From an uncultured Selenomonadaceae bacterium (GTDB taxonomy: Bacteria > Bacillota > Negativicutes > Selenomonadales > Selenomonadaceae): a stretch of 64,000 bases of DNA. The notes beneath the pieces are model-generated. The model was not told where the DNA came from. It searched no databases and worked only from the letters and a program-made list of their open reading frames with translations. Below are positions 1 to 64,000 of this stretch, one piece after another. Within the stretch, counting starts at the first letter, position 1; each line of letters begins with the position of its first letter. The translations under genes and the position numbers were made by a program. Location: the NCBI GenBank assembly GCA_902778455.1, contig CACYXR010000008.1, positions 1 through 64,000 of the forward strand, read 5' to 3'.

Positions 1-30
1 CCTGAGCCAGGATCAAACTCTCCATGAAAT
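1..30 (-). rRNA. 16S ribosomal RNA, 5' end only
   Basis: The reverse complement of the first bases reads AGAGTTTGATCCTGGCTCAG, the universal 5' segment of bacterial 16S rRNA. The gene therefore starts near position 30 and runs out of the window to the left. The exact 5' processing site is approximate. Confidence 0.95.
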
Positions 31-202
31 CTATGACTTCATAGAACCTTGATTGGCTCCGAAATCGTCTTTGTAAAAGAATTGTTAGGTTCATGTGTTT
101 TTACACAAACCGCACATCTGGCTTGAATCTAGATGATTCACTCTGCATTGTTCAGTTTTCAGGGTGCGCCCCCGACCGACGTCCCCGTCAGTCAGCTTGT
201 TT

Positions 203-231
203 ATATTACCTCGATTTTGTCCTCATGTCAA
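203..231 (-). promoter_or_regulatory. rRNA operon promoter
   Basis: On the minus strand TTGACA (226-231) is followed after exactly 17 bases by TAATAT (203-208), a near-consensus sigma-A promoter reading towards the 16S gene. The roughly 170-base leader contains a GAAAACTGAACAATG-type stretch like those in Firmicutes rRNA leaders. The +1 is inferred to lie near 196. Confidence 0.8.
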
Positions 232-383
232 GGACTTTTTTGAAAAAGTTTTCGAGGGAAAATTCAATGCGCGGTAATATAATATGGATAGTTTTTGTCG
301 GTTTGAAGTATAATAGAGAAAACCCCCGACATATTTTTGCCATATTTTTCGATTATCATGGCGAAAACAAGGAGGCGAATCAA

Positions 384-1070
384 ATGATTCCTATGCTGAT
401 TGCCGACGACAACGCGGCGATTGTCGATATCCTGAAAACGTTCGCGGTGCCCGCGGGATTCGCGGTGACTTCGGCCCGGGACGGCGAGGAGGCGCTGCGG
501 CTGTTTCATGAAGGCCGTTTTGAAGTGGTGCTGCTCGACGTGATGATGCCGAAGATGGACGGATTTGCCGTTTGCCGCGCCATCCGCGCCGAGTCGAATG
601 TACCGATTCTGATGATCACAGCGCGGGGCGAGGACTACGACAGGATCATGGGGCTCGATATCGGCGCCGACGATTATATCGTGAAGCCTTTTTCCGGCGC
701 CGAGGTAATGGCCCGCGTCCGCGCCGTGCTGCGTCGTCTGGAGTGTTCTGCGGAGGCCGCGCATCATGCGATAACCTGCGGCAGCCTGACGCTGTTCCCC
801 GACGAGGTCCGCGCACAGGTCGGCGGCGAAACGGTATCGCTGACAAAAAAGGAATTCGACCTTTTGTGTCTTTTCACAGAGAACAAAGGCCGCGCTTTTT
901 CCCGCGAGCATCTTCTCGATCGGCTTTGGGGCTGGGACTACGAAGGAGATACGCGGACGGTAGACACGCATATCAAACGGCTGCGCGCGAAGCTCGCGAA
1001 GATTCCCCATGAGGACTGGGATATCAAAACGGTCTGGGGCGTCGGCTACGCGCTGGAGGTAACGCCATGA
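384..1070 (+). CDS. OmpR-family response regulator
   Basis: The 228-residue product is a DNA-binding two-component response regulator. A receiver domain (about 1-118) has the acidic pair D8/D9, phospho-acceptor D52 in LLDVMMPKMDG, and the lysine of IVKPF. A winged-helix output domain (about 130-225) ends in the DTHIKRLRAKL and VWGVGYALE motifs of the OmpR/PhoB family. I chose the ATG at 384 because AAGGAGG precedes it at good spacing and homology begins there, although the frame is open upstream. A TATAAT at 309-314 may be the -10. Its stop overlaps the kinase start by 4 bp, so the two are translationally coupled partners. Confidence 0.95.
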   Translation: MIPMLIADDNAAIVDILKTFAVPAGFAVTSARDGEEALRLFHEGRFEVVLLDVMMPKMDGFAVCRAIRAESNVPILMITARGEDYDRIMGLDIGADDYIVKPFSGAEVMARVRAVLRRLECSAEAAHHAITCGSLTLFPDEVRAQVGGETVSLTKKEFDLLCLFTENKGRAFSREHLLDRLWGWDYEGDTRTVDTHIKRLRAKLAKIPHEDWDIKTVWGVGYALEVTP

Positions 1071-2674
1071 CCCGCCGCCTGATGCTTTATTTTTCCGTAA
1101 CGCTGCTGGTTTTCGCGCTGGTCATCGGCGGCGTATTCGGATTCCTGTTCCGCCGCTACACCTTGGACCTTCACACCAACGATTTGAAAACCCACGCGGA
1201 GGCCATTGCCGCATCCCTGTCGGGAAAGGAAACAAGCAACATCAGCGACGGCACAAATACTCCATCCGACGCCATACCCCGCAGGCAGCACGGAGGGCGT
1301 CACGGCATGATGATGCGCCGCATGGGAACGGAAGCCCCGACTGCGCAGACGCAAAGCAACACGAAAGACCACGGCAACATGGGGGCGCACACCTATTGCC
1401 GCCGCCGTGTCTCCGAAACTCCCGCCCCGTCAACGGAAAGTGACAACAACCTTGCTTCGCTGCTCAAACAACTGAACGCCTTCACGGGCAGCGAAGTCTG
1501 GCTCGTGGACCGCGCCGAGCGCACGATTACTTTGAGCGGCGCGGAAACGGGAACGGACTACACGGAGCTGCCCCCCGCCGCCGAAACGCTCTTGGAAGAG
1601 ATTTTCGCGGGAAAAAGCGTCGCCGGAGAAAGCTTCAACGCGATGCTGGATGTCCCCTCCGTGACCGCGGGGGCGCCGATCCGCGGCGCCGACGGCAACG
1701 TAACAGGCGCGCTTTTGATGCATCGCCGCCTGTCGGACATCCACGCCAGCGAAGCAGCAGGATTCCGGATTCTCGCGATTTCCCTGATTCTCGCCTTCCT
1801 GCTGGCGGCCATTCTGTCGTTCTTGCTGGCGCGCCGTTTCATCCGCCCGCTGTCCATGATGGAACAAACGGCGGCCGCGCTGGCTGACGGTCAATACGAA
1901 ACCCGCAGCGGCGTCCGGCAGGACGACGAGATCGGCTCGCTGGCCCAAAGCCTTGACGTCCTCGCCCAGCGGTTGGAAGACGCCGCCGAGGAACGCTCGA
2001 AGCTCGACGCCATGCGGCGGGATTTCTTCGCCAGCATTTCCCATGAACTCCGGACGCCGCTGACCGTACTGCGCGGTTCCCTCGACGCGCTTTCGGCGGG
2101 GCTCATTGAGGACGAGGAAAAACGGCATGATTACCTCGCGCAAATGCAGTCCAACCTGCTGCATCTGAACCGTCTCGTCAACGATCTTTTCGATTTAGCA
2201 CGGCTGGAGAATCCCGACTTTGCCATCGATAAAACGGACGTCGATCTTTCCGACGCCCTCCGGGACGCCGTACGGACAGTGCGCCGCCTTGCCGCGCCGA
2301 TGTCTGTCGAACTTCATCTAACAGAAATGCCGCCGATTCCGATGCGCGGAGACTACGGACGACTGCGTCAAATGTTCCTTGCCGTTCTCGACAATGCGGT
2401 AAAATTCTCACCGGAAAGCGGAGTCGTTGAAATCGGTGTTAAAGTTTCGGAGGACCGTTGGCGCGTAGCCGTAAAGGATCACGGTCCCGGCATCGCAGCC
2501 GAGCTTTTGCCGCACATTTTCGACCGATTCCGCACGAACCGGGAAGGCGGCACCGGACTCGGACTTTCCATAGCGCAAAATATCGCCCGCCGTCACGGCA
2601 TTGTATTGAATGCGGAAAGCGTCGAGGGGGAAGGCGCGACCTTCGCCTTCCGCGGACACACGTCAAAGCAATAA
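1067..2674 (+). CDS. Membrane sensor histidine kinase
   Basis: This 535-residue kinase is the cognate partner of the preceding response regulator. It has an N-terminal TM (about 7-28), an extracytoplasmic sensor (about 30-225), a second TM (about 226-250), a HAMP linker, and a HisKA domain with SHELRTP (H326 is the likely phosphorylated histidine). The ATPase domain carries DNAVKFSPESG (N box), DHGPGI (G1) and GTGLGLSIAQNIARRHG (G2). Residues 71-111 of the sensor are rich in His, Met and Arg, with one Cys, which hints at metal sensing. That ligand assignment is inference; the kinase family is certain. Confidence 0.95.
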   Translation: MTRRLMLYFSVTLLVFALVIGGVFGFLFRRYTLDLHTNDLKTHAEAIAASLSGKETSNISDGTNTPSDAIPRRQHGGRHGMMMRRMGTEAPTAQTQSNTKDHGNMGAHTYCRRRVSETPAPSTESDNNLASLLKQLNAFTGSEVWLVDRAERTITLSGAETGTDYTELPPAAETLLEEIFAGKSVAGESFNAMLDVPSVTAGAPIRGADGNVTGALLMHRRLSDIHASEAAGFRILAISLILAFLLAAILSFLLARRFIRPLSMMEQTAAALADGQYETRSGVRQDDEIGSLAQSLDVLAQRLEDAAEERSKLDAMRRDFFASISHELRTPLTVLRGSLDALSAGLIEDEEKRHDYLAQMQSNLLHLNRLVNDLFDLARLENPDFAIDKTDVDLSDALRDAVRTVRRLAAPMSVELHLTEMPPIPMRGDYGRLRQMFLAVLDNAVKFSPESGVVEIGVKVSEDRWRVAVKDHGPGIAAELLPHIFDRFRTNREGGTGLGLSIAQNIARRHGIVLNAESVEGEGATFAFRGHTSKQ

Positions 2675-2687
2675 TCTATGTAAATTA

Positions 2688-2842
2688 GCCTTCCCCTTGA
2701 GGGGTGAGATATGCCAGTGGCATATCGAATGGCGCCCGCAGGGCGACGAATGAGGTGTCTTTAAGGTTGCGCTAACGTTAAGCGTTGCGCCTTTCCACCT
2801 CATCCGTCAGCTTCGCTGACACCTTCCCCTCAAGGGGAAGGC
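2688..2842. repeat. GC-rich palindromic repeat, long form
   Basis: This 155-bp intergenic element has ends that are inverted copies of GCCTTCCCCTTGAGGGG. It contains inner inverted segments such as TCAGCTTCGCTGA. A related long copy lies at 27308-27457 and a palindrome-only copy at 35580-35607. It sits directly after the kinase gene and may act as a transcription terminator or processing site. Confidence 0.75.
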
Positions 2843-2862
2843 AAGAAAGGGAGAGGACGACC

Positions 2863-3288
2863 ATGAAGCTCGATGAAATCACGATTCCCTATGAGCGCTG
2901 CAACAAGCAGGGGAAGATTTTCGCCATCGCCAACCGCCTCGGCTACGACCTGGAAGGCTATGCGGAACGGTATTTGAGCTCGGAACTTGCCACCAGCGGC
3001 AAGGACGACGATTACTCCTATTACCAGATCGCGTCGCCGTCCTATTCCCTCGACCTGATCGAGGACGAGGAGCTGCTGACGGAAAAGCCGACAGACGGGA
3101 AGTATTCCAACGGCGAAGCCTACTGGATCGGATTCTTTTACAAATATTTGAGTCTGGGCCTCGCTCTGCGCGGCGAAGCGCTCATGCAAAAAATCCCCTT
3201 CGACAGAATGCACGGGCTTTACGAAGAGCTCGGCTCTCTGTCGAAGGAGACTGCGGGACAGAAATTATTGGAACAGTTCAAGTCATAA
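2863..3288 (+). CDS. Hypothetical protein, 141 aa
   Basis: I do not recognise this small, probably cytoplasmic, acidic protein. It has no signal peptide or TM segment. A mixed sequence with many Tyr, Glu and Asp residues suggests an alpha-helical fold. The GKYSNGEAYWIGFFYKYL segment suggests a compact hydrophobic core. The ATG at 2863 follows GGGAGAGGACGACC; the frame is open further upstream but that part lies inside the palindromic repeat. The gene stands alone between the two-component system and thiC. Confidence 0.75.
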   Translation: MKLDEITIPYERCNKQGKIFAIANRLGYDLEGYAERYLSSELATSGKDDDYSYYQIASPSYSLDLIEDEELLTEKPTDGKYSNGEAYWIGFFYKYLSLGLALRGEALMQKIPFDRMHGLYEELGSLSKETAGQKLLEQFKS

Positions 3289-3301
3289 TACTGATCTTCG
3301 A

Positions 3302-3436
3302 CCAAAATTTTAAATAAAATTTGGATCGATGCCCAAAAGGCACGCGAGATACGCCTGCTGCGCAGGCTGCATTTGCGCCTACGGCGCAAATGCCGTCCCA
3401 TAAATCGCAGTAAAAAGTAAGAATCTTAACTGCGAT
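3302..3436. repeat. Four-hairpin structured element, copy 1
   Basis: Four consecutive hairpins occupy the gap between the convergent 3' ends of the 2863 gene and thiC. They lie at 3302-3324 (AT-rich), 3353-3367 (GCCTG-CTGCG-CAGGC), 3369-3393 (CATTTGCGCC/GGCGCAAATG) and 3404-3436 (ATCGCAG/CTGCGAT). The order, the CTGCG loop and the linker CCGTC(C/T)CAT(A/G)AATC match the copy at 14940-15068, and the stem differences are compensatory. It ends 2 bp before the thiC stop codon. Strand is unknown. Confidence 0.7.
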
Positions 3437-3438
3437 GA

Positions 3439-4752
3439 TTATAAAATATCGATCCGCTCGCCGTTCAGCGCTTTGTTCATGCTTCGCACCGCGCAGAATT
3501 TTCCGCACATGCTGCAGGTGTCGCTGTGGTCGTTTTCCGGCAGGCGGCTGTCGCGGATGGATTTCGCCGTTTCCGGATCGGCAGCGCAGGCGAACTGCGC
3601 GTCCCAGTCCAGCCTTCTCCGCGCATCGGCCATGCGGTCGTCGATTTCCCGCGCGCCGGGGATTCCCTTCGCGATATCGGCGGCATGGGCTGCGATTTTC
3701 GCGCCTACGATGCCCTGCCGGACATCGTCCACATTCGGCAGGGCCAAATGCTCCGCCGGGGTCACATAGCAGAGAAACGCCGCGCCGTGCATGGCGGCCA
3801 CCGCGCCGCCGATGGCCGCCGTGATATGATCATACCCCGGCGCGATATCTGTCACCAGCGGGCCGAGCACATAAAAGGGCGCGCCCATACAGAGCGTTTT
3901 TTGCAGCTTCATATTCGCCGCGATCTGGTCCAGCGGCACATGGCCGGGCCCTTCCACCATGACCTGCACGTTATGCGCCCATGCCCGCTTCGTCAATTCC
4001 CCGAGCCGGATCAACTCGTCGATCTGGCAGGCGTCCGTGGCGTCCGCGAGACAGCCGGGACGGCAGGCGTCGCCAAGGGATACTGTCACGTCGTGTTCCT
4101 CGCAGATGTCGAGGATCTCGTCGAAATGCTCGTAAAAAGGATTTTCCCGGCCGGTCATGCTCATCCATGCGAAGACGAGGCTGCCGCCCCGGCTCACGAT
4201 ATTCATCTTCCGCCCGTGCGCCCTGATTTTCCGTATGGTTTCCCGGGTAATCCCGCAGTGAAGCGTCACGAAATCCACGCCGTCCTCCGCGTGCAGCCGC
4301 ACGACGTCGATGAAGTCCTGCGCCGTCAGCTCCCCCAAATCCTTTTGATGATGGATGACGCTGTCATAGACCGGAACCGTCCCGATCATGGCCGGACATT
4401 CCTTCACCAGCTTCTGCCGGAACGGGCGGGTATCCCCGTGACTGGACAGATCCATGATGGCCTCCGCGCCGAGCTCCACCGCGCGCATGACCTTTTCCAT
4501 TTCCATATCGTAGTCGGCGCAGTCCCGCGAAACGCCGAGGTTCACATTGATCTTTGTCCGAAGCATGCTGCCGACGCCCTCGGGATTTAACCCCGCATGA
4601 TTCCGGTTCGCGCAGATTGCCGCTTTCCCCTCGGCCACAAGGCGCATCAACGCTTCCGGCTCCATCCTTTCTTTTTTCGCGACGATTTCCATTTCCCGCG
4701 TCAGGATTCCCTTCCGCGCCGCGTCCATTTGCGTGGTATAATTTCTTTCCAT
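3439..4752 (-). CDS. thiC: Phosphomethylpyrimidine synthase ThiC
   Basis: This 437-residue radical SAM enzyme converts aminoimidazole ribotide to HMP phosphate, the pyrimidine half of thiamine. The C-terminal CSMCGKFC is the ThiC-specific CX2CX4C cluster motif. [12 protein letters not shown] and the [16 protein letters not shown] region are typical family blocks. The length fits. I chose the ATG at 4752, giving MERNYTTQ, because AGGAGG lies just upstream (4758-4764); an upstream extension is open but has no better site. No other thiamine gene is nearby, and the 86 bp before the start are too short for a normal TPP riboswitch. Confidence 0.96.
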
Positions 4753-4838
4753 TTCGTACCTCCTCAACATGAGAAGATTGTACTTCTTTCGGGACAAAGC
4801 CGCAAGCTATAATCAAAAATTGTGCAAGGAGAATCGCC

Positions 4839-5351
4839 ATGAGACTTTTTATTGCCATCCAATTCAGTCCGGAAATTCTGGACGCGCTGCTTCACATTCA
4901 GTCGGAAATGAAATCCTTTGACGTTCGTGGACGCTACGCGCCGCCGGAAAACCTGCATCTTACTTTGGCCTTTATCGGCGAATACGGGAACCCTGACGCC
5001 GTCATGGACGCCCTGGCCTCCGTACCCTTCGAGCCGTTCCCGCTGCGCCTTGATCGTCTTGGGAATTTCGGCGATCTGTACTGGGCGGGAATCGCGGACA
5101 ATCCGCCGCTCGCGGCCTTCGTCAAACGATTGCGCCGCGCGCTGGCGGATCGGAATATCCCTTTTGACCGCAAACGCTTTTCCCCGCATATCACGTTGAT
5201 ACGCAAAGCGGAATATTACGGAGAGACGCCCCTGCCTCCGGTTCATGCCCCGGAAGGGGAAATGGAGGTGCGCGGCGTGTCCCTGATGCGGTCGGATCGC
5301 GGAAAGCACGGGATGATATATACGGAAATCGGACTGATCCCCGGGGGATGA
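4839..5351 (+). CDS. thpR: RNA 2',3'-cyclic phosphodiesterase (2'-5' RNA ligase family)
   Basis: The 170-residue product belongs to the 2H phosphoesterase superfamily, which hydrolyses 2',3'-cyclic phosphates on RNA and can act as a 2'-5' ligase in vitro. Both catalytic HxTx motifs are present: HLTL at 40-43 and HITL near 122. The length matches ThpR. The ATG at 4839 follows AAGGAG. It is divergent from thiC with 86 bp between starts and is followed by a terminator. Confidence 0.9.
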   Translation: MRLFIAIQFSPEILDALLHIQSEMKSFDVRGRYAPPENLHLTLAFIGEYGNPDAVMDALASVPFEPFPLRLDRLGNFGDLYWAGIADNPPLAAFVKRLRRALADRNIPFDRKRFSPHITLIRKAEYYGETPLPPVHAPEGEMEVRGVSLMRSDRGKHGMIYTEIGLIPGG

Positions 5352-5402
5352 ACGGACCAAACTCCTTGCAGGACAAGTTTTAACGGATAGATATATGCAA
5401 AA

Positions 5403-5443
5403 CGGCGTCGATTGGAATGCTCTCCATGCGACGCCGCTTTTTA
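5403..5443 (+). terminator. Rho-independent terminator after thpR
   Basis: The stem CGGCGTCG (5403-5410) pairs with CGACGCCG (5429-5436). An inner helix continues it, and a short T run follows. Confidence 0.75.
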
Positions 5444-5464
5444 TGAAATATTTGAACCGAAAAA

Positions 5465-6745
5465 TCAGAAATTGCCTATGACTCTCAGCCAGTTGTCCTT
5501 TTTGTCCACCACGTATTCCAGACTCAAAAAGTCGTGGAGCCGGTAACGGATCGCGCCTTCGCCCATCTGATCCGTCCATCGGTATTCATAGCGCAGCATC
5601 CAGCGGCGCCCGAACTCCTGCTCGCCGCCGAGGATGAATTTCTTTTCCCTCATATCGTATCGCACGATCAGCCGCGTCATGTCCGCAAGATGGCGCGCAT
5701 AGCCCAATTCCCATGTCCATCGCACATTCTGCGGCATGATATCGGTCTGCACGAAAAATTCGTCCTTCGGCGAGAACCGCTTGCCCGCATGGAAACGAAA
5801 GACCAAGTCGCGATCATTCGCATCCTTATGGGAAATATCGACCCAACCTTCGAGGCGAATCAGATATTTTTTCGTGTCCGAACGGCTCATGACCGACATG
5901 TCCCGTCCAGGACGCATCGTCACAGCCGTATGCAGATCCATCGCGCGAAAACTCGGTGCTGCGTCGAGCGAAGACGCGAAAAATTCGCAGAACTCCGCCT
6001 CATGGCGCTCGACAAACGCCACGGGAACGCCGATCAGCATATTGACATTGTCCTGCATTTCCTGCCGATGAGCAAGCAGCGTGAAATTCGGGATTGAATC
6101 GCTCCGCATGGAGAGATCAATCGTCCGCACCACCGGAAGACGCGGATAAACAGTCAGCACGACCCGCGTCTCGTCCCCCGGCACCACGTCGAAGTCCGCG
6201 CGAAATTCCGGCAAATGCTCGTCCATATACTGCTGAAGGCTTCGCTTCAGGACGCCGTTCGTCCAATCGCTGGCCGCGACCGGAAGCCCCTGCATGCCCT
6301 CGCCGAACACGCGCCCGACGTCGGCAAGGTCGCGGCGCGCCATTTCCTCGACCAGCGGCGGCATCCCTTCGACCGTGACGTTGACGTGCACGGCACGAAT
6401 CACATCCGCCCACGGTACGAGACGGATCTCTATCCGCGAGGTTTCCCCCGGCGTCAGCACGACGCTTTCAACGGAATATCCGACGAGCACCTTGTCAAAG
6501 ACCTCGTGGATGATTGCCTCTTGCTGCGCCCGTTCCGCCTCCACCTCGGAGATCCGCCGCCCCGTCAGGAGCTGCGCGCCGATAGCCGATACTGTCGTTT
6601 CCATCCGCTGGCGGACGAGCGCCGGAATCGGAGAAACGGCCGTCACGCTTGCCGCGATTTCTTCGACTGTCCCCTTGGCTTCGGCGGCCTGCACAAAAAG
6701 CAGGAAGACCAGTATAGCGAAAAATGCGGCGGAAAACCGCCGCAT
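5465..6745 (-). CDS. Putative outer-membrane protein downstream of BamA
   Basis: The 426-residue product starts with a clear signal peptide (MRRFSAAFFAILVFLLFVQA, cleavage after AEA). The first roughly 250 residues are mixed alpha/beta with possible POTRA-like modules. The last roughly 150 alternate aromatic and charged residues as in beta-barrel strands, and the protein ends in Phe as outer-membrane barrels do. The ATG at 6745 is preferred over 6766 because GAGGAAAG precedes it. It lies 28 bp downstream of bamA and is probably co-transcribed. The family is not recognised; a role in outer-membrane assembly or as a porin-like barrel is inference. Confidence 0.75.
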   Translation of the reverse strand: MRRFSAAFFAILVFLLFVQAAEAKGTVEEIAASVTAVSPIPALVRQRMETTVSAIGAQLLTGRRISEVEAERAQQEAIIHEVFDKVLVGYSVESVVLTPGETSRIEIRLVPWADVIRAVHVNVTVEGMPPLVEEMARRDLADVGRVFGEGMQGLPVAASDWTNGVLKRSLQQYMDEHLPEFRADFDVVPGDETRVVLTVYPRLPVVRTIDLSMRSDSIPNFTLLAHRQEMQDNVNMLIGVPVAFVERHEAEFCEFFASSLDAAPSFRAMDLHTAVTMRPGRDMSVMSRSDTKKYLIRLEGWVDISHKDANDRDLVFRFHAGKRFSPKDEFFVQTDIMPQNVRWTWELGYARHLADMTRLIVRYDMREKKFILGGEQEFGRRWMLRYEYRWTDQMGEGAIRYRLHDFLSLEYVVDKKDNWLRVIGNF

Positions 6746-6773
6746 TTCTTTCCTCAAATCCCTCATGGCCGTA

Positions 6774-8882
6774 TCAGAACGTACCGCCGACGCTGAAATG
6801 CACACGATTCCCCTGCTTGCCGTGCGCCAAATCGACACGGATCGGCCCCACCGGCGTCTGGATGCCCAGCCCGAAGCCGAAGGACGAATACGTGTTTTGC
6901 GGCGACCAGCCCGAAGCCCAAGTGCCGCCGAAGTCCGTAAACAGTGCGCCCTGCACCTTGCTGAAGACCGGGAAACGGTATTCGAGCGTCCCGAGCCACA
7001 TATGGTTGCCGCGGAACTGTTCGTCGCGGTAGCCGCGAACCGTATTCTGTCCGCCGATGCGATACTGGCTGTATTCGGGAATCGTCCCGTTGCCGTAGCC
7101 GTACATACCCCGGATCGCAAAGACCTGCGCATGGCCGGCCTTGATATAATAGTTTTCCTCAATCGTGTATTTCTGGTACTTGAACTTCCCTCCGAACCCG
7201 GCAATGTCCGCTGTCAGGTTCAGCTTGTTGCCCTTCATCGGATTGAAAACATTGTCCCGCGTGTCCGTAACATGTTCCAAGACCAGGCTGCGTGTCGTAC
7301 CGAAGTTCGAATCTTTCCAATCGTACCACGTGCTGCGGTTGTATCTGCCCGCATAATGCTTGACGTATTGGTCTTCCCTGGTCCGAAGCGTGATGAAATT
7401 CGTTGAGACCTCGCTGACCGGACGGCTGAACGTGAATTCGCCGCCCATATACTTGCGCATGAATTCCTCAATCTCGTCGCCATTGGTATCATAATCATAG
7501 TAACGGTAGGTACGGTTGTAAATACGGAACGTGACCGCCGTTTCCTTCTTGTCGAGCCACGGATGGCGATAGGAGAACATATAACCGTGATTGTCCGTAT
7601 CGTCGCCGCTGAACTCGAAGGTCAGGTTGACAGCATCGCCGATGCCTCGGAAATTTCTGTCGCCGATGCCGACGAGTCCGATAAAGCCGTCCGAACTGGA
7701 ATAGCCTGCGCCCACGGTGAAATTGCCCGTCCGTTTCTCGACAACGTCCACCTCAAGGACGACGGAATTGGGCTCGACGCCCGGATTCAGCTTCATGTTG
7801 ACGTCGTCGAAGAAGCCAAGGTTGTAAACGCGCTGCATACTGCGGCGCGCCTTTTTCGCGTTGAACGGCTCGCCCGGCTTCATGCGCATTTCGCGGACAA
7901 CGACCTTTTCCTTCGTCTTCGTGTTACCCTTGACCACGTAACCTTCCAATATGCCTTCGTTGATGGCGATCTTCAGATTGCCGTCACGGCCGATATCGAG
8001 GTTGTTGACTTTGACGAGGATATAGCCGTCCTTGTGATAACGGTCGGAAACCGCCTGCAGGTTTTCATGGAGAGTCCGCGTATTGAGCATTTCGCCTTCC
8101 GAAACCGTGATAATCTTGCGAAGCTCTTCTGTCTTGATGACTGTATTGCCTTCGATAGTGACGGACTTCAGCACCGGGTTTTCCAACAGATGGTAGGTGA
8201 TGACAACGCCCTCGGGAACGATCGCAAAGGTCGGGAAAATATCGTAGAACAGACCGACGTCGTAAATTGCCCCGCGGTCCTTGTCTATGGTATCCTCCGC
8301 GAAGACATCGCCGGGACGGGTCAGGAGAGCCTCTTTCGCCTTCGGCAGCGTAAGATCGCCGGCACCGTCAAAAACGACGTCGACGATGGTCTGCCCAACC
8401 AGAGCCTTCTGCCGCAGGGCAATCGCCTGCTCATCCGGACGAAGGGCTGTCCACTGATCCGCTGAAACGGCTCCCTGCGTCGTTGTGACGGCTTCGGCCG
8501 CCTTTGCCGCCGCAGCTTCCTCCGCCGCCCTGCGAGCCGCTTCTTCGGCAGCGCGTTGCGCTTCTTCTTCCCTGCGCCGCTCTTCCTCGGCCTTGCGCTC
8601 AGCTTCCTCGCGCGCTTTGCGCTCAGCTTCCTCCGCCGCTTTTCTTTCCGCAGCGGCGCGCAGCTTAGCGTCTTCCTCTTCCTGACGCTTGAGCGCTTCT
8701 TCCTCCGTCACCACCGGCGCCGGAACGACAGAAATCGGCACCGACGTGATGTCCGGCAGCGCAATCACCGCCTGCGGATTCGTCTCCGCTTCCTCTGCCT
8801 GCGCCGTTCCCAATGGCATCGCCGCGAAGCTCGCTGCAACAGCCGCCGTGTAAGCCCATGCCCGGTATGCTTTCTTCTCCAA
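6774..8882 (-). CDS. bamA: Outer membrane assembly factor BamA
   Basis: BamA inserts beta-barrel proteins into the outer membrane. The 702-residue product has a signal peptide (1-28) and an unusual Ala/Glu/Arg-rich coiled-coil segment (about 59-131). Three POTRA domains follow (about 155-385), then a 16-strand Omp85 barrel starting at TGNFTVGAGYSS. VRGY near residue 616 is the conserved loop-6 motif, and the chain ends in Phe. I prefer the TTG at 8882, preceded by GGGAGG at 7-bp spacing and giving a clean signal peptide, over the ATGs at 8915-8924, which lack a ribosome site. The three-POTRA count, against five in proteobacteria, and the coiled coil are the odd points. Confidence 0.95.
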   Translation of the reverse strand: MEKKAYRAWAYTAAVAASFAAMPLGTAQAEEAETNPQAVIALPDITSVPISVVPAPVVTEEEALKRQEEEDAKLRAAAERKAAEEAERKAREEAERKAEEERRREEEAQRAAEEAARRAAEEAAAAKAAEAVTTTQGAVSADQWTALRPDEQAIALRQKALVGQTIVDVVFDGAGDLTLPKAKEALLTRPGDVFAEDTIDKDRGAIYDVGLFYDIFPTFAIVPEGVVITYHLLENPVLKSVTIEGNTVIKTEELRKIITVSEGEMLNTRTLHENLQAVSDRYHKDGYILVKVNNLDIGRDGNLKIAINEGILEGYVVKGNTKTKEKVVVREMRMKPGEPFNAKKARRSMQRVYNLGFFDDVNMKLNPGVEPNSVVLEVDVVEKRTGNFTVGAGYSSSDGFIGLVGIGDRNFRGIGDAVNLTFEFSGDDTDNHGYMFSYRHPWLDKKETAVTFRIYNRTYRYYDYDTNGDEIEEFMRKYMGGEFTFSRPVSEVSTNFITLRTREDQYVKHYAGRYNRSTWYDWKDSNFGTTRSLVLEHVTDTRDNVFNPMKGNKLNLTADIAGFGGKFKYQKYTIEENYYIKAGHAQVFAIRGMYGYGNGTIPEYSQYRIGGQNTVRGYRDEQFRGNHMWLGTLEYRFPVFSKVQGALFTDFGGTWASGWSPQNTYSSFGFGLGIQTPVGPIRVDLAHGKQGNRVHFSVGGTF

Positions 8883-8930
8883 AATGAAACCTCCCAAAAA
8901 GCTCTCTTTACCCATCATCGTCATTTTGTT

Positions 8931-9515
8931 TTATTGTATCGCGCGCAGGCTTTGCCCCGCGCTGTTCATCAGCCGCTGCATATCCTCCGAGGGGAGCCGC
9001 GCCTGCTGTACCGATTCCTGCAACGGTTCCGTCGTCTCCGCCGCTTCCGCTGTTTCCGGCGGCTCCAGTGCTTCCGGCGGCTCCGCCGAAACCATTTCCG
9101 GCGGTTCCTCCTCGCGGGCAATCTCCGGCAGGATATTGCCTGCTGTTTCTGGTTTCTGAGGAGACGCAGGCAACACGGCCGCTTCAGCCCGTGCCGCCGT
9201 TCCGCTTTGCTCCGTGTGCTGCACAAGCGGCAACGGCTCCGGCTCAGTCTGTGTTCCCACGTGCCACATGGAATATCCGCCGCCCGCAATCAGAACCGCG
9301 ACGAAAAGCGGCGCCAATCTTCTCGCCCATACCACGGAAGCACTCGGGCGCTCGGTTTCCTTTGCCCGTGTCAATTCTGCCTGCGCCAGCATCAGATTCA
9401 AATCGCCTCGCACATCGTCGGCGCGCCCCAGCGATTCTTCCGCTCGCCCCAGCCATTCGCGAGCCGCGCGCACATGCAGCCTGAGACGGCTTCGGTCGTC
9501 TGCCCCGCTGTCCAT
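8931..9515 (-). CDS. One-TM protein with Pro/Glu-rich periplasmic tail, possible anti-sigma factor
   Basis: The 194-residue product has a charged cytoplasmic N-terminus of about 62 residues predicted as helical (AREWLGRAEESLGRADD). One TM (about 68-88, LAPLFVAVLIAGGGYSMW) and a Pro/Glu/Ala-rich low-complexity extracytoplasmic tail follow. I do not recognise a named domain. The topology, and its place directly after a sigma factor and before bamA, suggest an anti-sigma or envelope-sensing partner; this is inference. The start is set by GGAGGAG upstream of the ATG. A periplasmic scaffold protein is an alternative. Confidence 0.65.
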   Translation of the reverse strand: MDSGADDRSRLRLHVRAAREWLGRAEESLGRADDVRGDLNLMLAQAELTRAKETERPSASVVWARRLAPLFVAVLIAGGGYSMWHVGTQTEPEPLPLVQHTEQSGTAARAEAAVLPASPQKPETAGNILPEIAREEEPPEMVSAEPPEALEPPETAEAAETTEPLQESVQQARLPSEDMQRLMNSAGQSLRAIQ

Positions 9516-9663
9516 GCGACTCCTCCTTTCGAAACACAAGCTCCAAACCTTAATCTATCTTATACTCCGCCTTTTGCCGCTTCCCCTCGCGCCGTGAAAT
9601 CCGCTGCGGCGGGAAATTTTCAGGCAATATGGGCGTTTATCGTCAATATTCGCCCCGAAACAA

Positions 9664-10314
9664 TCACTTTTCGTGCCAATGGTGCATGAATCGCGCCATC
9701 ATGCCGCGAATGCGGCGGATGCCCGTCTTCTGCAAGCGGTAGATTCGCGACGTGCTCAAATGCAATTCGTCAGCCACGCCGTCCACAGCGCCGCCTTCCA
9801 AATACACTTCCTCCAACACGATGCGTTCCTTTTGCGGAAGACGGGCCATCGCCTCCCGCAGCCGCTCGGCGAGTACATGGCTTTCCGCCTGCTCCTCGGG
9901 CAGAGCCCCCGGGTCAGCGATACGCTCCTTCCACGGAAGCCCCTCGGCGTCCACCATGCCGTCAATACAGGGCGCGGCAGAGTCCCCTTCCTTTCTCAGG
10001 AAATCTATCATGCGTCCGCGGATGCGATGCACTGCAAATAAGCTAAACGCCACACCGCGAGACGGGTCGAACCCTTCCACCGCCTCAATCAGCCCGACAG
10101 TCCCTTCCTGCAGCACGTCCATGATATGTTCGGAGGTACGGTAAGGCGCAGCCTGCTTGAACACGAGGGGCTGATACGATTGGATCAGTTTCGCGCGCGC
10201 TCTCTCGTCATGATGCGCTTTGAACGCTTCCCAAAGCCGCACTTCCTCCTCGGGAGACAATATCTCAATTTTTTTCAGCTCTTGGATATATTCTTCCAAC
10301 CGCAGGTCGAGCAC
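9664..10314 (-). CDS. Sigma-70 family RNA polymerase sigma factor
   Basis: The 216-residue product resembles the FliA/SigB-type group. It has region 2 (about 45-110) with DVLQEGTVGLIEAVEGFDP and the -10 recognition stretch FAVHRIRGRMIDFLRKE, and a C-terminal region 4 helix-turn-helix (about 150-205) with LPQKERIVLEEVYLEG and LSTSRIYRLQKTGIRRI. Region 3 is very short or missing. The GTG at 10314 overlaps its own purine-rich site, so the true start may be a few codons downstream. It lies between tamB and bamA. Control of envelope genes is inference from position. Confidence 0.85.
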   Translation of the reverse strand: MLDLRLEEYIQELKKIEILSPEEEVRLWEAFKAHHDERARAKLIQSYQPLVFKQAAPYRTSEHIMDVLQEGTVGLIEAVEGFDPSRGVAFSLFAVHRIRGRMIDFLRKEGDSAAPCIDGMVDAEGLPWKERIADPGALPEEQAESHVLAERLREAMARLPQKERIVLEEVYLEGGAVDGVADELHLSTSRIYRLQKTGIRRIRGMMARFMHHWHEK

Positions 10315-10324
10315 CCCCTTTGCC

Positions 10325-10490
10325 TAAGGAACCACTGAATAAGTCCCTCCGCGCCTCTGCCGGATCTTTTTCCGCCTGTCGTCGTCAAATCCCTCTCGAC
10401 GTAGCGATGCTACGCCTTCGAGGGCTTTTCCTGGACAGTCGAAAAAATCCCTCGACAGATGCACGAATTGACTTAATCAGTGTTTCCCTA
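10325..10490. repeat. MITE-like element, copy A
   Basis: A roughly 165-bp intergenic element has imperfect terminal inverted repeats (AGGAACCACTGAATAAGTC at the left, GACTTAATCAGTGTTTCCCT at the right), flanked by TA on both sides. The interior contains a long inverted pair (CGACGTAGC/GCTACGCC region). An inverted copy lies at 17293-17458 and a terminus-only form at 14852-14898. It encodes no protein. It separates tamB from the sigma gene. Confidence 0.75.
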
Positions 10491-10500
10491 ACGAATCACT

Positions 10501-13500
10501 CTAAAATTTGATCCGCGCCTCAAAGCCGAACCAGTTGCTGTTTTTCTCGTCGCGCGCCACGAACATGCTGAATCGGTCCGTGAAATCGTAACGAATGCCG
10601 TAACGGCGCATATCTTCGGTCAGGCTCTGGGTGTATCGAAGCATAATCTTATCGGTGACATACTTGCCTATTTGTATATTATACGCCTCAATTGTCGATT
10701 TGTCTTCCCCTTTTTCACGTTTTTCAAAGGTTCCTGTCGAGAAAGTCAGTTCATCCAGCTGCAAAAGATCGCGGATTGCCTCCTGCACCTCGCCCAGAAC
10801 GCTCATCTGGAGGCCCGCCAAAAGCAGCGCGTTCCTCTGCGTTTCCGCAGAATCCGCATTGCCGCCATGCAGGGAAGCGCCCCGCAGCGTCAGCATCCTG
10901 ATAATCTCCTGCTGGCTCATCTCCGGGCTGGAGGTCAGCGTAAACTTCATCTGCTGCAAAGGCCCGTCGATGCCGAGCATGATGCGCGTCCGATTCATCC
11001 GAGCCGTCGCCCGGAAGGTGATGCTCGGCAGGAACGAGTCGACCTGATTGAAGTACGCTTCGCCTTCCGTGACACGGAACGAGGTCTGCAAATACTGCAC
11101 CCGTCCGCGCCGGACGGAAATGGAACCGGACTGCTTCGGATGGCGCGTCGTCCCGCCGAAATGCGCATTGCCCTGGATCCAGAGGTCGTAAAGCCCGGAA
11201 CTGTAAAAATGCGTGTTTTTCCCGATCTCGATGCCGACGTCGAGGATGATGCGCGGCAGCTCGCTGTCACTCTCCGGCAAAGTCGGAACGGAAACCAGCA
11301 CGTTGTCCACCGCGAACCGGCCCGTCAGTTTCGGCAGCCGATGTCCGTATATCTCCCCTTCCCGGAAGTCCAGGGACGCCGTCAGCGGCCCCGTAAAGAA
11401 AGCCGAGGCAATCTCCAGCTCCTTCGCGTCGAAATTCAATCGGTAATCCACCGGCGTCCTGCCGTCCAATCGCGTCTCGCCGCTGACGGCAAAGGTTCCC
11501 TTCCCCATTTTCCCGGAGGAACCTTCCTCGACGGAAATCGAGTCCCCCTCCATCTTCAATCCGAGATTCATTTCCGTCAGCGGGATTTTCAGCGCCTTCA
11601 GCTTCACCGATCCGTTCTTGATGCGCAGCTGACCGTCAAAGGTCGGCGCCGCCAACGAACCGCCGATGACCACGTTGCCGTCCGTCTCACCCATCGCCCA
11701 GTCGATTTCCTTCGACAGAAGCGGCAGCAGGCCGAGATCCGCTTCGTCCAGCGAAAGACGGAGATTGATCCTGTCGTACTCGGACAGATCTTCTCCCCGT
11801 TCCGCCGTAAAGGCCTTCAGCGGCAGCATGCCCGTCGCGCTGGCCCTGTATGTCTTCTCTCCCTGCGCTTTCGTGGCGACAATCTGCTCCAGTTCCACAA
11901 CACTCCCACGCAAGTGAATCAGCCCAGTCAACGAATCGAAAGTCGAACCGCGGACGCCGCCGTCCGTGATCGTCAGCGACGCATCTGCCAACGGATGCTC
12001 GACCGTACCGCCGAACTCCGCCTCCAAATCCAGCGTTCCCACCGCATCGATATCCAGCCCCGCAGCCGCGGACAACAGCCCCGCCCGGATTTTCTGCGCG
12101 GAAAGCCGCGCGTCGATATCGCCATCGAGATCGATCGTGCCTTTGACAGCCAGCACGCCGTCTCCCTGATAGCCTTCAAATTGACGGATGGTCACCACGC
12201 GTCCGATCAGCCCCGCATCGATTGAAACATTCGTCAGCGGATAGTCGCGCACGCTGCCTTCCGTCATCACGCCGCGCAGCGAAACACGCGGAACCGACCA
12301 AGTGCCGCCGAGGTCGATGTCTGCATTGACACGCCCCTGAACCGCATCGTTCTTAGCGTTGGCAATAGCGAGCATCCCCGCGAGATCGCCTTGCTCCACC
12401 TTTACCTTTCCCTGCATGGTTTCGCTTTCCAAATCGAAGGAAGCCTTCGCGGAGTAAACGCCGCCGTTCTGCCGGAAACTGAAAGGAGACAACTCAAGCC
12501 ACGAGCCGCGCATATGTACTTCACCCGCCGCGTCCGTGATCGTCGCGCCGTTCAGCGTCATACTCGCCGCCGACAGCTTTCCGTCAAACACCGGCGCGTC
12601 CAATGTACCGGAAATGCGTCCGTCAAACACGCCATGCCCTTCAATCGGGTACGGCATTTTTTTCTCGAACCGCCGCAAGTCGATGTCATGGACCGCCACC
12701 GCCATATCAAGCGCCCGCGTCGCCACCGTTACCGTGCCGTTCAAATCCATATCCACCAGCGGCGAATAGATATGGAAATCCCGCACCGTCAGCACGCCGT
12801 TTTTCATCGTGTAGTCGCCTTCCATCCCGGACAGCAGATAGCCGTTGTAGCTGCCCCGATGGGAGCTGATATAGCCGACCACCGCAGGATTGTCCAATGT
12901 GCCCGTGACCGTGATGACATTGTCGATGTCGCCGGTGATCGGCTGATCCGGCGCCACCAATGCGGCAAAATCCTCCAGCCGGGCGCCGACCGTATCGATC
13001 CGGAGATTGATGCGGCGTGCCCCGGTGAAACCGACTACGCCCTCGGCCAGCCATGTCACATGACCGCCGTTTTCCATCGAGAACGAGTCGATCCGCACCC
13101 CGTCGAGACTGCCGCTAGCTTTGCCGTGCAGCGTCCGATAGGGCTGCCGGAACAAGTGACCGTGAATCGCCGAGAAATCCGCCGCCACTTCCGGATTCTC
13201 TATCGGGCCGCGCACCGTGCCGTTCGCGTCGGCAAACCCCGCCATATCGAAAACCTCGTCGATACGCGAAAGCAGCCCAAGATCTACATGGGTCGCGTAA
13301 TAGGCAAGGTCAAGATTTTCCATCCCAAGGATTTTTCCTTCGACGCCGATCTCCCCGCCGTTTTCCAAATGCAGGCTCATATAATCGATCTGCGTCTGTT
13401 CCGCGTCATGGAAAAAGGACGCGGAAAGCTCCGGCGCCGCAATTTCGAGATACGAAATGTCACGGGCCGTCACGCTGCCGTAAACGGAGGTCTGATCCAG

Positions 13501-14829
13501 CGTATCCGCGTCCCCCGCAAAGCCAAGATCCGCCGACGCGCGCCCGGAGATTCCCGGCAAAACTTCCGCCAGCGGCGATGCGTCCACATCTGTCACCTTC
13601 GCGTGACCGTCAAAGCGCATCGTCGAAGCGTCGAACTCTCCTGCAGCCTCCACATGACCGCCTAAAATATCCGCTGTCAGGGACGGCACGGTAATCCGGT
13701 TGTCAGCAAAGGAGGCCGTCGCCTTCGCGTTCTTGATTTCATAGTCCGCCAGCGTCCCTTTGTCCACACGGAACGCGCCGCTGACCGACGGCGACGCTGG
13801 CGTCCCTTCGATTTGCGCCGAGAACGCCACCGCGCCGCGGAAAGGACTGTCCTGAAAGATCTCTCCGGGATCGAACCCCTCCGACCGTGCAAACAGGTGA
13901 AGCCGGGGCTCTTTTCCGGAAAGGTCGACGGTTCCTCTCACGTTCGCCGGCTGCCCCGCTGCCTCCGCCGACGCGGCGAGGCGCACCTCGCGCTCCGAAA
14001 AATCCGCCGTGCCCCCGATTTTCTCGATTTCCGTTTCCAGCACGCGCATCGCGCCGTTCGAGATTGTCCCGCGCCCCTGATAAGAAAGCGCGTCGCCATG
14101 TTTTTCCAGCTCCGCCGTCAATGTCTCCACATGGCCGCCGCGAAGCTTCACCGATTCCGGCAGCATCCTCTTCGGTATCCATGACAAATATTTTTCAAGA
14201 TAGATATCCTCCGCACCGACGGAAAGCCTCGCGTCCTCTCCGCCCATCGTGCCTTCGACGGAAAGCGACGCCTTGTCCTGTTTCGCCTTCAGCGCGACGC
14301 GCATCGCCTTTGCGTCGGCAAAATCAACGCTGCCGTTCGCGTCGGAAAACGACAGCGATTTCCCGTCCATCCGGAAATCCAGCGAGGCGTATTCACCGCG
14401 CACCAAACCGGCAAAGCCGCTGGGCTCGCTGTCCTCCTCGATCAAATCCGCGTAATTCCATGATCCGTCCGCACGTTTCTCGATCCGCGCCTCCGGACGG
14501 CGCACCACGACTTCGTCCACAGCCTTCGCCGGCTTGTCCGCGAGCATACCAAAAAGGCTGAACCGCACCGTTGCCGATTCAGCCTTCAAAAGAATCTCAT
14601 CCCGTTTGTCGTAAAGTGCGATATCGCGCACCGTCAGCGACCACGGGGAATTTACGCGCACTTCCCCGACCTCGACGCGGGAGCCGAGAAGCTCCGAGCC
14701 TTTCTCGCCCGCCATCTGCCCCATGGAGGTCATAAAGGATTGCGTATTCGCCAAGCCCCAGAAAAAAAACGCGCAAAAAAGAAGAAGTCCGAAAACGCCG
14801 CCCGCGATCATCAAAGGCCGCCGCTTCAT
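10501..14829 (-). CDS. tamB: Translocation and assembly module protein TamB
   Basis: This very long protein (1442 aa) has an N-terminal membrane anchor (about 7-27, MIAGGVFGLLLFCAFFFWGL). AsmA/TamB-type repetitive beta-taco repeats with recurring (F/L)xGxLxAxS/T patterns follow, and a C-terminal TamB (DUF490) domain spans roughly the last 340 residues, ending in Phe. Such proteins span the periplasm and are thought to move phospholipids between membranes or help assemble outer-membrane proteins. GGGGGAG upstream supports the ATG. Its place in a bamA neighbourhood matches the family's usual context in diderm Firmicutes. Confidence 0.93.
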   Translation of the reverse strand: MKRRPLMIAGGVFGLLLFCAFFFWGLANTQSFMTSMGQMAGEKGSELLGSRVEVGEVRVNSPWSLTVRDIALYDKRDEILLKAESATVRFSLFGMLADKPAKAVDEVVVRRPEARIEKRADGSWNYADLIEEDSEPSGFAGLVRGEYASLDFRMDGKSLSFSDANGSVDFADAKAMRVALKAKQDKASLSVEGTMGGEDARLSVGAEDIYLEKYLSWIPKRMLPESVKLRGGHVETLTAELEKHGDALSYQGRGTISNGAMRVLETEIEKIGGTADFSEREVRLAASAEAAGQPANVRGTVDLSGKEPRLHLFARSEGFDPGEIFQDSPFRGAVAFSAQIEGTPASPSVSGAFRVDKGTLADYEIKNAKATASFADNRITVPSLTADILGGHVEAAGEFDASTMRFDGHAKVTDVDASPLAEVLPGISGRASADLGFAGDADTLDQTSVYGSVTARDISYLEIAAPELSASFFHDAEQTQIDYMSLHLENGGEIGVEGKILGMENLDLAYYATHVDLGLLSRIDEVFDMAGFADANGTVRGPIENPEVAADFSAIHGHLFRQPYRTLHGKASGSLDGVRIDSFSMENGGHVTWLAEGVVGFTGARRINLRIDTVGARLEDFAALVAPDQPITGDIDNVITVTGTLDNPAVVGYISSHRGSYNGYLLSGMEGDYTMKNGVLTVRDFHIYSPLVDMDLNGTVTVATRALDMAVAVHDIDLRRFEKKMPYPIEGHGVFDGRISGTLDAPVFDGKLSAASMTLNGATITDAAGEVHMRGSWLELSPFSFRQNGGVYSAKASFDLESETMQGKVKVEQGDLAGMLAIANAKNDAVQGRVNADIDLGGTWSVPRVSLRGVMTEGSVRDYPLTNVSIDAGLIGRVVTIRQFEGYQGDGVLAVKGTIDLDGDIDARLSAQKIRAGLLSAAAGLDIDAVGTLDLEAEFGGTVEHPLADASLTITDGGVRGSTFDSLTGLIHLRGSVVELEQIVATKAQGEKTYRASATGMLPLKAFTAERGEDLSEYDRINLRLSLDEADLGLLPLLSKEIDWAMGETDGNVVIGGSLAAPTFDGQLRIKNGSVKLKALKIPLTEMNLGLKMEGDSISVEEGSSGKMGKGTFAVSGETRLDGRTPVDYRLNFDAKELEIASAFFTGPLTASLDFREGEIYGHRLPKLTGRFAVDNVLVSVPTLPESDSELPRIILDVGIEIGKNTHFYSSGLYDLWIQGNAHFGGTTRHPKQSGSISVRRGRVQYLQTSFRVTEGEAYFNQVDSFLPSITFRATARMNRTRIMLGIDGPLQQMKFTLTSSPEMSQQEIIRMLTLRGASLHGGNADSAETQRNALLLAGLQMSVLGEVQEAIRDLLQLDELTFSTGTFEKREKGEDKSTIEAYNIQIGKYVTDKIMLRYTQSLTEDMRRYGIRYDFTDRFSMFVARDEKNSNWFGFEARIKF

Positions 14830-14851
14830 CTCCGGACTCCCCCTTTCTTTT

Positions 14852-14898
14852 TAGGGAAACGATGAACAAGTCCAACCGACTTATTCATCGTTTCCCTA
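14852..14898. repeat. MITE-like element, terminus-only copy C
   Basis: A 47-bp near-perfect palindrome starts with TAGGGAAACGATGAACAAGT and ends with the matching inverse ACTTATTCATCGTTTCCCTA. The two ends are the terminal repeats of copies A and B with the interior missing. TA lies at each edge. It sits just upstream of tamB. Confidence 0.75.
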
Positions 14899-14939
14899 TA
14901 TTCCTGATATACAATGGTTCCAGCAAATTTTAATCCTAA

Positions 14940-15068
14940 CAAATGATTACATACTGTAATCATTTGACGCGTGCTGCGCACGCTACATTTGCACCAAAGG
15001 TGCAAATGCCGTCTCATGAATCTCCGCCTGTGCCCTTTAGGGTATAAGAAAAAGTTCTAACGGAGATT
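14940..15068. repeat. Four-hairpin structured element, copy 2
   Basis: Four hairpins lie in the same order as at 3302-3436: 14940-14966 (CAAATGATTAC/GTAATCATTTG), 14969-14983 (GCGTG-CTGCG-CACGC), 14986-15008 (CATTTGCACC/GGTGCAAATG) and 15019-15068 (AATCTCCG/CGGAGATT). Compared with copy 1 the stems change in paired fashion while the CTGCG loop and the CCGTC(C/T)CAT linker are kept. It fills the gap between the dCMP deaminase gene and tamB; no gene is seen here. Confidence 0.7.
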
Positions 15069-15130
15069 AGCATAAAGCGAAAACCGCGATTTGTCAATGT
15101 TTTCTCGGCAAATCACGGCTCCTTTCCTTA

Positions 15131-15598
15131 TCAATCCACGATATCCTTCGGCGCGATATGCACGATTGTCCCGTCCGGCTCGCGATAGACGGCCTCGGCA
15201 ATCATCGCGTTCCGAAGCATCCGCCGGCAAAGCAGGCACGGTTTGCCGGAAGCGAGACTGCCGTCGGCATTATACCCCTCGATGTAAATCGTCGCCCCCT
15301 GCATTTTCACCGGATCGGCGTTGACAATCGCGTTCTGCTCCGCATGGACGGCCACGCAAAGCTCGTAATTCTGCCCTTTAGGCACATTCAGGCGTTCCCG
15401 CTCGCAAACACCTGTGTCGATGCAGTTCGCCTCGCCGCGGGGCGCGCCGTTGTAGCCGGTACTGATGATAATCTTGTCCTTGACGATGATCGCGCCGTAC
15501 CGACGGCGAAGACAGGTAGAGCGCCGCCCCACCGCTTTCGCGATGTCCAGGAAATACTCCGTCCATTCGGGACGCGTCTGTATCTGCGTATTGCTCAT
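15131..15598 (-). CDS. dCMP deaminase (ComEB-like)
   Basis: This 155-residue zinc deaminase converts dCMP to dUMP for dTTP synthesis. The zinc site is complete: HAE at 85-87 with the catalytic Glu87, and PCLLC with Cys121 and Cys124. The N-terminal GAIIVKDKIIISTGYNGAPRG block is typical of dCMP deaminases rather than cytidine deaminases. The ATG follows GGGGGATTTGAG. It is downstream of the YqgF-like gene, with a terminator between. Confidence 0.92.
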   Translation of the reverse strand: MSNTQIQTRPEWTEYFLDIAKAVGRRSTCLRRRYGAIIVKDKIIISTGYNGAPRGEANCIDTGVCERERLNVPKGQNYELCVAVHAEQNAIVNADPVKMQGATIYIEGYNADGSLASGKPCLLCRRMLRNAMIAEAVYREPDGTIVHIAPKDIVD

Positions 15599-15615
15599 CT
15601 CAAATCCCCCATTCC

Positions 15616-15641
15616 AAAAAAGCGGCAGATGCCCCTGCCGC
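15616..15641 (-). terminator. Rho-independent terminator after the YqgF-like gene
   Basis: On the minus strand GCGGCAGG-GGCAT-CTGCCGC is followed directly by six T residues. It suggests the YqgF-like transcript can end before the dCMP deaminase gene. Confidence 0.75.
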
Positions 15642-15651
15642 CTTACCGCCG

Positions 15652-16050
15652 CTAATGTCTATTGAGCAAATTTCGCCGCGCCAGGATGACTGCGACATAA
15701 TCGTCCACCGGCGCCGGCGGCACCTGCATACTCGTCGGAAAAAAACGTCGCCACCCGCTCGGCGGATTGGCTTTCCAATAAGCAATTCTCGCGTCGTCGG
15801 TCGTCCTGTATTCGTCCACGATTTCCACCGGCACATCGGGGATCGCTTCGCGGATCGTTTCTTCCGCAGTCCGGCTCGTCGTCCCGTTTCCCAGCAGGAT
15901 GCGCTCCGGCCGGAATTTCTTCACGCGGGCCGTCATCTCGTCCGCCAGCAAAACCGTAGCGATAACGGCTTGCTCCAGCACGCGCCCGTCTTCGTCAACG
16001 ACTGCGACACCGCATTTCTCGCGCCCCGGATCGATTGCCGCGACCACCAT
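15652..16050 (-). CDS. YqgF/RuvX-like RNase H-fold protein
   Basis: The 132-residue product has the RNase H-fold start IDPGREKCGVAVVDEDG and a middle ILLGNGTTSRTAEE block. DEYRTTDDARIAYW and a C-terminal PVDDYVAVILARR supply further acidic residues. This pattern fits the Holliday-junction-resolvase-like YqgF family (pre-16S rRNA processing nuclease), but similarity to canonical YqgF is partial, so the substrate is uncertain. AGAAGGGAG precedes the start. It is 23 bp downstream of the DUF3084 gene. Confidence 0.75.
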   Translation of the reverse strand: MVVAAIDPGREKCGVAVVDEDGRVLEQAVIATVLLADEMTARVKKFRPERILLGNGTTSRTAEETIREAIPDVPVEIVDEYRTTDDARIAYWKANPPSGWRRFFPTSMQVPPAPVDDYVAVILARRNLLNRH

Positions 16051-16073
16051 TCGGACTCCCTTCTTCCCGACCG

Positions 16074-17249
16074 CTATTCCGACTTGTCCTCCACATCCAC
16101 TTGCAGCCGCAGACGGAGCGGCCCGAGCGAGTCGGTCGCTTCCTTCGCGTAGGCGCTGATGACGCCGGAACCGCGTCCCGACATGACCGCATTCACCGCG
16201 TCGTAGAATTGCGCGCTGCCCATGACGCCGACGCTGCCCCGGATCGGATCGGGCAGGATCCCCTTCTCCTTCGCCGCTGTGTTGACCTCCTGCAGGAACC
16301 GCATGACAATCGTTTCCGCCTCGGCGGTCTGTCCGCTTGCGAAAACAAACGGCTGCGACAGGATCAGTTCTCCTTCCTTGTAAATCGTACGGTTGGCAAA
16401 GAGCTGAAGTCCTGTACGCACCGGCTCGCCGCGAACGAGATTGCCCGCCGCGACGATGCGGACCACCGTATCCACGCCGCCCTCTGCAATTCTTTCCGCC
16501 GCCTCTTCATACTCCGGCGTATAAATCCAGATATAATTCTCTTCCCTGTTGCCTTCCAACCGATCGGCCGCCCCCGCGTTCGCCATCTGGATCAACGCGC
16601 CGAGGTCGGAACGGATCTCATCCACCGACCGCCCGCTGCGGACGACGCCGCTGGCAAGCACTTCCCCTGCGCGGAAGACGATATCGCCTTCCCGCATAAT
16701 TATGAGGCCTTCGCGAAGCGCTTCCGTCCGCTGTTCCAGTTCCTGGTTTTCTGCAGACAGCGCGCCGTTCTGGGACGACAGGGATTCATTTTGCGTTGTC
16801 AACGCTTGCTTGGCCGCTTCGAGCTGCGCGTTCCCCTCGGCCAGTTCCCGCGTGCGCGTTTCCAGGGTTGTCTGCTCCTGCTGCAGCGCGCTCAATTCCT
16901 TTTGGGATTTTTCCAGCGCCGCGCTGGCCTCCCGCTGCTCTTTTTCGGAAACCGCGAGCTTTTCGCTGGCCGTGTCGAGCCTCGACTGGGTTTCACGCAT
17001 TTCCTCGTTGAGCTTTTCCATGCCGAAAAGCGCGACGCGCACATTTTCCGAAGCCGCCGCCAGCACCGCGAAGGTCAGCGTCGTAATCAGGACGCCCGTC
17101 ACGATCGTGACAATCACCGATGTATGGCGCGGACGAAGCCCGAACAGGGAAAGCTTCTTTTTCCCGACCTTCGAGCCGACGCGGTCGCCGATGACCGCGA
17201 TTGCGCCGCCCGTCACAATCAGCGCCGCTATCAGAACGATTCCATACAT
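16074..17249 (-). CDS. DUF3084 family membrane protein
   Basis: The 391-residue product has two N-terminal TM segments (about 3-22 and 43-65) separated by a short basic loop (GSKVGKKKLSLFGLRPRHTS). A long coiled coil (about 75-190, Glu/Gln/Ser/Leu-rich) and a C-terminal globular domain (about 195-391) follow. This is the arrangement of the DUF3084 family found in Negativicutes and cyanobacteria; its function is unknown. It lies between lptF/G and the YqgF-like gene, so an envelope role is possible but unproven. Confidence 0.85.
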   Translation of the reverse strand: MYGIVLIAALIVTGGAIAVIGDRVGSKVGKKKLSLFGLRPRHTSVIVTIVTGVLITTLTFAVLAAASENVRVALFGMEKLNEEMRETQSRLDTASEKLAVSEKEQREASAALEKSQKELSALQQEQTTLETRTRELAEGNAQLEAAKQALTTQNESLSSQNGALSAENQELEQRTEALREGLIIMREGDIVFRAGEVLASGVVRSGRSVDEIRSDLGALIQMANAGAADRLEGNREENYIWIYTPEYEEAAERIAEGGVDTVVRIVAAGNLVRGEPVRTGLQLFANRTIYKEGELILSQPFVFASGQTAEAETIVMRFLQEVNTAAKEKGILPDPIRGSVGVMGSAQFYDAVNAVMSGRGSGVISAYAKEATDSLGPLRLRLQVDVEDKSE

Positions 17250-17292
17250 AAGGACCAGTACGCCTTCTTTCGTTGATTTCAGGCCGGCATTT

Positions 17293-17458
17293 TAGGAAAC
17301 GCCGAATAAGTCAATTCGTGCATCTGTCGAGGGATTTTTTCGGCTGTCTAGGAAAGGGCCTCGAAGGCGTAGCATCGCTACGTCGAGAGGGCATTGACAA
17401 CGACAGGCGGAAAAAGACCCGGCAGAGGCACGGGAGGACTTGTTCGGTGTTTCCTTTA
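17293..17458. repeat. MITE-like element, copy B (inverted)
   Basis: This is a 166-bp inverted relative of 10325-10490, with ends TAGGAAACGCCGAATAAGTC and GACTTGTTCGGTGTTTCC. The interior shares the GGCGTAGCATCGCTACGTC palindrome. The right edge supplies the stop codon of the lptF/G gene (17456-17458), so the element sits exactly at the gene's 3' end. Confidence 0.75.
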
Positions 17459-18562
17459 CCTGGACGCCTGTCGGATGAAGAAAAGCCCCGCGATAAAGCA
17501 GACGACATTCGGCAGCCACAGCGCGAACCATAGCGGAATCGCGCCGTTCTGCCCGATAGCTCCGGTCAGAACCATCAGCACATAATAGATGAAGATGATG
17601 ATAAGACTGACCGCGAAGCCTCGCGACGAACCGGACCGGTTCGGCTGAAGGCCGAGGGGCATGCCGATGATGGCAAAGACAAAGCTCGCGAAGGGGATAG
17701 TGAACCGCTGGTACATTTCCGTTTCCAGCTTGCTCGTGTTGACATATTGGGAGGAAAGGATCTTGATCTGCTCCTTCAGCTCCCGGATGGTCATCGCTTC
17801 CGGCTTTTTCTGCGAATTGACGATTTCCCTCGGGCTTTGCTCGACAGGCAGCGACTGTGTGTCGAAATGCATCGTATGACGCTTCGCCTGCTCGATGCTC
17901 TCGTCCTGCGTGATATCGTAGATGATTCCCTGGTGCATCACCCAGCGATCGCCCTTCCACTCGGCATAGGCCGCGTTTTCGACATGGGTGACCTTGCCTT
18001 TCTCGAAAAGCTGCATCGTGATGCCTTCCATCTGCTGCGTCTCGCCGTTGAAACGGCGCGCATAGATCAGGCGCTCAATCAGCCCGGACTTGATGTCCTT
18101 GATGATGATATGATCCTGGGTCTTCGGCGCCGTGTTGCCCTTGATCTCATAATTGAGCACCCGTTCGTAAGCGGCGTTGGACCAGGGCACGATGTACTCG
18201 TTGAACCAGACGGAAAACAGACTCATGACGAAGCCGAGGATGAGCCCCGGCACGCAAAGCCTTCGAAAGCTGATGCCGCAGGACAGCATCGCGGTAATCT
18301 CGCTGCCGCTGGAAAGCCGGCCAAAAGCCAGGAGCGTCGCCAAAAGCATCGACATCGGGAACGTCCAGAGAATGACGCCCGGCAAGCTCAACATGAATAT
18401 CTTCGCCACCGACGCAAAGGAAGCGCCGTATTCCGTGATGTACTCGGCAATGCGAAACAACGTCCCGGAGCCGACAAATACGGCCGTGAACGCGCATATG
18501 CTGAACAGGAAGGTCATCGCGACCTCCTGAAATATATATCGGTCCAAAATGCGAATATGCAT
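17456..18562 (-). CDS. LptF/LptG family LPS export permease
   Basis: The 368-residue inner-membrane permease works with the LptB ATPase to extract lipopolysaccharide and pass it to LptC and LptA. It has TM segments near the N-terminus (about 15-35, 50-75, 95-120) and three near the C-terminus (about 270-368), around a periplasmic beta-rich domain. The opening RILDRYIFQEVAMTFLFS and the VPWSNAAYERVLNYEI block are family hallmarks. ATG at 18562 is preferred to TTG at 18568 for spacing from AGGAG. Only one such permease is seen, so it may act as a homodimer. Confidence 0.92.
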   Translation of the reverse strand: MHIRILDRYIFQEVAMTFLFSICAFTAVFVGSGTLFRIAEYITEYGASFASVAKIFMLSLPGVILWTFPMSMLLATLLAFGRLSSGSEITAMLSCGISFRRLCVPGLILGFVMSLFSVWFNEYIVPWSNAAYERVLNYEIKGNTAPKTQDHIIIKDIKSGLIERLIYARRFNGETQQMEGITMQLFEKGKVTHVENAAYAEWKGDRWVMHQGIIYDITQDESIEQAKRHTMHFDTQSLPVEQSPREIVNSQKKPEAMTIRELKEQIKILSSQYVNTSKLETEMYQRFTIPFASFVFAIIGMPLGLQPNRSGSSRGFAVSLIIIFIYYVLMVLTGAIGQNGAIPLWFALWLPNVVCFIAGLFFIRQASR

Positions 18563-18575
18563 AGGCAATTTGCTC

Positions 18576-19457
18576 CTACAATGTAAAATTGTCGCCCAGA
18601 TAGAACTTCTTCGCCATCGGGTCGTTCGCCACCGTCTCCCGGTCGCCCTCGATCAGGATTTCCCCGTTGTTCATGATATAAGCGCGCTCGACGATATTCA
18701 ATGTCTCCCGCACATTGTGGTCGGTAATCAGGATACCGATGCCCCGCTGGCAGAGATACGAAATTATCCCCTGGATGTCCGCGACGGCAATCGGGTCGAC
18801 ACCCGCAAAGGGCTCGTCGAGCAGGATGAATTTCGGCTCAATGGCAAGGCACCGGGCAATCTCAACCCGGCGGCGCTCGCCGCCGGAAAGCTCTGTCCCC
18901 CGACGGTCCTTGACATGCTCGACATGGAATTCTTCCAGCAGCGCTTCCATGCGGTCCTTACGCTCCGCCGGGGACAGCGTCGTCGTCTCAAGGATCGCCA
19001 TCAGGTTTTCTTCCACCGTAAGACGGCGGAAAATAGACGCCTCCTGGGCCAGATAACTGATGCCCATAGCCGCCCGCTGATGCATCGGAAGCCCGCTGAC
19101 CTCCCGGCTGCCGATATAGACTTCCCCGGCATTCGGATGCTCAAGGCCGATAATCATATAAAACGTCGTCGTCTTCCCCGCGCCGTTGGGGCCCAGCAGC
19201 CCGACGATCTCGCCCGTCTTCATCCGCAGCGATACGCCGTTCACGACGTTTCTCTTCTTGAACGTCTTGACAAGATTCCTGACCTCGATGGTCATCTCTT
19301 CGACAGAGGCCGGGCGCTGAGAGAAGGCCCGCTCGGGGGAAAACGCAGTCTTCCGCTCGCCGTTTTCTTTTCCCGATACAGCCGCCGTTTCCCGCTCACT
19401 CTTGGAAATTTTCTGCTCCGACGTCGGGAAATTATTGCTCTTCTTGTCCTTTTTCAT
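18576..19457 (-). CDS. lptB: LPS export ABC transporter ATPase LptB
   Basis: The 293-residue ATPase powers LPS extraction with LptF/G. It carries [10 protein letters not shown] (Walker A), [16 protein letters not shown] (signature), [11 protein letters not shown] (Walker B) and [10 protein letters not shown] (H-loop), and ends in an LptB-type DNFTL tail. Canonical LptB begins near Met55 ([12 protein letters not shown], start 19295). The 54 residues before it are Lys/Ser/Glu-rich and unusual, and overlap the 3' end of lptA. Either the extension is real or the start is 19295, which has only a weak GAAGAG upstream. Confidence 0.93.
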
Positions 19458-20178
19458 TTGCCACCGTTTCCGTCTTGCTTTGCTCTTGCAGGAAAACCGT
19501 CAGGCGTCCGCTCTTCAGCGTGTGGTTGTCCTGAACCGCCCACGCGTTTCCCGTCAATACGATCTTTCCGTTTTCCTTCCCAAAATACTCCGCCACGTCA
19601 GCGCCGCCCTCGAAATTTTTCGGCGGGCTGACTACATGGGCATTCCCCACACCCTTGGCCTGCTCCGTTTTCATCCAACCTTCCATATAATCAGCCGTGA
19701 AAGTGCCGTCCGCCGAGGAGAGCATGCCGCCCTCCGGCAGCCGGACATAGCCTTCGCCATTGTCATACTCGACACGCGGGGCGTCCACCCGTTTATCCTG
19801 TTTCCACCCATGCACGTTTCCGATGGCCACCATTTTCGTCTGAGAGAGGATGTCCACGCGGTCGCAGTCAAGGTGCATCTCTTCTTTGTCCGCGACAACG
19901 CCGCCCGTCATTTCCCCCTGGTGCGTCTTCGTATTGTAAGTGACGAAAGCCCCTGTCGCCACCCCTCCGTCATAGTGGATCACGACATTGCCTTCCGCCG
20001 TCATTTGCCCCGTTTTCATATTGTACTCGACCTTGTCCGCATTCAGTTCCGACAGCTTTCCCTGATTTCCCGCCTCCGGCTTTTCGCCCTCCGGAGCCGC
20101 CAGCGCCACCGTTGAAGTGAACAGGCATGCCGCCGCGATAAGCGACGCCCATCGTGGGATTTTCTTCAAACTTCTCAT
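19432..20178 (-). CDS. lptA: LPS transport periplasmic protein LptA
   Basis: The 248-residue product has a signal peptide ([20 protein letters not shown]..., cleavage near ALA). A beta-jellyroll OstA/LptA domain with repeated [23 protein letters not shown]- and [20 protein letters not shown]-type strands follows. It bridges inner and outer membranes in LPS transport. The ATG at 20178 overlaps the lptC stop by 4 bp. It is longer than E. coli LptA (185 aa), with more jellyroll turns. Confidence 0.92.
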
Positions 20179-20741
20179 TTCGCCTTTGCTCCTTCTTTTT
20201 CCTTTTCCCTGACGAGATGCGCATGTCCCGAAGCCTGGAATTCCTGGAACTCGTTCCAGGCTTCGATACGATCCGCTTCCAAGATTATCCCCGGCTGCGA
20301 AACCCGTGCTTCCCCGATCGCAACCAAGCGGCTCTTGCCCGAAACCCATTCCAGTTCCTTGCTTGTCAGCTTCGCTTCGTCCGACGTCGTCGCCGTGACG
20401 CCGCCTTTGAGCTTCACGTTCTTCGTCTTGCTGTTGTAGCTGCCTTCCGGTGCAGTCAGCGTCATCACCTTACCGTCCGGGAAATAATATTTCCCTTTCA
20501 CGTCTTTGAAGGTTGAAGATTGGGTCTTGATGTCCATGGTCGAAGAAGACATTGTAAGCTCCCAAAGCAGCTTTCCTCCGATCTCCTCCCGGATGGTATT
20601 TTCCCCGTATTCCATTTCCCGCGTCTTCGCCGGATCTGTTGTCACAGGCGGCGCGTCCGGAATGGAAAACACCGTCCATGCGGCAAAAGCCATAAATACG
20701 GCGATAATCGCCACGAGCCCTATGAGCTTTTTACGCTCCAT
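20175..20741 (-). CDS. lptC: LPS export protein LptC
   Basis: The 188-residue bitopic protein has one N-terminal TM (about 5-26) and a periplasmic LptC jellyroll (ELTMSSSTMDIKTQSSTFKD; FPDGKVMTLTAPEGSYN; VKLKGGVTATTSD). It receives LPS from the LptB-LptF/G complex and passes it to LptA. GGAGG lies upstream of the ATG. It overlaps the acyltransferase gene by 11 bp and lptA by 4 bp. Confidence 0.92.
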   Translation of the reverse strand: MERKKLIGLVAIIAVFMAFAAWTVFSIPDAPPVTTDPAKTREMEYGENTIREEIGGKLLWELTMSSSTMDIKTQSSTFKDVKGKYYFPDGKVMTLTAPEGSYNSKTKNVKLKGGVTATTSDEAKLTSKELEWVSGKSRLVAIGEARVSQPGIILEADRIEAWNEFQEFQASGHAHLVREKEKEGAKAK

Positions 20742-21651
20742 TCCTTTTTTCCTCCAGGGACTTGACTGTATGATGCTTGATATGCTGCTGTTCCGGCGGC
20801 GTGTTCCAGCGGTGCTGGAACCAGAGCCACTGGGTCGGATTCTCCCGGATCACGCGCTCCAAGATTCGCGTGGTCTTCACCGTAAGCTCATACAAATCTT
20901 TGTCCGTATCGCCATGATTCTCATAATGCATCGGCTCGCCGAGCCAGACCTTGTGCTTGCCGTCGGGCTGCCGGAGGATAAAGGCCGGCACCACCGGCGC
21001 CCCGAACTTTCTCGCGAACACCGCCGGCCCCAGCGGCGTCGAGGCCGTCTTTCCCAGGAAGTCGATGAAAGCGCCGCCCGGCCCCGCGTCCTGATCGGCG
21101 AGGAATCCCAAAAGCTTTCCGGCCTTCAGCGCCCGCGCCGCCGCGAAAAGCTCGCTGGTACCGCGGGAAAAAACCTCCATGCCGATGGTCGCCCGAAGGT
21201 CGTCGATGACGCGGGTATACTGCTCGTTCGGCTGTTTCTTCGCGATGGCCGTCGCCGGGATGCCCGTCAGCAGGAACGCCGCCGAGAGCCATTCCCATGT
21301 GCCGATATGCGCCGTAAAGATTACGACGCCCTTCCCCTCCGCCACCGCGGACTCGATGTATTCCCGATTCTCAAACGAGATATATTGATGGATATTGTCC
21401 CGGTTGAGATTCGGCATATATAAGATTTCCAGTATATTGCGCCCGAGGTTGATGAACGAGCGCCGCACCGTTTCCCGCGCCTCGGCCTCCGATATGCCCA
21501 GCCCGTCCATCATTTGACGTACGGCGCGTTCCCGCTGCTTTTTGATGAGCCTGTAATACAGGATACCCATTCCCTTGCCCAATGTCAATAGAAAGGAATG
21601 TGGGAACAGGCAAACGATGCGGGAAAGAAGCATCAATGTATGGTAAATCAT
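20731..21651 (-). CDS. Lipid A biosynthesis acyltransferase (LpxL/HtrB family)
   Basis: The 306-residue inner-membrane-associated enzyme adds a secondary acyl chain to Kdo-lipid A. An N-terminal hydrophobic segment is followed by the catalytic HX4E motif (HIGTWE, near residue 115). LADQDAGPGGAFIDFLGK and the C-terminal TQWLWFQHRWNTPP are family signatures. AAGGGGA supports the ATG at 21651. Whether it is LpxL- or LpxM-like in chain preference cannot be told. Confidence 0.93.
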   Translation of the reverse strand: MIYHTLMLLSRIVCLFPHSFLLTLGKGMGILYYRLIKKQRERAVRQMMDGLGISEAEARETVRRSFINLGRNILEILYMPNLNRDNIHQYISFENREYIESAVAEGKGVVIFTAHIGTWEWLSAAFLLTGIPATAIAKKQPNEQYTRVIDDLRATIGMEVFSRGTSELFAAARALKAGKLLGFLADQDAGPGGAFIDFLGKTASTPLGPAVFARKFGAPVVPAFILRQPDGKHKVWLGEPMHYENHGDTDKDLYELTVKTTRILERVIRENPTQWLWFQHRWNTPPEQQHIKHHTVKSLEEKRNGA

Positions 21652-21681
21652 GCAAGCATTCCCCTTGTTGAACCCAATGAA

Positions 21682-22218
21682 TTAAGAAGAAAGATAAAGG
21701 GCCGCCGCTTCCTCGAAGCGGCCCTGCGCACGAAGGATACGCTCTACGGTCTCGCGTATCGCGCCGCGCCCGCCGCTGTGTTCTGCCACAATATGCGCCG
21801 CGTCCCGTACTTCCGGAACGGCGTCCGCCACAGCTACAGACACCCCAACCCGTTTCATCACCGGCAAATCGATGATGTCGTCGCCGATATAGGCAATTTC
21901 TTCATCAGAGATTTTCAATTCGGCCTTCAGTTCCTTATAAGCCGCGCGCTTGTCTGTGCAGCCCTGCCGCACGACGGAAATATGAAGCTCCTTCGCACGG
22001 TTCTCGACGATCTTCGACGAGCGTCCGGTCAGGATTGCCGTCATAGCGCCTGCCCGGTGCCAAAGCGAAATTCCGAGACCGTCCTTGATGTCGAAGCGCT
22101 TCATCGCCTCGCCTTCCGGCCCCATATAAATGCCGCCGTCGGTCAGCACGCCGTCCACATCCAATACCAGCAGGCGGATTCGCTTCATGCGTGCTTCAAG
22201 CGCCGAATCCTTTTCCAT
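21682..22218 (-). CDS. kdsC: 3-deoxy-D-manno-octulosonate 8-phosphate phosphatase
   Basis: This 178-residue HAD phosphatase without a cap domain releases Kdo from Kdo-8-phosphate. Motif I is LDVDGVLTDGGIYM, motif II ILTGRSS, and motif III with the acidic pair is IAYIGDDIIDLPVM. AGGGAGTGG precedes the ATG, and the start lies 1 bp after the kdsD stop. It belongs to the uninterrupted kdsB-kdsA-kdsD-kdsC series. Confidence 0.95.
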   Translation of the reverse strand: MEKDSALEARMKRIRLLVLDVDGVLTDGGIYMGPEGEAMKRFDIKDGLGISLWHRAGAMTAILTGRSSKIVENRAKELHISVVRQGCTDKRAAYKELKAELKISDEEIAYIGDDIIDLPVMKRVGVSVAVADAVPEVRDAAHIVAEHSGGRGAIRETVERILRAQGRFEEAAALYLSS

Positions 22219-22219
22219 C

Positions 22220-23188
<969 letters not shown>

Positions 23189-23198
23189 GGGACAAACC

Positions 23199-24026
23199 TC
23201 AATGCAAATGCTTTCTTACAATATTATAGATGGAAAGCGCGTCTTTCAACAAATCTTCCAGCTTGTCCAGGTAGACCATATTCGGCCCGTCGGAAAGCGC
23301 CTCCTCCGGATTGTCATGGACCTCCATGAACAGCGCGTCAACCCCGGCGCCTACCGCGGCCCTTGTCAGATATTCGACATACTCCCGGTTCCCCGAGGAC
23401 GCCGTACCGAGACCGCCGGGAATCTGCACGCTGTGGGTCGCGTCGAAGACCACCGGATAGCCGAAGGAGCGCATGATCGGGAACGAACGCATATCGACGA
23501 CGAGATTGTTGTAGCCGAAGGACGCGCCGCGCTCAGTCAGCATGATATTCGGATTGCCGCCTTCAAGGATCTTGTCCACCACGTTCCGCATATCCTTCGG
23601 CGAGAGGAACTGCCCCTTCTTGACGTTGACCGGCTTTCCGGTCAGCGCCGCCTGATAGACCAGGTCGGTCTGGCGGCAGAGGAACGCCGGGATCTGCAGG
23701 ATATCGACGACCTCGGCGGCGGGTTTCGCCTGCGCCTCGGTATGGATGTCGGTAATTACCGGAACGTCCAGCTCCTTTTTGATCTGCGCAAGCATAGCCA
23801 GCCCCTTTTCAAGACCGGGGCCGCGGAAGCTGTTGAAAGCCGAACGGTTCGCCTTGTCAAAGGACGCCTTGAAAACGTAGGGAATGCCCAGCCTCTGGGT
23901 AATGGCCTTTATTTCCCTGCCGATATAGAGCGACCGCTCCATCCCCTCCAGTACGCAAGGCCCCGCGATCAGCGCCAGCGGATTCCCCGCGCCAATCTCA
24001 AAATCCCTGATCTTGACCGTGTTCAT
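23199..24026 (-). CDS. kdsA: Kdo-8-phosphate synthase KdsA
   Basis: This 275-residue cytosolic enzyme condenses phosphoenolpyruvate with arabinose 5-phosphate. Signatures are [65 protein letters not shown] and [12 protein letters not shown]. The length is canonical. Its start overlaps the kdsB stop by 4 bp. Confidence 0.97.
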
Positions 24027-24775
24027 GATTTCGCCGCCTCCTCTTTTTCTTTCATTTTATATATCTCATTGACCTTCGCCAAATCCTCCGGCGTGTCCAC
24101 GCCGACAAACCGGGCGTTTGTCACGATGCACCTGATTTTATAGCCGTTTTCCAGCGCCCGGAGCTGCTCCAGCGACTCCGCCCGCTCCAGCGGAGTAGGC
24201 TTCATTTTCGCATAAGCCAGCAGGAAATCCCGACGGTACGCGTAAATGCCGATATGCTTGTATACGGGCGTTCCCGCGTCGTTTCGCGGATACGGGATCA
24301 GCGACCGGGAAAAATACAGCGCGCAGCCGTTCTTGTCCATGACCACCTTGACGTTGTTCGGGTTCCTTTGCTCCGCTTCCTCCGTTATCGGCGTCGCCAC
24401 CGTCGCCATCTGCAGTCCGTCGTCATGCTCGAAAGCGTGCCCCAGCTCGTCGATCAGCGACGGCTCGATCAGCGGCTCGTCCCCCTGCACGTTGATAATC
24501 AAATCGACGTCGGGATTCGCCGCCGCAACTTCCGCAAGACGGTCGGTTCCTGTCGGGTGGTCCTTCGCCGTCATCATCGCGCGTCCGCCGTGTAATTCCA
24601 CCGCCTTTAAAATCCGCTCGTCATCCGTCGCGACGAGGACGCCGGACAATGTCTTCGCCTGCGAGGCCCGGTCGTAAACCCGGCAGATCATCGGTTTTCC
24701 CGCAATGTCTTTCAGCGGTTTTCCCGGGAGCCGCGTAGAAGCGTACCGAGCAGGTATCACACAAAGGATTTTCAT
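24023..24775 (-). CDS. kdsB: CMP-Kdo synthetase KdsB
   Basis: This 250-residue cytidylyltransferase activates Kdo as CMP-Kdo for transfer to lipid A. It has the N-terminal [15 protein letters not shown] nucleotide-binding signature, TDRLAEV and [11 protein letters not shown]. The length is canonical. It overlaps the upstream waaA-lpxK gene and the downstream kdsA by 4 bp each. Confidence 0.97.
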
Positions 24776-27282
24776 GCCGACAGCCTCTCATTTCTTTTCA
24801 TTTTCTCTTTCAGGCTTTCTTTCATAAGATGGATGAATTCTTCCTCTCCGTCGCGGAACGTGACCTCGACGCTGACAACATAAATCGGGATCTTGAAATC
24901 GGCCCGCTCGCGCAAGAGTTCCGCGGGCACCTTGACCGCGTCCTTCTCGGTGATCACGATGGCCTCCGCGTCGAGCAGCTGCGCCTGCGCCGCCACGTCC
25001 AGCATTTCCTGCACCGTGTAATCGTGATGGTCGGGGAACCGCAGGCTCTCGATGACCACCGCGCCGATATCGGAAAGGGTCTGCTCAAAAGAGGCCGGGT
25101 TGCCGATAGCCGAGACCGCCATGACGCGCTTGCCGCGCATCTCGGCGACGTCGACGCCGGGGCTGGCGATGTTGTTCGCCCATTCCTCGAACCGGATGAA
25201 GCCCTTCGGCTGATGGACGCTCTCGACGACGAGCGCATGCCCGTTTTCCTCCCGGATAATGCGATGAATATAATCGCGCGAGGCCTCCGTCGCCTGATCG
25301 ACCTTCGTCAGCAGGCAGACGTCGGCGCGGTCGATATGGGAAATCGGCTCGCGGAGCGTGCCGCGCGGCAGGATATAGCTGTTGCCGAACACGTTCACGG
25401 CGTCGATCAGCAGGATTTCCATATCGCGCTCCAGCATCCAATGCTGGTAGCCGTCATCGAGGATCGCGACCTCGGCGCCGAAATGCTCGATAGCGTAGCT
25501 GCCCGTCTGATAGCGCTCCGGGCCGATCAGGACCGGCACGCCGGGCAGATGCTTCGCGAGCATGAAGGCCTCGTCGCCGGCCTCCGTCGCGTTCATGTGC
25601 AGCGTCTGGCCGTCGGACACCACGCCCACGTCGCCTTTCCATTTTGCGCGGTAACCGCGGTTCAGGATGACGACGCGATAGCCGAGCCCTTGGATTTCCT
25701 TTGCGAGGCGCTGGGCCGTCGGCGTCTTGCCCGTGCCGCCCACGGTGATATTGCCGAGGCTGATGACATAGCAGTCCAGCTTCTTGCGGCGGAATATGCC
25801 CAGCTTGTAACCTGCCAGACGCAGATTGACGAGACCGCCGTAAATCAGCGAGAATACGTAGAGCACCGCCAGGAACAGCTGCACGACCACACCATGGGCA
25901 TCCTGGCTGTGAATAATCTGATAGAAGAAGGTCTGGAAGTTCTCGACCTTGTCCGTGGACTTGATCTGACCGCTGGCAAGACGATACTGCTCGACACTGT
26001 TCAGGAGTTCATGGAGCAGCACCGCGCTTCGGCGGGCCGCGCCCTTGTTCTCGTTGATGATGGCCAGGGTCTCGCGCTCCATGCGCGCCCGTTCTTCCGG
26101 GTCCTCAAAAAGGCGAAGCACCGCATCCGTCAGTTCCGATTCGTTTTGTACCGTGACGACGGCGTTCCTCTTCGTGAACAGCGAATGGATTTCCTTGAAA
26201 TTGACCATGTTGTAGCCGACGATGATGGCCTTGCCGTGGGCCGCCGGCTCCAGGATATTGTGTCCGCCATGGGCGATCAGGCTGCCGCCGACATAGATGA
26301 CGTCGCCGATGCTGTACACCTTGCCCAGTTCGCCGATGGTATCCAGCACCACGATATCATGATCTTCCGACGGATGTTCGAGAAGCTCCGTGCGCCGCGC
26401 GACGGAAAAACCTGCCCGGCGGCAGATCATCAGCACCTCCCGGGTTCGCAGCAATTCGCGGGGCGCGATGATCAGTTTCGCATTCGGCGACTTCCCCCGG
26501 AAAGCGCGGAAAGCCTTCAATACATAATCTTCTTCGCCGCGGTGGGTACTGCCCGCCAACAGAATGCCGCCGTTGTGCGTGAGCCCCATTTCCGCAAGGA
26601 GCTCCGCTTTTTCATCGGCGCCGACGTCCGTGTAGGTCTGGTCATATTTCGTATTGCCCGTGACGATGACGAGATTCGGATCCGCGCCGAGACGGATAAT
26701 GTATTCGGCGTCGATGGGCGACTGCATCGCGAATTTCTGGATGGTGCCGATCATCTCGTCCTTCAGGCTGTACAGATAACGATACCGCTTGACGCTCTTG
26801 TCGCTGATGCGGCCGTTGATCATCATGACCGGGATGCGCATCCGGCGGCATTCCCGCAGGAAGTTCGGCCACAGCTCCGTCTCCACCGGCATGAACACGC
26901 GCGGCGTGATCCGGCGCACGACTCTTGCCGCGAGGAACGGCAAATCCAGCGGGAAATAGATGATACTGTCCGCGTCCTTGATGATGCGGTTCGCCATTTC
27001 GTAGCCGCTGGTCGTTACCACCGAGACGAGGATCGGGCTTTTCGGGAATTCATTGCGGAACTCCTTGATCAGCGGGCTGGCCGCCACGATCTCGCCGACC
27101 GACGCCGCGTGTACCCAGATACAGTTTTTCTTCGCGACTTTTTCCAGCGCGTCCTCGGGAATGAATCCGAGACTCTGGCGAATGCGCTCGATAAAACCGC
27201 GTTCGCGGATAGCTCGAACCAGGAATACAGGGATGATGAGCAATACCACGATAATGGCCGCGATGTTGTATAAAAACTGCAT
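24772..27282 (-). CDS. Fused Kdo transferase (WaaA) and tetraacyldisaccharide 4'-kinase (LpxK)
   Basis: One uninterrupted 836-residue reading frame holds two lipid A enzymes. Residues about 1-430 are the Kdo transferase: N-terminal TM, VHAASVGEIVAASPLIKEF, GSTHRGEEDYVLKAF and GGSLIAHGGHNILEPAAHGK. After a linker and a second hydrophobic segment (about 460-480), residues about 490-836 are LpxK: ISLGNITVGGTGKTPTAQRL with a Walker A, ILNRGYRAKW and ILDDGYQHWMLERDMEILLID. Both catalytic parts look intact. It overlaps kdsB by 4 bp and lies 175 bp after msbA, with a repeat between. Confidence 0.95.
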   Translation of the reverse strand: MQFLYNIAAIIVVLLIIPVFLVRAIRERGFIERIRQSLGFIPEDALEKVAKKNCIWVHAASVGEIVAASPLIKEFRNEFPKSPILVSVVTTSGYEMANRIIKDADSIIYFPLDLPFLAARVVRRITPRVFMPVETELWPNFLRECRRMRIPVMMINGRISDKSVKRYRYLYSLKDEMIGTIQKFAMQSPIDAEYIIRLGADPNLVIVTGNTKYDQTYTDVGADEKAELLAEMGLTHNGGILLAGSTHRGEEDYVLKAFRAFRGKSPNAKLIIAPRELLRTREVLMICRRAGFSVARRTELLEHPSEDHDIVVLDTIGELGKVYSIGDVIYVGGSLIAHGGHNILEPAAHGKAIIVGYNMVNFKEIHSLFTKRNAVVTVQNESELTDAVLRLFEDPEERARMERETLAIINENKGAARRSAVLLHELLNSVEQYRLASGQIKSTDKVENFQTFFYQIIHSQDAHGVVVQLFLAVLYVFSLIYGGLVNLRLAGYKLGIFRRKKLDCYVISLGNITVGGTGKTPTAQRLAKEIQGLGYRVVILNRGYRAKWKGDVGVVSDGQTLHMNATEAGDEAFMLAKHLPGVPVLIGPERYQTGSYAIEHFGAEVAILDDGYQHWMLERDMEILLIDAVNVFGNSYILPRGTLREPISHIDRADVCLLTKVDQATEASRDYIHRIIREENGHALVVESVHQPKGFIRFEEWANNIASPGVDVAEMRGKRVMAVSAIGNPASFEQTLSDIGAVVIESLRFPDHHDYTVQEMLDVAAQAQLLDAEAIVITEKDAVKVPAELLRERADFKIPIYVVSVEVTFRDGEEEFIHLMKESLKEKMKRNERLSA

Positions 27283-27307
27283 TACGCTTCCCCTTTGTTA
27301 TAGACTT

Positions 27308-27457
27308 GCCCTTCCCTTTGGGGCGAAACAGGCCATCGGACTGTTTCGGGACCGCTTGCGGCGGGTAAGGTCTTTCAGCGCTGCGCTTGCATTAATCGAT
27401 ACGTTTCAAAACCTCATCCGCCAGCCTTCGGCTGCCACCTTCCCCATAGGGGAAGGC
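27308..27457. repeat. GC-rich palindromic repeat, second long form
   Basis: This roughly 150-bp element related to 2688-2842 begins GCCCTTCCCTTTGGGGCG and ends CACCTTCCCCATAGGGGAAGGC. Internal inverted segments include AGCCTTCGGCT. Its right edge touches the msbA stop codon. It fills the only sizeable gap in the kds-lpx series. Confidence 0.75.
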
Positions 27458-29184
27458 TAATTACTTTTCCCGTACTGTATATGATAAAGCCCTGCGTACA
27501 GGCCGCCTGCCGCCAGAAGCTCCTCATGGGTGCCCTGCTCGCGGATCCTGCCGCCGTCCAGCACATAAATCCGGTCGGCGTTGATGATCGTCGAAAGCCG
27601 GTGCGCGATGACGAAGGACGTGCGCCCCACCATCAGACGGTCCAGCGCCGCCTGCACGATTTTCTCGCTCTCGGTGTCGAGAGCGCTGGTCGCCTCGTCG
27701 AGGATCAGGATGCGCGGGTCCTTCAAAATCGCCCGGGCAATGGCGATACGCTGCCGCTGTCCGCCGGAAAGGTTCGCGCCCCGCTCGCCGATTTCCGTAT
27801 CGTAGCCCTCGGGCAGCGCCATGATGAAATTATGCGCCCCCGCGTCCTTCGCCGCCGCCTCGATTTCCTCATCCGTGGCGTCCAACCGTCCGTACCGGAT
27901 ATTTTCGCGCACTGTTGCGGAAAACAGCACCGTTTCCTGCGGCACGATGCCGATCTGCGTGCGCAGCGACTCCGTCGTCACATCCCGGACGTCGTGACCG
28001 TCAATCGTGATCGAGCCGCCGGTCACATCATAGAAACGCGGGATCAGGTTCGCCACCGTGGATTTACCCGCGCCGGAGGGACCGACAAAAGCGATCATCT
28101 GCCCCGGCTCCGCCGTGAACGTCAAGTTCGACAGCGCCGGCACATCCTCCCGATAGGAGAAGCTGACGTCCGAAAAGCATACGCGCCCTTCCACGGGCGG
28201 AAGCGTCTTCGCGTCAGGCGCGTTCGTCACCGTTTCTTCCATGTCCAAGAGCGCGAATACGCGGTCTGCCCCCGCCATGGCTTTCTGTATCTGCGCGTAG
28301 ATGCGCGAAAGCCGCTTGACCGGGTTCGCGAGATTCACCGCGTAGGTCAGGAACGCCACCAGCGTGCCCGCCGTAATCACGCCGTCCACGACTTCCTTGC
28401 CGCCAAACCAGATAATGACCGTCACAGCAAGCGCCGCGAGGAATTCCACCGTCGGCGTCAGCAGGCTCGAAAGCTGCGCGTCCTTCATCACCGCGCGGAA
28501 ATTCAGCTCGTTCTGCTCGTGGAACCGGTCAATCTCAAACTCCTCCCGCACGAAGGACTTGACCACCCGTTCCGAGGAAATACTTTCCTGCATCAGCGCC
28601 GTGATGTCGGACATCCGTTCCTGGATCACCGAGCCCGCCGAGCGGACCTTCTTGCCGAAAATATCCATCGCCAGCCCGACCAGCGGCACCGTGATCAGCG
28701 TCAGGATGCTGAGCTTCCAGTCCAGCAGCACCATCATCGCCAGAGAGCCGACAAAGATCGCGCTCTCCGTCATCATCTCGACCATGCGCTCCACCAGCGC
28801 GCTTTGCAGCGCCGCCACATCGTTGGAGATATAGCTCATGATCTCGCCGGTCTGCTTCCGGTCGAAAAACGCAATCGGCAGCCGCTGGAGCTTTCGGAAT
28901 AGTACGTCCCGCACGTCCACGATCACGCGCTGGCCGATATACGATACCAGGTATCCCTGGCCGTAATAAAAAATCCCTCGAATGAAGAAGATCACGACGA
29001 TGCCGACGCAGATCAGGTTCAGCATGTCCATGTCCCGCGCCGCCAGCACCTTGTCGATCATGTCCTTGATGACCCAGGGCAAATAAAGATTCGCGGCCGC
29101 CGCGACGACAATGCAGACGATAGCCTCCAGCAGCCGTCTTTTATATGGCTTGATATAGGCGAGCAGTCGAAAATACCCCTTCAT
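27457..29184 (-). CDS. msbA: Lipid A flippase MsbA-type ABC transporter
   Basis: The 575-residue half-transporter flips lipid A core across the inner membrane. A six-helix exporter domain (about 15-310) is followed by an ATPase domain with GPSGAGKST (Walker A), LSGGQRQRIAIARAIL and LILDEATSALDTES. Family membership alone would fit many exporters; the location between lpxB (4-bp overlap) and waaA-lpxK gives the MsbA assignment. Confidence 0.93.
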   Translation of the reverse strand: MKGYFRLLAYIKPYKRRLLEAIVCIVVAAAANLYLPWVIKDMIDKVLAARDMDMLNLICVGIVVIFFIRGIFYYGQGYLVSYIGQRVIVDVRDVLFRKLQRLPIAFFDRKQTGEIMSYISNDVAALQSALVERMVEMMTESAIFVGSLAMMVLLDWKLSILTLITVPLVGLAMDIFGKKVRSAGSVIQERMSDITALMQESISSERVVKSFVREEFEIDRFHEQNELNFRAVMKDAQLSSLLTPTVEFLAALAVTVIIWFGGKEVVDGVITAGTLVAFLTYAVNLANPVKRLSRIYAQIQKAMAGADRVFALLDMEETVTNAPDAKTLPPVEGRVCFSDVSFSYREDVPALSNLTFTAEPGQMIAFVGPSGAGKSTVANLIPRFYDVTGGSITIDGHDVRDVTTESLRTQIGIVPQETVLFSATVRENIRYGRLDATDEEIEAAAKDAGAHNFIMALPEGYDTEIGERGANLSGGQRQRIAIARAILKDPRILILDEATSALDTESEKIVQAALDRLMVGRTSFVIAHRLSTIINADRIYVLDGGRIREQGTHEELLAAGGLYAGLYHIQYGKSN

Positions 29185-30317
29185 GCCCCGCCTCCCGCAG
29201 CGGCCACGATCCGCTGCGCCACGCGCTCCGACGAACCCGGTTCACCGAGAAGCGCGCAGGCTTCCTGCAGCTTCGCCCGCACTGCGTCCCTGTGCCCCGG
29301 TTCCGCCCAGAATTTGCGCGCCTCCGAGAAAATCCGCGCGGGATTCGCCTCGTCCTGCAAAAGCTCCGGCTGCACCATCTCGTCCAGCAGGATATTCGGC
29401 AGGCTGAAACATTTCACATGCACAAGAAGTTTTCCTATAAAATAAGAAACCGGCGACAAACGGTAAAGCACGATGCAGGGAAGTCCCATCAGCGCCGCCT
29501 CCATGACCACGGTCCCCGACGTCGCCAGCGCGAACTGCATGACCGACATCAAGTCATAGGTATGCTCCCGCGTGAAATTGATTTTGACGCCGGCCTCCGC
29601 CGCCATGCGTTCCATGCGGGACTGATCCATGCCCTGGGCCACCGGCAGGTAAAAGACCGTTTCCGGCTTTTCCTGCGCGATGCGCCGCGCGCCCTCCAGC
29701 ATCGCGGGAAACACCAGCGAGATTTCCTGTTTCCGGCTGCCCGGAAGCAAAAGGACCGGATAATCGCCGTCCTTTACGCTGAAAAACGCCCGCGCCTCCT
29801 CCGCCGTCATCGACGGGCGCACCGTATCCACCAAAGGATTCCCGACAAAGGAGATATTCGCCCCCGCCGCCTGATAGACGGGAAGCTCGAAGGGGAAAAT
29901 CGCGACGAACTCGTCGGCGAGCTTCGCGCAGTCCTTCGCGCGGCCCTTGCGCCACGCCCACGCCGACGGCGGGATATACGAAAACACGCGGACGCCGAGC
30001 GCCTTCGCCCGCTTCGCCAGCCGCCAGTTGAAATCGGGATAATCGATCAAGACGAGAAGGTCGGGCTTCTCGCGCTTGATCGACTCGGTCAGAAGATTCA
30101 AGAGCGAAAGGATTCGGGAAAGATTCATAAGGACTTCCCAAACGCCCATGACGCTGTATTCCGAGCAATCGGCGACAAGCCGGACGCCCGACGCCGCCAT
30201 CTGCGGACCGCCGAAGCCGAAAAGCTCCGCCCCCGGCGCGATTTTTTTCACGCCCTCCGCCAAACGCGCGCCATGAAGATCGCCGGACGCTTCCCCGGCG
30301 GAAAACATGATCTTCAA
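29181..30317 (-). CDS. lpxB: Lipid-A-disaccharide synthase LpxB
   Basis: The 378-residue GT19 glycosyltransferase joins UDP-diacylglucosamine to lipid X. Signatures are IMFSAGEASGDLHGARL at the N-terminus, YIPPSAWAWRKGRAKDCAK, GNPLVDTVRP, LLPGSRKQEI and ATSGTVVMEAALMGLPCIVLYR. I prefer the TTG at 30317 to the ATG at 30347. AAGAAGG lies at correct spacing before the TTG, family homology begins there, and a promoter -10 at 30354-30359 would leave the ATG without a leader. It heads the lipid A operon. Confidence 0.95.
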   Translation of the reverse strand: MKIMFSAGEASGDLHGARLAEGVKKIAPGAELFGFGGPQMAASGVRLVADCSEYSVMGVWEVLMNLSRILSLLNLLTESIKREKPDLLVLIDYPDFNWRLAKRAKALGVRVFSYIPPSAWAWRKGRAKDCAKLADEFVAIFPFELPVYQAAGANISFVGNPLVDTVRPSMTAEEARAFFSVKDGDYPVLLLPGSRKQEISLVFPAMLEGARRIAQEKPETVFYLPVAQGMDQSRMERMAAEAGVKINFTREHTYDLMSVMQFALATSGTVVMEAALMGLPCIVLYRLSPVSYFIGKLLVHVKCFSLPNILLDEMVQPELLQDEANPARIFSEARKFWAEPGHRDAVRAKLQEACALLGEPGSSERVAQRIVAAAGGGA

Positions 30318-30353
30318 CGGCGCACCTTCTTTCCAAAACTTTCCCATTAAAGT

Positions 30354-30383
30354 ATTTTAGCACAAAATCCATATCCGCTTCAA
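30354..30383 (-). promoter_or_regulatory. Promoter of the lpxB operon
   Basis: On the minus strand TTGAAG (30378-30383) and an extended TGC-TAAAAT (30354-30359) are 18 bp apart. Transcription would begin near 30347, about 30 nt before the TTG start of lpxB. Confidence 0.6.
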
Positions 30384-30511
30384 TAAAAACCGCGAAAAGA
30401 ATACACCGCGCAAATGAATATCGGCGGGAAAACAAAAAACGAAGACAATAAATATCTCCGCACGCTCGCGCAGCCGGAACACAACCGCCGCGTACGCATC
30501 ATGCTTACAGC

Positions 30512-30545
30512 AAAACTGCCTTCCCCGGGAAGAGAAGGCAGTTTT
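30512..30545. terminator. Hairpin terminator
   Basis: AAAACTGCCTTC (30512-30523) pairs perfectly with GAAGGCAGTTTT (30534-30545). With A- and T-rich flanks it can terminate in either direction. It is placed to end the minus-strand 30613-31302 gene. Confidence 0.75.
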
Positions 30546-30571
30546 CATTTTATTTTCAGGTTATGTTCGAA

Positions 30572-30587
30572 TGTTTCACGTGAAACA
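30572..30587. promoter_or_regulatory. parS centromere-like site
   Basis: TGTTTCACGTGAAACA is a 16-bp perfect palindrome identical to the bacterial parS consensus bound by ParB/Spo0J. It lies in the 3' intergenic space of the 30613 gene. Such sites cluster around the replication origin and load ParB for chromosome segregation. No parA/parB genes are in the window. Confidence 0.9.
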
Positions 30588-30612
30588 ATTTGTAGTTTTT
30601 TCGCAAACAATT

Positions 30613-31302
30613 TCACAGCGAGTCATGGAGCGGCGACCATGAGAAAACGGGCGCCTTTGTTTCGAATTGGTCGAACGCGCCGTCCGCGTGGAGCTCTCCG
30701 AAGTGCAGCGCATATCTTTTCTGATAGACGACCTCGACCTCGATGGGCATATCTGCCGCGATTGCCTCGGCGGGCAAATCGAGCACGAGGCCGATGCGGC
30801 TCCAGGACGAGCCGCCAAGCTCGGAGTCCTTCGCGCGCTGCACCAGCGTGTAGCGGCGCGCCGTCGGCTCGATTTCATGGAATCGGCCCTGATGAATCTT
30901 TATTTCGGCGTTCGCCAGCCCATCGCGGTCAAGATTGCGGCAGGAAAAACGCAGACGCAGCTGATAAGTCCCTCCCGCTTGCTCCAGCGCGGCGAAATCC
31001 ACATGACCGGTGCGCCCCTGCTCAAGCTGAATGCTCATCACATGACAATACGGCGTCAGAAGATAGGCTTCCGCCTCGATCTCCTGTTCCTTGTTTTCGT
31101 CCGGCGTGCGTCCGAAAACCTCCGCCTCCGACTGGGAACGGAACACAAAACTCACGCGTTTTTTCGGCACCAGCTTGTTCGCGTCCGCCTTCGCCATCAA
31201 AACCTCTTCCTCCGACAAGCTCGGCGCCGCCATGACGGGCTGCGTTCCCAAAAGCAGCAAAGCCGCCGCCAGCATCGCCCCGGTTTTTTTCAAAAGCTTC
31301 AT
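30613..31302 (-). CDS. Secreted hypothetical protein
   Basis: The 229-residue product has a signal peptide (MKLLKKTGAMLAAALLLLGT, cleavage after VMA) and a soluble beta-rich body without further TM segments. Single Cys residues fall in LLTPYCHVMS and RFSCRNLD. I do not recognise a family. The ATG at 31302 is chosen because AAAGGA lies 9 bp upstream; earlier TTG/ATG codons overlap that site. It is divergent from cysK and followed by a terminator and the parS site. Confidence 0.75.
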   Translation of the reverse strand: MKLLKKTGAMLAAALLLLGTQPVMAAPSLSEEEVLMAKADANKLVPKKRVSFVFRSQSEAEVFGRTPDENKEQEIEAEAYLLTPYCHVMSIQLEQGRTGHVDFAALEQAGGTYQLRLRFSCRNLDRDGLANAEIKIHQGRFHEIEPTARRYTLVQRAKDSELGGSSWSRIGLVLDLPAEAIAADMPIEVEVVYQKRYALHFGELHADGAFDQFETKAPVFSWSPLHDSL

Positions 31303-31401
31303 TTGGTTCATTCCTTTCCGCAATTACTCTCCGTATCACAGAAAAATCATAAAAGAAAGCGCCAAAATTGTCAAGAATGGCACGCTTCGTCAAAATCCCC
31401 A

Positions 31402-31430
31402 TTGACAAACTATGAAATATTGTATAAAAT
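31402..31430 (+). promoter_or_regulatory. cysK promoter
   Basis: TTGACA (31402-31407) and TAAAAT (31425-31430) are separated by exactly 17 bp, upstream of an AGGAGG site and the cysK ATG. No T-box or riboswitch fits in the short leader. Confidence 0.75.
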
Positions 31431-31462
31431 TTTCCTATATCCATATTTAGGAGGCGTTTTTC

Positions 31463-32395
31463 ATGGGCAAAATTTATCAGGGCATGACGGAATTGATCGG
31501 GGGCACTCCGCTCCTCCAGGCGAATAATTTTATGAAGGCAAAGGATTTTCAGGCGACGCTGCTGGTAAAGCTCGAATATTTCAATCCGGCGGGAAGCGTC
31601 AAGGACCGTATCGCGAAAGCGATGATCGAGGACGCGGAAAAGCGCGGCGTTTTGAAAAAGGACTCGGTAATCATCGAGCCGACCAGCGGCAACACGGGCA
31701 TCGGCCTCGCCAGCGTGGCGGCGGCGCGCGGCTATCGGGCAATCCTGACCATGCCGGAGACCATGAGCGTCGAACGGCGCAACCTTCTCAAAGCCTATGG
31801 TGCGGAAATCGTGCTGACCGACGGCTCGAAGGGCATGAAAGGCGCCATCGAGAAAGCGGAAACTCTGGCGAAGGAAACGCCGGGCGCGTTCATCCCCTCG
31901 CAGTTCACGAATCCCGTGAATCCTGCGGCCCACCGGGCGACCACCGGGCCGGAGATCTGGGACGACACCGACGGCGCGGTGGACATTTTTGTCGCGGGCG
32001 TCGGCACTGGCGGCACATTGACCGGCGTCGGCGAATATCTGAAGGAGAAAAAGCCTTCGGTCAAGATCGTCGCGGTGGAGCCGGAGGCTTCACAGGTGCT
32101 CGGCAAAGGGCAGGCGGGGCCGCATAAGATCCAGGGTATCGGCGCCGGTTTTGTGCCGGACACGCTGAACACGAATATCTACGATGAGATTCTTCCGATC
32201 GCCAACGAGGAAGCGTTCCTGTTCGGCAAGGAATTCGCCCGTGCCGAAGGCGTACTCGTCGGCATTTCCTCCGGAGCGGCGCTGGCCGCCGCCGCGAAGC
32301 TGGCCGCGCGTCCCGAGAACAGGGGCAAGACCATCGTGGCCCTGCTGCCGGATACCGGCGAACGCTATCTCTCCACCGACCTTTTCAGCGAATAA
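31463..32395 (+). CDS. cysK: Cysteine synthase A (O-acetylserine sulfhydrylase)
   Basis: This 310-residue PLP enzyme makes cysteine from O-acetylserine and sulfide. It has the PLP lysine K47 in NPAGSVKDR, the substrate loop [12 protein letters not shown], the phosphate-binding GVGTGGT, and a C-terminal [14 protein letters not shown]. Length and motifs are canonical for CysK. AGGAGG supports the ATG. It is monocistronic, with its own promoter and terminator. Confidence 0.96.
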
Positions 32396-32425
32396 AGGAA
32401 ACCTAACGTCCCCCTCATGCAAAAA

Positions 32426-32459
32426 CCGTCGCGCGTTTTGCTTCGCGCGGCGGCTTTTT
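32426..32459 (+). terminator. Terminator after cysK
   Basis: CCGTCGCGCG (32426-32435) pairs with CGCGCGGCGG (32444-32453), with one G-T pair, followed by CTTTTTG. Confidence 0.8.
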
Positions 32460-32546
32460 GTCTTTACAAACGAGATGGCTTTCATTACAATATATAAGTC
32501 ACACGAAAAATGCAAAAATAAGAATTACGGAAAGGAGGCGCGCGAT

Positions 32547-33287
32547 GTGCGTTTGAACAAGTCCGGCCTTCTCGCGTCCCACGGCGAGGTGCTGCGGGAG
32601 GGCATCCGGGACGGGATGCCGATTGCCCTCGGTTATTTTGTCGTGGCGTTCACTCTCGGCATTGCCGCGCGGAACGCGGGCCTTTCGCCTTTGCAGGGCT
32701 TTCTCGCCAGCTTTTTCAACAACGCTTCGGCGGGGGAATACGCTGCCTTCACGGTCATCGCCGCCGACAGCCCGTATCTGGAAATGGCGCTGATCACGCT
32801 GGTGGCCAACGCGCGCTATCTTTTGATGAGCTGCGTGCTGAGCCAGCGCTTCGCACCGGACGCTTCGATCTGGCACCGGATTTTCGTCGGCTTCGACGTG
32901 ACCGACGAGATTTTCGGCATTTCCGCCGCACGCCCCGCGCCCCTCGACCCCTATTACAATTACGGCGCGATGCTCGTGGCGCTGCCCGGCTGGGCGGGGG
33001 GCACGGCCATCGGCATCATGGCGGGAAACGCGCTTCCGCCGGCAATCGTCAGCGCACTTTCCGTGGCGCTTTACGGCATGTTCCTCGCGATTATCATCCC
33101 GCCCGCGCGGGTGAACCGCGTCATCGGCGCTTTCGTCCTGCTGGCCTTCGCGGCCAGCTTCGCCGCCTCGGTGCTGCCGGTAATCTCGGAACTGTCCGGC
33201 GGCACGAGGACCATCCTTTTGACCGTCGTGCTTTCGGCGATTGCCGCCGTGAAATATCCGCGGAAAGATGAGGAGAGTGAGACATGA
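32547..33287 (+). CDS. azlC: AzlC family branched-chain amino acid exporter, large subunit
   Basis: The 246-residue inner-membrane protein has about seven hydrophobic segments. It opens with REGIRDGMPIALGYFVVAFTLG and contains FFNNASAGEYAAF and NARYLLMSCVLSQRF, which are AzlC hallmarks. With AzlD it exports branched-chain amino acids. I chose the GTG at 32547, which follows AAGGAGG by 8 bp; the frame is open through the cysK terminator upstream. It overlaps azlD by 4 bp. Confidence 0.92.
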   Translation: MRLNKSGLLASHGEVLREGIRDGMPIALGYFVVAFTLGIAARNAGLSPLQGFLASFFNNASAGEYAAFTVIAADSPYLEMALITLVANARYLLMSCVLSQRFAPDASIWHRIFVGFDVTDEIFGISAARPAPLDPYYNYGAMLVALPGWAGGTAIGIMAGNALPPAIVSALSVALYGMFLAIIIPPARVNRVIGAFVLLAFAASFAASVLPVISELSGGTRTILLTVVLSAIAAVKYPRKDEESET

Positions 33288-33595
33288 AGCACAGCATTTG
33301 GACCTATCTCCTCGTGATGTCCGCGGTCACGCTGGCCATACGCATCCTGCCGCTGACGCTGATCCGCCGGCAGATCAAGAGCCGCTTCGTGCGCTCGTTC
33401 CTGTTTTATGTGCCGTACATCACGCTGGCGGTCATGACCTTCCCCGACATCATCCACGCGACGCAGACGCCAATCTCGGGCATGCTGGCGCTGATTTTCG
33501 GAGCGATCCTGGCATGGCTCGGAGCAAGCCTTTTCAAGGTTTCGGCGTTTTGCTGCATTGTTGTGTTCGTGGCGGAACGTTTCTTAATTGGATAA
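33284..33595 (+). CDS. azlD: AzlD family branched-chain amino acid exporter, small subunit
   Basis: The 103-residue membrane protein has three to four TM segments, with the family pattern AIRILPLTLIRRQIKSRFVRSFL and VPYITLAVMTFPDI. It is coupled to azlC by a 4-bp overlap, as is usual for the pair. Confidence 0.92.
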   Translation: MKHSIWTYLLVMSAVTLAIRILPLTLIRRQIKSRFVRSFLFYVPYITLAVMTFPDIIHATQTPISGMLALIFGAILAWLGASLFKVSAFCCIVVFVAERFLIG

Positions 33596-34286
33596 AAAGG
33601 ATACGTCCACGTCCCAAAGGGGTTTCACCCCTTTGAACCCCACAAAAGGAGGACAAGCCCTCCTTTTGAAACCTCCCAAATTCGCGACGCAAGATTAGAG
33701 AAATGCCACCAAACAAGCCGCGTTCCGGCGATTGCTGACGCCACCGCTGGACGCCGCGCAATTCGGTGAACTTAGACACAGGGCACGGCGTCCCAAGCTC
33801 GTTTTAGGATAGGAGCAAGCGCAAATTCTGTCAGCGTAACAAAGGAGCGCCTCCAACAAGCAACGAATGCTTCGCTTCACGAAAACCGCGCAAACTCAGG
33901 CCCGAAACACAACCAGTGGCGCGAGCTAATTCCGCAAAACTCGCAAAACCAGCGTCCACCACTATCCTCGCCGGGCCTTGCCGCCGCACCCTTCCGTCAC
34001 GTTCACTCCTGATGTGCGGCGGCTGAGCCCCGCGCAAGCTAAAGTTAAAACGCGGACGGAATGTATATCTTTATTGCAGCTTCCCATCGCGATTTTTAGC
34101 AGGGATTCAAAAGGGGCGCAGCCCCTTTGCGAGGATGCTCGAAGGAGCAGCGCTCCTTCGAATAAACTATCTTCAAAAAAACGAAAGAAAAAATCAGAAA
34201 ATAAATCGGAAATCTCGTGCATGCGTCTTGTACAAGCATGCCATTTATCGACGGATCACTTTCCTTCGATAAAAACGACCTTAAAA
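33596..34286. repeat. Hairpin-rich noncoding island
   Basis: About 690 bp without a convincing gene. The left part has CAAAGGGGTTTCACCCCTTTG and AAAAGGAGG...CCTCCTTTT hairpins. The right part (about 34108-34164) has AAAAGGGGCGCAGCCCCTTT and GAAGGAGCAGCGCTCCTTC hairpins. The middle looks noncoding in all frames. The symmetry of matching hairpins at both ends suggests a repetitive element or a decayed one. Confidence 0.5.
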
Positions 34287-34323
34287 CAATAAAAAGAGGG
34301 GTGGTTTGCCCCTCTTTTTATTG
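34287..34323. terminator. Bidirectional terminator at the dinB 3' end
   Basis: CAATAAAAAGAGGGG (34287-34301) is perfectly inverted as CCCCTCTTTTTATTG (34309-34323). The right arm contains the dinB stop codon. Confidence 0.85.
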
Positions 34324-35478
34324 TTTCGGCGTTTGCAGCGCGGCGCGCGTCACCACCCCTTCTCCGAAGCGACGCTTCAGGCTGTCGATCGCGCCGTAGA
34401 GCCGATCCTTCTTTTCGTGGTCGTCGAAAAGCGAAACCTCCCCACCTTCCGAAAGATTCCCGGCGGAGACGCCGAGGAGCCGTATCCCCTGCCCCGGCGG
34501 CATGGAAAAAGCCCGGAACAGTGTCTGCGCCTCCCGGAAGATATCCTCATCGTAGGCAATCGGCTCGGGAAGCGTCTGCTGGCGGGTGAAGGTGTCGAAG
34601 GAGCCGAGACGGATCTTCAGCGTAATCGTCCGCGCGAAAAGCCCTTGCCGCCGCAGACGCCATCCGACTTCCTCCGAAAGCGCGAGCAGCACTTTTTCGG
34701 CTTCCTCGCGGGAGCGGATGTCCTCGTCGAAGGTCTCCTCCCTCCCGATAGACTGTGCGGCGCGCCGAGGCTCCACAGGGCGTTCGTCGAGACCGTGGGC
34801 GAGGGCGAGAAGCTGCGACGCCATCCGATTGCCGAGGGCCTGAGCCAGTTTCCCTCTGTCGGCAGCGGCAAGCTGACCGATGGTCCTGAAGCCGAGGGCG
34901 GCAAGCCGTGCCTCGGTCTTTTTCCCGACGCCGAAGATGCGGTTCACGGGCAGCGGCGCCAGAACCTTTTCCGCGTCCTCCGGCCGGATGACCACGAGGC
35001 CGTCCGGCTTTTCGAGGTCGGAGGCCAGCTTCGCGAGGAATTTGTTCGGCGCGATTCCGACGGAAGCGGTCAGTCCCGTTTCCTCCCGCACGGCGCGCTT
35101 GATTTCCTCGCCGTAGACACGGGGATTTTCCATCAGCCGCTCCATGCCCGTGAGGTCGAGAAACCCTTCGTCGATGGAAAGCTGCTCGATGACCGGGGAA
35201 AAACGCGACAGAATCGAGAAAATCTGCCGCGACACGTCGCTGTACCGGGCATGGTCGGGATGAAGGAAAATCGCGTTAGGACAGAGCCGCCGCGCAATCG
35301 CCATCGCCTGCGCCGAATGAACGCCGAACTTCCGCGCCTCATAGGAAGCGGTAGACACGACGCCCCGCGGTCCCAGCCCGCCGACGATCACAGGTTTTCC
35401 CCGATACTCCTCATGGTCGCGCTGCTCGACAGAAGCGAAAAACGCGTCCATATCGATATGAAGAACAATCCGTTCCAT
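34318..35478 (-). CDS. dinB: DNA polymerase IV
   Basis: This 386-residue Y-family translesion polymerase starts with MERIVLHIDMDAFFASVEQ (catalytic Asp). It contains YEARKFGVHSAQAMAIARRLCPNA, the SIDEGFLDLT active-site block, helix-hairpin-helix IFGVGKKTEARLAALG and a little-finger domain. AGGAGGG lies just before the ATG at 35478; the frame is open a few codons upstream. No LexA-type box is visible in its 5' region. Confidence 0.95.
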   Translation of the reverse strand: MERIVLHIDMDAFFASVEQRDHEEYRGKPVIVGGLGPRGVVSTASYEARKFGVHSAQAMAIARRLCPNAIFLHPDHARYSDVSRQIFSILSRFSPVIEQLSIDEGFLDLTGMERLMENPRVYGEEIKRAVREETGLTASVGIAPNKFLAKLASDLEKPDGLVVIRPEDAEKVLAPLPVNRIFGVGKKTEARLAALGFRTIGQLAAADRGKLAQALGNRMASQLLALAHGLDERPVEPRRAAQSIGREETFDEDIRSREEAEKVLLALSEEVGWRLRRQGLFARTITLKIRLGSFDTFTRQQTLPEPIAYDEDIFREAQTLFRAFSMPPGQGIRLLGVSAGNLSEGGEVSLFDDHEKKDRLYGAIDSLKRRFGEGVVTRAALQTPKQ

Positions 35479-35579
35479 GACGCGCCCTCCTGATTGATAC
35501 ATCAATTTTTAATTAAAACTTCCCACACGCACAATCACTCTGAAACTTAATGGCATAAGATTAAAAGTAACAACATTCC

Positions 35580-35607
35580 CTTGCCTTCCCCTCGAGGGGA
35601 AGGCAAG
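35580..35607. repeat. GC-rich palindrome, core-only form
   Basis: A 28-bp perfect palindrome centred on CCCCTCGAGGGG carries the outer arms CTTGCCTTCCCC/GGGGAAGGCAAG. These match the end arms of the long copies at 2688-2842 and 27308-27457. Confidence 0.75.
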
Positions 35608-35727
35608 AGTTCGTGATTTTTTTACGACGGAAGTTTTGGTTTACGGGATAATAGATAGGTTTGTTGGAATTATTCATGTGGAAATTTTAAGTTTTAATAT
35701 ATTCCATAGAACTTACTCTTATTTAAC

Positions 35728-35755
35728 TTGCAATATAGCTACAATATAGTAGAAT
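35728..35755 (+). promoter_or_regulatory. Putative promoter of the small orphan gene
   Basis: TTGCAA (35728-35733) and TAGAAT (35750-35755) are separated by 16 bp, about 30 bp before the 35787 start. The surrounding sequence is strongly AT-rich. Confidence 0.5.
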
Positions 35756-35786
35756 AGGCATATAAATTAAGATTAGAGCGGAGTGG

Positions 35787-35975
35787 ATGGCCATGACAAT
35801 AACCACGAAGCGGATTGGTACGACACCTGAATTGGAAAAACCGACGCAACTTTCTCATACAACTGCCAAAACGAATAATGAATTGAAAAACGACTTAACC
35901 AATGTTCGTGCCAACCAAAACCTGAGCCGTCTATTTTCTACGCCGGATAAACTCTTCGAAGACTTGAAAATTTGA
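35787..35975 (+). CDS. Small hypothetical protein, 62 aa
   Basis: A short hydrophilic protein rich in Thr, Asn, Lys and Leu, with no TM or signal. The Thr-rich N-terminal half and the C-terminal helical SRLFSTPDKLFEDLKI part suggest a small soluble or partner-binding protein. The start is ATG 35787 or ATG 35793; the purine-rich GAGCGGAGTGG favours the second. Promoter and terminator define it as a separate unit. No family recognised. Confidence 0.55.
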   Translation: MAMTITTKRIGTTPELEKPTQLSHTTAKTNNELKNDLTNVRANQNLSRLFSTPDKLFEDLKI

Positions 35976-36000
35976 CGATGTTGCTCAATATATGTTTCTG

Positions 36001-36030
36001 CCCGCCGCAACGGCGGGCTTTTTCTTTTTA
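36001..36030 (+). terminator. Terminator after the small orphan gene
   Basis: CCCGCCG (36001-36007) and CGGCGGG (36011-36017) form a stem followed by CTTTTTCTTTTTA. The T run overlaps the stop codon of the convergent helicase gene. Confidence 0.8.
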
Positions 36031-39000
36031 CTCAAACAGCGCCCGTATCTCCGCCTCGGTGAGCTTTGACAGGAAGCTCTCCCCGGGTTGGATCATCTTG
36101 TCGATCAGCGCTTTTTTCTGTTCCTGCAGCGCGAAGATTTTTTCCTCGATGGTGTCCTTCGTGACCAGCTTCACGACCTGCACCTTGTTCATCTGCCCGA
36201 TCCGGTAGGCGCGGTCGGTGGCCTGCTCCTCGACGGCGGGATTCCACCACGGGTCGTAGTGGATGACCATATCAGCGCCGGTCAGGTTCAGGCCGGTGCC
36301 GCCGGCTTTCAGCGAAATCAGGAACACCGGCTTCGTTCCCGCGTTGAATTCCTTGACGAGCCGGAGACGCTCGGCGGCGGGGGTCTGCCCGTCCAGATAT
36401 TCGCAGTCGTGCCCGGCGACGGCGAGACGCTCGCGGATGCGGTGAAGCATCGAGGTGAACTGCGAGAAGATCAGCAGCCGATGGCCGCCCGCCACCGCGT
36501 CGCCGACCAGTTCCTCCAATTGGTCCAGCTTACCGGAGCCGCCGTCGTAGTTCTCGAGGAACAGCGCGGGGTCGCAGGCGATCTGCCGGAGCCGCGTCAG
36601 AAGCGCCAGGATTTTGATCCGGCTGGCGTCGAAGCCGCGGTTTTGCAGTTCGTTCGCCAGTTCCTTGCGGCTCTGGGCGAAATAGGCCTTGTAGACCTTT
36701 TCCTGCTCCGGCGTCATTTCGTTCGTCAGGCGGCTCTCGGTCTTGTCCGGCAGCTCCGTCAGCACGTCGCGCTTCAGGCGGCGCAGGATGAACGGCGCGA
36801 TATGCCGCCGCAGGCTGTCCGTCTTGCCCGCGTCCCCGTCCCTGACGATGCCCGTCTCGTATTTTTGGTGAAAGGTCGTGTGAGCGCCGAGATAAGCGGG
36901 CAGCAGGAAGTCGAAAATCGACCAGAGCTCGGTCAATGTGTTCTCAATCGGCGTGCCCGTCAGCGCGAAGCGGCAGTCCGCCTTGATGCGCTTGACCGCC
37001 TTTGCCGCCTTTGTTGTCGGATTCTTGATATGCTGCGCCTCGTCGAGGATCGCGCAGGAAAAATGACATTTCTCATAGAATTCCATGTCGTTGCGAAGCG
37101 TGGCATAGGTGGTGATTACCACGTCCTTGCCCTTATGCATCGCGTCGCGCAGGATTTCCTCGCGTTGCGGCTTCGACCCCGCGACAGCGACGGCGCGAAG
37201 CTCCGGCGTGAAGCGCGCGATCTCGTCAAGCCAGCCGTAGATCAGCGACGTCGGCGTCACCACGAGGGCCGGCGGCATATCGGGCCCGCGCCGCGCCAAA
37301 AGGAACGCGATGGTCTGGAGCGTCTTGCCTAGGCCCATGTCGTCGGCCAGGATGCCGCCCAGCCCATGGGCCGCCAGCGACGAAAGCCAGCGGTAGCCGG
37401 TCGCCTGATAGTCGCGCAGCACGCCGGTAAGCTCCGGCGGGATTTCCCGCTCCGACTCCGCCGGATTGCGGATGTCGCGCACGAGCGCACGGAACCCTTT
37501 GCCGACGGACAGCCGGAAGCCTTCTGTCTCCTTCGCCAACGTGTCGACGTAAAGGGCTTCCGCCAACGGCAGCTCCGCCTTGCCGCCCTTCAGCTTCGCC
37601 AGCCCAGTTTCCTCGGCGAAATCCGAGAGCGCGGAAAGCCCCTCGCCGTCCAGCGAGAGGAATGTGTTGTCCTTGAGCCGATGATAGCGGTGCTTCAAGC
37701 GATACGAGCGAAGGATCTCGATCAGCTCGTCAAAATCGAAATCGCCGCCGGAAAAGGTCAGTTCCAACAGGCTGTCTTGATTGACCGAGACGCCCAGCGT
37801 CACCGGCGGCATGGACTGCACCGGGCGGCGGGTGAAGCTTTCGCTGTAAAGGACGTCGGCGAGCTTCGACAGCTCCGGCAGCCCTTCCCTCAAAAAGTCA
37901 TAAGCGCGCTCCTCCTCAAGCTGTACGAACCGCCCGTCCTCCCGCGCAAAGCCCCACGCGTCCAAAAGCGAGAGGATTGCCCGTTCCGTTTCCGCGTCGC
38001 GGATCAGCCCCGTCATGCCCGGCGCAGGCTTTTTTTGTGTCTCCGCGGCAGGATTGAAGGAGATTTCGCCATAGCGGAACGTCATCTCGATTGAGACGCC
38101 GTCCCCGAGGTAATCGAGCCGCGCCTCCGCCTCCAGCGGCAGCATCTTGTACCGTTCGGCGAAAGAGCTTGCCACATGGACATTGACGGCCTTCCGCATT
38201 TGCGGCAGCACCAGCGAGAAAAAATCCGCCATGCCCGATTTGTCGATATCGACGGCCTTCGTGTCGCCGAAGGCGGCCATGAAGCGCATCAGCGCGTCGC
38301 GCCGTTCCTTCGGCACATGACAGATCAGCCCGTTCTGCAAAAACCATTCGCCGTCCGAGGTCAGGTTGAGCACAAGGCCTTCCGTCGTGATTTCCAGCCG
38401 CCCGCTGCCGTTCCTGTCCTCCAGATCCACGGAAATCTCCGGCGCGATTTCGGAAAACATGCCTTCCGTGGCCTTGTATCCCTCCACTTCCACCGTAAAG
38501 GACTCGTCGCCCATCGCGGCGCAGAAGCGGCCCAGGAGCGACGGCGACAACTTCAGCCGCTTGCCGGAGAAAACGGTTTGGAACGCCGGCGAGCGGAAAA
38601 AGGCGCTGTAGGTGTACATGCTTTCCTCGTCGCGGTGCGCGTCGCGAAGCAATTCCCAAAGGCGGGACGAAACGCCGTCCTCGAAGCAAAGGCCGGCGGG
38701 GGAAACCGTCAAATCCTTCCCGAAGACCATCGGCGCGCCGGAATCCATTTGCCGCAGGAAGTCCTGGATCGAGCGAAGCACATACAGCTTTTCGCGCCCG
38801 ATCCGGAATTCCAGCCACATCGTCTGGGAACGGTACTCGAAGCCCACGCAGAATTTCGGCACGAGGCGAAGCGGCGCGGCCGCTTCCGTTCTTGCCATTT
38901 CCGGCGCGAAGGCGGCAAAAAGCTTTCGCGCACCGTCGGAAAGCGCGCTGTCGCCGTGCCGGGGCTTCGGCGTTTCCGTCGACTGGATTTCCTTCAGCAG

Positions 39001-39261
39001 CGCGACGACATGCTTGCATGCGCCGTCGTAGAGATCGGCCGCGGGACAGTCGCAGGAATAAGAAACCACCCGATTCCCGGCTACCCGCGCCGTCACGAAA
39101 TAGGCAAAAGGCCCGGAACCTTCCACCTCAGCTTCATAATAAGTCGTGTCTTTCCCGTCGTCCCGCCGCGTCACGTCTACCGCACCGTCCCTCTGGTACC
39201 GGCATCCGCGGCGGTACGAAGCCTCATTGGCAATCCGCTGGATTTCCGCGTCGGAAATCAT
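36028..39261 (-). CDS. SWIM zinc-finger SNF2 family helicase
   Basis: The 1077-residue protein has an N-terminal SWIM zinc motif (SYSCDCPAADLYDGACKH, about 70-88). A bacterial SNF2-associated domain follows, then a SNF2 ATPase core: ILADDMGLGKTLQ (Walker A, about 640), ILDEAQHIKN (about 740), LTGTPIENTL, and a helicase C domain with SLKAGGTGLNLTGA and ATDRAYRIGQ. It is expected to be a DNA-dependent ATPase remodelling protein-DNA complexes; the role in bacteria is poorly known. GAGGGGGG supports the ATG at 39261. It is monocistronic. Confidence 0.93.
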   Translation of the reverse strand: MISDAEIQRIANEASYRRGCRYQRDGAVDVTRRDDGKDTTYYEAEVEGSGPFAYFVTARVAGNRVVSYSCDCPAADLYDGACKHVVALLKEIQSTETPKPRHGDSALSDGARKLFAAFAPEMARTEAAAPLRLVPKFCVGFEYRSQTMWLEFRIGREKLYVLRSIQDFLRQMDSGAPMVFGKDLTVSPAGLCFEDGVSSRLWELLRDAHRDEESMYTYSAFFRSPAFQTVFSGKRLKLSPSLLGRFCAAMGDESFTVEVEGYKATEGMFSEIAPEISVDLEDRNGSGRLEITTEGLVLNLTSDGEWFLQNGLICHVPKERRDALMRFMAAFGDTKAVDIDKSGMADFFSLVLPQMRKAVNVHVASSFAERYKMLPLEAEARLDYLGDGVSIEMTFRYGEISFNPAAETQKKPAPGMTGLIRDAETERAILSLLDAWGFAREDGRFVQLEEERAYDFLREGLPELSKLADVLYSESFTRRPVQSMPPVTLGVSVNQDSLLELTFSGGDFDFDELIEILRSYRLKHRYHRLKDNTFLSLDGEGLSALSDFAEETGLAKLKGGKAELPLAEALYVDTLAKETEGFRLSVGKGFRALVRDIRNPAESEREIPPELTGVLRDYQATGYRWLSSLAAHGLGGILADDMGLGKTLQTIAFLLARRGPDMPPALVVTPTSLIYGWLDEIARFTPELRAVAVAGSKPQREEILRDAMHKGKDVVITTYATLRNDMEFYEKCHFSCAILDEAQHIKNPTTKAAKAVKRIKADCRFALTGTPIENTLTELWSIFDFLLPAYLGAHTTFHQKYETGIVRDGDAGKTDSLRRHIAPFILRRLKRDVLTELPDKTESRLTNEMTPEQEKVYKAYFAQSRKELANELQNRGFDASRIKILALLTRLRQIACDPALFLENYDGGSGKLDQLEELVGDAVAGGHRLLIFSQFTSMLHRIRERLAVAGHDCEYLDGQTPAAERLRLVKEFNAGTKPVFLISLKAGGTGLNLTGADMVIHYDPWWNPAVEEQATDRAYRIGQMNKVQVVKLVTKDTIEEKIFALQEQKKALIDKMIQPGESFLSKLTEAEIRALFE

Positions 39262-39293
39262 ATCATTCCCCCCTCGCATGGTATCATTTGATT

Positions 39294-39406
39294 ATACCAC
39301 AAGGGTATATATTCTCGCTAACCTCACGCTTCGCCTGCGGCTCGCATTCGCTAAGCGTTCATATGATACCACAAGGGTATATATTCTCGCTAACCTCACG
39401 CTTCGC
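39294..39406. repeat. Tandem direct repeat upstream of the helicase gene
   Basis: A 41-bp unit beginning ATACCACAAGGGTATATATT occurs at 39294-39334 and identically at 39366-39406, a 72-bp period. Each unit contains the small palindrome TACCACAAGGGTA. It lies at the border between chromosomal and accessory DNA. Confidence 0.85.
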
Positions 39407-39773
39407 ATTCGCTATTTGTGGGTTAATTGGGTGGAGCCGGAGGGAATTGAACTCTCGACCGCATCGTTTCGCGACATAGAAAAAAGCGACCAGATTTCTC
39501 TGATCGCCTTTATTTATACACACCAAGCAAGATTAGAAAACCGAAAGGTGTGTGGCTATTCTTGGTGGAGACGAAGCAAAACCAACAACACACACGATTT
39601 TTTCGTGCGAAGATTGATCTCCACCACAAGCAATTATCAATATTCTATGTTATGCAAACAGAAAGGAGATTGCTCATATTTGCATCACAGATTATACCAC
39701 AGAGATATAGCGATAACAATACGCGCCGAAAAGATTCATGCAAAAACGGATTGCCTCTCTTATCCGCCATTCA
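39407..39773. other. tRNA-3'-end-like segment and noncoding border
   Basis: No gene is seen here. At 39432-39462 the minus strand reads GAGAGTTCAATTCCCTCCGG then CTCCA, like the T arm and acceptor 3' strand of a tRNA. The rest of a cloverleaf cannot be built, so it is at most a tRNA fragment. A short hairpin, AAAAAGCGACCAGATTTCTC then TGATCGCCTTT, follows at about 39480-39512. Such fragments often mark the attachment site of an integrated element. Confidence 0.4.
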
Positions 39774-40103
39774 TTACAAATCCTGCCTGTCGTCAAATCC
39801 TTCCAAATGACGTTCTATATCCGACTTGCTATACAATATATCCGTGACAATGACATCTGGCCCTTTAATGTAGTAGAAAATTGAATAGTTATCTACCATA
39901 AGCCGGCGTAATTCATGCCCGTGGCGCGAAAAGAGGACGCGACAACGCTCCGGCAAACTGTCGAGCGTCATGATAGCATCTTCTATCCGAGCCGTCTGCG
40001 CCTGTGCCGTCTCCGGAACGTTGAGTTTATAGGCAATATAATCATACAACGCATCCAACCGGGATAGGGCTCCTTCCGAGAGCTTAACCTTGTATTTTTT
40101 CAT
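39774..40103 (-). CDS. RelE/ParE family toxin
   Basis: The 109-residue product has the family fold pattern: KYKVKLSEGALSRLDALYDYIA at the start, LDSLPERCRVLF in the middle and RRLMVDNYSIFYYI followed by VTDILYSKSDIERHL at the end. Such toxins either cut mRNA on the ribosome or block gyrase; which applies cannot be told. The start overlaps the antitoxin stop by 4 bp. Confidence 0.9.
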   Translation of the reverse strand: MKKYKVKLSEGALSRLDALYDYIAYKLNVPETAQAQTARIEDAIMTLDSLPERCRVLFSRHGHELRRLMVDNYSIFYYIKGPDVIVTDILYSKSDIERHLEGFDDRQDL

Positions 40104-40408
40104 GCACGTCGCCTCGTCCGGAGCATAGAAAACGCCTCTTTTGCGTCATACAGGTTCCCTGCCTCGGCATCGTCTATTCCCTTCATTAGAGTACGTCGAA
40201 GCGTTTCTCCATCCATCAAATCGGCATTCATACTTTCCGGCACAGGCGGAAGCCTGACAGGAAACGGAATTCCGCCAGCGAGAGCAATTTGTCGCAGGTA
40301 AATATCTATTGCGGTGGCCATAGAAACACCAAGGCTGGAGAGGACCTGCTCTGCCTGCTGTTTGACCGATGGACTTACACGCAAATTCAAAGTTGCTGTT
40401 TTTTCCAT
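40100..40408 (-). CDS. RelB/DinJ family antitoxin
   Basis: The 102-residue product has an N-terminal ribbon-helix-helix (TATLNLRVSPSVKQQAEQVL, LGVSMATAIDIYLRQIALAGGIPF) typical of RelB/DinJ, and a C-terminal toxin-binding tail. It would bind its toxin and repress the operon. GAGGAGGAG supports the ATG at 40408. Confidence 0.9.
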   Translation of the reverse strand: MEKTATLNLRVSPSVKQQAEQVLSSLGVSMATAIDIYLRQIALAGGIPFPVRLPPVPESMNADLMDGETLRRTLMKGIDDAEAGNLYDAKEAFSMLRTRRRA

Positions 40409-40487
40409 GCTAATCTCCTCCTCGCATAATCATTGTAACGCATTTTGCTTTACAAGTAAAGAGGATACAATCTGCTCGCACAAAAAC

Positions 40488-40512
40488 GGCAGGAGCGGGT
40501 TTCCCCCGCTCC
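40488..40512 (-). terminator. Possible terminator after the 40517 gene
   Basis: On the minus strand GGGAGCGGG-GGAAA-CCCGCTCC forms a strong hairpin. The following T run is displaced by five bases (TGCCGTTTTTG), so efficiency is uncertain. Confidence 0.4.
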
Positions 40513-40516
40513 CAGT

Positions 40517-40702
40517 TCATATCAATTTGCTCTGCTCCCGGATATAGCGTTCAACGGCCTCGCGCGGGATTTTCCACGTCCTGCTTATGCGGAAGCATTT
40601 GATCTTCCCGGAACTCAGTAGCTTGTAAGCTGCATTTTTTCCGATGTGCAGGATGTCGCAAAGCTCTTCCACAGTTATTAGTTGTTCCGCAATATCATTC
40701 AT
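40517..40702 (-). CDS. Excisionase-type helix-turn-helix protein
   Basis: A 61-residue DNA-binding protein with the MerR-like winged helix of excisionases: LITVEELCDILHIGKNAAYKLL, then SGKIKCFRISRTWKIPREAVERYI. Such proteins direct excision of integrated elements or regulate them. It is adjacent to a second HTH gene of the same class. No integrase gene is in the window. Confidence 0.85.
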   Translation of the reverse strand: MNDIAEQLITVEELCDILHIGKNAAYKLLSSGKIKCFRISRTWKIPREAVERYIREQSKLI

Positions 40703-40754
40703 TCGTTTTTCGCCCCTTCCTTTGATTTTATTTGTATGTTTGCTGATTCTTCAG

Positions 40755-41006
40755 CTAATTGCTATCTTTTTTCCTGCCATTAATTCTCATTTTTTCTTGA
40801 TATATTCGCATTTTTTCCAATCCCTCTGCTTCACGCTGGCGTGCATAATCCCCGATAGCCTCCTCTGTAATCTTCCACGAAGAATACGGATTATCTTTGA
40901 AACCGCGGAGTTTCCCTGATTCCAAAAGGCCGTAAACTGTCTGGGTACTCACGTTGAGAATGGCAGCCGCTTCCGTCGCTGTATGAAATAACTTTTCAAA
41001 TATCAT
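40755..41006 (-). CDS. Excisionase-type helix-turn-helix protein
   Basis: The 83-residue product has TATEAAAILNVSTQTVYGLLES and GKLRGFKDNPYSSWKITEEAI, the same winged-helix layout as the 40517 product, plus a basic helical tail. The ATG at 41006 follows AAAGGA by 9 bp; a TTG at 41015 is the alternative. It is probably co-transcribed with the following 40517 gene. Confidence 0.83.
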   Translation of the reverse strand: MIFEKLFHTATEAAAILNVSTQTVYGLLESGKLRGFKDNPYSSWKITEEAIGDYARQREAEGLEKMRIYQEKMRINGRKKDSN

Positions 41007-41238
41007 GATTATCAATCCTTTCGTTTTTAGTGAATTTATTGGAGATTGTTTATCATTATGTTCATTGCAGCGACAATGATATTCGCTTAATATATACGTT
41101 CCGCCCCCTGTTGAGAATTATTAGGATGCGGAAAAATCGAAAAAAGAGACTAAAAAGTAATTATTTCACAGGTTGAAAAATTTTTTCTTCCCTAAATTTC
41201 GGATAAATCTGCTCCCCATGGCTGGAAGGGACGTATCG

Positions 41239-41685
41239 TCAATACTGCTCATAGGCATCGAACAAGCGCCCCTCGATGAATCGGACGTCATCAATAGGGA
41301 TGCTCGTTCCGTCAGCCATGATTATCTGATGACCTGTACCATCCAGTTTTCTGATATTACCGGAGACCGTCACATAGCGGCCTCCGGCTTTTTTGTTGTC
41401 TGGAAGGAAATAGGTGACGGCGATATTCGGTTGTTCCTTGATATGATGCTGGATAACAGCAAGTCTTGCGTTAATCATATAAATCTCATCCTCGCTTAGT
41501 TCTTTTTTCTCTCCCGTTTCCCGTTCTGCTTCTTTGATGGCTGCTCCAAAGCCTGCCAAGGCATCGAAGGGAGCAAACTGCGCAGCGCGTTTGATTCTTG
41601 CCATCGGCGGATGCGTTCTTGATATGTGGTGCCCGAGGCCAATCATATCATCGTATTTGTGGGGGTTGCCTGCTGGTGCGTTCAT
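41239..41685 (-). CDS. YolD-like protein
   Basis: The 148-residue product has MARIKRAAQFAPFDALAGFG, the conserved block of YolD-like proteins that accompany Y-family polymerases in Firmicutes mobile elements. The C-terminal half is beta-rich (GRYVTVSGNIRKLDG, DGTSIPIDDVRFIEG). It is thought to be a polymerase accessory factor, but the function is unproven. It overlaps the umuC-like stop by 4 bp. Confidence 0.88.
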   Translation of the reverse strand: MNAPAGNPHKYDDMIGLGHHISRTHPPMARIKRAAQFAPFDALAGFGAAIKEAERETGEKKELSEDEIYMINARLAVIQHHIKEQPNIAVTYFLPDNKKAGGRYVTVSGNIRKLDGTGHQIIMADGTSIPIDDVRFIEGRLFDAYEQY

Positions 41686-43187
41686 GCTCTGTGTCCTCCT
41701 ATCTGCTGATTTCGTTCTGTTGTCATTGCGTCCTCTTCAAGGTTGCTGGCTTTGAGAAGCGCATTCTTCCCGTATTTGTGCTGGATTTTCAGGACAGCTT
41801 TTTGCATAGCCCGTTCCCGACGCTCCTGCTCCATTGTCTGCTCTTGTTTGTCCAAGTCCGCGAATAGGTCGAAGGACTGTGCCCGTTCTTCTTCTTGAGC
41901 TTCTGTAATTACATGATTGGCGGTGATGTTGATGCGACGGACAAGAAGTTCGGGGTTGGTGATGCGATCAAACAGTTCCATCATTGCCGCCACGATTCTC
42001 TTCGCGGAAGAAGTCGGCTTATCAAGATTGATAGAGCCATGTGCTGGCGCGAGTTTTAGGCGACCGTAACGGTCAACACCAAATATACCTCGGTGGTAAT
42101 GAAATGAAGAATTCAGACTCTCCTTGTCATAGCTGATATACAGCAACAACTGGTCGGTCAGGAGTTCTTTCTCCACAAGATCAAGGACGAGGAGGTCGGT
42201 CATTTCCCAAACAATAAGCCGCGCTTTGGCGAAAGGATAAGGTTTCGGCAGGACTTGACCGGAGGAAAGGCTCTTCGATTGCGGCTTGTATGCCTTGATA
42301 TCCTCAATCGTGCAAGGCTCCCAGCCCCATGCATGGTCAATCAGGAGCTCGGCATTTACGCCGAAGAGCTTATAGAGAAGATTCTCGTTCCAATACTCTG
42401 TAGCCCCTCCGATCGAGCAGCGGGCAATATCGCCCATCGTGAACATCCTGTGCTTTTCTAGTTTTGCCGCCGTGCCGGGGCCGATTCGCCAAAAATCCGT
42501 CAGCGGCTGATGGTTCCAAAGCTTTTGCTGGTAGGCAGTTTCATCGAGTTCAGCGATGCGGACGCCATCTTTGTCGGCGGGCATCTTCTTCGCTACGATA
42601 TCCATCGCGACCTTGGCGAGATAGAGGTTCGTTCCGATTCCGGCGGTGGCCGTGACGCCTGTTTCGCGAAGTACTGCCCGCACCATTTCCATCGCCAGAT
42701 TATGCGCCGTGAGACGATATGTAGCGAGATACGGTGTTGCGTCAATAAACACCTCATCGATGGAGTACACGACAATGTCCTCCGGTGCGACAAATCGGAG
42801 ATAGATTTGGTAGATGCGGCTGCTGTATTCGATATATAGAGCCATGCGCGGCATAGCGGTGATGTAAGAAAGTGCCATCGCGGGATGGGCTTTCAGCTCG
42901 GCGTCGCTGACGGACTCCCCGACGAGTTTCCGTCCCGGCGCGTGGTATTTCCGCATACTGTTGATTTCCCGCACCTTTTGGATGACCTCGAAGAGCCGAG
43001 GACGTCCGGGAATGCCCTGCGCTTTGAGCGGTGGAGAGACAGCGAGGCATATAGTTCCCGTGGAGCGACTTTCGTCGGCAACGACGAGGTTCGTGTCCAG
43101 CGGGTCAAGGCCGCGTTCCACACACTCCACGGATGCGTAGTATGATTTCAAGTCAATGCCCATATAGACGTGCCGTAACTTAGACAT
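41682..43187 (-). CDS. UmuC-like Y-family DNA polymerase
   Basis: The 501-residue translesion polymerase has VYMGIDLKSYYASVECV (metal-binding Asp), VVADESRSTGTICLAVSP and VYSIDEVFIDATPYL (active-site acidic pair). HhH-like FWRIGPGTAAKLEKHRMFTMG and a C-terminal little-finger domain follow. With the YolD gene it forms the mobile SOS mutagenesis cassette of Firmicutes. A palindromic operator over its promoter (43207-43257) suggests damage-inducible control. Confidence 0.93.
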   Translation of the reverse strand: MSKLRHVYMGIDLKSYYASVECVERGLDPLDTNLVVADESRSTGTICLAVSPPLKAQGIPGRPRLFEVIQKVREINSMRKYHAPGRKLVGESVSDAELKAHPAMALSYITAMPRMALYIEYSSRIYQIYLRFVAPEDIVVYSIDEVFIDATPYLATYRLTAHNLAMEMVRAVLRETGVTATAGIGTNLYLAKVAMDIVAKKMPADKDGVRIAELDETAYQQKLWNHQPLTDFWRIGPGTAAKLEKHRMFTMGDIARCSIGGATEYWNENLLYKLFGVNAELLIDHAWGWEPCTIEDIKAYKPQSKSLSSGQVLPKPYPFAKARLIVWEMTDLLVLDLVEKELLTDQLLLYISYDKESLNSSFHYHRGIFGVDRYGRLKLAPAHGSINLDKPTSSAKRIVAAMMELFDRITNPELLVRRINITANHVITEAQEEERAQSFDLFADLDKQEQTMEQERRERAMQKAVLKIQHKYGKNALLKASNLEEDAMTTERNQQIGGHRA

Positions 43188-43206
43188 GCTTAGTCTACCT
43201 CACAGA

Positions 43207-43257
43207 ACATTTTAGAGTGTGTGTTCTGCATATAATAGAACATATACTCTAAAATGT
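43207..43257 (-). promoter_or_regulatory. umuC-like promoter inside a palindromic SOS-like operator
   Basis: A 20-bp arm (43207-43226) is inverted at 43238-43257 with two mismatches. Each arm contains a GAAC-N4-ACTC box resembling half-degenerate LexA/DinR sites. On the minus strand TTGACA (43255-43260) and TATTAT (43232-43237) lie 17 bp apart, so the -10 sits between the arms and the -35 overlaps one arm. Confidence 0.7.
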
Positions 43258-43733
43258 CAAGGGGGCTCTTTCGGCGAATTGCCATGGATTGAATTATATG
43301 TGGATAAAGTAAAGGAAAATCACCAACGCTTGTGGACAGTTCATCTTTAATTATCATCGCACATCCCGCTTATTTGAGGAGCACATAGCCCTTCTTATCG
43401 TTGTCCATTCCTTGGGCGCTTTTTTGCAGATCTGCGCCGCATGTAAAAAAGCTTAATTTGGATTGCATATTATTTCTTTGAGCAAAGATTTAGCCCTGGA
43501 GACACGCTGCTGTCTTCGGGGCTTTTACTTCCCCCATACGACAAGGGGTGAATGTGCACTGAAGATGTTCAAAAAATAAGAGCCCGCTGTTCTTGCAGAG
43601 GAAGCAGAACATCCGTTTTTAATGAATTTGCGAAAAACATGTTAATTTCGGATGAAAACCATTTCAACCGGGCGTGAATATTCCAACCTATTACTGCAAA
43701 TTGTGGGATAATATTAAAAGTGGAGGTGTGACC
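43258..43733. other. Noncoding region with orphan terminator-like hairpin
   Basis: I see no gene in these 470 bp. At 43492-43522 AGCCCTGGAGACA pairs with TGTCTTCGGGGCT (two mismatches) and is followed by TTTTA. This is a plus-strand terminator without an upstream gene, so a small RNA is possible. A GGGATAAT-type -10 near 43705-43715 probably serves the 43734 gene. Confidence 0.45.
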
Positions 43734-44006
43734 TTGAAACTGAAACGTGATGCGGTCTTTCGGCAAGTTGGGGCCAAAATAATGTATTACCGCACGGTGC
43801 AAGGGATGAAACAGAATGACCTTGCTAAAAAAGCCCATATCAGCCAAAGTTCCTTGAGTAAAATTGAAAATGGCCACTATGACAGCGCAATTTCGTTGGA
43901 TCTGCTTCTTGATCTCGCCGAAATCCTGAACATTGATTTTACTCTGTTCCTTACATTTAACGAAACAGAGCAACGTCAGTGGCATACAGCGCCTCCAGGC
44001 AAATGA
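43734..44006 (+). CDS. XRE-family transcriptional regulator
   Basis: The 90-residue product has a Cro/CI helix-turn-helix (about 12-66): VGAKIMYYRTVQGMKQNDLAKKAHISQSSLSKIENG. I chose the TTG at 43734 because GGAGGTG precedes it at good spacing; the frame is open upstream but without a ribosome site. It is likely a regulator of the surrounding mobile element. Confidence 0.85.
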   Translation: MKLKRDAVFRQVGAKIMYYRTVQGMKQNDLAKKAHISQSSLSKIENGHYDSAISLDLLLDLAEILNIDFTLFLTFNETEQRQWHTAPPGK

Positions 44007-44126
44007 TGTGTAGCTATTTACTAAGATAATACGCCTACCAGGGCGTCTCCTTCTTTCTCTCGTTCGTTTATAATGATGATAGGAGTAAGGTTTGCACAAT
44101 CAACTGATAAGAGAAGGATTGAGAGC

Positions 44127-44522
44127 ATGAAGAAAGATGAAAGCTGTTTGGAGGAAATTCGGCGCATTGGCCTTCGTATCGGCTATTTCCGCAGGGTGCG
44201 TAACATCAAGCAAGTGGAACTTGCCGAACGGCTCCATATCAACAAAAACTATCTTTCTCAAATTGAGTGCGGTGCGGGAAAGTCCATCTCGCTCCCCATG
44301 CTTATCCGCGTCGCCCGGGAACTGAACGTAAAGCTTTCTGCGCCCGTCGATTTAGATGACTGGTTCAGCGACGGGGAGAAAACGCCAACCCAAATGGATT
44401 TCAATGAGATGAAGGAAATGGTGAAGGAAATGTGCCAACTGAACGCCGAACTGGATAAGACGATGGCGCAAATGAATGATTATGTGATGGAGGACGCTTG
44501 CCATTTCGAGGAGGAGTCATAA
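44127..44522 (+). CDS. XRE-family transcriptional regulator with helical tail
   Basis: The 131-residue product has an HTH (about 9-65; RIGYFRRVRNIKQVELAERLHINKNYLSQIECG) and a C-terminal Met/Glu-rich helical tail (FNEMKEMVKEMCQLNAELDKTMAQMND) that may dimerise. ATG 44127 follows AAGGA by 8 bp. The second of two XRE genes in tandem. Confidence 0.85.
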   Translation: MKKDESCLEEIRRIGLRIGYFRRVRNIKQVELAERLHINKNYLSQIECGAGKSISLPMLIRVARELNVKLSAPVDLDDWFSDGEKTPTQMDFNEMKEMVKEMCQLNAELDKTMAQMNDYVMEDACHFEEES

Positions 44523-44636
44523 ATTTCGTTATTATCGCGTTTTACCGAAAGCAAAATCGACTGATTTGGCCGGATGCGCTGCAAGAAAGGTTGAGCGGTG
44601 CTTCTACTTGTGTACGGAAACAGAGGAGGAAGCAGT

Positions 44637-44993
44637 ATGACAAACTTTGAGACGCGTTTGGTTCGTTACATGGACGCAGGCTTTCCTCTGATTTACGTGG
44701 ACACCTTCGAAGAAGGGAAAGCTATGTCCATCATCCGAAAGGTATTCCGGGGGCGAGGACTGCTGGAGTGGAACGGCCGCGGATTCTTCGACCATCAGAG
44801 CCATGCATCGATGATTGGCCAAGGGCTGGCCGATACGTTGGAACTTTTATTGAGCGACGAGAGCAACCTTGCACGAAAAGTGCTGGTTCTTCTTGGCGCT
44901 CATTTTTTCTTGGACGATCCGGCCGTTGTCGAACGCCTAAAGCAAGTTTCGCAGAAAAAGAAAAAGTTCTGCTGTAATTTATTTGGCCATTAG
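44637..44993 (+). pseudogene. Truncated AAA-family ATPase, N-terminal part only
   Basis: The 118 residues match the N-terminal domain of long AAA ATPases of the ycf46/FtsH-like type: TRLVRYMDAGFPLIYVDTFEE, then LLGAHFFLDDPAVVERLKQ. The frame ends shortly after, in a Lys-rich tail from an A-rich stretch, before any Walker A or B motif. The ATPase core (expected at least 250 further residues) is absent downstream. It is either a deletion remnant or a frameshift in the A run near 44958-44966. Confidence 0.7.
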
Positions 44994-45178
44994 GACATAA
45001 TTCATCCTAATTATTTTTCATAATACGCTTGAATCGTTCAGAATACTGTTTCTGGCATGGGGGGTGACTGTTTATTGTCTCACCAAGGGAGGCTGTTGAA
45101 TGCGCGCAAATATTGGTGAGAATGATATAGTACCCAGAAGGTTCCAATAGGCTAACGTGAGAAAAGAGAGGATATATA

Positions 45179-45769
45179 ATGGAAATAGTTGGACGTGTAT
45201 TTACGATGTTTGCGGGGCTTGTAAGTATTGCATGGTGTTTTAGCGTAATAAAACTAATTTATAGAATTTTCACAGGTGGAGAAAAAATACCTGTGTTAAA
45301 GGAAATAGGGATACTTTGGATTGTCGTTGCCATTTTGGGCATGATTGGCGGTCGGTTGACACCATCAGTCCCCACTGAGAAACAAGAAGAAAGAGAAATT
45401 GCACAGATTGAAAGACAACAAAATAAAATTGAAGAAAAAAGGAAGAACGAACAGAAAGCAGAAGAATTAAACTTGCCAAATGGAAAAGTGTTTTTGGCAG
45501 AGGAAAAAGTTGATGGAAAAAATGTCAAAATATATTTTGACTCAGGAAGTGTTCAAGGGAATGGATCTGAGGTTAAGGCGCTGGTAGGTTACGATGATGA
45601 TGATATAAAAAGGTATCGTACAGTAATTGGATTTGCGAAACAGGATAATGAATTATACTGTATGACGCATAATTTAGATACTGGGGCTATGACAACGCCA
45701 ACAATAGTCAAAAAAGGAACCAAGCTATATGGGATGTATGAAAAACTAGTAGAATATGTAAAGAAATAA
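45179..45769 (+). CDS. Membrane-anchored hypothetical protein
   Basis: The 196-residue product has two N-terminal TM segments (about 7-29 and 40-62), a Glu/Lys/Gln coiled coil (about 68-100) and a C-terminal soluble domain (about 100-196, beta-rich). I do not recognise it. GAGAGGAT supports the ATG. It opens an AT-rich block whose base composition differs sharply from the GC-rich chromosome, indicating transfer. Confidence 0.75.
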   Translation: MEIVGRVFTMFAGLVSIAWCFSVIKLIYRIFTGGEKIPVLKEIGILWIVVAILGMIGGRLTPSVPTEKQEEREIAQIERQQNKIEEKRKNEQKAEELNLPNGKVFLAEEKVDGKNVKIYFDSGSVQGNGSEVKALVGYDDDDIKRYRTVIGFAKQDNELYCMTHNLDTGAMTTPTIVKKGTKLYGMYEKLVEYVKK

Positions 45770-45824
45770 TAATCTGATTGCGAGAAATGATGTAATTCAA
45801 AAAATTGTGGATGGAGGAATTGAA

Positions 45825-46250
45825 ATGAATGAACGTGAATTTGAAGATATGTATAGTACGATGGTTAATTATCATTATATGGACGATGAACATACAAGAC
45901 AAAGGTTGTTGAATTTTGGAGGAAAAAAGAAATTATGCAAAATGCTATTTGATGGCGAGCAAATCGGTGGAGTTAGTCTTGGGCATAATACAGATGAAAA
46001 TGCAGCAGTTACAGTGTTTCTCAGCGATGATGTATTGGTGGTTACGGGTATGAGATTTATTATGTTGCAAAGTCGACTGTTGGGGACTTTGGTAAAAGAA
46101 ATGCCGATACAAAGTGTTTGCTCAGTCGAGTGGAGCGGAAAAGGAAATACTTTGCATTTATCTGGAACCAGATCATCTTTGAATTTCTATGTCGATGATA
46201 GTGGAATAGATATAATAAAATCACTAGTTTATCAAATATATTCGAAGTAA
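45825..46250 (+). CDS. Hypothetical protein, possibly PH-like
   Basis: The 141-residue soluble protein has a helical N-terminal part (about 1-40) and a beta-rich remainder (VTVFLSDDVLVVTGMRFIML, MPIQSVCSVEWSGKGNTLHL, SSLNFYVDD) ending in a helix. This pattern recalls bacterial PH-like domains, but the assignment is tentative. GGAGG precedes the ATG at 45825. It is AT-rich like its neighbours and lies 55 bp after the 45179 gene. Confidence 0.7.
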   Translation: MNEREFEDMYSTMVNYHYMDDEHTRQRLLNFGGKKKLCKMLFDGEQIGGVSLGHNTDENAAVTVFLSDDVLVVTGMRFIMLQSRLLGTLVKEMPIQSVCSVEWSGKGNTLHLSGTRSSLNFYVDDSGIDIIKSLVYQIYSK

Positions 46251-46336
46251 GACTTCCATGTTAGTGCTTTATTTCTTTAAACTTTAACTAGTATTTCATA
46301 CATATGCTGTTATCATCTGTTAGGGGGTGGATACAA

Positions 46337-47155
46337 ATGTTTTGTCATATTTGTGGAACCGAATTAAAAGATAATACTAAATTTTGCACAAATTGCGGAA
46401 CAAAAATTGAAGAAGATGAGATAGAAATTGAAGAAAATAAACTAGATTCCCGTACGAAGTTGTCTTTGCCGGAGCGAGAGATGGCTGTAGATACTGGGCA
46501 CATGGACGAGAAAGAACGAAAGAAGCAATCGGAAGAGTTTTATCAAAAAGGTGATGAAGTATTCGAGCAGGGAGACTATAAAGAAGCTTTTCAATGGTTT
46601 CGGAGGGCTGCTGATTTGGGGAATGCTGTCGCTATGGAGGCAGTAGGCTGTTCATATCTTATGGGATTCGGGTCAGAGCATAACATTCAAGAAGGATTTA
46701 TATGGCTCAAAAAAGCTGCTGATTTGGGAAATGATAATGCAATGCTGACAATTGGAAGATTGTATGAACGGGGTACTCTGACGGATGGAAAACCCTATTA
46801 TCGAGCAGCAATAGATTGGTATTTACAAGCAGCATGTATGGGTAATGCACAGGCGATGTATCATGTCGGACAAATGTGTGAGAAAGGGCAATCTGTTGAA
46901 AAAGATGATGAAACAGCTGTTGTGTGGTACAAAAGAGCTGCAGAGTTTGGGAATGCTGAAGCAATTCAGGAATTGAAAAAAAGAGAAAATAAAAATGATA
47001 ATTCAGTTCTTTCCAATTCCTCAAATCCGCTTCCAGATAGTTCATCGAATCAAGCTCACGTTAGTCATTCCGAGCAAGATGATTCTAGAAATGGGGTCGG
47101 TTGTTTAATTATTATTATAATGCTGCTTGGATGGTTCTTGTCTATATTCCTATGA
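46337..47155 (+). CDS. Zinc-ribbon, Sel1-repeat, tail-anchored protein
   Basis: The 272-residue product has an N-terminal double CxxC zinc ribbon (MFCHICGTELKDNTKFCTNC). An acidic linker follows, then four to five Sel1-like repeats (about 70-220; EAFQWFRRAADLGNAVAMEAVG, AAIDWYLQAACMGNAQAMYHVG, TAVVWYKRAAEFGNAEAI). A Ser/Asn-rich spacer leads to a C-terminal TM (IIIIMLLGWFLSIFL) that ends the protein. Sel1 repeats are protein-binding scaffolds; the topology suggests a cytoplasmic adaptor anchored in the membrane. GGGGGTGG supports ATG 46337. Its zinc ribbon is nearly the same as that of the next gene. Confidence 0.85.
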   Translation: MFCHICGTELKDNTKFCTNCGTKIEEDEIEIEENKLDSRTKLSLPEREMAVDTGHMDEKERKKQSEEFYQKGDEVFEQGDYKEAFQWFRRAADLGNAVAMEAVGCSYLMGFGSEHNIQEGFIWLKKAADLGNDNAMLTIGRLYERGTLTDGKPYYRAAIDWYLQAACMGNAQAMYHVGQMCEKGQSVEKDDETAVVWYKRAAEFGNAEAIQELKKRENKNDNSVLSNSSNPLPDSSSNQAHVSHSEQDDSRNGVGCLIIIIMLLGWFLSIFL

Positions 47156-47258
47156 GAGATTATGAAATCGCATGAAAAGAGGATACAATCAGTGTTTTTT
47201 TTGAAGGGGAATTTTTTGCTAATTGTTTTGAGAATAAATAACAAGGAGAGTGAGAAAA

Positions 47259-50200
47259 ATGTTTTGTCATATGTGTGGTGCAAAATTAAAAGATAATGCA
47301 AAATTTTGTTCTAAATGTGGGACTAAAATTGAAGATGATGATTTCGTGTTAGAAGAGGATGAGAATGAGAATTTTTCTTCTGTATTACCATCAAAATTAA
47401 AAGAATTACGATTTGAAATCCAACGATTAGAAGATAAAAAGCAAGCGGCCGAAAGAAAAAATGACAATTTAGGCATGGCAATTGTAGCGGTGAAAATAGA
47501 AAAATTACAAGACGATATTGCACGCTTGGAAAACATGATGTCTCTTTCACCCGTAGAACAGTGTTTGGAAATTTTACGGTTAGAGAAAGAGCACACAGAA
47601 GAGGAATTGGAGGGGCTGTATTCAAGCGAGCAACGTACGGAAAAATCAAGGAAAGAATATGAAGATAACGGTAATAGTAGGATGGCAAAAGTCGAAGAGG
47701 GGGAACTAAACGAGATTCGTTCAGAAATTAAGAACTTGGAGTCAATAATAAAGAGAATATGTTCAGAGATTAAAGGAATAGAGGAAAACTCGGAGTTTCC
47801 GTTGTCATTTAAAAATCAGGAGAGGCAAATTGGGAAGCCGTATTTGAATAAAGAGTGCATAGATGAGAAAGGGGATCCTCATGCGAATTTATCACAACAA
47901 GAAACATCAATAAGAGCTGGGTATTCAGAAGAAGGAACCGGTGAAAGGCAATCAGAAGATACAGATGAATTTAATGTGCGGATTGGCGATTGTCAAATAA
48001 CCTACCCCGCGAACGTAAAGACGTATGTATCTGTTATGATGATGTTGGAGGAATCCACAAAAGAGTCCAAACAAACATTTGATAGCTATTATCGCGAAGC
48101 TGGAGCCGTTACCTCTTCTTTGTATGACAAGGGAATGAAATGCCTTGATATTGTAATAGAGTCCATTCTGAGATTTATGGGAACGCTTGGAGTGTATGAG
48201 ATTCAAAAGGAGCAGCTTCTCACTGCGGATGATTATGGACAAAGTGCATTGGAAATATGGCAAAACTATTGTGGAGGTGTATTTCAGAAGATTGATTTGA
48301 TTACAAGTGAGGCGCAAAATGAGCGTGACGCACGGGAATATCGTAAAGAAACACGCTTTCGTGTGGTCGGCGGTGGATTCGGGTTGAAAGGTGCTGCAAA
48401 AGGTATGTTGGAAGCAGCTGCCATTAACGCGGTCACAGGAGCCGCGCATGGCGTTTTCAATATGTTTGGAAATGCATCTACGGACAACTGGGAACGCAAG
48501 AGCAAGCAAGAACTGTATGAGGATCCACGTACTATCAATACACTTCAATATGGACTTGCTTTAGCAGGTGAACTTCTCAAGAAAGAAGCATTGTACATGG
48601 TTGGGGTTCGCCCTTTTCCTATCAATGCTGCTGAACGCGCCAATGTTATTCTAGACAATATAAAAAATAATCGTGTAGATCGAGAGCATTTGCAAGATGC
48701 ATTCATGAAAGTCTTTCGTTTAAATCCATTTTCGCAGGAAGCGTATATCCATTATTTAATGACCTTCGGAGATGCTGATGGGAGCTTGCAAGAATATGCT
48801 GAGAATTTCAATTTGGGTAATATCGTCAGCTATATGAAAAATGTTGCGTTCCGAGAGGCAATAAAAATTGAGTTTCATCTTGACCGTGAATCGGATGATT
48901 ACGATATAATTGCCGGTCTCACTGGCATAGTTAGTGGTAATATTTTAAGTGCTATTGATGGGGAGACTGAAGTTATATCATTGTATATTGACAAAGATGT
49001 AGAGACGATAGAAAGGGATCTTAAAATAATCAAGAAGTGGCAAGACCGTTATGCCTCCGAGATTGGACGCAGTATTTTAGAAGATATGAATAAGGTTTTG
49101 CAACGTGTAAGAGACGGTAGTCAGAATCAAAGAATCATTGCCACTGAGAATGAAGACTATGTTATTGGTGAATATTCGCATGCTTTACAAAAAAATATAC
49201 AGAGCTTAAATTTCTCAAGTACATTGCGTGAAATATCACGTGGCGCATTTAACAAATGCAGTTTTGGCAATGAAGGTGCCCCGCCTTTGTCTATCAGAAT
49301 GCCAGATACTTTGAAGACAATTGGCGAAGAAGCTTTTGCGGAGTGCGAAAACCTTGGAGAAGTTATTCTGAATGAAGGATTGGAATATATTGGGAATAGA
49401 GCCTTTTGGGGCTGTGAGGGCCTAAAATACTTGCGCATTCCAGATAGCGTAACCTATTTAGGAGACAATATAGGGGGAGCTACGGGACCTAAATTGGATC
49501 TGGATGCTGACAGTCCTGCTGCTGCTATGATTCGTGAACGTGCGAAAGATGGAAGAAACCCGTGGGGGTATACGGGTGTCTTGTCATTTAATTGGGACAG
49601 TGAAGATATTCAAATTCCTAAAGAGTATACGGCAATCGAGCAAGGACTATTCCAAGGGACACGTGCTAAGAAACTAATCTTGCATTCTGGGATTAGAGAA
49701 ATATCTAAAGGTTGCTTTACGGATTCCCAACTGGAAAAAATTGAGTTTGCCGAAGGTTTGCAGAGAATTGGTGTTGAGGCGTTCGCATCAAGTTATAATT
49801 TAAGAGAGGTTATTATTCCCTCGACGGTCAAAGAAATTGCTGAGAGCGCATTTGCTTTTTGTAGCCATCTTGAACGGATTGAACTGCCGGAAGGCCTAGA
49901 AAAATTGGGTGACAACGCATTAAACACTCTTCGATGGGAGCGTAACTTTGTTGAAGAATGTGCTTTAAAGGCTGTTCTCTTTCCGGAAAGTCTGATTGAA
50001 ATAGGCAAAAACGTGGTTGCTAAAGATTATACGACAATCGTTTGTGCCGGAGGGAGTTTTGCGTGGTTTTATGCTCAGGAATACGGATATAAGTTCGAGG
50101 AAGTTTTTTCAAATGCGCGGATACATTTCAACCAATATTTGGCGAAGTACAATGATATTTTGGGCGCAGAACCCAATGCTCATATCGTCAGAGTATCGGA

Positions 50201-50744
50201 ATTGCTTTATGAGGGTAATCCTGTGTCGAATGTATTCTTTTTTGTGCAATCCCAAAGATTGCAAGCAAATTCTTTTGACCCGAACGACCAATGGGCATTG
50301 ATGGCGTTAAACAAGATTCAATACGCGATTACGTCTTATGCTGCAAGTGCCACTGATGAAGAAATCCCATTGTTCGTTTACGAGCCGCCTGCAGTCGAAA
50401 CTGAATCGGCATACAGAATTTTTATTACAAATCAATTTGTTTATATAGAGCAGACAGGTAAAAATACAATAAAAATAAAAAATGATATAGTTTGCGGTCA
50501 TGGCATCCAATATTATTCAAACGGAATTGCCCAAGTCGAAAATAAGCTTGGTATTCAGATCAAATATCATGATTATGCGCATGGAAACGATGTACAAAAA
50601 GTTTTCGTGGTGGTCGAAGGACCGGCAATTCAAATAGCAATAACCATAATAAATCTTACGTTGAAAATATTTTATAAGACGGAAGCACAACATTCGCCGA
50701 GCGGCTGGATTACGGTGGGCTCTTTCCGCGCAACGTATAGATGA
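47259..50744 (+). CDS. Giant zinc-ribbon, coiled-coil, leucine-rich-repeat protein
   Basis: The 1161-residue product begins with the zinc ribbon MFCHMCGAKLKDNAKFCSKC. Coiled coils (about 45-175), a central helical domain with a Gly/Ala-rich stretch (about 370-410, GGGFGLKGAAKGMLEAAAINA) and a helical region to about 620 follow. BspA-type (LRR_5) leucine-rich repeats span about 640-900 (IGEEAFAECENLGEVILNEG, IGVEAFASSYNLREVIIPST, IAESAFAFCSHLERIELPEG). A C-terminal globular domain completes it. No signal peptide is present, unlike surface BspA proteins, so it is probably cytoplasmic. The function is unknown; the repeats suggest protein recognition. It is AT-rich and shares its N-terminal module with the 46337 product. 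Confidence 0.85.
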   Translation: MFCHMCGAKLKDNAKFCSKCGTKIEDDDFVLEEDENENFSSVLPSKLKELRFEIQRLEDKKQAAERKNDNLGMAIVAVKIEKLQDDIARLENMMSLSPVEQCLEILRLEKEHTEEELEGLYSSEQRTEKSRKEYEDNGNSRMAKVEEGELNEIRSEIKNLESIIKRICSEIKGIEENSEFPLSFKNQERQIGKPYLNKECIDEKGDPHANLSQQETSIRAGYSEEGTGERQSEDTDEFNVRIGDCQITYPANVKTYVSVMMMLEESTKESKQTFDSYYREAGAVTSSLYDKGMKCLDIVIESILRFMGTLGVYEIQKEQLLTADDYGQSALEIWQNYCGGVFQKIDLITSEAQNERDAREYRKETRFRVVGGGFGLKGAAKGMLEAAAINAVTGAAHGVFNMFGNASTDNWERKSKQELYEDPRTINTLQYGLALAGELLKKEALYMVGVRPFPINAAERANVILDNIKNNRVDREHLQDAFMKVFRLNPFSQEAYIHYLMTFGDADGSLQEYAENFNLGNIVSYMKNVAFREAIKIEFHLDRESDDYDIIAGLTGIVSGNILSAIDGETEVISLYIDKDVETIERDLKIIKKWQDRYASEIGRSILEDMNKVLQRVRDGSQNQRIIATENEDYVIGEYSHALQKNIQSLNFSSTLREISRGAFNKCSFGNEGAPPLSIRMPDTLKTIGEEAFAECENLGEVILNEGLEYIGNRAFWGCEGLKYLRIPDSVTYLGDNIGGATGPKLDLDADSPAAAMIRERAKDGRNPWGYTGVLSFNWDSEDIQIPKEYTAIEQGLFQGTRAKKLILHSGIREISKGCFTDSQLEKIEFAEGLQRIGVEAFASSYNLREVIIPSTVKEIAESAFAFCSHLERIELPEGLEKLGDNALNTLRWERNFVEECALKAVLFPESLIEIGKNVVAKDYTTIVCAGGSFAWFYAQEYGYKFEEVFSNARIHFNQYLAKYNDILGAEPNAHIVRVSELLYEGNPVSNVFFFVQSQRLQANSFDPNDQWALMALNKIQYAITSYAASATDEEIPLFVYEPPAVETESAYRIFITNQFVYIEQTGKNTIKIKNDIVCGHGIQYYSNGIAQVENKLGIQIKYHDYAHGNDVQKVFVVVEGPAIQIAITIINLTLKIFYKTEAQHSPSGWITVGSFRATYR

Positions 50745-51112
50745 AGAATGATTGGAAGACTCATAAGGAAAGAATCATTGGAGATAGAGCCATTTGCTGG
50801 GCAGGAACTGTGGTGGAGTGTTCCAAGGGGGTAACGGGTTCGAGAGTAAGCGTTAAGTAGCTTAAAAGTGTATCAAGCGCATGCTTTTTAAGCTTTTGGC
50901 AAGTATGGCTCAGCAAACTGTTCTTGCTAAAGTCGTTCTTTTCAGTTGCATATTATGTTTATGACCACTCCAGAGCGGTCAAACAGATGGGGCACGTGGA
51001 CATTTGGGGCAGATTTGACGATGTCTTTCCGACCGATAAAACCTATCGCATCCATGTGATATACTCCAGCCAAGAGGGAAATATCGTACCGAAAAGAAAG
51101 GAGAAAACACCT
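50745..51112. other. Intergenic region without a clear gene
   Basis: No convincing gene is seen in these 368 bp. The frame of the next gene is open from 50924 but lacks a ribosome site before 51113. Composition shifts here from AT-rich to GC-rich, marking a junction between blocks. Confidence 0.4.
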
Positions 51113-51745
51113 ATGCTTACTCTAAAAGAAGCGTTCCGTCATCAGAAATTCCTCGGAGAACTTCAAACCGTGTGTCAGAATTATCTCGGAAGCGAGAGCT
51201 TTTTCACGAAGAAGGTCGAGAAGCATCTTCGTGCGAAGGTGTTGCCGGGGCAGACCGACGAGGACGTGGATATTTCCGAGCCGCGCCGCTATACCGTGCA
51301 GCAGGTCATCGACTTCTGCCGCTTACTCATGGATGAGGAAGAAAAACTCGCTTCCGCCGTCCACAAAGCGAAGAGCGAGATGGCCTTCGACCTCGACACG
51401 GCGGTCATCGTCAACCGCTCTCGCCGCGAGCTTGCGGATCGGCTTCGGAGAGAAACGAGCTTCGAGGCGACGCACTCCTTACGGCGGAACGGAGGCACAG
51501 GCTACGTCCTCGACAAGGACGGCAAGCCGACGACATTCAGCTACGACATCGACGTCGTCACCACCCTCGACTTCGACCGCAATCAGGTCAAGGCACAGGC
51601 ACAGAAGCTTTTCGCCGAGGCGGAAAAGGTCTCGCTGGAAATCGACCGCGCCCTGCTGGCGGAGGTCGTGGACTACGAGCCGAAATTCGACCCGAACGAC
51701 ATCGTGCAGAACGTCCTCGACGATTTCCTGGCGAAACGGAAATAA
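51113..51745 (+). CDS. Hypothetical mobile-element protein, 210 aa
   Basis: A hydrophilic, mostly helical soluble protein (MLTLKEAFRHQKFLGELQTV, RRYTVQQVIDFCRLLMDEEEKLASAV, FDLDTAVIVNRSRRELADRL). It contains an Asp-rich central strand (SYDIDVVTTLDFDRNQVKAQ) and no TM. I do not recognise a family. GAAAGGAG supports the ATG at 51113. Its GC-rich codon use contrasts with the AT-rich genes just upstream and resembles the 55.5-62 kb genes. Confidence 0.8.
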   Translation: MLTLKEAFRHQKFLGELQTVCQNYLGSESFFTKKVEKHLRAKVLPGQTDEDVDISEPRRYTVQQVIDFCRLLMDEEEKLASAVHKAKSEMAFDLDTAVIVNRSRRELADRLRRETSFEATHSLRRNGGTGYVLDKDGKPTTFSYDIDVVTTLDFDRNQVKAQAQKLFAEAEKVSLEIDRALLAEVVDYEPKFDPNDIVQNVLDDFLAKRK

Positions 51746-51767
51746 GAGGCCGGTTACGGGCACGTTG

Positions 51768-51811
51768 ATAGTTGTGCGGCAACAGCGCCGTGAGCCAAAG
51801 ATCAACGTGCC
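51768..51811. repeat. Stem-loop after the 51113 gene
   Basis: GGCACGTTGAT (51768-51778) is perfectly inverted as ATCAACGTGCC (51801-51811), with a smaller GTTGTGCGGCAAC hairpin in the loop. No T run follows, so it is a structured 3' UTR element rather than a simple terminator. Confidence 0.7.
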
Positions 51812-51821
51812 AGTACACGAA

Positions 51822-52163
51822 GTCGCTGCCTTGGCGGAGAAAACGGGCGTGCCTTCGGTTCAGGTGCAGATGAACTGTGAGGCTGCATACTTGTATGCGT
51901 TCAGCGTGTACACACAACATTGGATGATGAAAAGGTTTTCGCAAGGACGGCGTCGCAACCGTCCGAGAATCGTTCTTCTTTCTGCGTACTGCGTTCTTCG
52001 CTTTAACGCCAGACGCTTCGACGATTCGCCTGCCGCATTCAATGATGAAAAGATATACCGCCGACGAAGCAACGTTCCCTTTTCCGGTTCTGCTGGAAAA
52101 GGGAAGCGGCGCGGAGCCGGCGATAAATTGGAGGGCGCCCGTTTTCTCCGCCAAGGCAGCGAC
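51822..52163. repeat. Structure closed by a 28-bp perfect inverted repeat
   Basis: Positions 51822-51849 (beginning GTCGCTGCCTTGGCGGAG) and 52136-52163 are perfect reverse complements, 286 bp apart. Inside are two related segments (near 51923 and 52040, each containing CAATGATGAAAAG or a one-base variant) and a TTCCCTTTTCC/GGAAAAGGGAA hairpin. No convincing gene is encoded. A rho-independent terminator follows immediately. A structured RNA or a small non-autonomous element is possible. Confidence 0.8.
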
Positions 52164-52169
52164 CAGGGG

Positions 52170-52198
52170 GGAACCGCCAAAGCGGCGGTTCCTTTTTT
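52170..52198 (+). terminator. Rho-independent terminator
   Basis: GGAACCGCC and GGCGGTTCC (52170-52178 and 52184-52192) are followed by TTTTTT. It closes the structured region 51768-52163 on the plus strand. Confidence 0.85.
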
Positions 52199-52214
52199 AT
52201 AAGCGGGAAATTAT

Positions 52215-52398
52215 ATGGCAGACGGAAAGGAGTATCTCAGGGATAATTCGGCCATGGGTAGTTTATATCTCAAGATTATATGGGGATTCTAAATGGCCAG
52301 AGGATAGTACTCTAAAAGAAGAAGAAAACCGTAGAGAGATCGAAAAAGCACAGAAAGAATCTGACAAGCGTTTCAAAGTATGGGAGGAGAGCTGGTAA
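52215..52398 (+). pseudogene. Small gene interrupted by a one-base frameshift
   Basis: From ATG 52215 the frame reads MADGKEYLRDNSAMGSLYLK then IIWGF and stops. Moving +1 at the GGGG run near 52280 continues as DSKWPEDSTLKEEENRREIE and onward to a stop at 52398, overlapping the next start. Removing one G joins them into about 60 residues. This is either a real mutation or a sequencing error. The function is unknown; the tail is highly charged and helical. Confidence 0.45.
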
Positions 52399-52865
52399 TG
52401 AACAAACCAAAAGATTTTAATCAAGAGACCATACAAGAAACAAGAAAATTCTGCAGAAAGATTGTCAAAGAAGGAAAAGAATACTACTACAAATCTATCA
52501 ATAATGACTATGAAACAGAGTTCTTTAAAGAACATTACACTGCCATGAATCCAGAAATAGCAAAGCAAGAATACCCGCATTGGTTTAACGAGAACGGCGA
52601 TATTCTTTTAGAAAGTGGAATTAAAACGATTCGTGATCTTAAAAAAGACGGATCAATATCAGTGGAAGAAGCCGCTGCCCATTTAGCGTATATTAAAAAA
52701 GATAAAGAAGATAAAAAGAATACATACACCAAAGAAGAAATCGAGGAAATTGAGAATTTTAGAAGGTCCAAGGGGGTTATAGAATTAACAACGTTAACAG
52801 AAGAAGAAAGAATACAATATCAAAAAGATATTGAACAAACTCTTTCCGAAATTAATCTATATTGA
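52398..52865 (+). CDS. Hypothetical protein, 155 aa
   Basis: A charged, helical, soluble protein rich in Lys and Glu, without TM segments. Blocks such as YPHWFNENGDILLESGIKTIRD and SVEEAAAHLAYIKKDKED look conserved-like, but I recognise no family. GGAGGAGAG supports the ATG at 52398. It starts inside the stop of the frameshifted 52215 gene and is followed after 15 bp by the Sel1 gene, suggesting one operon. Confidence 0.75.
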   Translation: MNKPKDFNQETIQETRKFCRKIVKEGKEYYYKSINNDYETEFFKEHYTAMNPEIAKQEYPHWFNENGDILLESGIKTIRDLKKDGSISVEEAAAHLAYIKKDKEDKKNTYTKEEIEEIENFRRSKGVIELTTLTEEERIQYQKDIEQTLSEINLY

Positions 52866-52880
52866 GGAGGCGAGAAACAT

Positions 52881-53486
52881 ATGTCAATGCGAAGATTTAA
52901 TTCTAATTATGAAGACGTTGAGAGGAATCCAAAGGCGGAACTTTTTGCGTTCAAAGAAGCAGCGAGTGCCGGAAATACGGATGCAATGATGGCGCTCGGG
53001 GAAATCTACAGTGATGACTATTACGCTTACCTGATGTCTGAACCGGATATACCTGCCGCTATTGCGTGGTACAAAAAAGCGGCGGACAGCGGAGTAGCAG
53101 ATGCGATGATGGCATTGGGCGAAATAGCCGAGAGGGAGGAATCTCCAGAAGCGGTTTCCTGGTATGAAAAGGCATTTACAGCAGGAGCCAATCGTGCTGC
53201 TGGCGCCCTGATGAAGCATTTTTATTGGGACAAGAATTATGAAAAGGTATATGAATGGATACAAAAAGGGCAATCGCTGAACGCGGAACATCCTTATGCA
53301 CAATATTTCCTTGGATTACTTTATATGGAGGGAAAAGGGTCTGTTTCGCAGGATAATGAAAAAGCGAGAATTTGCTTGAAAAAGGCGGCCGAAGTGGACA
53401 TCCTTGCGGCGATGTTCGTTTTAGGGGATATATATCGAGACGGCGTAGGAATCGAAGCGAGCCGCGAAAAAGCATTGGAATGGTAG
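52881..53486 (+). CDS. Sel1-repeat protein ending at an amber codon
   Basis: The 201 residues form about five Sel1-like repeats (ELFAFKEAASAGNTDAMMAL, AAIAWYKKAADSGVADAMMA, EAVSWYEKAFTAGANRAAGA, KARICLKKAAEVDILAAMFV). The frame stops at TAG (53484-53486) in the middle of the next repeat, in SREKALEW-stop-QKVKNKADV. Other repeats have Tyr after the Trp (WYKK, WYEK), so TAG most likely replaced a Tyr codon. The same frame then continues into an acyl carrier protein domain. GAGGAGG supports ATG 52881. Confidence 0.85.
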   Translation: MSMRRFNSNYEDVERNPKAELFAFKEAASAGNTDAMMALGEIYSDDYYAYLMSEPDIPAAIAWYKKAADSGVADAMMALGEIAEREESPEAVSWYEKAFTAGANRAAGALMKHFYWDKNYEKVYEWIQKGQSLNAEHPYAQYFLGLLYMEGKGSVSQDNEKARICLKKAAEVDILAAMFVLGDIYRDGVGIEASREKALEW

Positions 53487-53492
53487 CAAAAG

Positions 53493-53930
53493 GTGAAAAA
53501 CAAGGCAGACGTTTTTGAGGCAAGCATTGCCTATTGGAAACTCAAAGAACCGGAAGAAAACACTTGGATTTTTGAGGTTTTGCGCGACGTGCTTGTGAGC
53601 AAGTTGGACGTCGACGCGAAAGATATTCAGAGAGAAAGCAGATTTGTTGCAGATTTGGGTATGGATTCGCTGGATATTGTAGAATCTATCATGGCAATTG
53701 AAGAAACCTTTGGGACAGAGATATTTGACGAAGAAGTGGAGGCAATGTCAACCGTGCAGGATTTGGTTGACACACTGGTGCGTAAGAATCAGCACGGGGA
53801 ATGCACGATTGAAGATGGCGATGAGGAACGACAGTACATAAATCTTTGCTCGACGCCGAGAAAAACATATCTTAAGGGCATGTGGTTAGAAATCGCTGAC
53901 TCCTTATACGAAACAACGATTGATTCCTGA
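53493..53930 (+). CDS. Acyl carrier protein domain, in frame after the amber codon
   Basis: The 145 residues after GTG 53493 open with the end of a Sel1 repeat. A complete ACP domain follows (about 25-95) with DLGMDSLDIVE, whose Ser59 is the phosphopantetheine site, and IEETFGTEIFDEE. A 45-residue tail of unknown function closes it. The GTG has only a weak AAAAGG upstream and lies in the same frame as 52881-53486, so the ancestral product was probably one protein of about 349 residues. Separate translation of the ACP part is possible but less likely. Confidence 0.8.
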   Translation: MKNKADVFEASIAYWKLKEPEENTWIFEVLRDVLVSKLDVDAKDIQRESRFVADLGMDSLDIVESIMAIEETFGTEIFDEEVEAMSTVQDLVDTLVRKNQHGECTIEDGDEERQYINLCSTPRKTYLKGMWLEIADSLYETTIDS

Positions 53931-54157
53931 AATGTTTGCATGGTAACAATGGAAAAGCTATTGGAATCTTGATTGAGTGCTAACAAGGTGCTTCGTGAAA
54001 GCACGAACTTTTAGGAATATATTATCTTTTTGAAGCTCAGTGTGCGGATGCGGATGCACCGCATACCGCAGGCCTCTGTTGCGGAACATAGAGGAACTTA
54101 GGAAACCGTCGGGGCATATTGCCCCAAATATTACAAACAGTGAAAGGATAGGGAAAA

Positions 54158-54874
54158 ATGGGAAAGAAAAAGCGTAACATCATTGGCACAGATGAAGTCG
54201 TAAAGAAATGCGAGGCACTGAAACCGATTGTATATGATGAAGAGCTGTCGGCTTTTGATCTAAACGGCGATAGCGACACGTTTGAAACCAAGCTTGTGCT
54301 TGATGATTATGATTGGATGCACTATGTCCTCACTGCGCATCTTCCGACGAAAGCATACGGAAACATGGAAATTCAATTTGAATATGACGGGGCTATTTTT
54401 TCAATTATGGCCGTAAAAGTACGAAACGAAGTCTACGTCCTTAAATTCAACACCGACATTTTTCAGGAGCATATCATCAAGTTTCTTCAAAAGCAAATTC
54501 AAGCTTGGGGAGACACCCGTGCCTTCGATGGAACGGAGGAAGCAGTAAATTTCTATAATGCCGTTCTTGCAGCTTCTGATACGCATCTTTTTCCTGAAAG
54601 GGAGTTCAACAGGGCTTATTACGAGGAACGGATTGATACGAAAGGAGTTTATATCAAGAAAAGCAGCCTGTTCTCTGATATGAGCGATGAATCCCTGAAA
54701 GCATCCCTGCATGATTTCGATGCCTTTTACGAGAATGCGATATTTCCCAATGGCGGAGAACTTGAACAGTTGCGGGGCAAATACAAGGAAATGTATGGGA
54801 GTCATGGCATCATAATGATGAAAAAAGACTTGCTCCGTGAATGCTCGAAGCGGTGGAACGAAGCAACGGAATAA
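54158..54874 (+). CDS. Hypothetical protein, 238 aa
   Basis: A soluble acidic protein without TM. The central part is beta-rich (MEIQFEYDGAIFSIMAVKVR, NEVYVLKFNTDIFQEHIIKF) and the C-terminal half is helical. I recognise no family. AAAGGATAGGG supports the ATG. About 227 bp of hairpin-rich noncoding DNA precede it (including a GCGGATGC/GCATACCGC pair near 54040). It is followed by the first copy of a 26-nt hairpin also found at 55442. Confidence 0.7.
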   Translation: MGKKKRNIIGTDEVVKKCEALKPIVYDEELSAFDLNGDSDTFETKLVLDDYDWMHYVLTAHLPTKAYGNMEIQFEYDGAIFSIMAVKVRNEVYVLKFNTDIFQEHIIKFLQKQIQAWGDTRAFDGTEEAVNFYNAVLAASDTHLFPEREFNRAYYEERIDTKGVYIKKSSLFSDMSDESLKASLHDFDAFYENAIFPNGGELEQLRGKYKEMYGSHGIIMMKKDLLRECSKRWNEATE

Positions 54875-54884
54875 ACGGCTATGC

Positions 54885-54910
54885 GCGCAGGCGAAAAACG
54901 TCTGCGCTAT
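54885..54910. repeat. 26-nt hairpin repeat, copy 1
   Basis: GCGCAG-GCGAAAAACGT-CTGCGC followed by TAT is identical to 55442-55467. Here it follows the stop codon of the 54158 gene by about 10 bp and lacks the T run that follows the second copy. Confidence 0.75.
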
Positions 54911-54964
54911 GCCTATTATCAATGTGCCGATGCACAAAGTTGTTGACAAAAGGAGATGGTTGAT

Positions 54965-55516
54965 TTGACTTATGAAGAAAGATGTAAAAATACGAAACGT
55001 TTTTCCATGATTCCTTATCCAAAGAACAAAGAAGAATATGCACTGTTCAAGGAAAGGTTTTATACGGAATACGATAAGCATCCATATCTTACGCTGATAA
55101 AGTGGGATAATGGTGAGGACGACGGAAGAGATGGCGCTATCCTGGACTATGAAAATGAGTTGGAGGCTTTTAATAAAGAACTGAGAGCGGATCAAGACCG
55201 CTTTGGTAAAGCATTGGCTTATTTCGATATGGGCAGAATACAACTTGGAATTTGTCCAAGCGGTTATAACGGTTATGGATCTTATGATGAATTTGATGGT
55301 CCATACGAAGAACTGTCACGGGAAGATTTAGATAAAATAAAAGCAATCGTAGAAGCTAAAGCAAAAATAATATGGTATCCCACCACTTTCGGCAACCAAT
55401 CAAGAAGGGTAATATATATCGAAAAGAGAAGCGGCAACAAAGCGCAGGCGAAAAACGTCTGCGCTATTTTTATGCCCAAAATCGGGCGAGAATTAGAAAG
55501 GAGAAACTCATCATGA
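54965..55516 (+). CDS. Hypothetical protein, about 183 aa
   Basis: A soluble protein rich in Tyr, Glu and Lys (YEERCKNTKRF, FKERFYTEYDKHPYLTLIKW, YFDMGRIQLGICPSGYNGYG). The block GPYEELSREDLDKIKAIVEA followed by KAKIIWYPTTF near the end looks like a conserved core. AAAGGAG lies 8 bp before TTG 54965 but directly against ATG 54956, so I prefer TTG. The last 28 residues are encoded by a terminator hairpin and the region past it, so the end may be recent. The family is unknown. Confidence 0.65.
   Translation: MTYEERCKNTKRFSMIPYPKNKEEYALFKERFYTEYDKHPYLTLIKWDNGEDDGRDGAILDYENELEAFNKELRADQDRFGKALAYFDMGRIQLGICPSGYNGYGSYDEFDGPYEELSREDLDKIKAIVEAKAKIIWYPTTFGNQSRRVIYIEKRSGNKAQAKNVCAIFMPKIGRELERRNSS
55441..55472 (+). 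terminator. Hairpin-T-run inside the 3' end of the 54965 gene
   Basis: AGCGCAG...CTGCGCT with a GCGAAAAACGT loop is followed by ATTTTTAT. The 26-nt core is identical to 54885-54910. It looks like a terminator although the upstream frame runs through it, which may attenuate transcription into the DUF932 gene. Confidence 0.6.
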
Positions 55517-56634
55517 AACAAGGCAGAACACTGGAACAACTGGGAGCGGAACTCCAGCGCCAGCGGAGCGCGCGGCAGGACTTCATCGCGGACACGCGAA
55601 ATCTCGTTATGCAGACTACGCCGGAGGAATCCACGCTTCGACTGTACATGGAGGACAAGCTGGAGAAATTTACGGTGGGGTTGATTGCCCATCAGCAGAT
55701 CGCTTCGCGGCTGGGGATTCCCTATCGCTATTACCAGAAGATGCAGGCGGAACAGCCCGAACTGCTCGACAAAAATGTGAACACTTGGCTCCATGAAAAT
55801 CCGGAACGGCGGATGCTTCGTGTCCTCGACGGAAAAGTGCGCGCATTCCTGTCCGACCGCTACCGTCGTTTGGACAATCTGGAGCTGTGTGCGGCGGTGC
55901 TACCTGTCATCAAGGACATGAAGGGTGCGTCGATTGAGAGCTGTGAGGTCACGGAAAGCCATCTGTACCTCAAAGTCCTCAACAAGCGGATGAAAGCGGA
56001 GGTCGCCGTAGGGGACGCGGTACAGGCAGGCTTCGTCGTGTCCAACAGCGAAGTCGGGCTCGGAAGTCTTCGCGTTGAGCCGCTGGTCTATCGGCTTGTC
56101 TGCAAGAACGGTCTGATCTGCAAGGATTTTTCGCAAAGGAAATATCATGTGGGGCGCCAAATCGGAGAAAGCGAAGACGCCGCCTATGAGCTTTACCGGG
56201 ACGAAACCCTTCAGGAAGCGGACAAGACCTTCTTCATGATGGCGCAGGACATTGTGCGCGTCGCGGCAGACGAGGCAAAATTCCAGCTTGCGGTCAACCG
56301 AATGCGGGAAGCGATGCACGTTCCGTTGGAGCATGAACCGATGCAGGAAGTGGAGCTTTTGGCCGATAAGTTCCAACTCACGAAGGCCGAGCGCGGCGAT
56401 GTGCTCCGTCAGCTTTTCCTGAGCGGGGACAACAGCCGATACGGATTGATGAACGCCGTGACAGCGGCTAGCCAAATCTGTACGGATTATGAGCGAGCAA
56501 CAGAACTTGAGCGCATCGGCGGAGAGATTTTGGCCATGCCGATTCCGACGCCTCTGTTGCCGGAGGGAAAGAACCATCGGCAGATCCTTCCGCGATTGAC
56601 GGCAACTCCGATCCGGGAGCTGGCTTCTGCATGA
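55513..56634 (+). CDS. DUF932 domain protein
   Basis: The 373-residue product has the phage/plasmid DUF932 pattern: TLRLYMEDKLEKFTVGLIAH, ERRMLRVLDGKVRAFLSDRY, VSNSEVGLGSLRVEPLVYRL and NGLICKDFSQRKYHVG. Proteins of this family are frequent on conjugative and phage-like elements; the biochemical role is unknown. AAAGGAG supports ATG 55513. It opens a GC-rich run of same-strand mobile-element genes. Confidence 0.88.
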   Translation: MKQGRTLEQLGAELQRQRSARQDFIADTRNLVMQTTPEESTLRLYMEDKLEKFTVGLIAHQQIASRLGIPYRYYQKMQAEQPELLDKNVNTWLHENPERRMLRVLDGKVRAFLSDRYRRLDNLELCAAVLPVIKDMKGASIESCEVTESHLYLKVLNKRMKAEVAVGDAVQAGFVVSNSEVGLGSLRVEPLVYRLVCKNGLICKDFSQRKYHVGRQIGESEDAAYELYRDETLQEADKTFFMMAQDIVRVAADEAKFQLAVNRMREAMHVPLEHEPMQEVELLADKFQLTKAERGDVLRQLFLSGDNSRYGLMNAVTAASQICTDYERATELERIGGEILAMPIPTPLLPEGKNHRQILPRLTATPIRELASA

Positions 56635-56647
56635 GGGGAGGCTGAAG

Positions 56648-56971
56648 ATGGCTGACACAGGCAATGAATCGCACTGGAAACAGACCCGAATCCGAGTCAA
56701 ATACCGACCGGAGGCAGACTCGAAAAAGGTCGTGACCACCGACTGGATCATTACCGCTATCCCGCCGAAAGAAGGCACGCAGTATCAAGGTACCGGGTAT
56801 TACATTACCGCGGTTCCTCTAAAAAAGAACGGAACGCCGGACGAAGAAGCAGCGGTACGTTGGGATATGCGGTACGCGGAAACCACGGATATTGATACGA
56901 TGGCGGATTACTGGGTCCGGGACTATTACGGCGGGGCCTACACGAAAAAAGTGAAATACTATGTCCCGTAA
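56648..56971 (+). CDS. Hypothetical protein, 107 aa
   Basis: A small, beta-rich, soluble protein (TRIRVKYRPEADSKKVVTTD, QGTGYYITAVPLKKNG, DYWVRDYYGGAYTKKVKYYV) with no Cys and no TM. Aromatic residues alternate as in a beta sandwich or OB-like fold. GGGGAGG supports the ATG, 13 bp after the DUF932 stop, so the two are probably co-translated. No family recognised. Confidence 0.75.
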   Translation: MADTGNESHWKQTRIRVKYRPEADSKKVVTTDWIITAIPPKEGTQYQGTGYYITAVPLKKNGTPDEEAAVRWDMRYAETTDIDTMADYWVRDYYGGAYTKKVKYYVP

Positions 56972-57053
56972 GGTTTGGAGAGCGGCGCCGATTGAAGCGC
57001 CGCTCTTTCTTTCTGGACAAATACCATAGCGCAAAGAACAGGAGGCAACGATT

Positions 57054-58622
57054 ATGGAGATACAGGAAAAAATCAAGCTGGCAAAAGAAAACATCTGGCA
57101 AGCCATCAAAGATTACAAGGCGCACACGTATCAGACGGAGATTCTGGACGACATCACGGGCACATTTGTGGACACGCTGGCCGAGGACAGCACATATGCG
57201 AAACAAAACCTGCGGGACTTGTTCCGCAAGTCCCCCGTCTGGAACGAAGAATTGGACGCCCTTGTCATCAACGGGACGCGGACGCACAATCCCAACTATT
57301 ATCGGGTCTATGAACTGGCGGAGGAGATTCTTACACCGATCCGGATGGATGCCGACGATGAAACAAACCGCAAAATTGCCAAAGCCATCAGCTTTTTCAC
57401 AAGACCAAAAGAAGAAGACCTCAAGGAGTCGATTGCCGCAATTCAGGCTTTGGCTCCCGACGCGTATGCACCGAAGAAAAAATACAGCCGCGTCTTCAAA
57501 GCGTTATGTGACGCATTAAAAATCTCGGATGACACGGCAGGCAGCGATTTCCAACGCCTGTATGCTATGTTCGCTGACGAGATTTCCTCCCGGAAGATTC
57601 CCTTCAAGCTCTTCGTTTCGCTGAACCCGGCCCATTTCCTGACTATGAGCAATCCAAAGGAAGACAAGCGGGATGATATGCTGACAAGCTGCCACTCTTT
57701 CAATGACAAGGACTCAGATTATACCTGCGGATGTTCCGGCTACGCGAGGGACAACTACACCTTCATTGTCTTCACCGCTACGAATCCCGATGTACCGGAG
57801 ACGTTAAACAACCGCAAGAACTCCCGGCAGATTTTCGCCTACAAGCCGGGGAACGGTCTGCTTTTGCAAAGTCGCCTTTACGACGCTAACGGAGGGACAT
57901 GCGGAGCACAGGAGGATTCCAAGCTGTACCGTGATTTGATCCAGCGGGAAATCTCCGAATTAGAGGGCGCAGTGAACTACTGGAGGACCGTTGACTACTA
58001 TGGGAACCATCTCTGCGATATTGATGCGGACTTCGGCTTTGGCGGTTATAAGGATTGGACATTTAAGAACTTTAATCCGAAGCTCAGTATTTGCAGCGAC
58101 CATAAGGAAGACTTTGTGCCATTCACCATCGGAAAGTCCGGCCTATGCATTTGCTGCGGCGATGAAATCAGCAAGGGGCTTTATTGTAACAATTGCACGG
58201 ACGACAAGAGGGCCGTTTGCGAACAGTGCGGAGAATCCAGCGACGATCTTTACGGGGTGTGGAACGAGAACGGTCAACTGACTTATGTTTGCTCTGATTG
58301 CCGAAGCAAATATTATACGTGTTGCGATGAATGCGAGAACTATTTCCCCGATGGGACCATGACTGAAGTGCATGGTGGAAGCCGTGTCTGTCATCAGTGC
58401 CTTGACGATCATTATACTCAGTGCCCGCATTGCGAGGAATACCACAGGGATACGAATATGACCTGTGTAAACGATTATGGAGCAGAGCGTGAAGTTTGTG
58501 ACACTTGCCGCGACGAGCATTACGAGGAGTGCAAGATCTGCGTCGAATACTTCCGCAAAGAGGAAATGAGGGACGGGCTCTGCCCCGCTTGCTTGGCGAA
58601 GGTTGAGTGTGAGGCGGCATGA
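57054..58622 (+). CDS. Large hypothetical protein with cysteine-rich C-terminus
   Basis: The 522-residue product has a helical N-terminal half. A middle domain has conserved-looking LTSCHSFNDKDSDYTCGCSG and GLLLQSRLYDANGGTCGAQE blocks. The C-terminal 150 residues carry many CxxC pairs (CICCGDEISKGLYCNNC, CEQCG, CSDC, CCDEC, CHQC, CPHC, CDTC, CKIC, CPAC). That suggests at least four zinc ribbons, likely for protein or nucleic acid binding. AGGAGG supports the ATG. Its stop overlaps the peptidase start by 4 bp. The family is unrecognised. Confidence 0.82.
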   Translation: MEIQEKIKLAKENIWQAIKDYKAHTYQTEILDDITGTFVDTLAEDSTYAKQNLRDLFRKSPVWNEELDALVINGTRTHNPNYYRVYELAEEILTPIRMDADDETNRKIAKAISFFTRPKEEDLKESIAAIQALAPDAYAPKKKYSRVFKALCDALKISDDTAGSDFQRLYAMFADEISSRKIPFKLFVSLNPAHFLTMSNPKEDKRDDMLTSCHSFNDKDSDYTCGCSGYARDNYTFIVFTATNPDVPETLNNRKNSRQIFAYKPGNGLLLQSRLYDANGGTCGAQEDSKLYRDLIQREISELEGAVNYWRTVDYYGNHLCDIDADFGFGGYKDWTFKNFNPKLSICSDHKEDFVPFTIGKSGLCICCGDEISKGLYCNNCTDDKRAVCEQCGESSDDLYGVWNENGQLTYVCSDCRSKYYTCCDECENYFPDGTMTEVHGGSRVCHQCLDDHYTQCPHCEEYHRDTNMTCVNDYGAEREVCDTCRDEHYEECKICVEYFRKEEMRDGLCPACLAKVECEAA

Positions 58623-59554
58623 AAACTTTGGAAGATTATCTGCGTCCGACGCAGGAAGGTTTGTTCAAGCGGCTTCAGAAGATGTTTGCGGAGAACGCAA
58701 TCTGGAAACCGGGATGCTTTCTTCTTGTTCCCGGCGAATCCCCTGCCCTGCTGATTGCTCATTTGGACACCGTACATCAGGAACAAGTCAAGGCCATCTG
58801 CGCATCCGAGGGCGGGAATATCCTGATGTCCCCGCAGGGTATCGGCGGAGACGACCGCTGTGGCGTGTATGGCATTGTCAAGGTTCACGAGGCTTCGGAG
58901 ATAAAGCCGTGGCTTCTGTTCACCTGCGACGAGGAAATAGGCGCCAGAGGTGCTCGGGCTTTCTGTGAATCATTCCGGGCAGGACTGTTGCCGAAAGAAT
59001 TGGATGACCTCAAAATGCTCATTGAACTCGACCGCAAAGGGAAAAACTACGCCGTTTACTATGGCTGTGATAATCCGGAGTTCGAGGCATACATCACGGA
59101 GAAAGGCTTTCAGACACAATACGGCTCTTTCAGCGATATATCCATTCTGGCTCCGGAGCTAGAAGTAGCGGCCGTCAATCTTTCCTGCGGATACTACCAT
59201 CCACATACAACGTGCGAGTACATCAACCGCAGGCAGCTAAAGGCGGTCGTCAAGAAAGTGGTCGGAATGGTTTCCGATGCGGCAAAACCGGATTTCCCGA
59301 AATACGAGTACATGGAAGCGTATTGGCGCTTTGGTGGATATGGCGGCTATTATGGTTTTCCCTACGATTACTCGGAAGAATATAAAAAGGGATTGACCGG
59401 TGCTGAAATCCCGAAAGATGTACCCGGAGAGGAGCAAGAGGTCTATGAAGAGCTGCTTGACCTATATGACCCGGTGGAGCTCGGTGACTATTGGAAGAAA
59501 TACGGAATCAAAGGCATTCGTAATCTTTATAGGTACGAATATGGTGCAGGATGA
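58619..59554 (+). CDS. M20/M28-like zinc metallopeptidase homologue
   Basis: The 311-residue product keeps the di-zinc amidohydrolase pattern: AHLDTVH (H48, D50), GIGGDDRCG (D79), CDEEIGARG (E105, E106), a later ELDR Asp, SDI and HPHTTCEY. It is short, and the final 70 residues are Tyr/Gly-rich and atypical. A peptidase or amidase on a mobile element is unusual; the substrate is unknown. It overlaps the upstream Cys-rich gene by 4 bp and precedes a nuclease gene by 15 bp. Confidence 0.8.
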   Translation: MKTLEDYLRPTQEGLFKRLQKMFAENAIWKPGCFLLVPGESPALLIAHLDTVHQEQVKAICASEGGNILMSPQGIGGDDRCGVYGIVKVHEASEIKPWLLFTCDEEIGARGARAFCESFRAGLLPKELDDLKMLIELDRKGKNYAVYYGCDNPEFEAYITEKGFQTQYGSFSDISILAPELEVAAVNLSCGYYHPHTTCEYINRRQLKAVVKKVVGMVSDAAKPDFPKYEYMEAYWRFGGYGGYYGFPYDYSEEYKKGLTGAEIPKDVPGEEQEVYEELLDLYDPVELGDYWKKYGIKGIRNLYRYEYGAG

Positions 59555-59569
59555 GGAAAGGAGGCAAAT

Positions 59570-60463
59570 ATGCCGGCTACGAAATTTATTTGTCCCAATG
59601 GGAGAGAAATTCCCATCTTGAAATGTCTGAACCGCTGTCAGCAACAGGAAAGATGTATGTTCCTGCCGACATTAAGGGCTATTGCCCAATCCCTTGACCG
59701 AGGCATAACCGAACCGACGGTAACTGAGTTAATATCTGGCGTGCGGGAATCGTATCTCAAAAAGACGGTGGACTATGCCGTAGACCCGCAGGGAGTTCTA
59801 TACGCGCTGCAAGGGCAGGCCGTCCATACGCTTCATGAGGAATGTACCGAGGGGGAAATCCTCAGCGAGGTCCGCCTGAAGGACGCCGTGACAAGCGGAA
59901 AGTTTGACTTGTACGGCAAAATTCTCGACGAGAGCGACGGAACGCTTGGCGATCTGAAAGTCACCAGCAGCTACAAAATTATGAAGGCGCTCGGCATTTA
60001 CAAAGTGGATGTGCCCACGGGAGAGGTCTACAAAACCGGAGCCAAGAAGGGACAGCCCCGGACGCGCAAGGAGTTCCGCTATGACGGCATCCGTCACGTC
60101 ATGGACTGGGCAATTCAGCTCAATTACTATAGAAAGCTTTTGGAAAGCGCAGGCTTCATGGTAAAGCGGATGGTCATACAGGCGATTTGCCGGGACAACA
60201 GCCTTCGGACATCTGCGGAGCGAGGAATTACGAAAGCCGTGTACCTAATTCCAATCCATCGTATCAGCGACCGCTGGCTGACGAGGTACTTCAAGGCAAA
60301 GGCAAAACGCCTCCAGGAAGCGCTGGACACAAAAAAGCTCCCTGCCGTCTGTTCGACAAGGGAGCGGTGGCATGACCGTAAATGTCTGGAGTTCTGCGAC
60401 GCGAGGGAACATTGCGCGTACGCGAGGGAAATAAAGATGTTGCAGCTATTCAAGGCAGGATAA
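59570..60463 (+). CDS. PD-(D/E)XK nuclease with cysteine cluster (Cas4/RecB-like)
   Basis: The 297-residue product shows the RecB-type core: H86 in QAVHTLHE, D113 in GKFDLYG, and D128-x-K130 in GDLKVTSS. Four N-terminal Cys residues (8, 19, 23, 29) and three C-terminal ones (in ERWHDRKCLEFCDAREHCAY) could hold an Fe-S cluster as in Cas4 and AddB. It would act as a DNA exonuclease in recombination or element replication. No cas1/cas2 or CRISPR is present. AAAGGAGG supports the ATG. It ends 3 bp from the convergent toxin gene. Confidence 0.85.
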   Translation: MPATKFICPNGREIPILKCLNRCQQQERCMFLPTLRAIAQSLDRGITEPTVTELISGVRESYLKKTVDYAVDPQGVLYALQGQAVHTLHEECTEGEILSEVRLKDAVTSGKFDLYGKILDESDGTLGDLKVTSSYKIMKALGIYKVDVPTGEVYKTGAKKGQPRTRKEFRYDGIRHVMDWAIQLNYYRKLLESAGFMVKRMVIQAICRDNSLRTSAERGITKAVYLIPIHRISDRWLTRYFKAKAKRLQEALDTKKLPAVCSTRERWHDRKCLEFCDAREHCAYAREIKMLQLFKAG

Positions 60464-60466
60464 GGA

Positions 60467-60811
60467 TTATTCATCCCAATCTGCCGGAAAGTCATCTTGC
60501 AAAAGCAGACGCCAATGGTTTCGATTGCGAAGAAGTACGCGGGAGACAAAAACCGTGTCCTCTTCCGTCAAGCGGTAGAAAATCAGGTATTTATGGCAAG
60601 GGATGAACCGATAAGCTACCGGAAGCGGCACGACCGTTTTCAGCAGAGTACCTCGCAAAGGCAACTCGGACAGAGATTGTATTGCGCCCAAGAGATCGCT
60701 GACAATCGACTGCGCTGCTTCGGGGTTGGAAAGCGTTTCCGAGATATATGTCCGGATCTCCACCAAATCGTCATAAACGGCCGGAGAAATTGCCAGCGGA
60801 TATGTCTTCAT
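60467..60811 (-). CDS. RelE/ParE family toxin
   Basis: The 114-residue product has PLAISPAVYDDLVEIRTYIS, LSELPLRGTLL and YRFIPCHKYLIFYRL with a C-terminal VSRVLLRNRNHWRLL, the ParE/RelE fold pattern. It is encoded opposite to its neighbours as a self-contained cassette with the antitoxin, overlapping it by 4 bp. Confidence 0.9.
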   Translation of the reverse strand: MKTYPLAISPAVYDDLVEIRTYISETLSNPEAAQSIVSDLLGAIQSLSELPLRGTLLKTVVPLPVAYRFIPCHKYLIFYRLTEEDTVFVSRVLLRNRNHWRLLLQDDFPADWDE

Positions 60812-61053
60812 ACGTTAAGTGCCGCTTTCAGTTCATCAAAGGTCATCGTACCCCGTTCTTTTGCAGCAGTTTCCCCCTTGGCAAGTTCAGCCAAAAGCGA
60901 AGCGGCTGCCTTGGATTGCTCGTACTCGTCCATATCCATGAGAACAAATCTTCCTCGACCGTTCTTTGTCAGGAATACAGGAGAACCGGGTGCAATCTCT
61001 TTGAGCACGGACGGATAATTTCGCAAATCGGAAATCGGCTTGATTGCCGGCAT
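60808..61053 (-). CDS. Phd/YefM family antitoxin
   Basis: The 81-residue product has the Phd/YefM N-terminal DNA-binding fold (AIKPISDLRNYPSVLKEIAP, GSPVFLTKNGRGRFVLMDMD) and a helical toxin-neutralising tail. I prefer the ATG at 61053, 8 bp after AAGAAGG, to the ATG at 61059, which is too close. It likely represses its own promoter through the inverted repeat upstream. Confidence 0.9.
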   Translation of the reverse strand: MPAIKPISDLRNYPSVLKEIAPGSPVFLTKNGRGRFVLMDMDEYEQSKAAASLLAELAKGETAAKERGTMTFDELKAALNV

Positions 61054-61065
61054 AACCATCGCCTT

Positions 61066-61117
61066 CTTTCGTAATCTCTTATGCGTAAATTATAGAAAAA
61101 TTTTACGAAAGAGGCAA
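61066..61117 (-). promoter_or_regulatory. Toxin-antitoxin promoter and palindromic operator
   Basis: On the minus strand TTGCCT (61112-61117) and TATAAT (61089-61094) are 17 bp apart. CTTTCGTAA (61066-61074) and TTACGAAAG (61103-61111) are perfect inverted copies flanking the -10, a likely antitoxin operator. Confidence 0.75.
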
Positions 61118-61148
61118 GCGGATTTCGTAGAAAGGAAGTGAATCCTGC

Positions 61149-61562
61149 ATGATAATCTTGACGATTGAAGTTAACCATGATGAAAAGACATTGAATCCTC
61201 ATATCCGCGCCATTGACGAGGCGGATATGCTGAGCGAGTATTACCGCTTACTCGGTTGCCGGTGTATCGATATGGTGGCAATCGATGTGGACGGGTATTC
61301 CTACGATGTGGTATGCGATGACGAGGGATTGTTCCGAGAGCCGCTGGTTCCGACGCTCTACATTAGCGAAGACCAAGTGCTATTCGGCAATCTTGCATTT
61401 GTGAAGCTTGACGAGGAAGGCTACACCGTCGGCCTTGAGAGAGAAGATATCGAGAGACTGCTTTGCTACATTGAAGGGCAGACGGAAAATCTTCATAGCT
61501 GGACAATGCGGCAAATCAACCGACAACAAGAACTACAGGAAATCCAAGAAAAATTAGCGTAG
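61149..61562 (+). CDS. DUF3846-like protein
   Basis: The 137-residue acidic protein has the pattern YYRLLGCRCIDMVAIDVDGY, VVCDDEGLFREP and LFGNLAFVKLDEEGYTVGLE found in DUF3846 proteins of phages and conjugative elements. The function is unknown. The start is supported by GGAAG upstream. It lies 12 bp before the next gene and is transcribed away from the toxin-antitoxin pair. Confidence 0.8.
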   Translation: MIILTIEVNHDEKTLNPHIRAIDEADMLSEYYRLLGCRCIDMVAIDVDGYSYDVVCDDEGLFREPLVPTLYISEDQVLFGNLAFVKLDEEGYTVGLEREDIERLLCYIEGQTENLHSWTMRQINRQQELQEIQEKLA

Positions 61563-61574
61563 GAGGAAACCACA

Positions 61575-62354
61575 ATGGCAAAAACAGCAAAAACGACAGC
61601 AATTGCGACCACCGCAAAGGAAACGAGCATTACAGAAGGCTTTGAAACCTTGCAGAAGGTGGAATCGGCTCTTTCCGAGGAGATGGACGGGCTTTCGGCG
61701 GTGTTTGAGCAGATCAAGATTCCCATCGGCGGCGTGACATCTTTCGAGTTTCCCAGCGAAGACCCGGAGCAGACAGAGACGGTCAAGGAGTTTTCGGCGG
61801 TGATTCTGTATCATCATCCGATGCGGGCGTATTACAAGGAGAAATATACGGGAGGCAACAATCCTCCTGATTGCGGAAGTATGAACGGCGCAACGGGAAT
61901 GGGCGAGCCGGGAGGCGTTTGCGAGCATTGTGTTTTTGACCAGTTCGGCACGGGAGAAAACGGAGCGAAGGCGTGCAAGGAGCGGCGTCGGCTCTATCTT
62001 CTCTTGGATGGCGAGATTTTCCCAATGATTATGTCGCTCCCGACAGGCTCCTTGCGGGATTTCAGCCGCTACATGATGCGCGTGTTGCCGAAATACGGAA
62101 AAAGCAATGCTATCCTCACGCATTTCTCCCTTGTCCGAGCGACGAACAAAGGCGGTATTGTCTATACTAAAGTCGCTTTTCGTATGGAAAGGGCGTTGAC
62201 GGCGGCAGAGCTTGCTGTAGTCGAGCAAATGAGCGAGCGGGCTAAGGCAATCAGTAAGACAGTCGGATTCGACATCGAAACGGATGGAAACGCAGAGAAG
62301 GAAAAACAAATAAACGATGAACGCGGAGCACAAATCCTAGAACAAGTTGCGTAA
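61575..62354 (+). CDS. Conserved mobile-element protein, possible ssDNA-binding role
   Basis: The 259-residue product has a low-complexity start (MAKTAKTTAIATTAKETS), a core with GGVTSFEFPSEDPEQTETVK and two Cys pairs around residues 99-133 (CGSM...CEHC...C). RRLYLLLDGEIFPMIMSLPT and YTKVAFRMERALTAAE follow. Similar-looking proteins sit beside recombination genes on Firmicutes elements. A role in ssDNA binding is suggested by position with the PD-(D/E)XK gene, not by a recognised domain. AGGAGG supports the ATG. Confidence 0.7.
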   Translation: MAKTAKTTAIATTAKETSITEGFETLQKVESALSEEMDGLSAVFEQIKIPIGGVTSFEFPSEDPEQTETVKEFSAVILYHHPMRAYYKEKYTGGNNPPDCGSMNGATGMGEPGGVCEHCVFDQFGTGENGAKACKERRRLYLLLDGEIFPMIMSLPTGSLRDFSRYMMRVLPKYGKSNAILTHFSLVRATNKGGIVYTKVAFRMERALTAAELAVVEQMSERAKAISKTVGFDIETDGNAEKEKQINDERGAQILEQVA

Positions 62355-62380
62355 GCGCTCGTAGAATCCTGATATAATCC

Positions 62381-62600
62381 GTTTCCCGATTTCTCCGTTT
62401 TCCCCAAATAAAAAACGGATGCAATTGCAGTAAAGCCGCCGATATCCATGCTAAAAAAACGGGAAAATCGCGAAAACGGAGAAATAACGATCCTAATTGA
62501 GGCCTAACTAAGGCAATTACACAGATTCCCCCTGGTTCCCAGAAGTCCCTTCACGTTCATTCCAGTGGGGGGATTCTGAGATCCGGGAACAACGCTGTTT
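62381..62600. other. Putative oriT or replication-origin region
   Basis: No gene is present. ATTTCTCCGTTTTC (62389-62402) is inverted at 62472-62485. A second pair, CAGATTCCCCCTGG with CCAGTGGGGGGATTCTG, spans 62522-62578. The region lies immediately upstream of a mobC-like gene and a relaxase gene, the usual place for oriT. A related structure at about 63683-63776 begins with the same 17 bases. Confidence 0.55.
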
Positions 62601-62727
62601 ACGATGCCGAGGATGAAGAATTCAAAAAACCATCTAAAATAGAAGAGTTCCATATTGTTCTGCGGCGTAATATTTTTTCAAATTGTATGTACATAAAAAT
62701 AAAATGTATATACAAGGAGGAAATACA

Positions 62728-63036
62728 ATGAAAAAGATTCCACAATGCCAGAAAAACAACATACTTAATATCCGAATTGCAGAACAGGAAAAACAGCAAT
62801 ACATATTCGAGGCACAAGCGCTGAATATGAACTTATCGCAATATGTTCTTTATCTGTTGCGGCACAAGGAAATCAAGTATATTGAAGGAGGCATGGAATT
62901 AGCCAAAGCGCTGTACCAAATCAACCAAAATCTGAACGAAATAGCGAAATGCAATCCTGCTTCGGCACAAAAACTCAGGGATGTTGCTACACAAGGAATT
63001 GAAACAATAATGGCCTGTGCCGAGAAAAAGAAATGA
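62728..63036 (+). CDS. MobC-like relaxosome protein
   Basis: The 102-residue product has the pattern NILNIRIAEQEKQQYIFEAQ, NMNLSQYVLYLLRHKEI and MELAKALYQINQNLNEIAKC, typical of MobC/MbeC relaxosome accessory proteins with a ribbon-helix-helix. It binds oriT and helps the relaxase nick. AAGGAGG supports ATG 62728. It overlaps or abuts the relaxase start. Confidence 0.85.
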   Translation: MKKIPQCQKNNILNIRIAEQEKQQYIFEAQALNMNLSQYVLYLLRHKEIKYIEGGMELAKALYQINQNLNEIAKCNPASAQKLRDVATQGIETIMACAEKKK

Positions 63037-63046
63037 GGTGCGCCCT

Positions 63047-63541
63047 TTGTGCATCATGAAGCATGTAAATGCTACACCCAGATCACTGCAACAGATGGTT
63101 GATTATTTAAGCAATGAGGAGAAGACTGGTAATCAAGGGGTGTTTGGCATCGGGGTAAATCCCGAAGCTCCGGCACAGGAAATGCAATTTGTTCAAGACG
63201 TATTTTGCAGAGAAGGTCTAAAGCATCCGTACATCCAAGTTATCTTCAGCTTTGATACCGGTATCACTCTTAGTCCAGAAGAGGTTCAAGACATCTGCAT
63301 TAGGATTGGCCAAATTCTAATCAGCGATGACAGGCAAGTGTTCGGAGCCATTCACTCTCTTGGCACCAATAATATCCATTGCCATTATATGATAAACGCC
63401 GTTGGCATTGACGGCTCTCTGTACCAACAAGGCCACCATGTCAACTATTTCAAGCACAAAGCAAACGAAGTGCTGCGGGAGTATGGATTACCCCCCATTA
63501 AGGTTAGTTCTCCCTCCCTCCCCTTCGGGATACGAAGCTGA
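63047..63541 (+). CDS. Relaxase, N-terminal domain only (truncated)
   Basis: The frame encodes the MobA/VirD2-type nickase domain: ATPRSLQQMVDYLSNEEKTG with a candidate catalytic Tyr, and IHSLGTNNIHCHYMINAVG with the HxH metal site. It ends at about 164 residues, whereas such relaxases usually exceed 300. No helicase or C-terminal domain follows. The start is uncertain: TTG 63047 after GAGG is preferred, with ATG 63017 and ATG 63056 as alternatives. It may be a decayed or minimal relaxase. Confidence 0.8.
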   Translation: MCIMKHVNATPRSLQQMVDYLSNEEKTGNQGVFGIGVNPEAPAQEMQFVQDVFCREGLKHPYIQVIFSFDTGITLSPEEVQDICIRIGQILISDDRQVFGAIHSLGTNNIHCHYMINAVGIDGSLYQQGHHVNYFKHKANEVLREYGLPPIKVSSPSLPFGIRS

Positions 63542-63925
63542 AACAAAAGCGGCGCCATATTTTCGACGCCGCTACATACCAATGAAAATTTCACCGGGCT
63601 TTTCCCGAATTGTCTTTGGATGATTTGCAACAAGCTCTCTTATGGGAAGCGCCAAACAGTCGATGACGGACTGGTTTCTCAAATTTCTCCGTTTTCCCCC
63701 AAAAACAGGTACAGATATCGCCTAGCCTGTCGGGTATTGCGCTCGTTAAAAACGGGAAATCGGAGAAAACCGTGAAAACACACTCATCTCATGACTGTCA
63801 AGAGGCAAAGTCATATGGGCATAAACCAGGACTCCGCAAAGAATTATACGAAATCATTCGTTGACTGCACACGGGGGCTAACATTTCCGTACCCTGAAGG
63901 TAGAATGCAGCCGTATTCTATATGT
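63542..63925. other. Noncoding region with second oriT-like structure
   Basis: No gene is seen. A GGCGTCGAAAATATGGCGCC-type hairpin follows the relaxase stop (near 63549-63573). At 63683 a 17-base match to 62389 (ATTTCTCCGTTTTCCCC) begins a structure that ends with AAAACGGGAAATCGGAGAAA near 63760. Confidence 0.5.
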
Positions 63926-63927
63926 TG

Positions 63928-63956
63928 TTGATACGTTTTTGATACTGTGGTATAAT
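63928..63956 (+). promoter_or_regulatory. Promoter of the last gene
   Basis: TTGATA (63928-63933) and TATAAT (63951-63956) are separated by exactly 17 bp, about 30 bp before the start codon of the final gene. Confidence 0.8.
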
Positions 63957-63985
63957 ATAATATGTCATCGAAGGAGGAGTAATGT

Positions 63986-64000
63986 ATGGACGATTGCAAC
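63986..64000 (+). CDS. Gene start, product unknown (cut by window end)
   Basis: AAGGAGGAG and an ATG at 63986 (or 63982) behind a strong promoter mark the start of a gene. Only five codons (MDDCN) are visible, so nothing can be said about its function. Confidence 0.6.

Follow-up and report, generated by a model that had tools for sequence, protein, structure and literature searches.

To understand why a Sel1-repeat gene and an acyl carrier protein (ACP) gene stand in one reading frame with little more than a stop codon between them, we analysed positions 52881–53930 (plus strand) of a 64,000-nucleotide stretch (hereafter the window) of contig C8 from an uncultured Selenomonadaceae genome. Read as one, the frame runs through 201 Sel1 residues ending in ...KALEW, a TAG, the two sense codons CAA AAG and a possible GTG start into the ACP, which ends at TGA 53928–53930 (Table 1); the layout given in the preliminary description, two genes in one frame divided by only TAG 53484 and two sense codons, was thus borne out. 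A shared frame is weak evidence alone, because it would arise by chance in 1 of 3 cases, and stronger evidence comes from a homologous pair in a related genome (G008) and from the Sel1 domain, which ends earlier than is usual. The explanation that we favour, at about even confidence, is that an ancestral Sel1–ACP fusion was interrupted separately in the window genome and in G008, on islands that are losing genes. The earlier interpretation, a fusion protein split by an amber codon, is supported in part.

Table 1. Features of the split Sel1–ACP frame (positions in the window)
Feature	Position	Strand	Remarks
Sel1-repeat ORF, 201 aa	52881–53486	+	TAG stop within last repeat; SD GGAGG upstream, −11.3 kcal/mol
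TAG breaking the frame	53484–53486	+	Cognate suppressor tRNA absent, RF1 present
Linker, in frame 3′ of the stop	53487–53567	+	Alignable to the G008 linker
ACP ORF, 145 aa if begun at the earliest candidate start codon (GTG); coordinates include the stop codon	53493–53930	+	SD not above background, −5.3 kcal/mol
ACP core domain with DSL phosphopantetheine site	53568–53789	+	PF00550 at ORF residues 29–95; TIGR00517
C-terminal extension	53790–53927	+	Weakly conserved with G008 (YL...YE) by alignment

Pfam analysis identified Sel1 (PF08238) in the first ORF (2.9e-20, 72.4 bits against a cut-off of 30.7) and PP-binding (PF00550) in the second (3.3e-12, 46.9 bits; cut-off 20.8), and NCBIfam likewise assigned the latter to the acyl carrier proteins (TIGR00517, 74.4 bits with a cut-off of 70.45). 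The DSL serine for phosphopantetheine is present by sequence in both the window copy (DLGMDSLDIVE) and that of G008 (DVGFDSLDAVE). With its DSL motif and full domain the window ACP resembles AcpP, being 51% identical to the FAS AcpP of its own genome and up to 57% identical to the AcpP of relatives. It is an extra ACP, because that separate canonical acpP lies on contig C30, adjoining fabD-, fabG- and fabK-like ORFs (named from sequence). Unlike FAS II AcpP, however, the window ACP stands outside a fab (fatty-acid synthesis) operon, and it differs further from AcpP in having Sel1 repeats and a linker in front of it, in carrying a C-terminal extension of ~46 residues and in having no ribosome site. 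A match to an ACP of Fusobacterium vincentii (NZ_CP084075.1, 501899–502174) reached into this extension (40.9% over query 32–141). An AlphaFold2 model of the read-through protein was too poor for use (mean pLDDT 50.9, and <50 over the entire ACP).

The Sel1 half resembles other PF08238 proteins, which occur widely in related genomes and in islands, in having several repeats above the cut-off, but differs from them in that it stops within its last repeat and an ACP then follows. Using a local Sel1 profile made from 85 repeats, we counted the residues that follow profile position 25 (Trp) in 25 Sel1 proteins. The last repeat of the window protein is incomplete, ending at position 25 of 33, so that 0 residues follow the Trp position, compared with 3 in G008 and a tail of at least 13 in 22 of the 23 other proteins; the remaining one (L061) has 4 and itself looks frameshifted. 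Since many of these proteins are related, the comparison is a description and not an independent test. In support of the earlier interpretation, the TAG lies within the last repeat, earlier than the end of nearly all other Sel1 proteins examined, and the abrupt ends of both ORFs, 0 and 3 residues past the Trp, would argue for a broken fusion. The further suggestion that the stop replaces a Tyr found after Trp in every other repeat holds for AWYKK and SWYEK but not for EWIQK. Readthrough raised the score of the last window repeat from 25.1 to 28.0 bits, a gain matched by 20 of 300 shuffles; the −1 continuation in G008 brought no gain, 85 of 300 shuffles doing equally well. These scores are suggestive for the window and uninformative for G008; that the gain is small and not decisive counts against a broken fusion.

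Relatives of the unit were sought in 189 genomes of the family, 380 of the class and 398 of the phylum (overlapping sets), which yielded a single further Sel1 and ACP tandem, that of G008, from another genus of the same family. A profile of the window and G008 copies detected no third tandem in the 380 class and 398 phylum genomes. For the read-through protein, no full-length match outside the window was among the matches listed for the 189 family genomes. In relatives, the ACP searches hit ordinary AcpP-like genes, and Sel1 was absent from all ACP loci examined apart from those of the window and G008. Searches of genome contigs, viral contigs, phages and plasmids gave no further Sel1–ACP units, and a word search of the literature found no description of such a fusion. 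Intact homologues, which had been expected to carry Tyr at the stop site, were not found in the genomes searched; since no intact fusion turned up in the family, class or phylum sets, the ancestral gene is one that we infer.

The G008 tandem (contig C5, locus L052), traced via neighbourhood genes, consists of a Sel1 ORF (36.7% identical over 139 residues) followed on the same strand by an ACP (49% over 53 residues). It is like the window locus in gene order, in being split at nearly the same junction and in lying on an island with related neighbours, and unlike it in three respects, namely that the split is a frame offset, that the ACP has insertions between helices I and II, and that the Sel1 gene has no SD. 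The G008 Sel1 ORF ends GAA TGG GTT AAA AAA TAG and the ACP goes on in the −1 frame; the break is thus 3 codons beyond that of the window, and the lesion is of a different kind (frame offset compared with in-frame TAG). A full-length alignment of the two copies gives 35% identity, linker and C-terminal tail included. Such homology, spanning Sel1, linker, ACP and tail over both breakpoints, would be expected of a broken fusion. A sequencing or assembly error at 53484–53486 in an intact fused gene, for which a change of one codon would suffice, is made less attractive by this second genome, since it is differently interrupted at the same junction; with the sole homologue interrupted too and an assembly of good quality (34 contigs, 100% complete), we regard such an error as very improbable.

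Translation signals were assessed by anti-SD pairing, which was −11.3 kcal/mol at the Sel1 start, clear gene starts giving about −7 to −11. At the putative ACP starts it was −5.3 kcal/mol (GTG 53493) and −4.0 kcal/mol (TTG of G008), compared with a random-site median of −3.1, 10% of sites reaching −6.6 or better. Some mechanically picked starts (e.g. 46304 and 52380) also score poorly, because the true start is probably further in. No credible ribosome site or ATG precedes the ACP in the window or in G008, and this lack of an SD above background in both genomes favours a broken fusion. It also bears on the possibility that the locus holds two genes on one transcript, with the ACP translated by coupling or reinitiation and the shared frame of the window due to chance (1 in 3). 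Consistent with two genes, the ACP is conserved in both genomes, a start codon follows closely behind each stop (GTG 53493 at 6 nt in the window, TTG at about 21 nt in G008), and the sole homologue is likewise two ORFs, in different frames. However, neither ACP has an SD above background or an ATG, both Sel1 ORFs end abnormally early, and the linker around and upstream of the putative ACP starts can be aligned between the genomes, if weakly. The preliminary description had named two-gene homologues with a ribosome site before the ACP as the contrary case; the one homologue has the two ORFs but not the ribosome site. Taken together, we consider two separate genes unlikely.

Among the 51 tRNAs of the genome, all decoded, none has an amber anticodon or is otherwise cognate to UAG (a test that covers cognate tRNAs, near-cognate readthrough being outside it), and RF1 is present; both observations favour a broken fusion, and the suppressor tRNA that had been suggested was rejected. 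Folding 3′ of the junction was ordinary (z −0.95 and −0.42), revealing no RNA structure that might stimulate recoding, so that the readthrough option of the preliminary description gained no support from RF1, tRNAs or structure. Recoding would mean that some ribosomes read through the TAG in the window, or slip −1 on the A run ahead of the stop in G008, to give both Sel1 and Sel1–ACP. What keeps this reading alive is the near coincidence of the breakpoints: two independent lesions no more than 3 codons apart in diverged copies would be unlikely under random decay, at about 7/298 = 0.02, a figure that deserves little weight because it comes from one pair only and the alignment is weak near the junction. 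Moreover, in both genomes the downstream frame continues unbroken to its end and retains the DSL site, which would speak against decay, and the G008 frames overlap exactly at AAA AAA TAG. That site does not conform to the canonical X_XXY_YYZ heptamer, however, the G008 Sel1 start looks damaged, and a different mechanism would be required in each genome, in addition to the missing suppressor tRNA, the presence of RF1 and the unremarkable RNA structure. We therefore hold recoding to be quite unlikely.

In-frame stops under purifying selection have been reported as frequent in bacteria, which lends recoding some plausibility, although the authors assume that most are transient and involve no functional recoding (PMC7918605). 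The window TAG is like these in being in-frame in a gene otherwise open and conserved, and unlike them in that its homologue lacks an orthologous stop at that very codon; a test for a conserved stop has this single homologue, with a different lesion 3 codons away. In retroviruses, readthrough (MuLV) and frameshifting (other retroviruses) occur at the same gene boundary, and related elements may thus use either at one place (PMC5009743). The locus might encode an island-borne Sel1–ACP scaffold in which a small fraction of the protein acquires the ACP via one fixed junction, by stop readthrough in one lineage and by −1 slippage before the stop in the other, an idea that we likewise rate as quite unlikely.

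The surroundings show signs of gene loss. Window positions 44598–44993 encode a 131-residue relic corresponding to residues 272–401 of an 830-residue Cdc48-type AAA+ ATPase present intact in G008 (L052:16082–18574); this points to gene loss from the window island and, together with the G008 Sel1 gene, in which an SD is absent before every in-frame start, it supports decay. Relatives of the genes at 44598, 50924 and 54158 are common to both islands. The product of 54158–54874 has no Pfam match; several related genomes carry two or three members of its family in tandem. Encoded at 46304–50744 are two neighbouring zinc-ribbon proteins, of which one contains Sel1 repeats and the other (1164 aa) BspA-type leucine-rich repeats. 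The G008 island carries a dynamin-like pair (L052:6797–10706), scored by PADLOC as LeoBC and LeoA, with an FtsZ-like gene adjoining (L052:4689–5714). On contig C8, 8.7 kb past the window, there is a tRNA-Ala (CGC) gene (72716–72788, minus strand), a possible attachment site of the island, and near it a 543-residue ORF (70989–72620) whose start is serine-recombinase-like.

On the favoured explanation of a broken ancestral fusion, the locus would have originated as one Sel1-repeat/acyl-carrier-protein gene on a mobile or variable chromosomal island, its product, judging from the domains, bearing a phosphopantetheine-bound acyl (or peptidyl) group on a solenoid scaffold. In the window, the TAG would end translation in the last repeat, so that a slightly truncated, strongly initiated Sel1 protein is made and the ACP very little or not at all, whether by inefficient reinitiation at GTG 53493 or by infrequent misreading; the G008 copy would have been separately interrupted, 3 codons further on, by the frame offset. 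If the split is decay, this is an ordinary broken island gene, the main value of which is that it reveals a rare Sel1–ACP architecture and its one relative. If it is recoded instead, a single junction maintained by two distinct recoding mechanisms would be out of the ordinary. Outside fatty-acid or polyketide synthesis, a Sel1 scaffold with an attached ACP would suggest that genomic islands use a carried acyl or peptidyl group in a way as yet undescribed.
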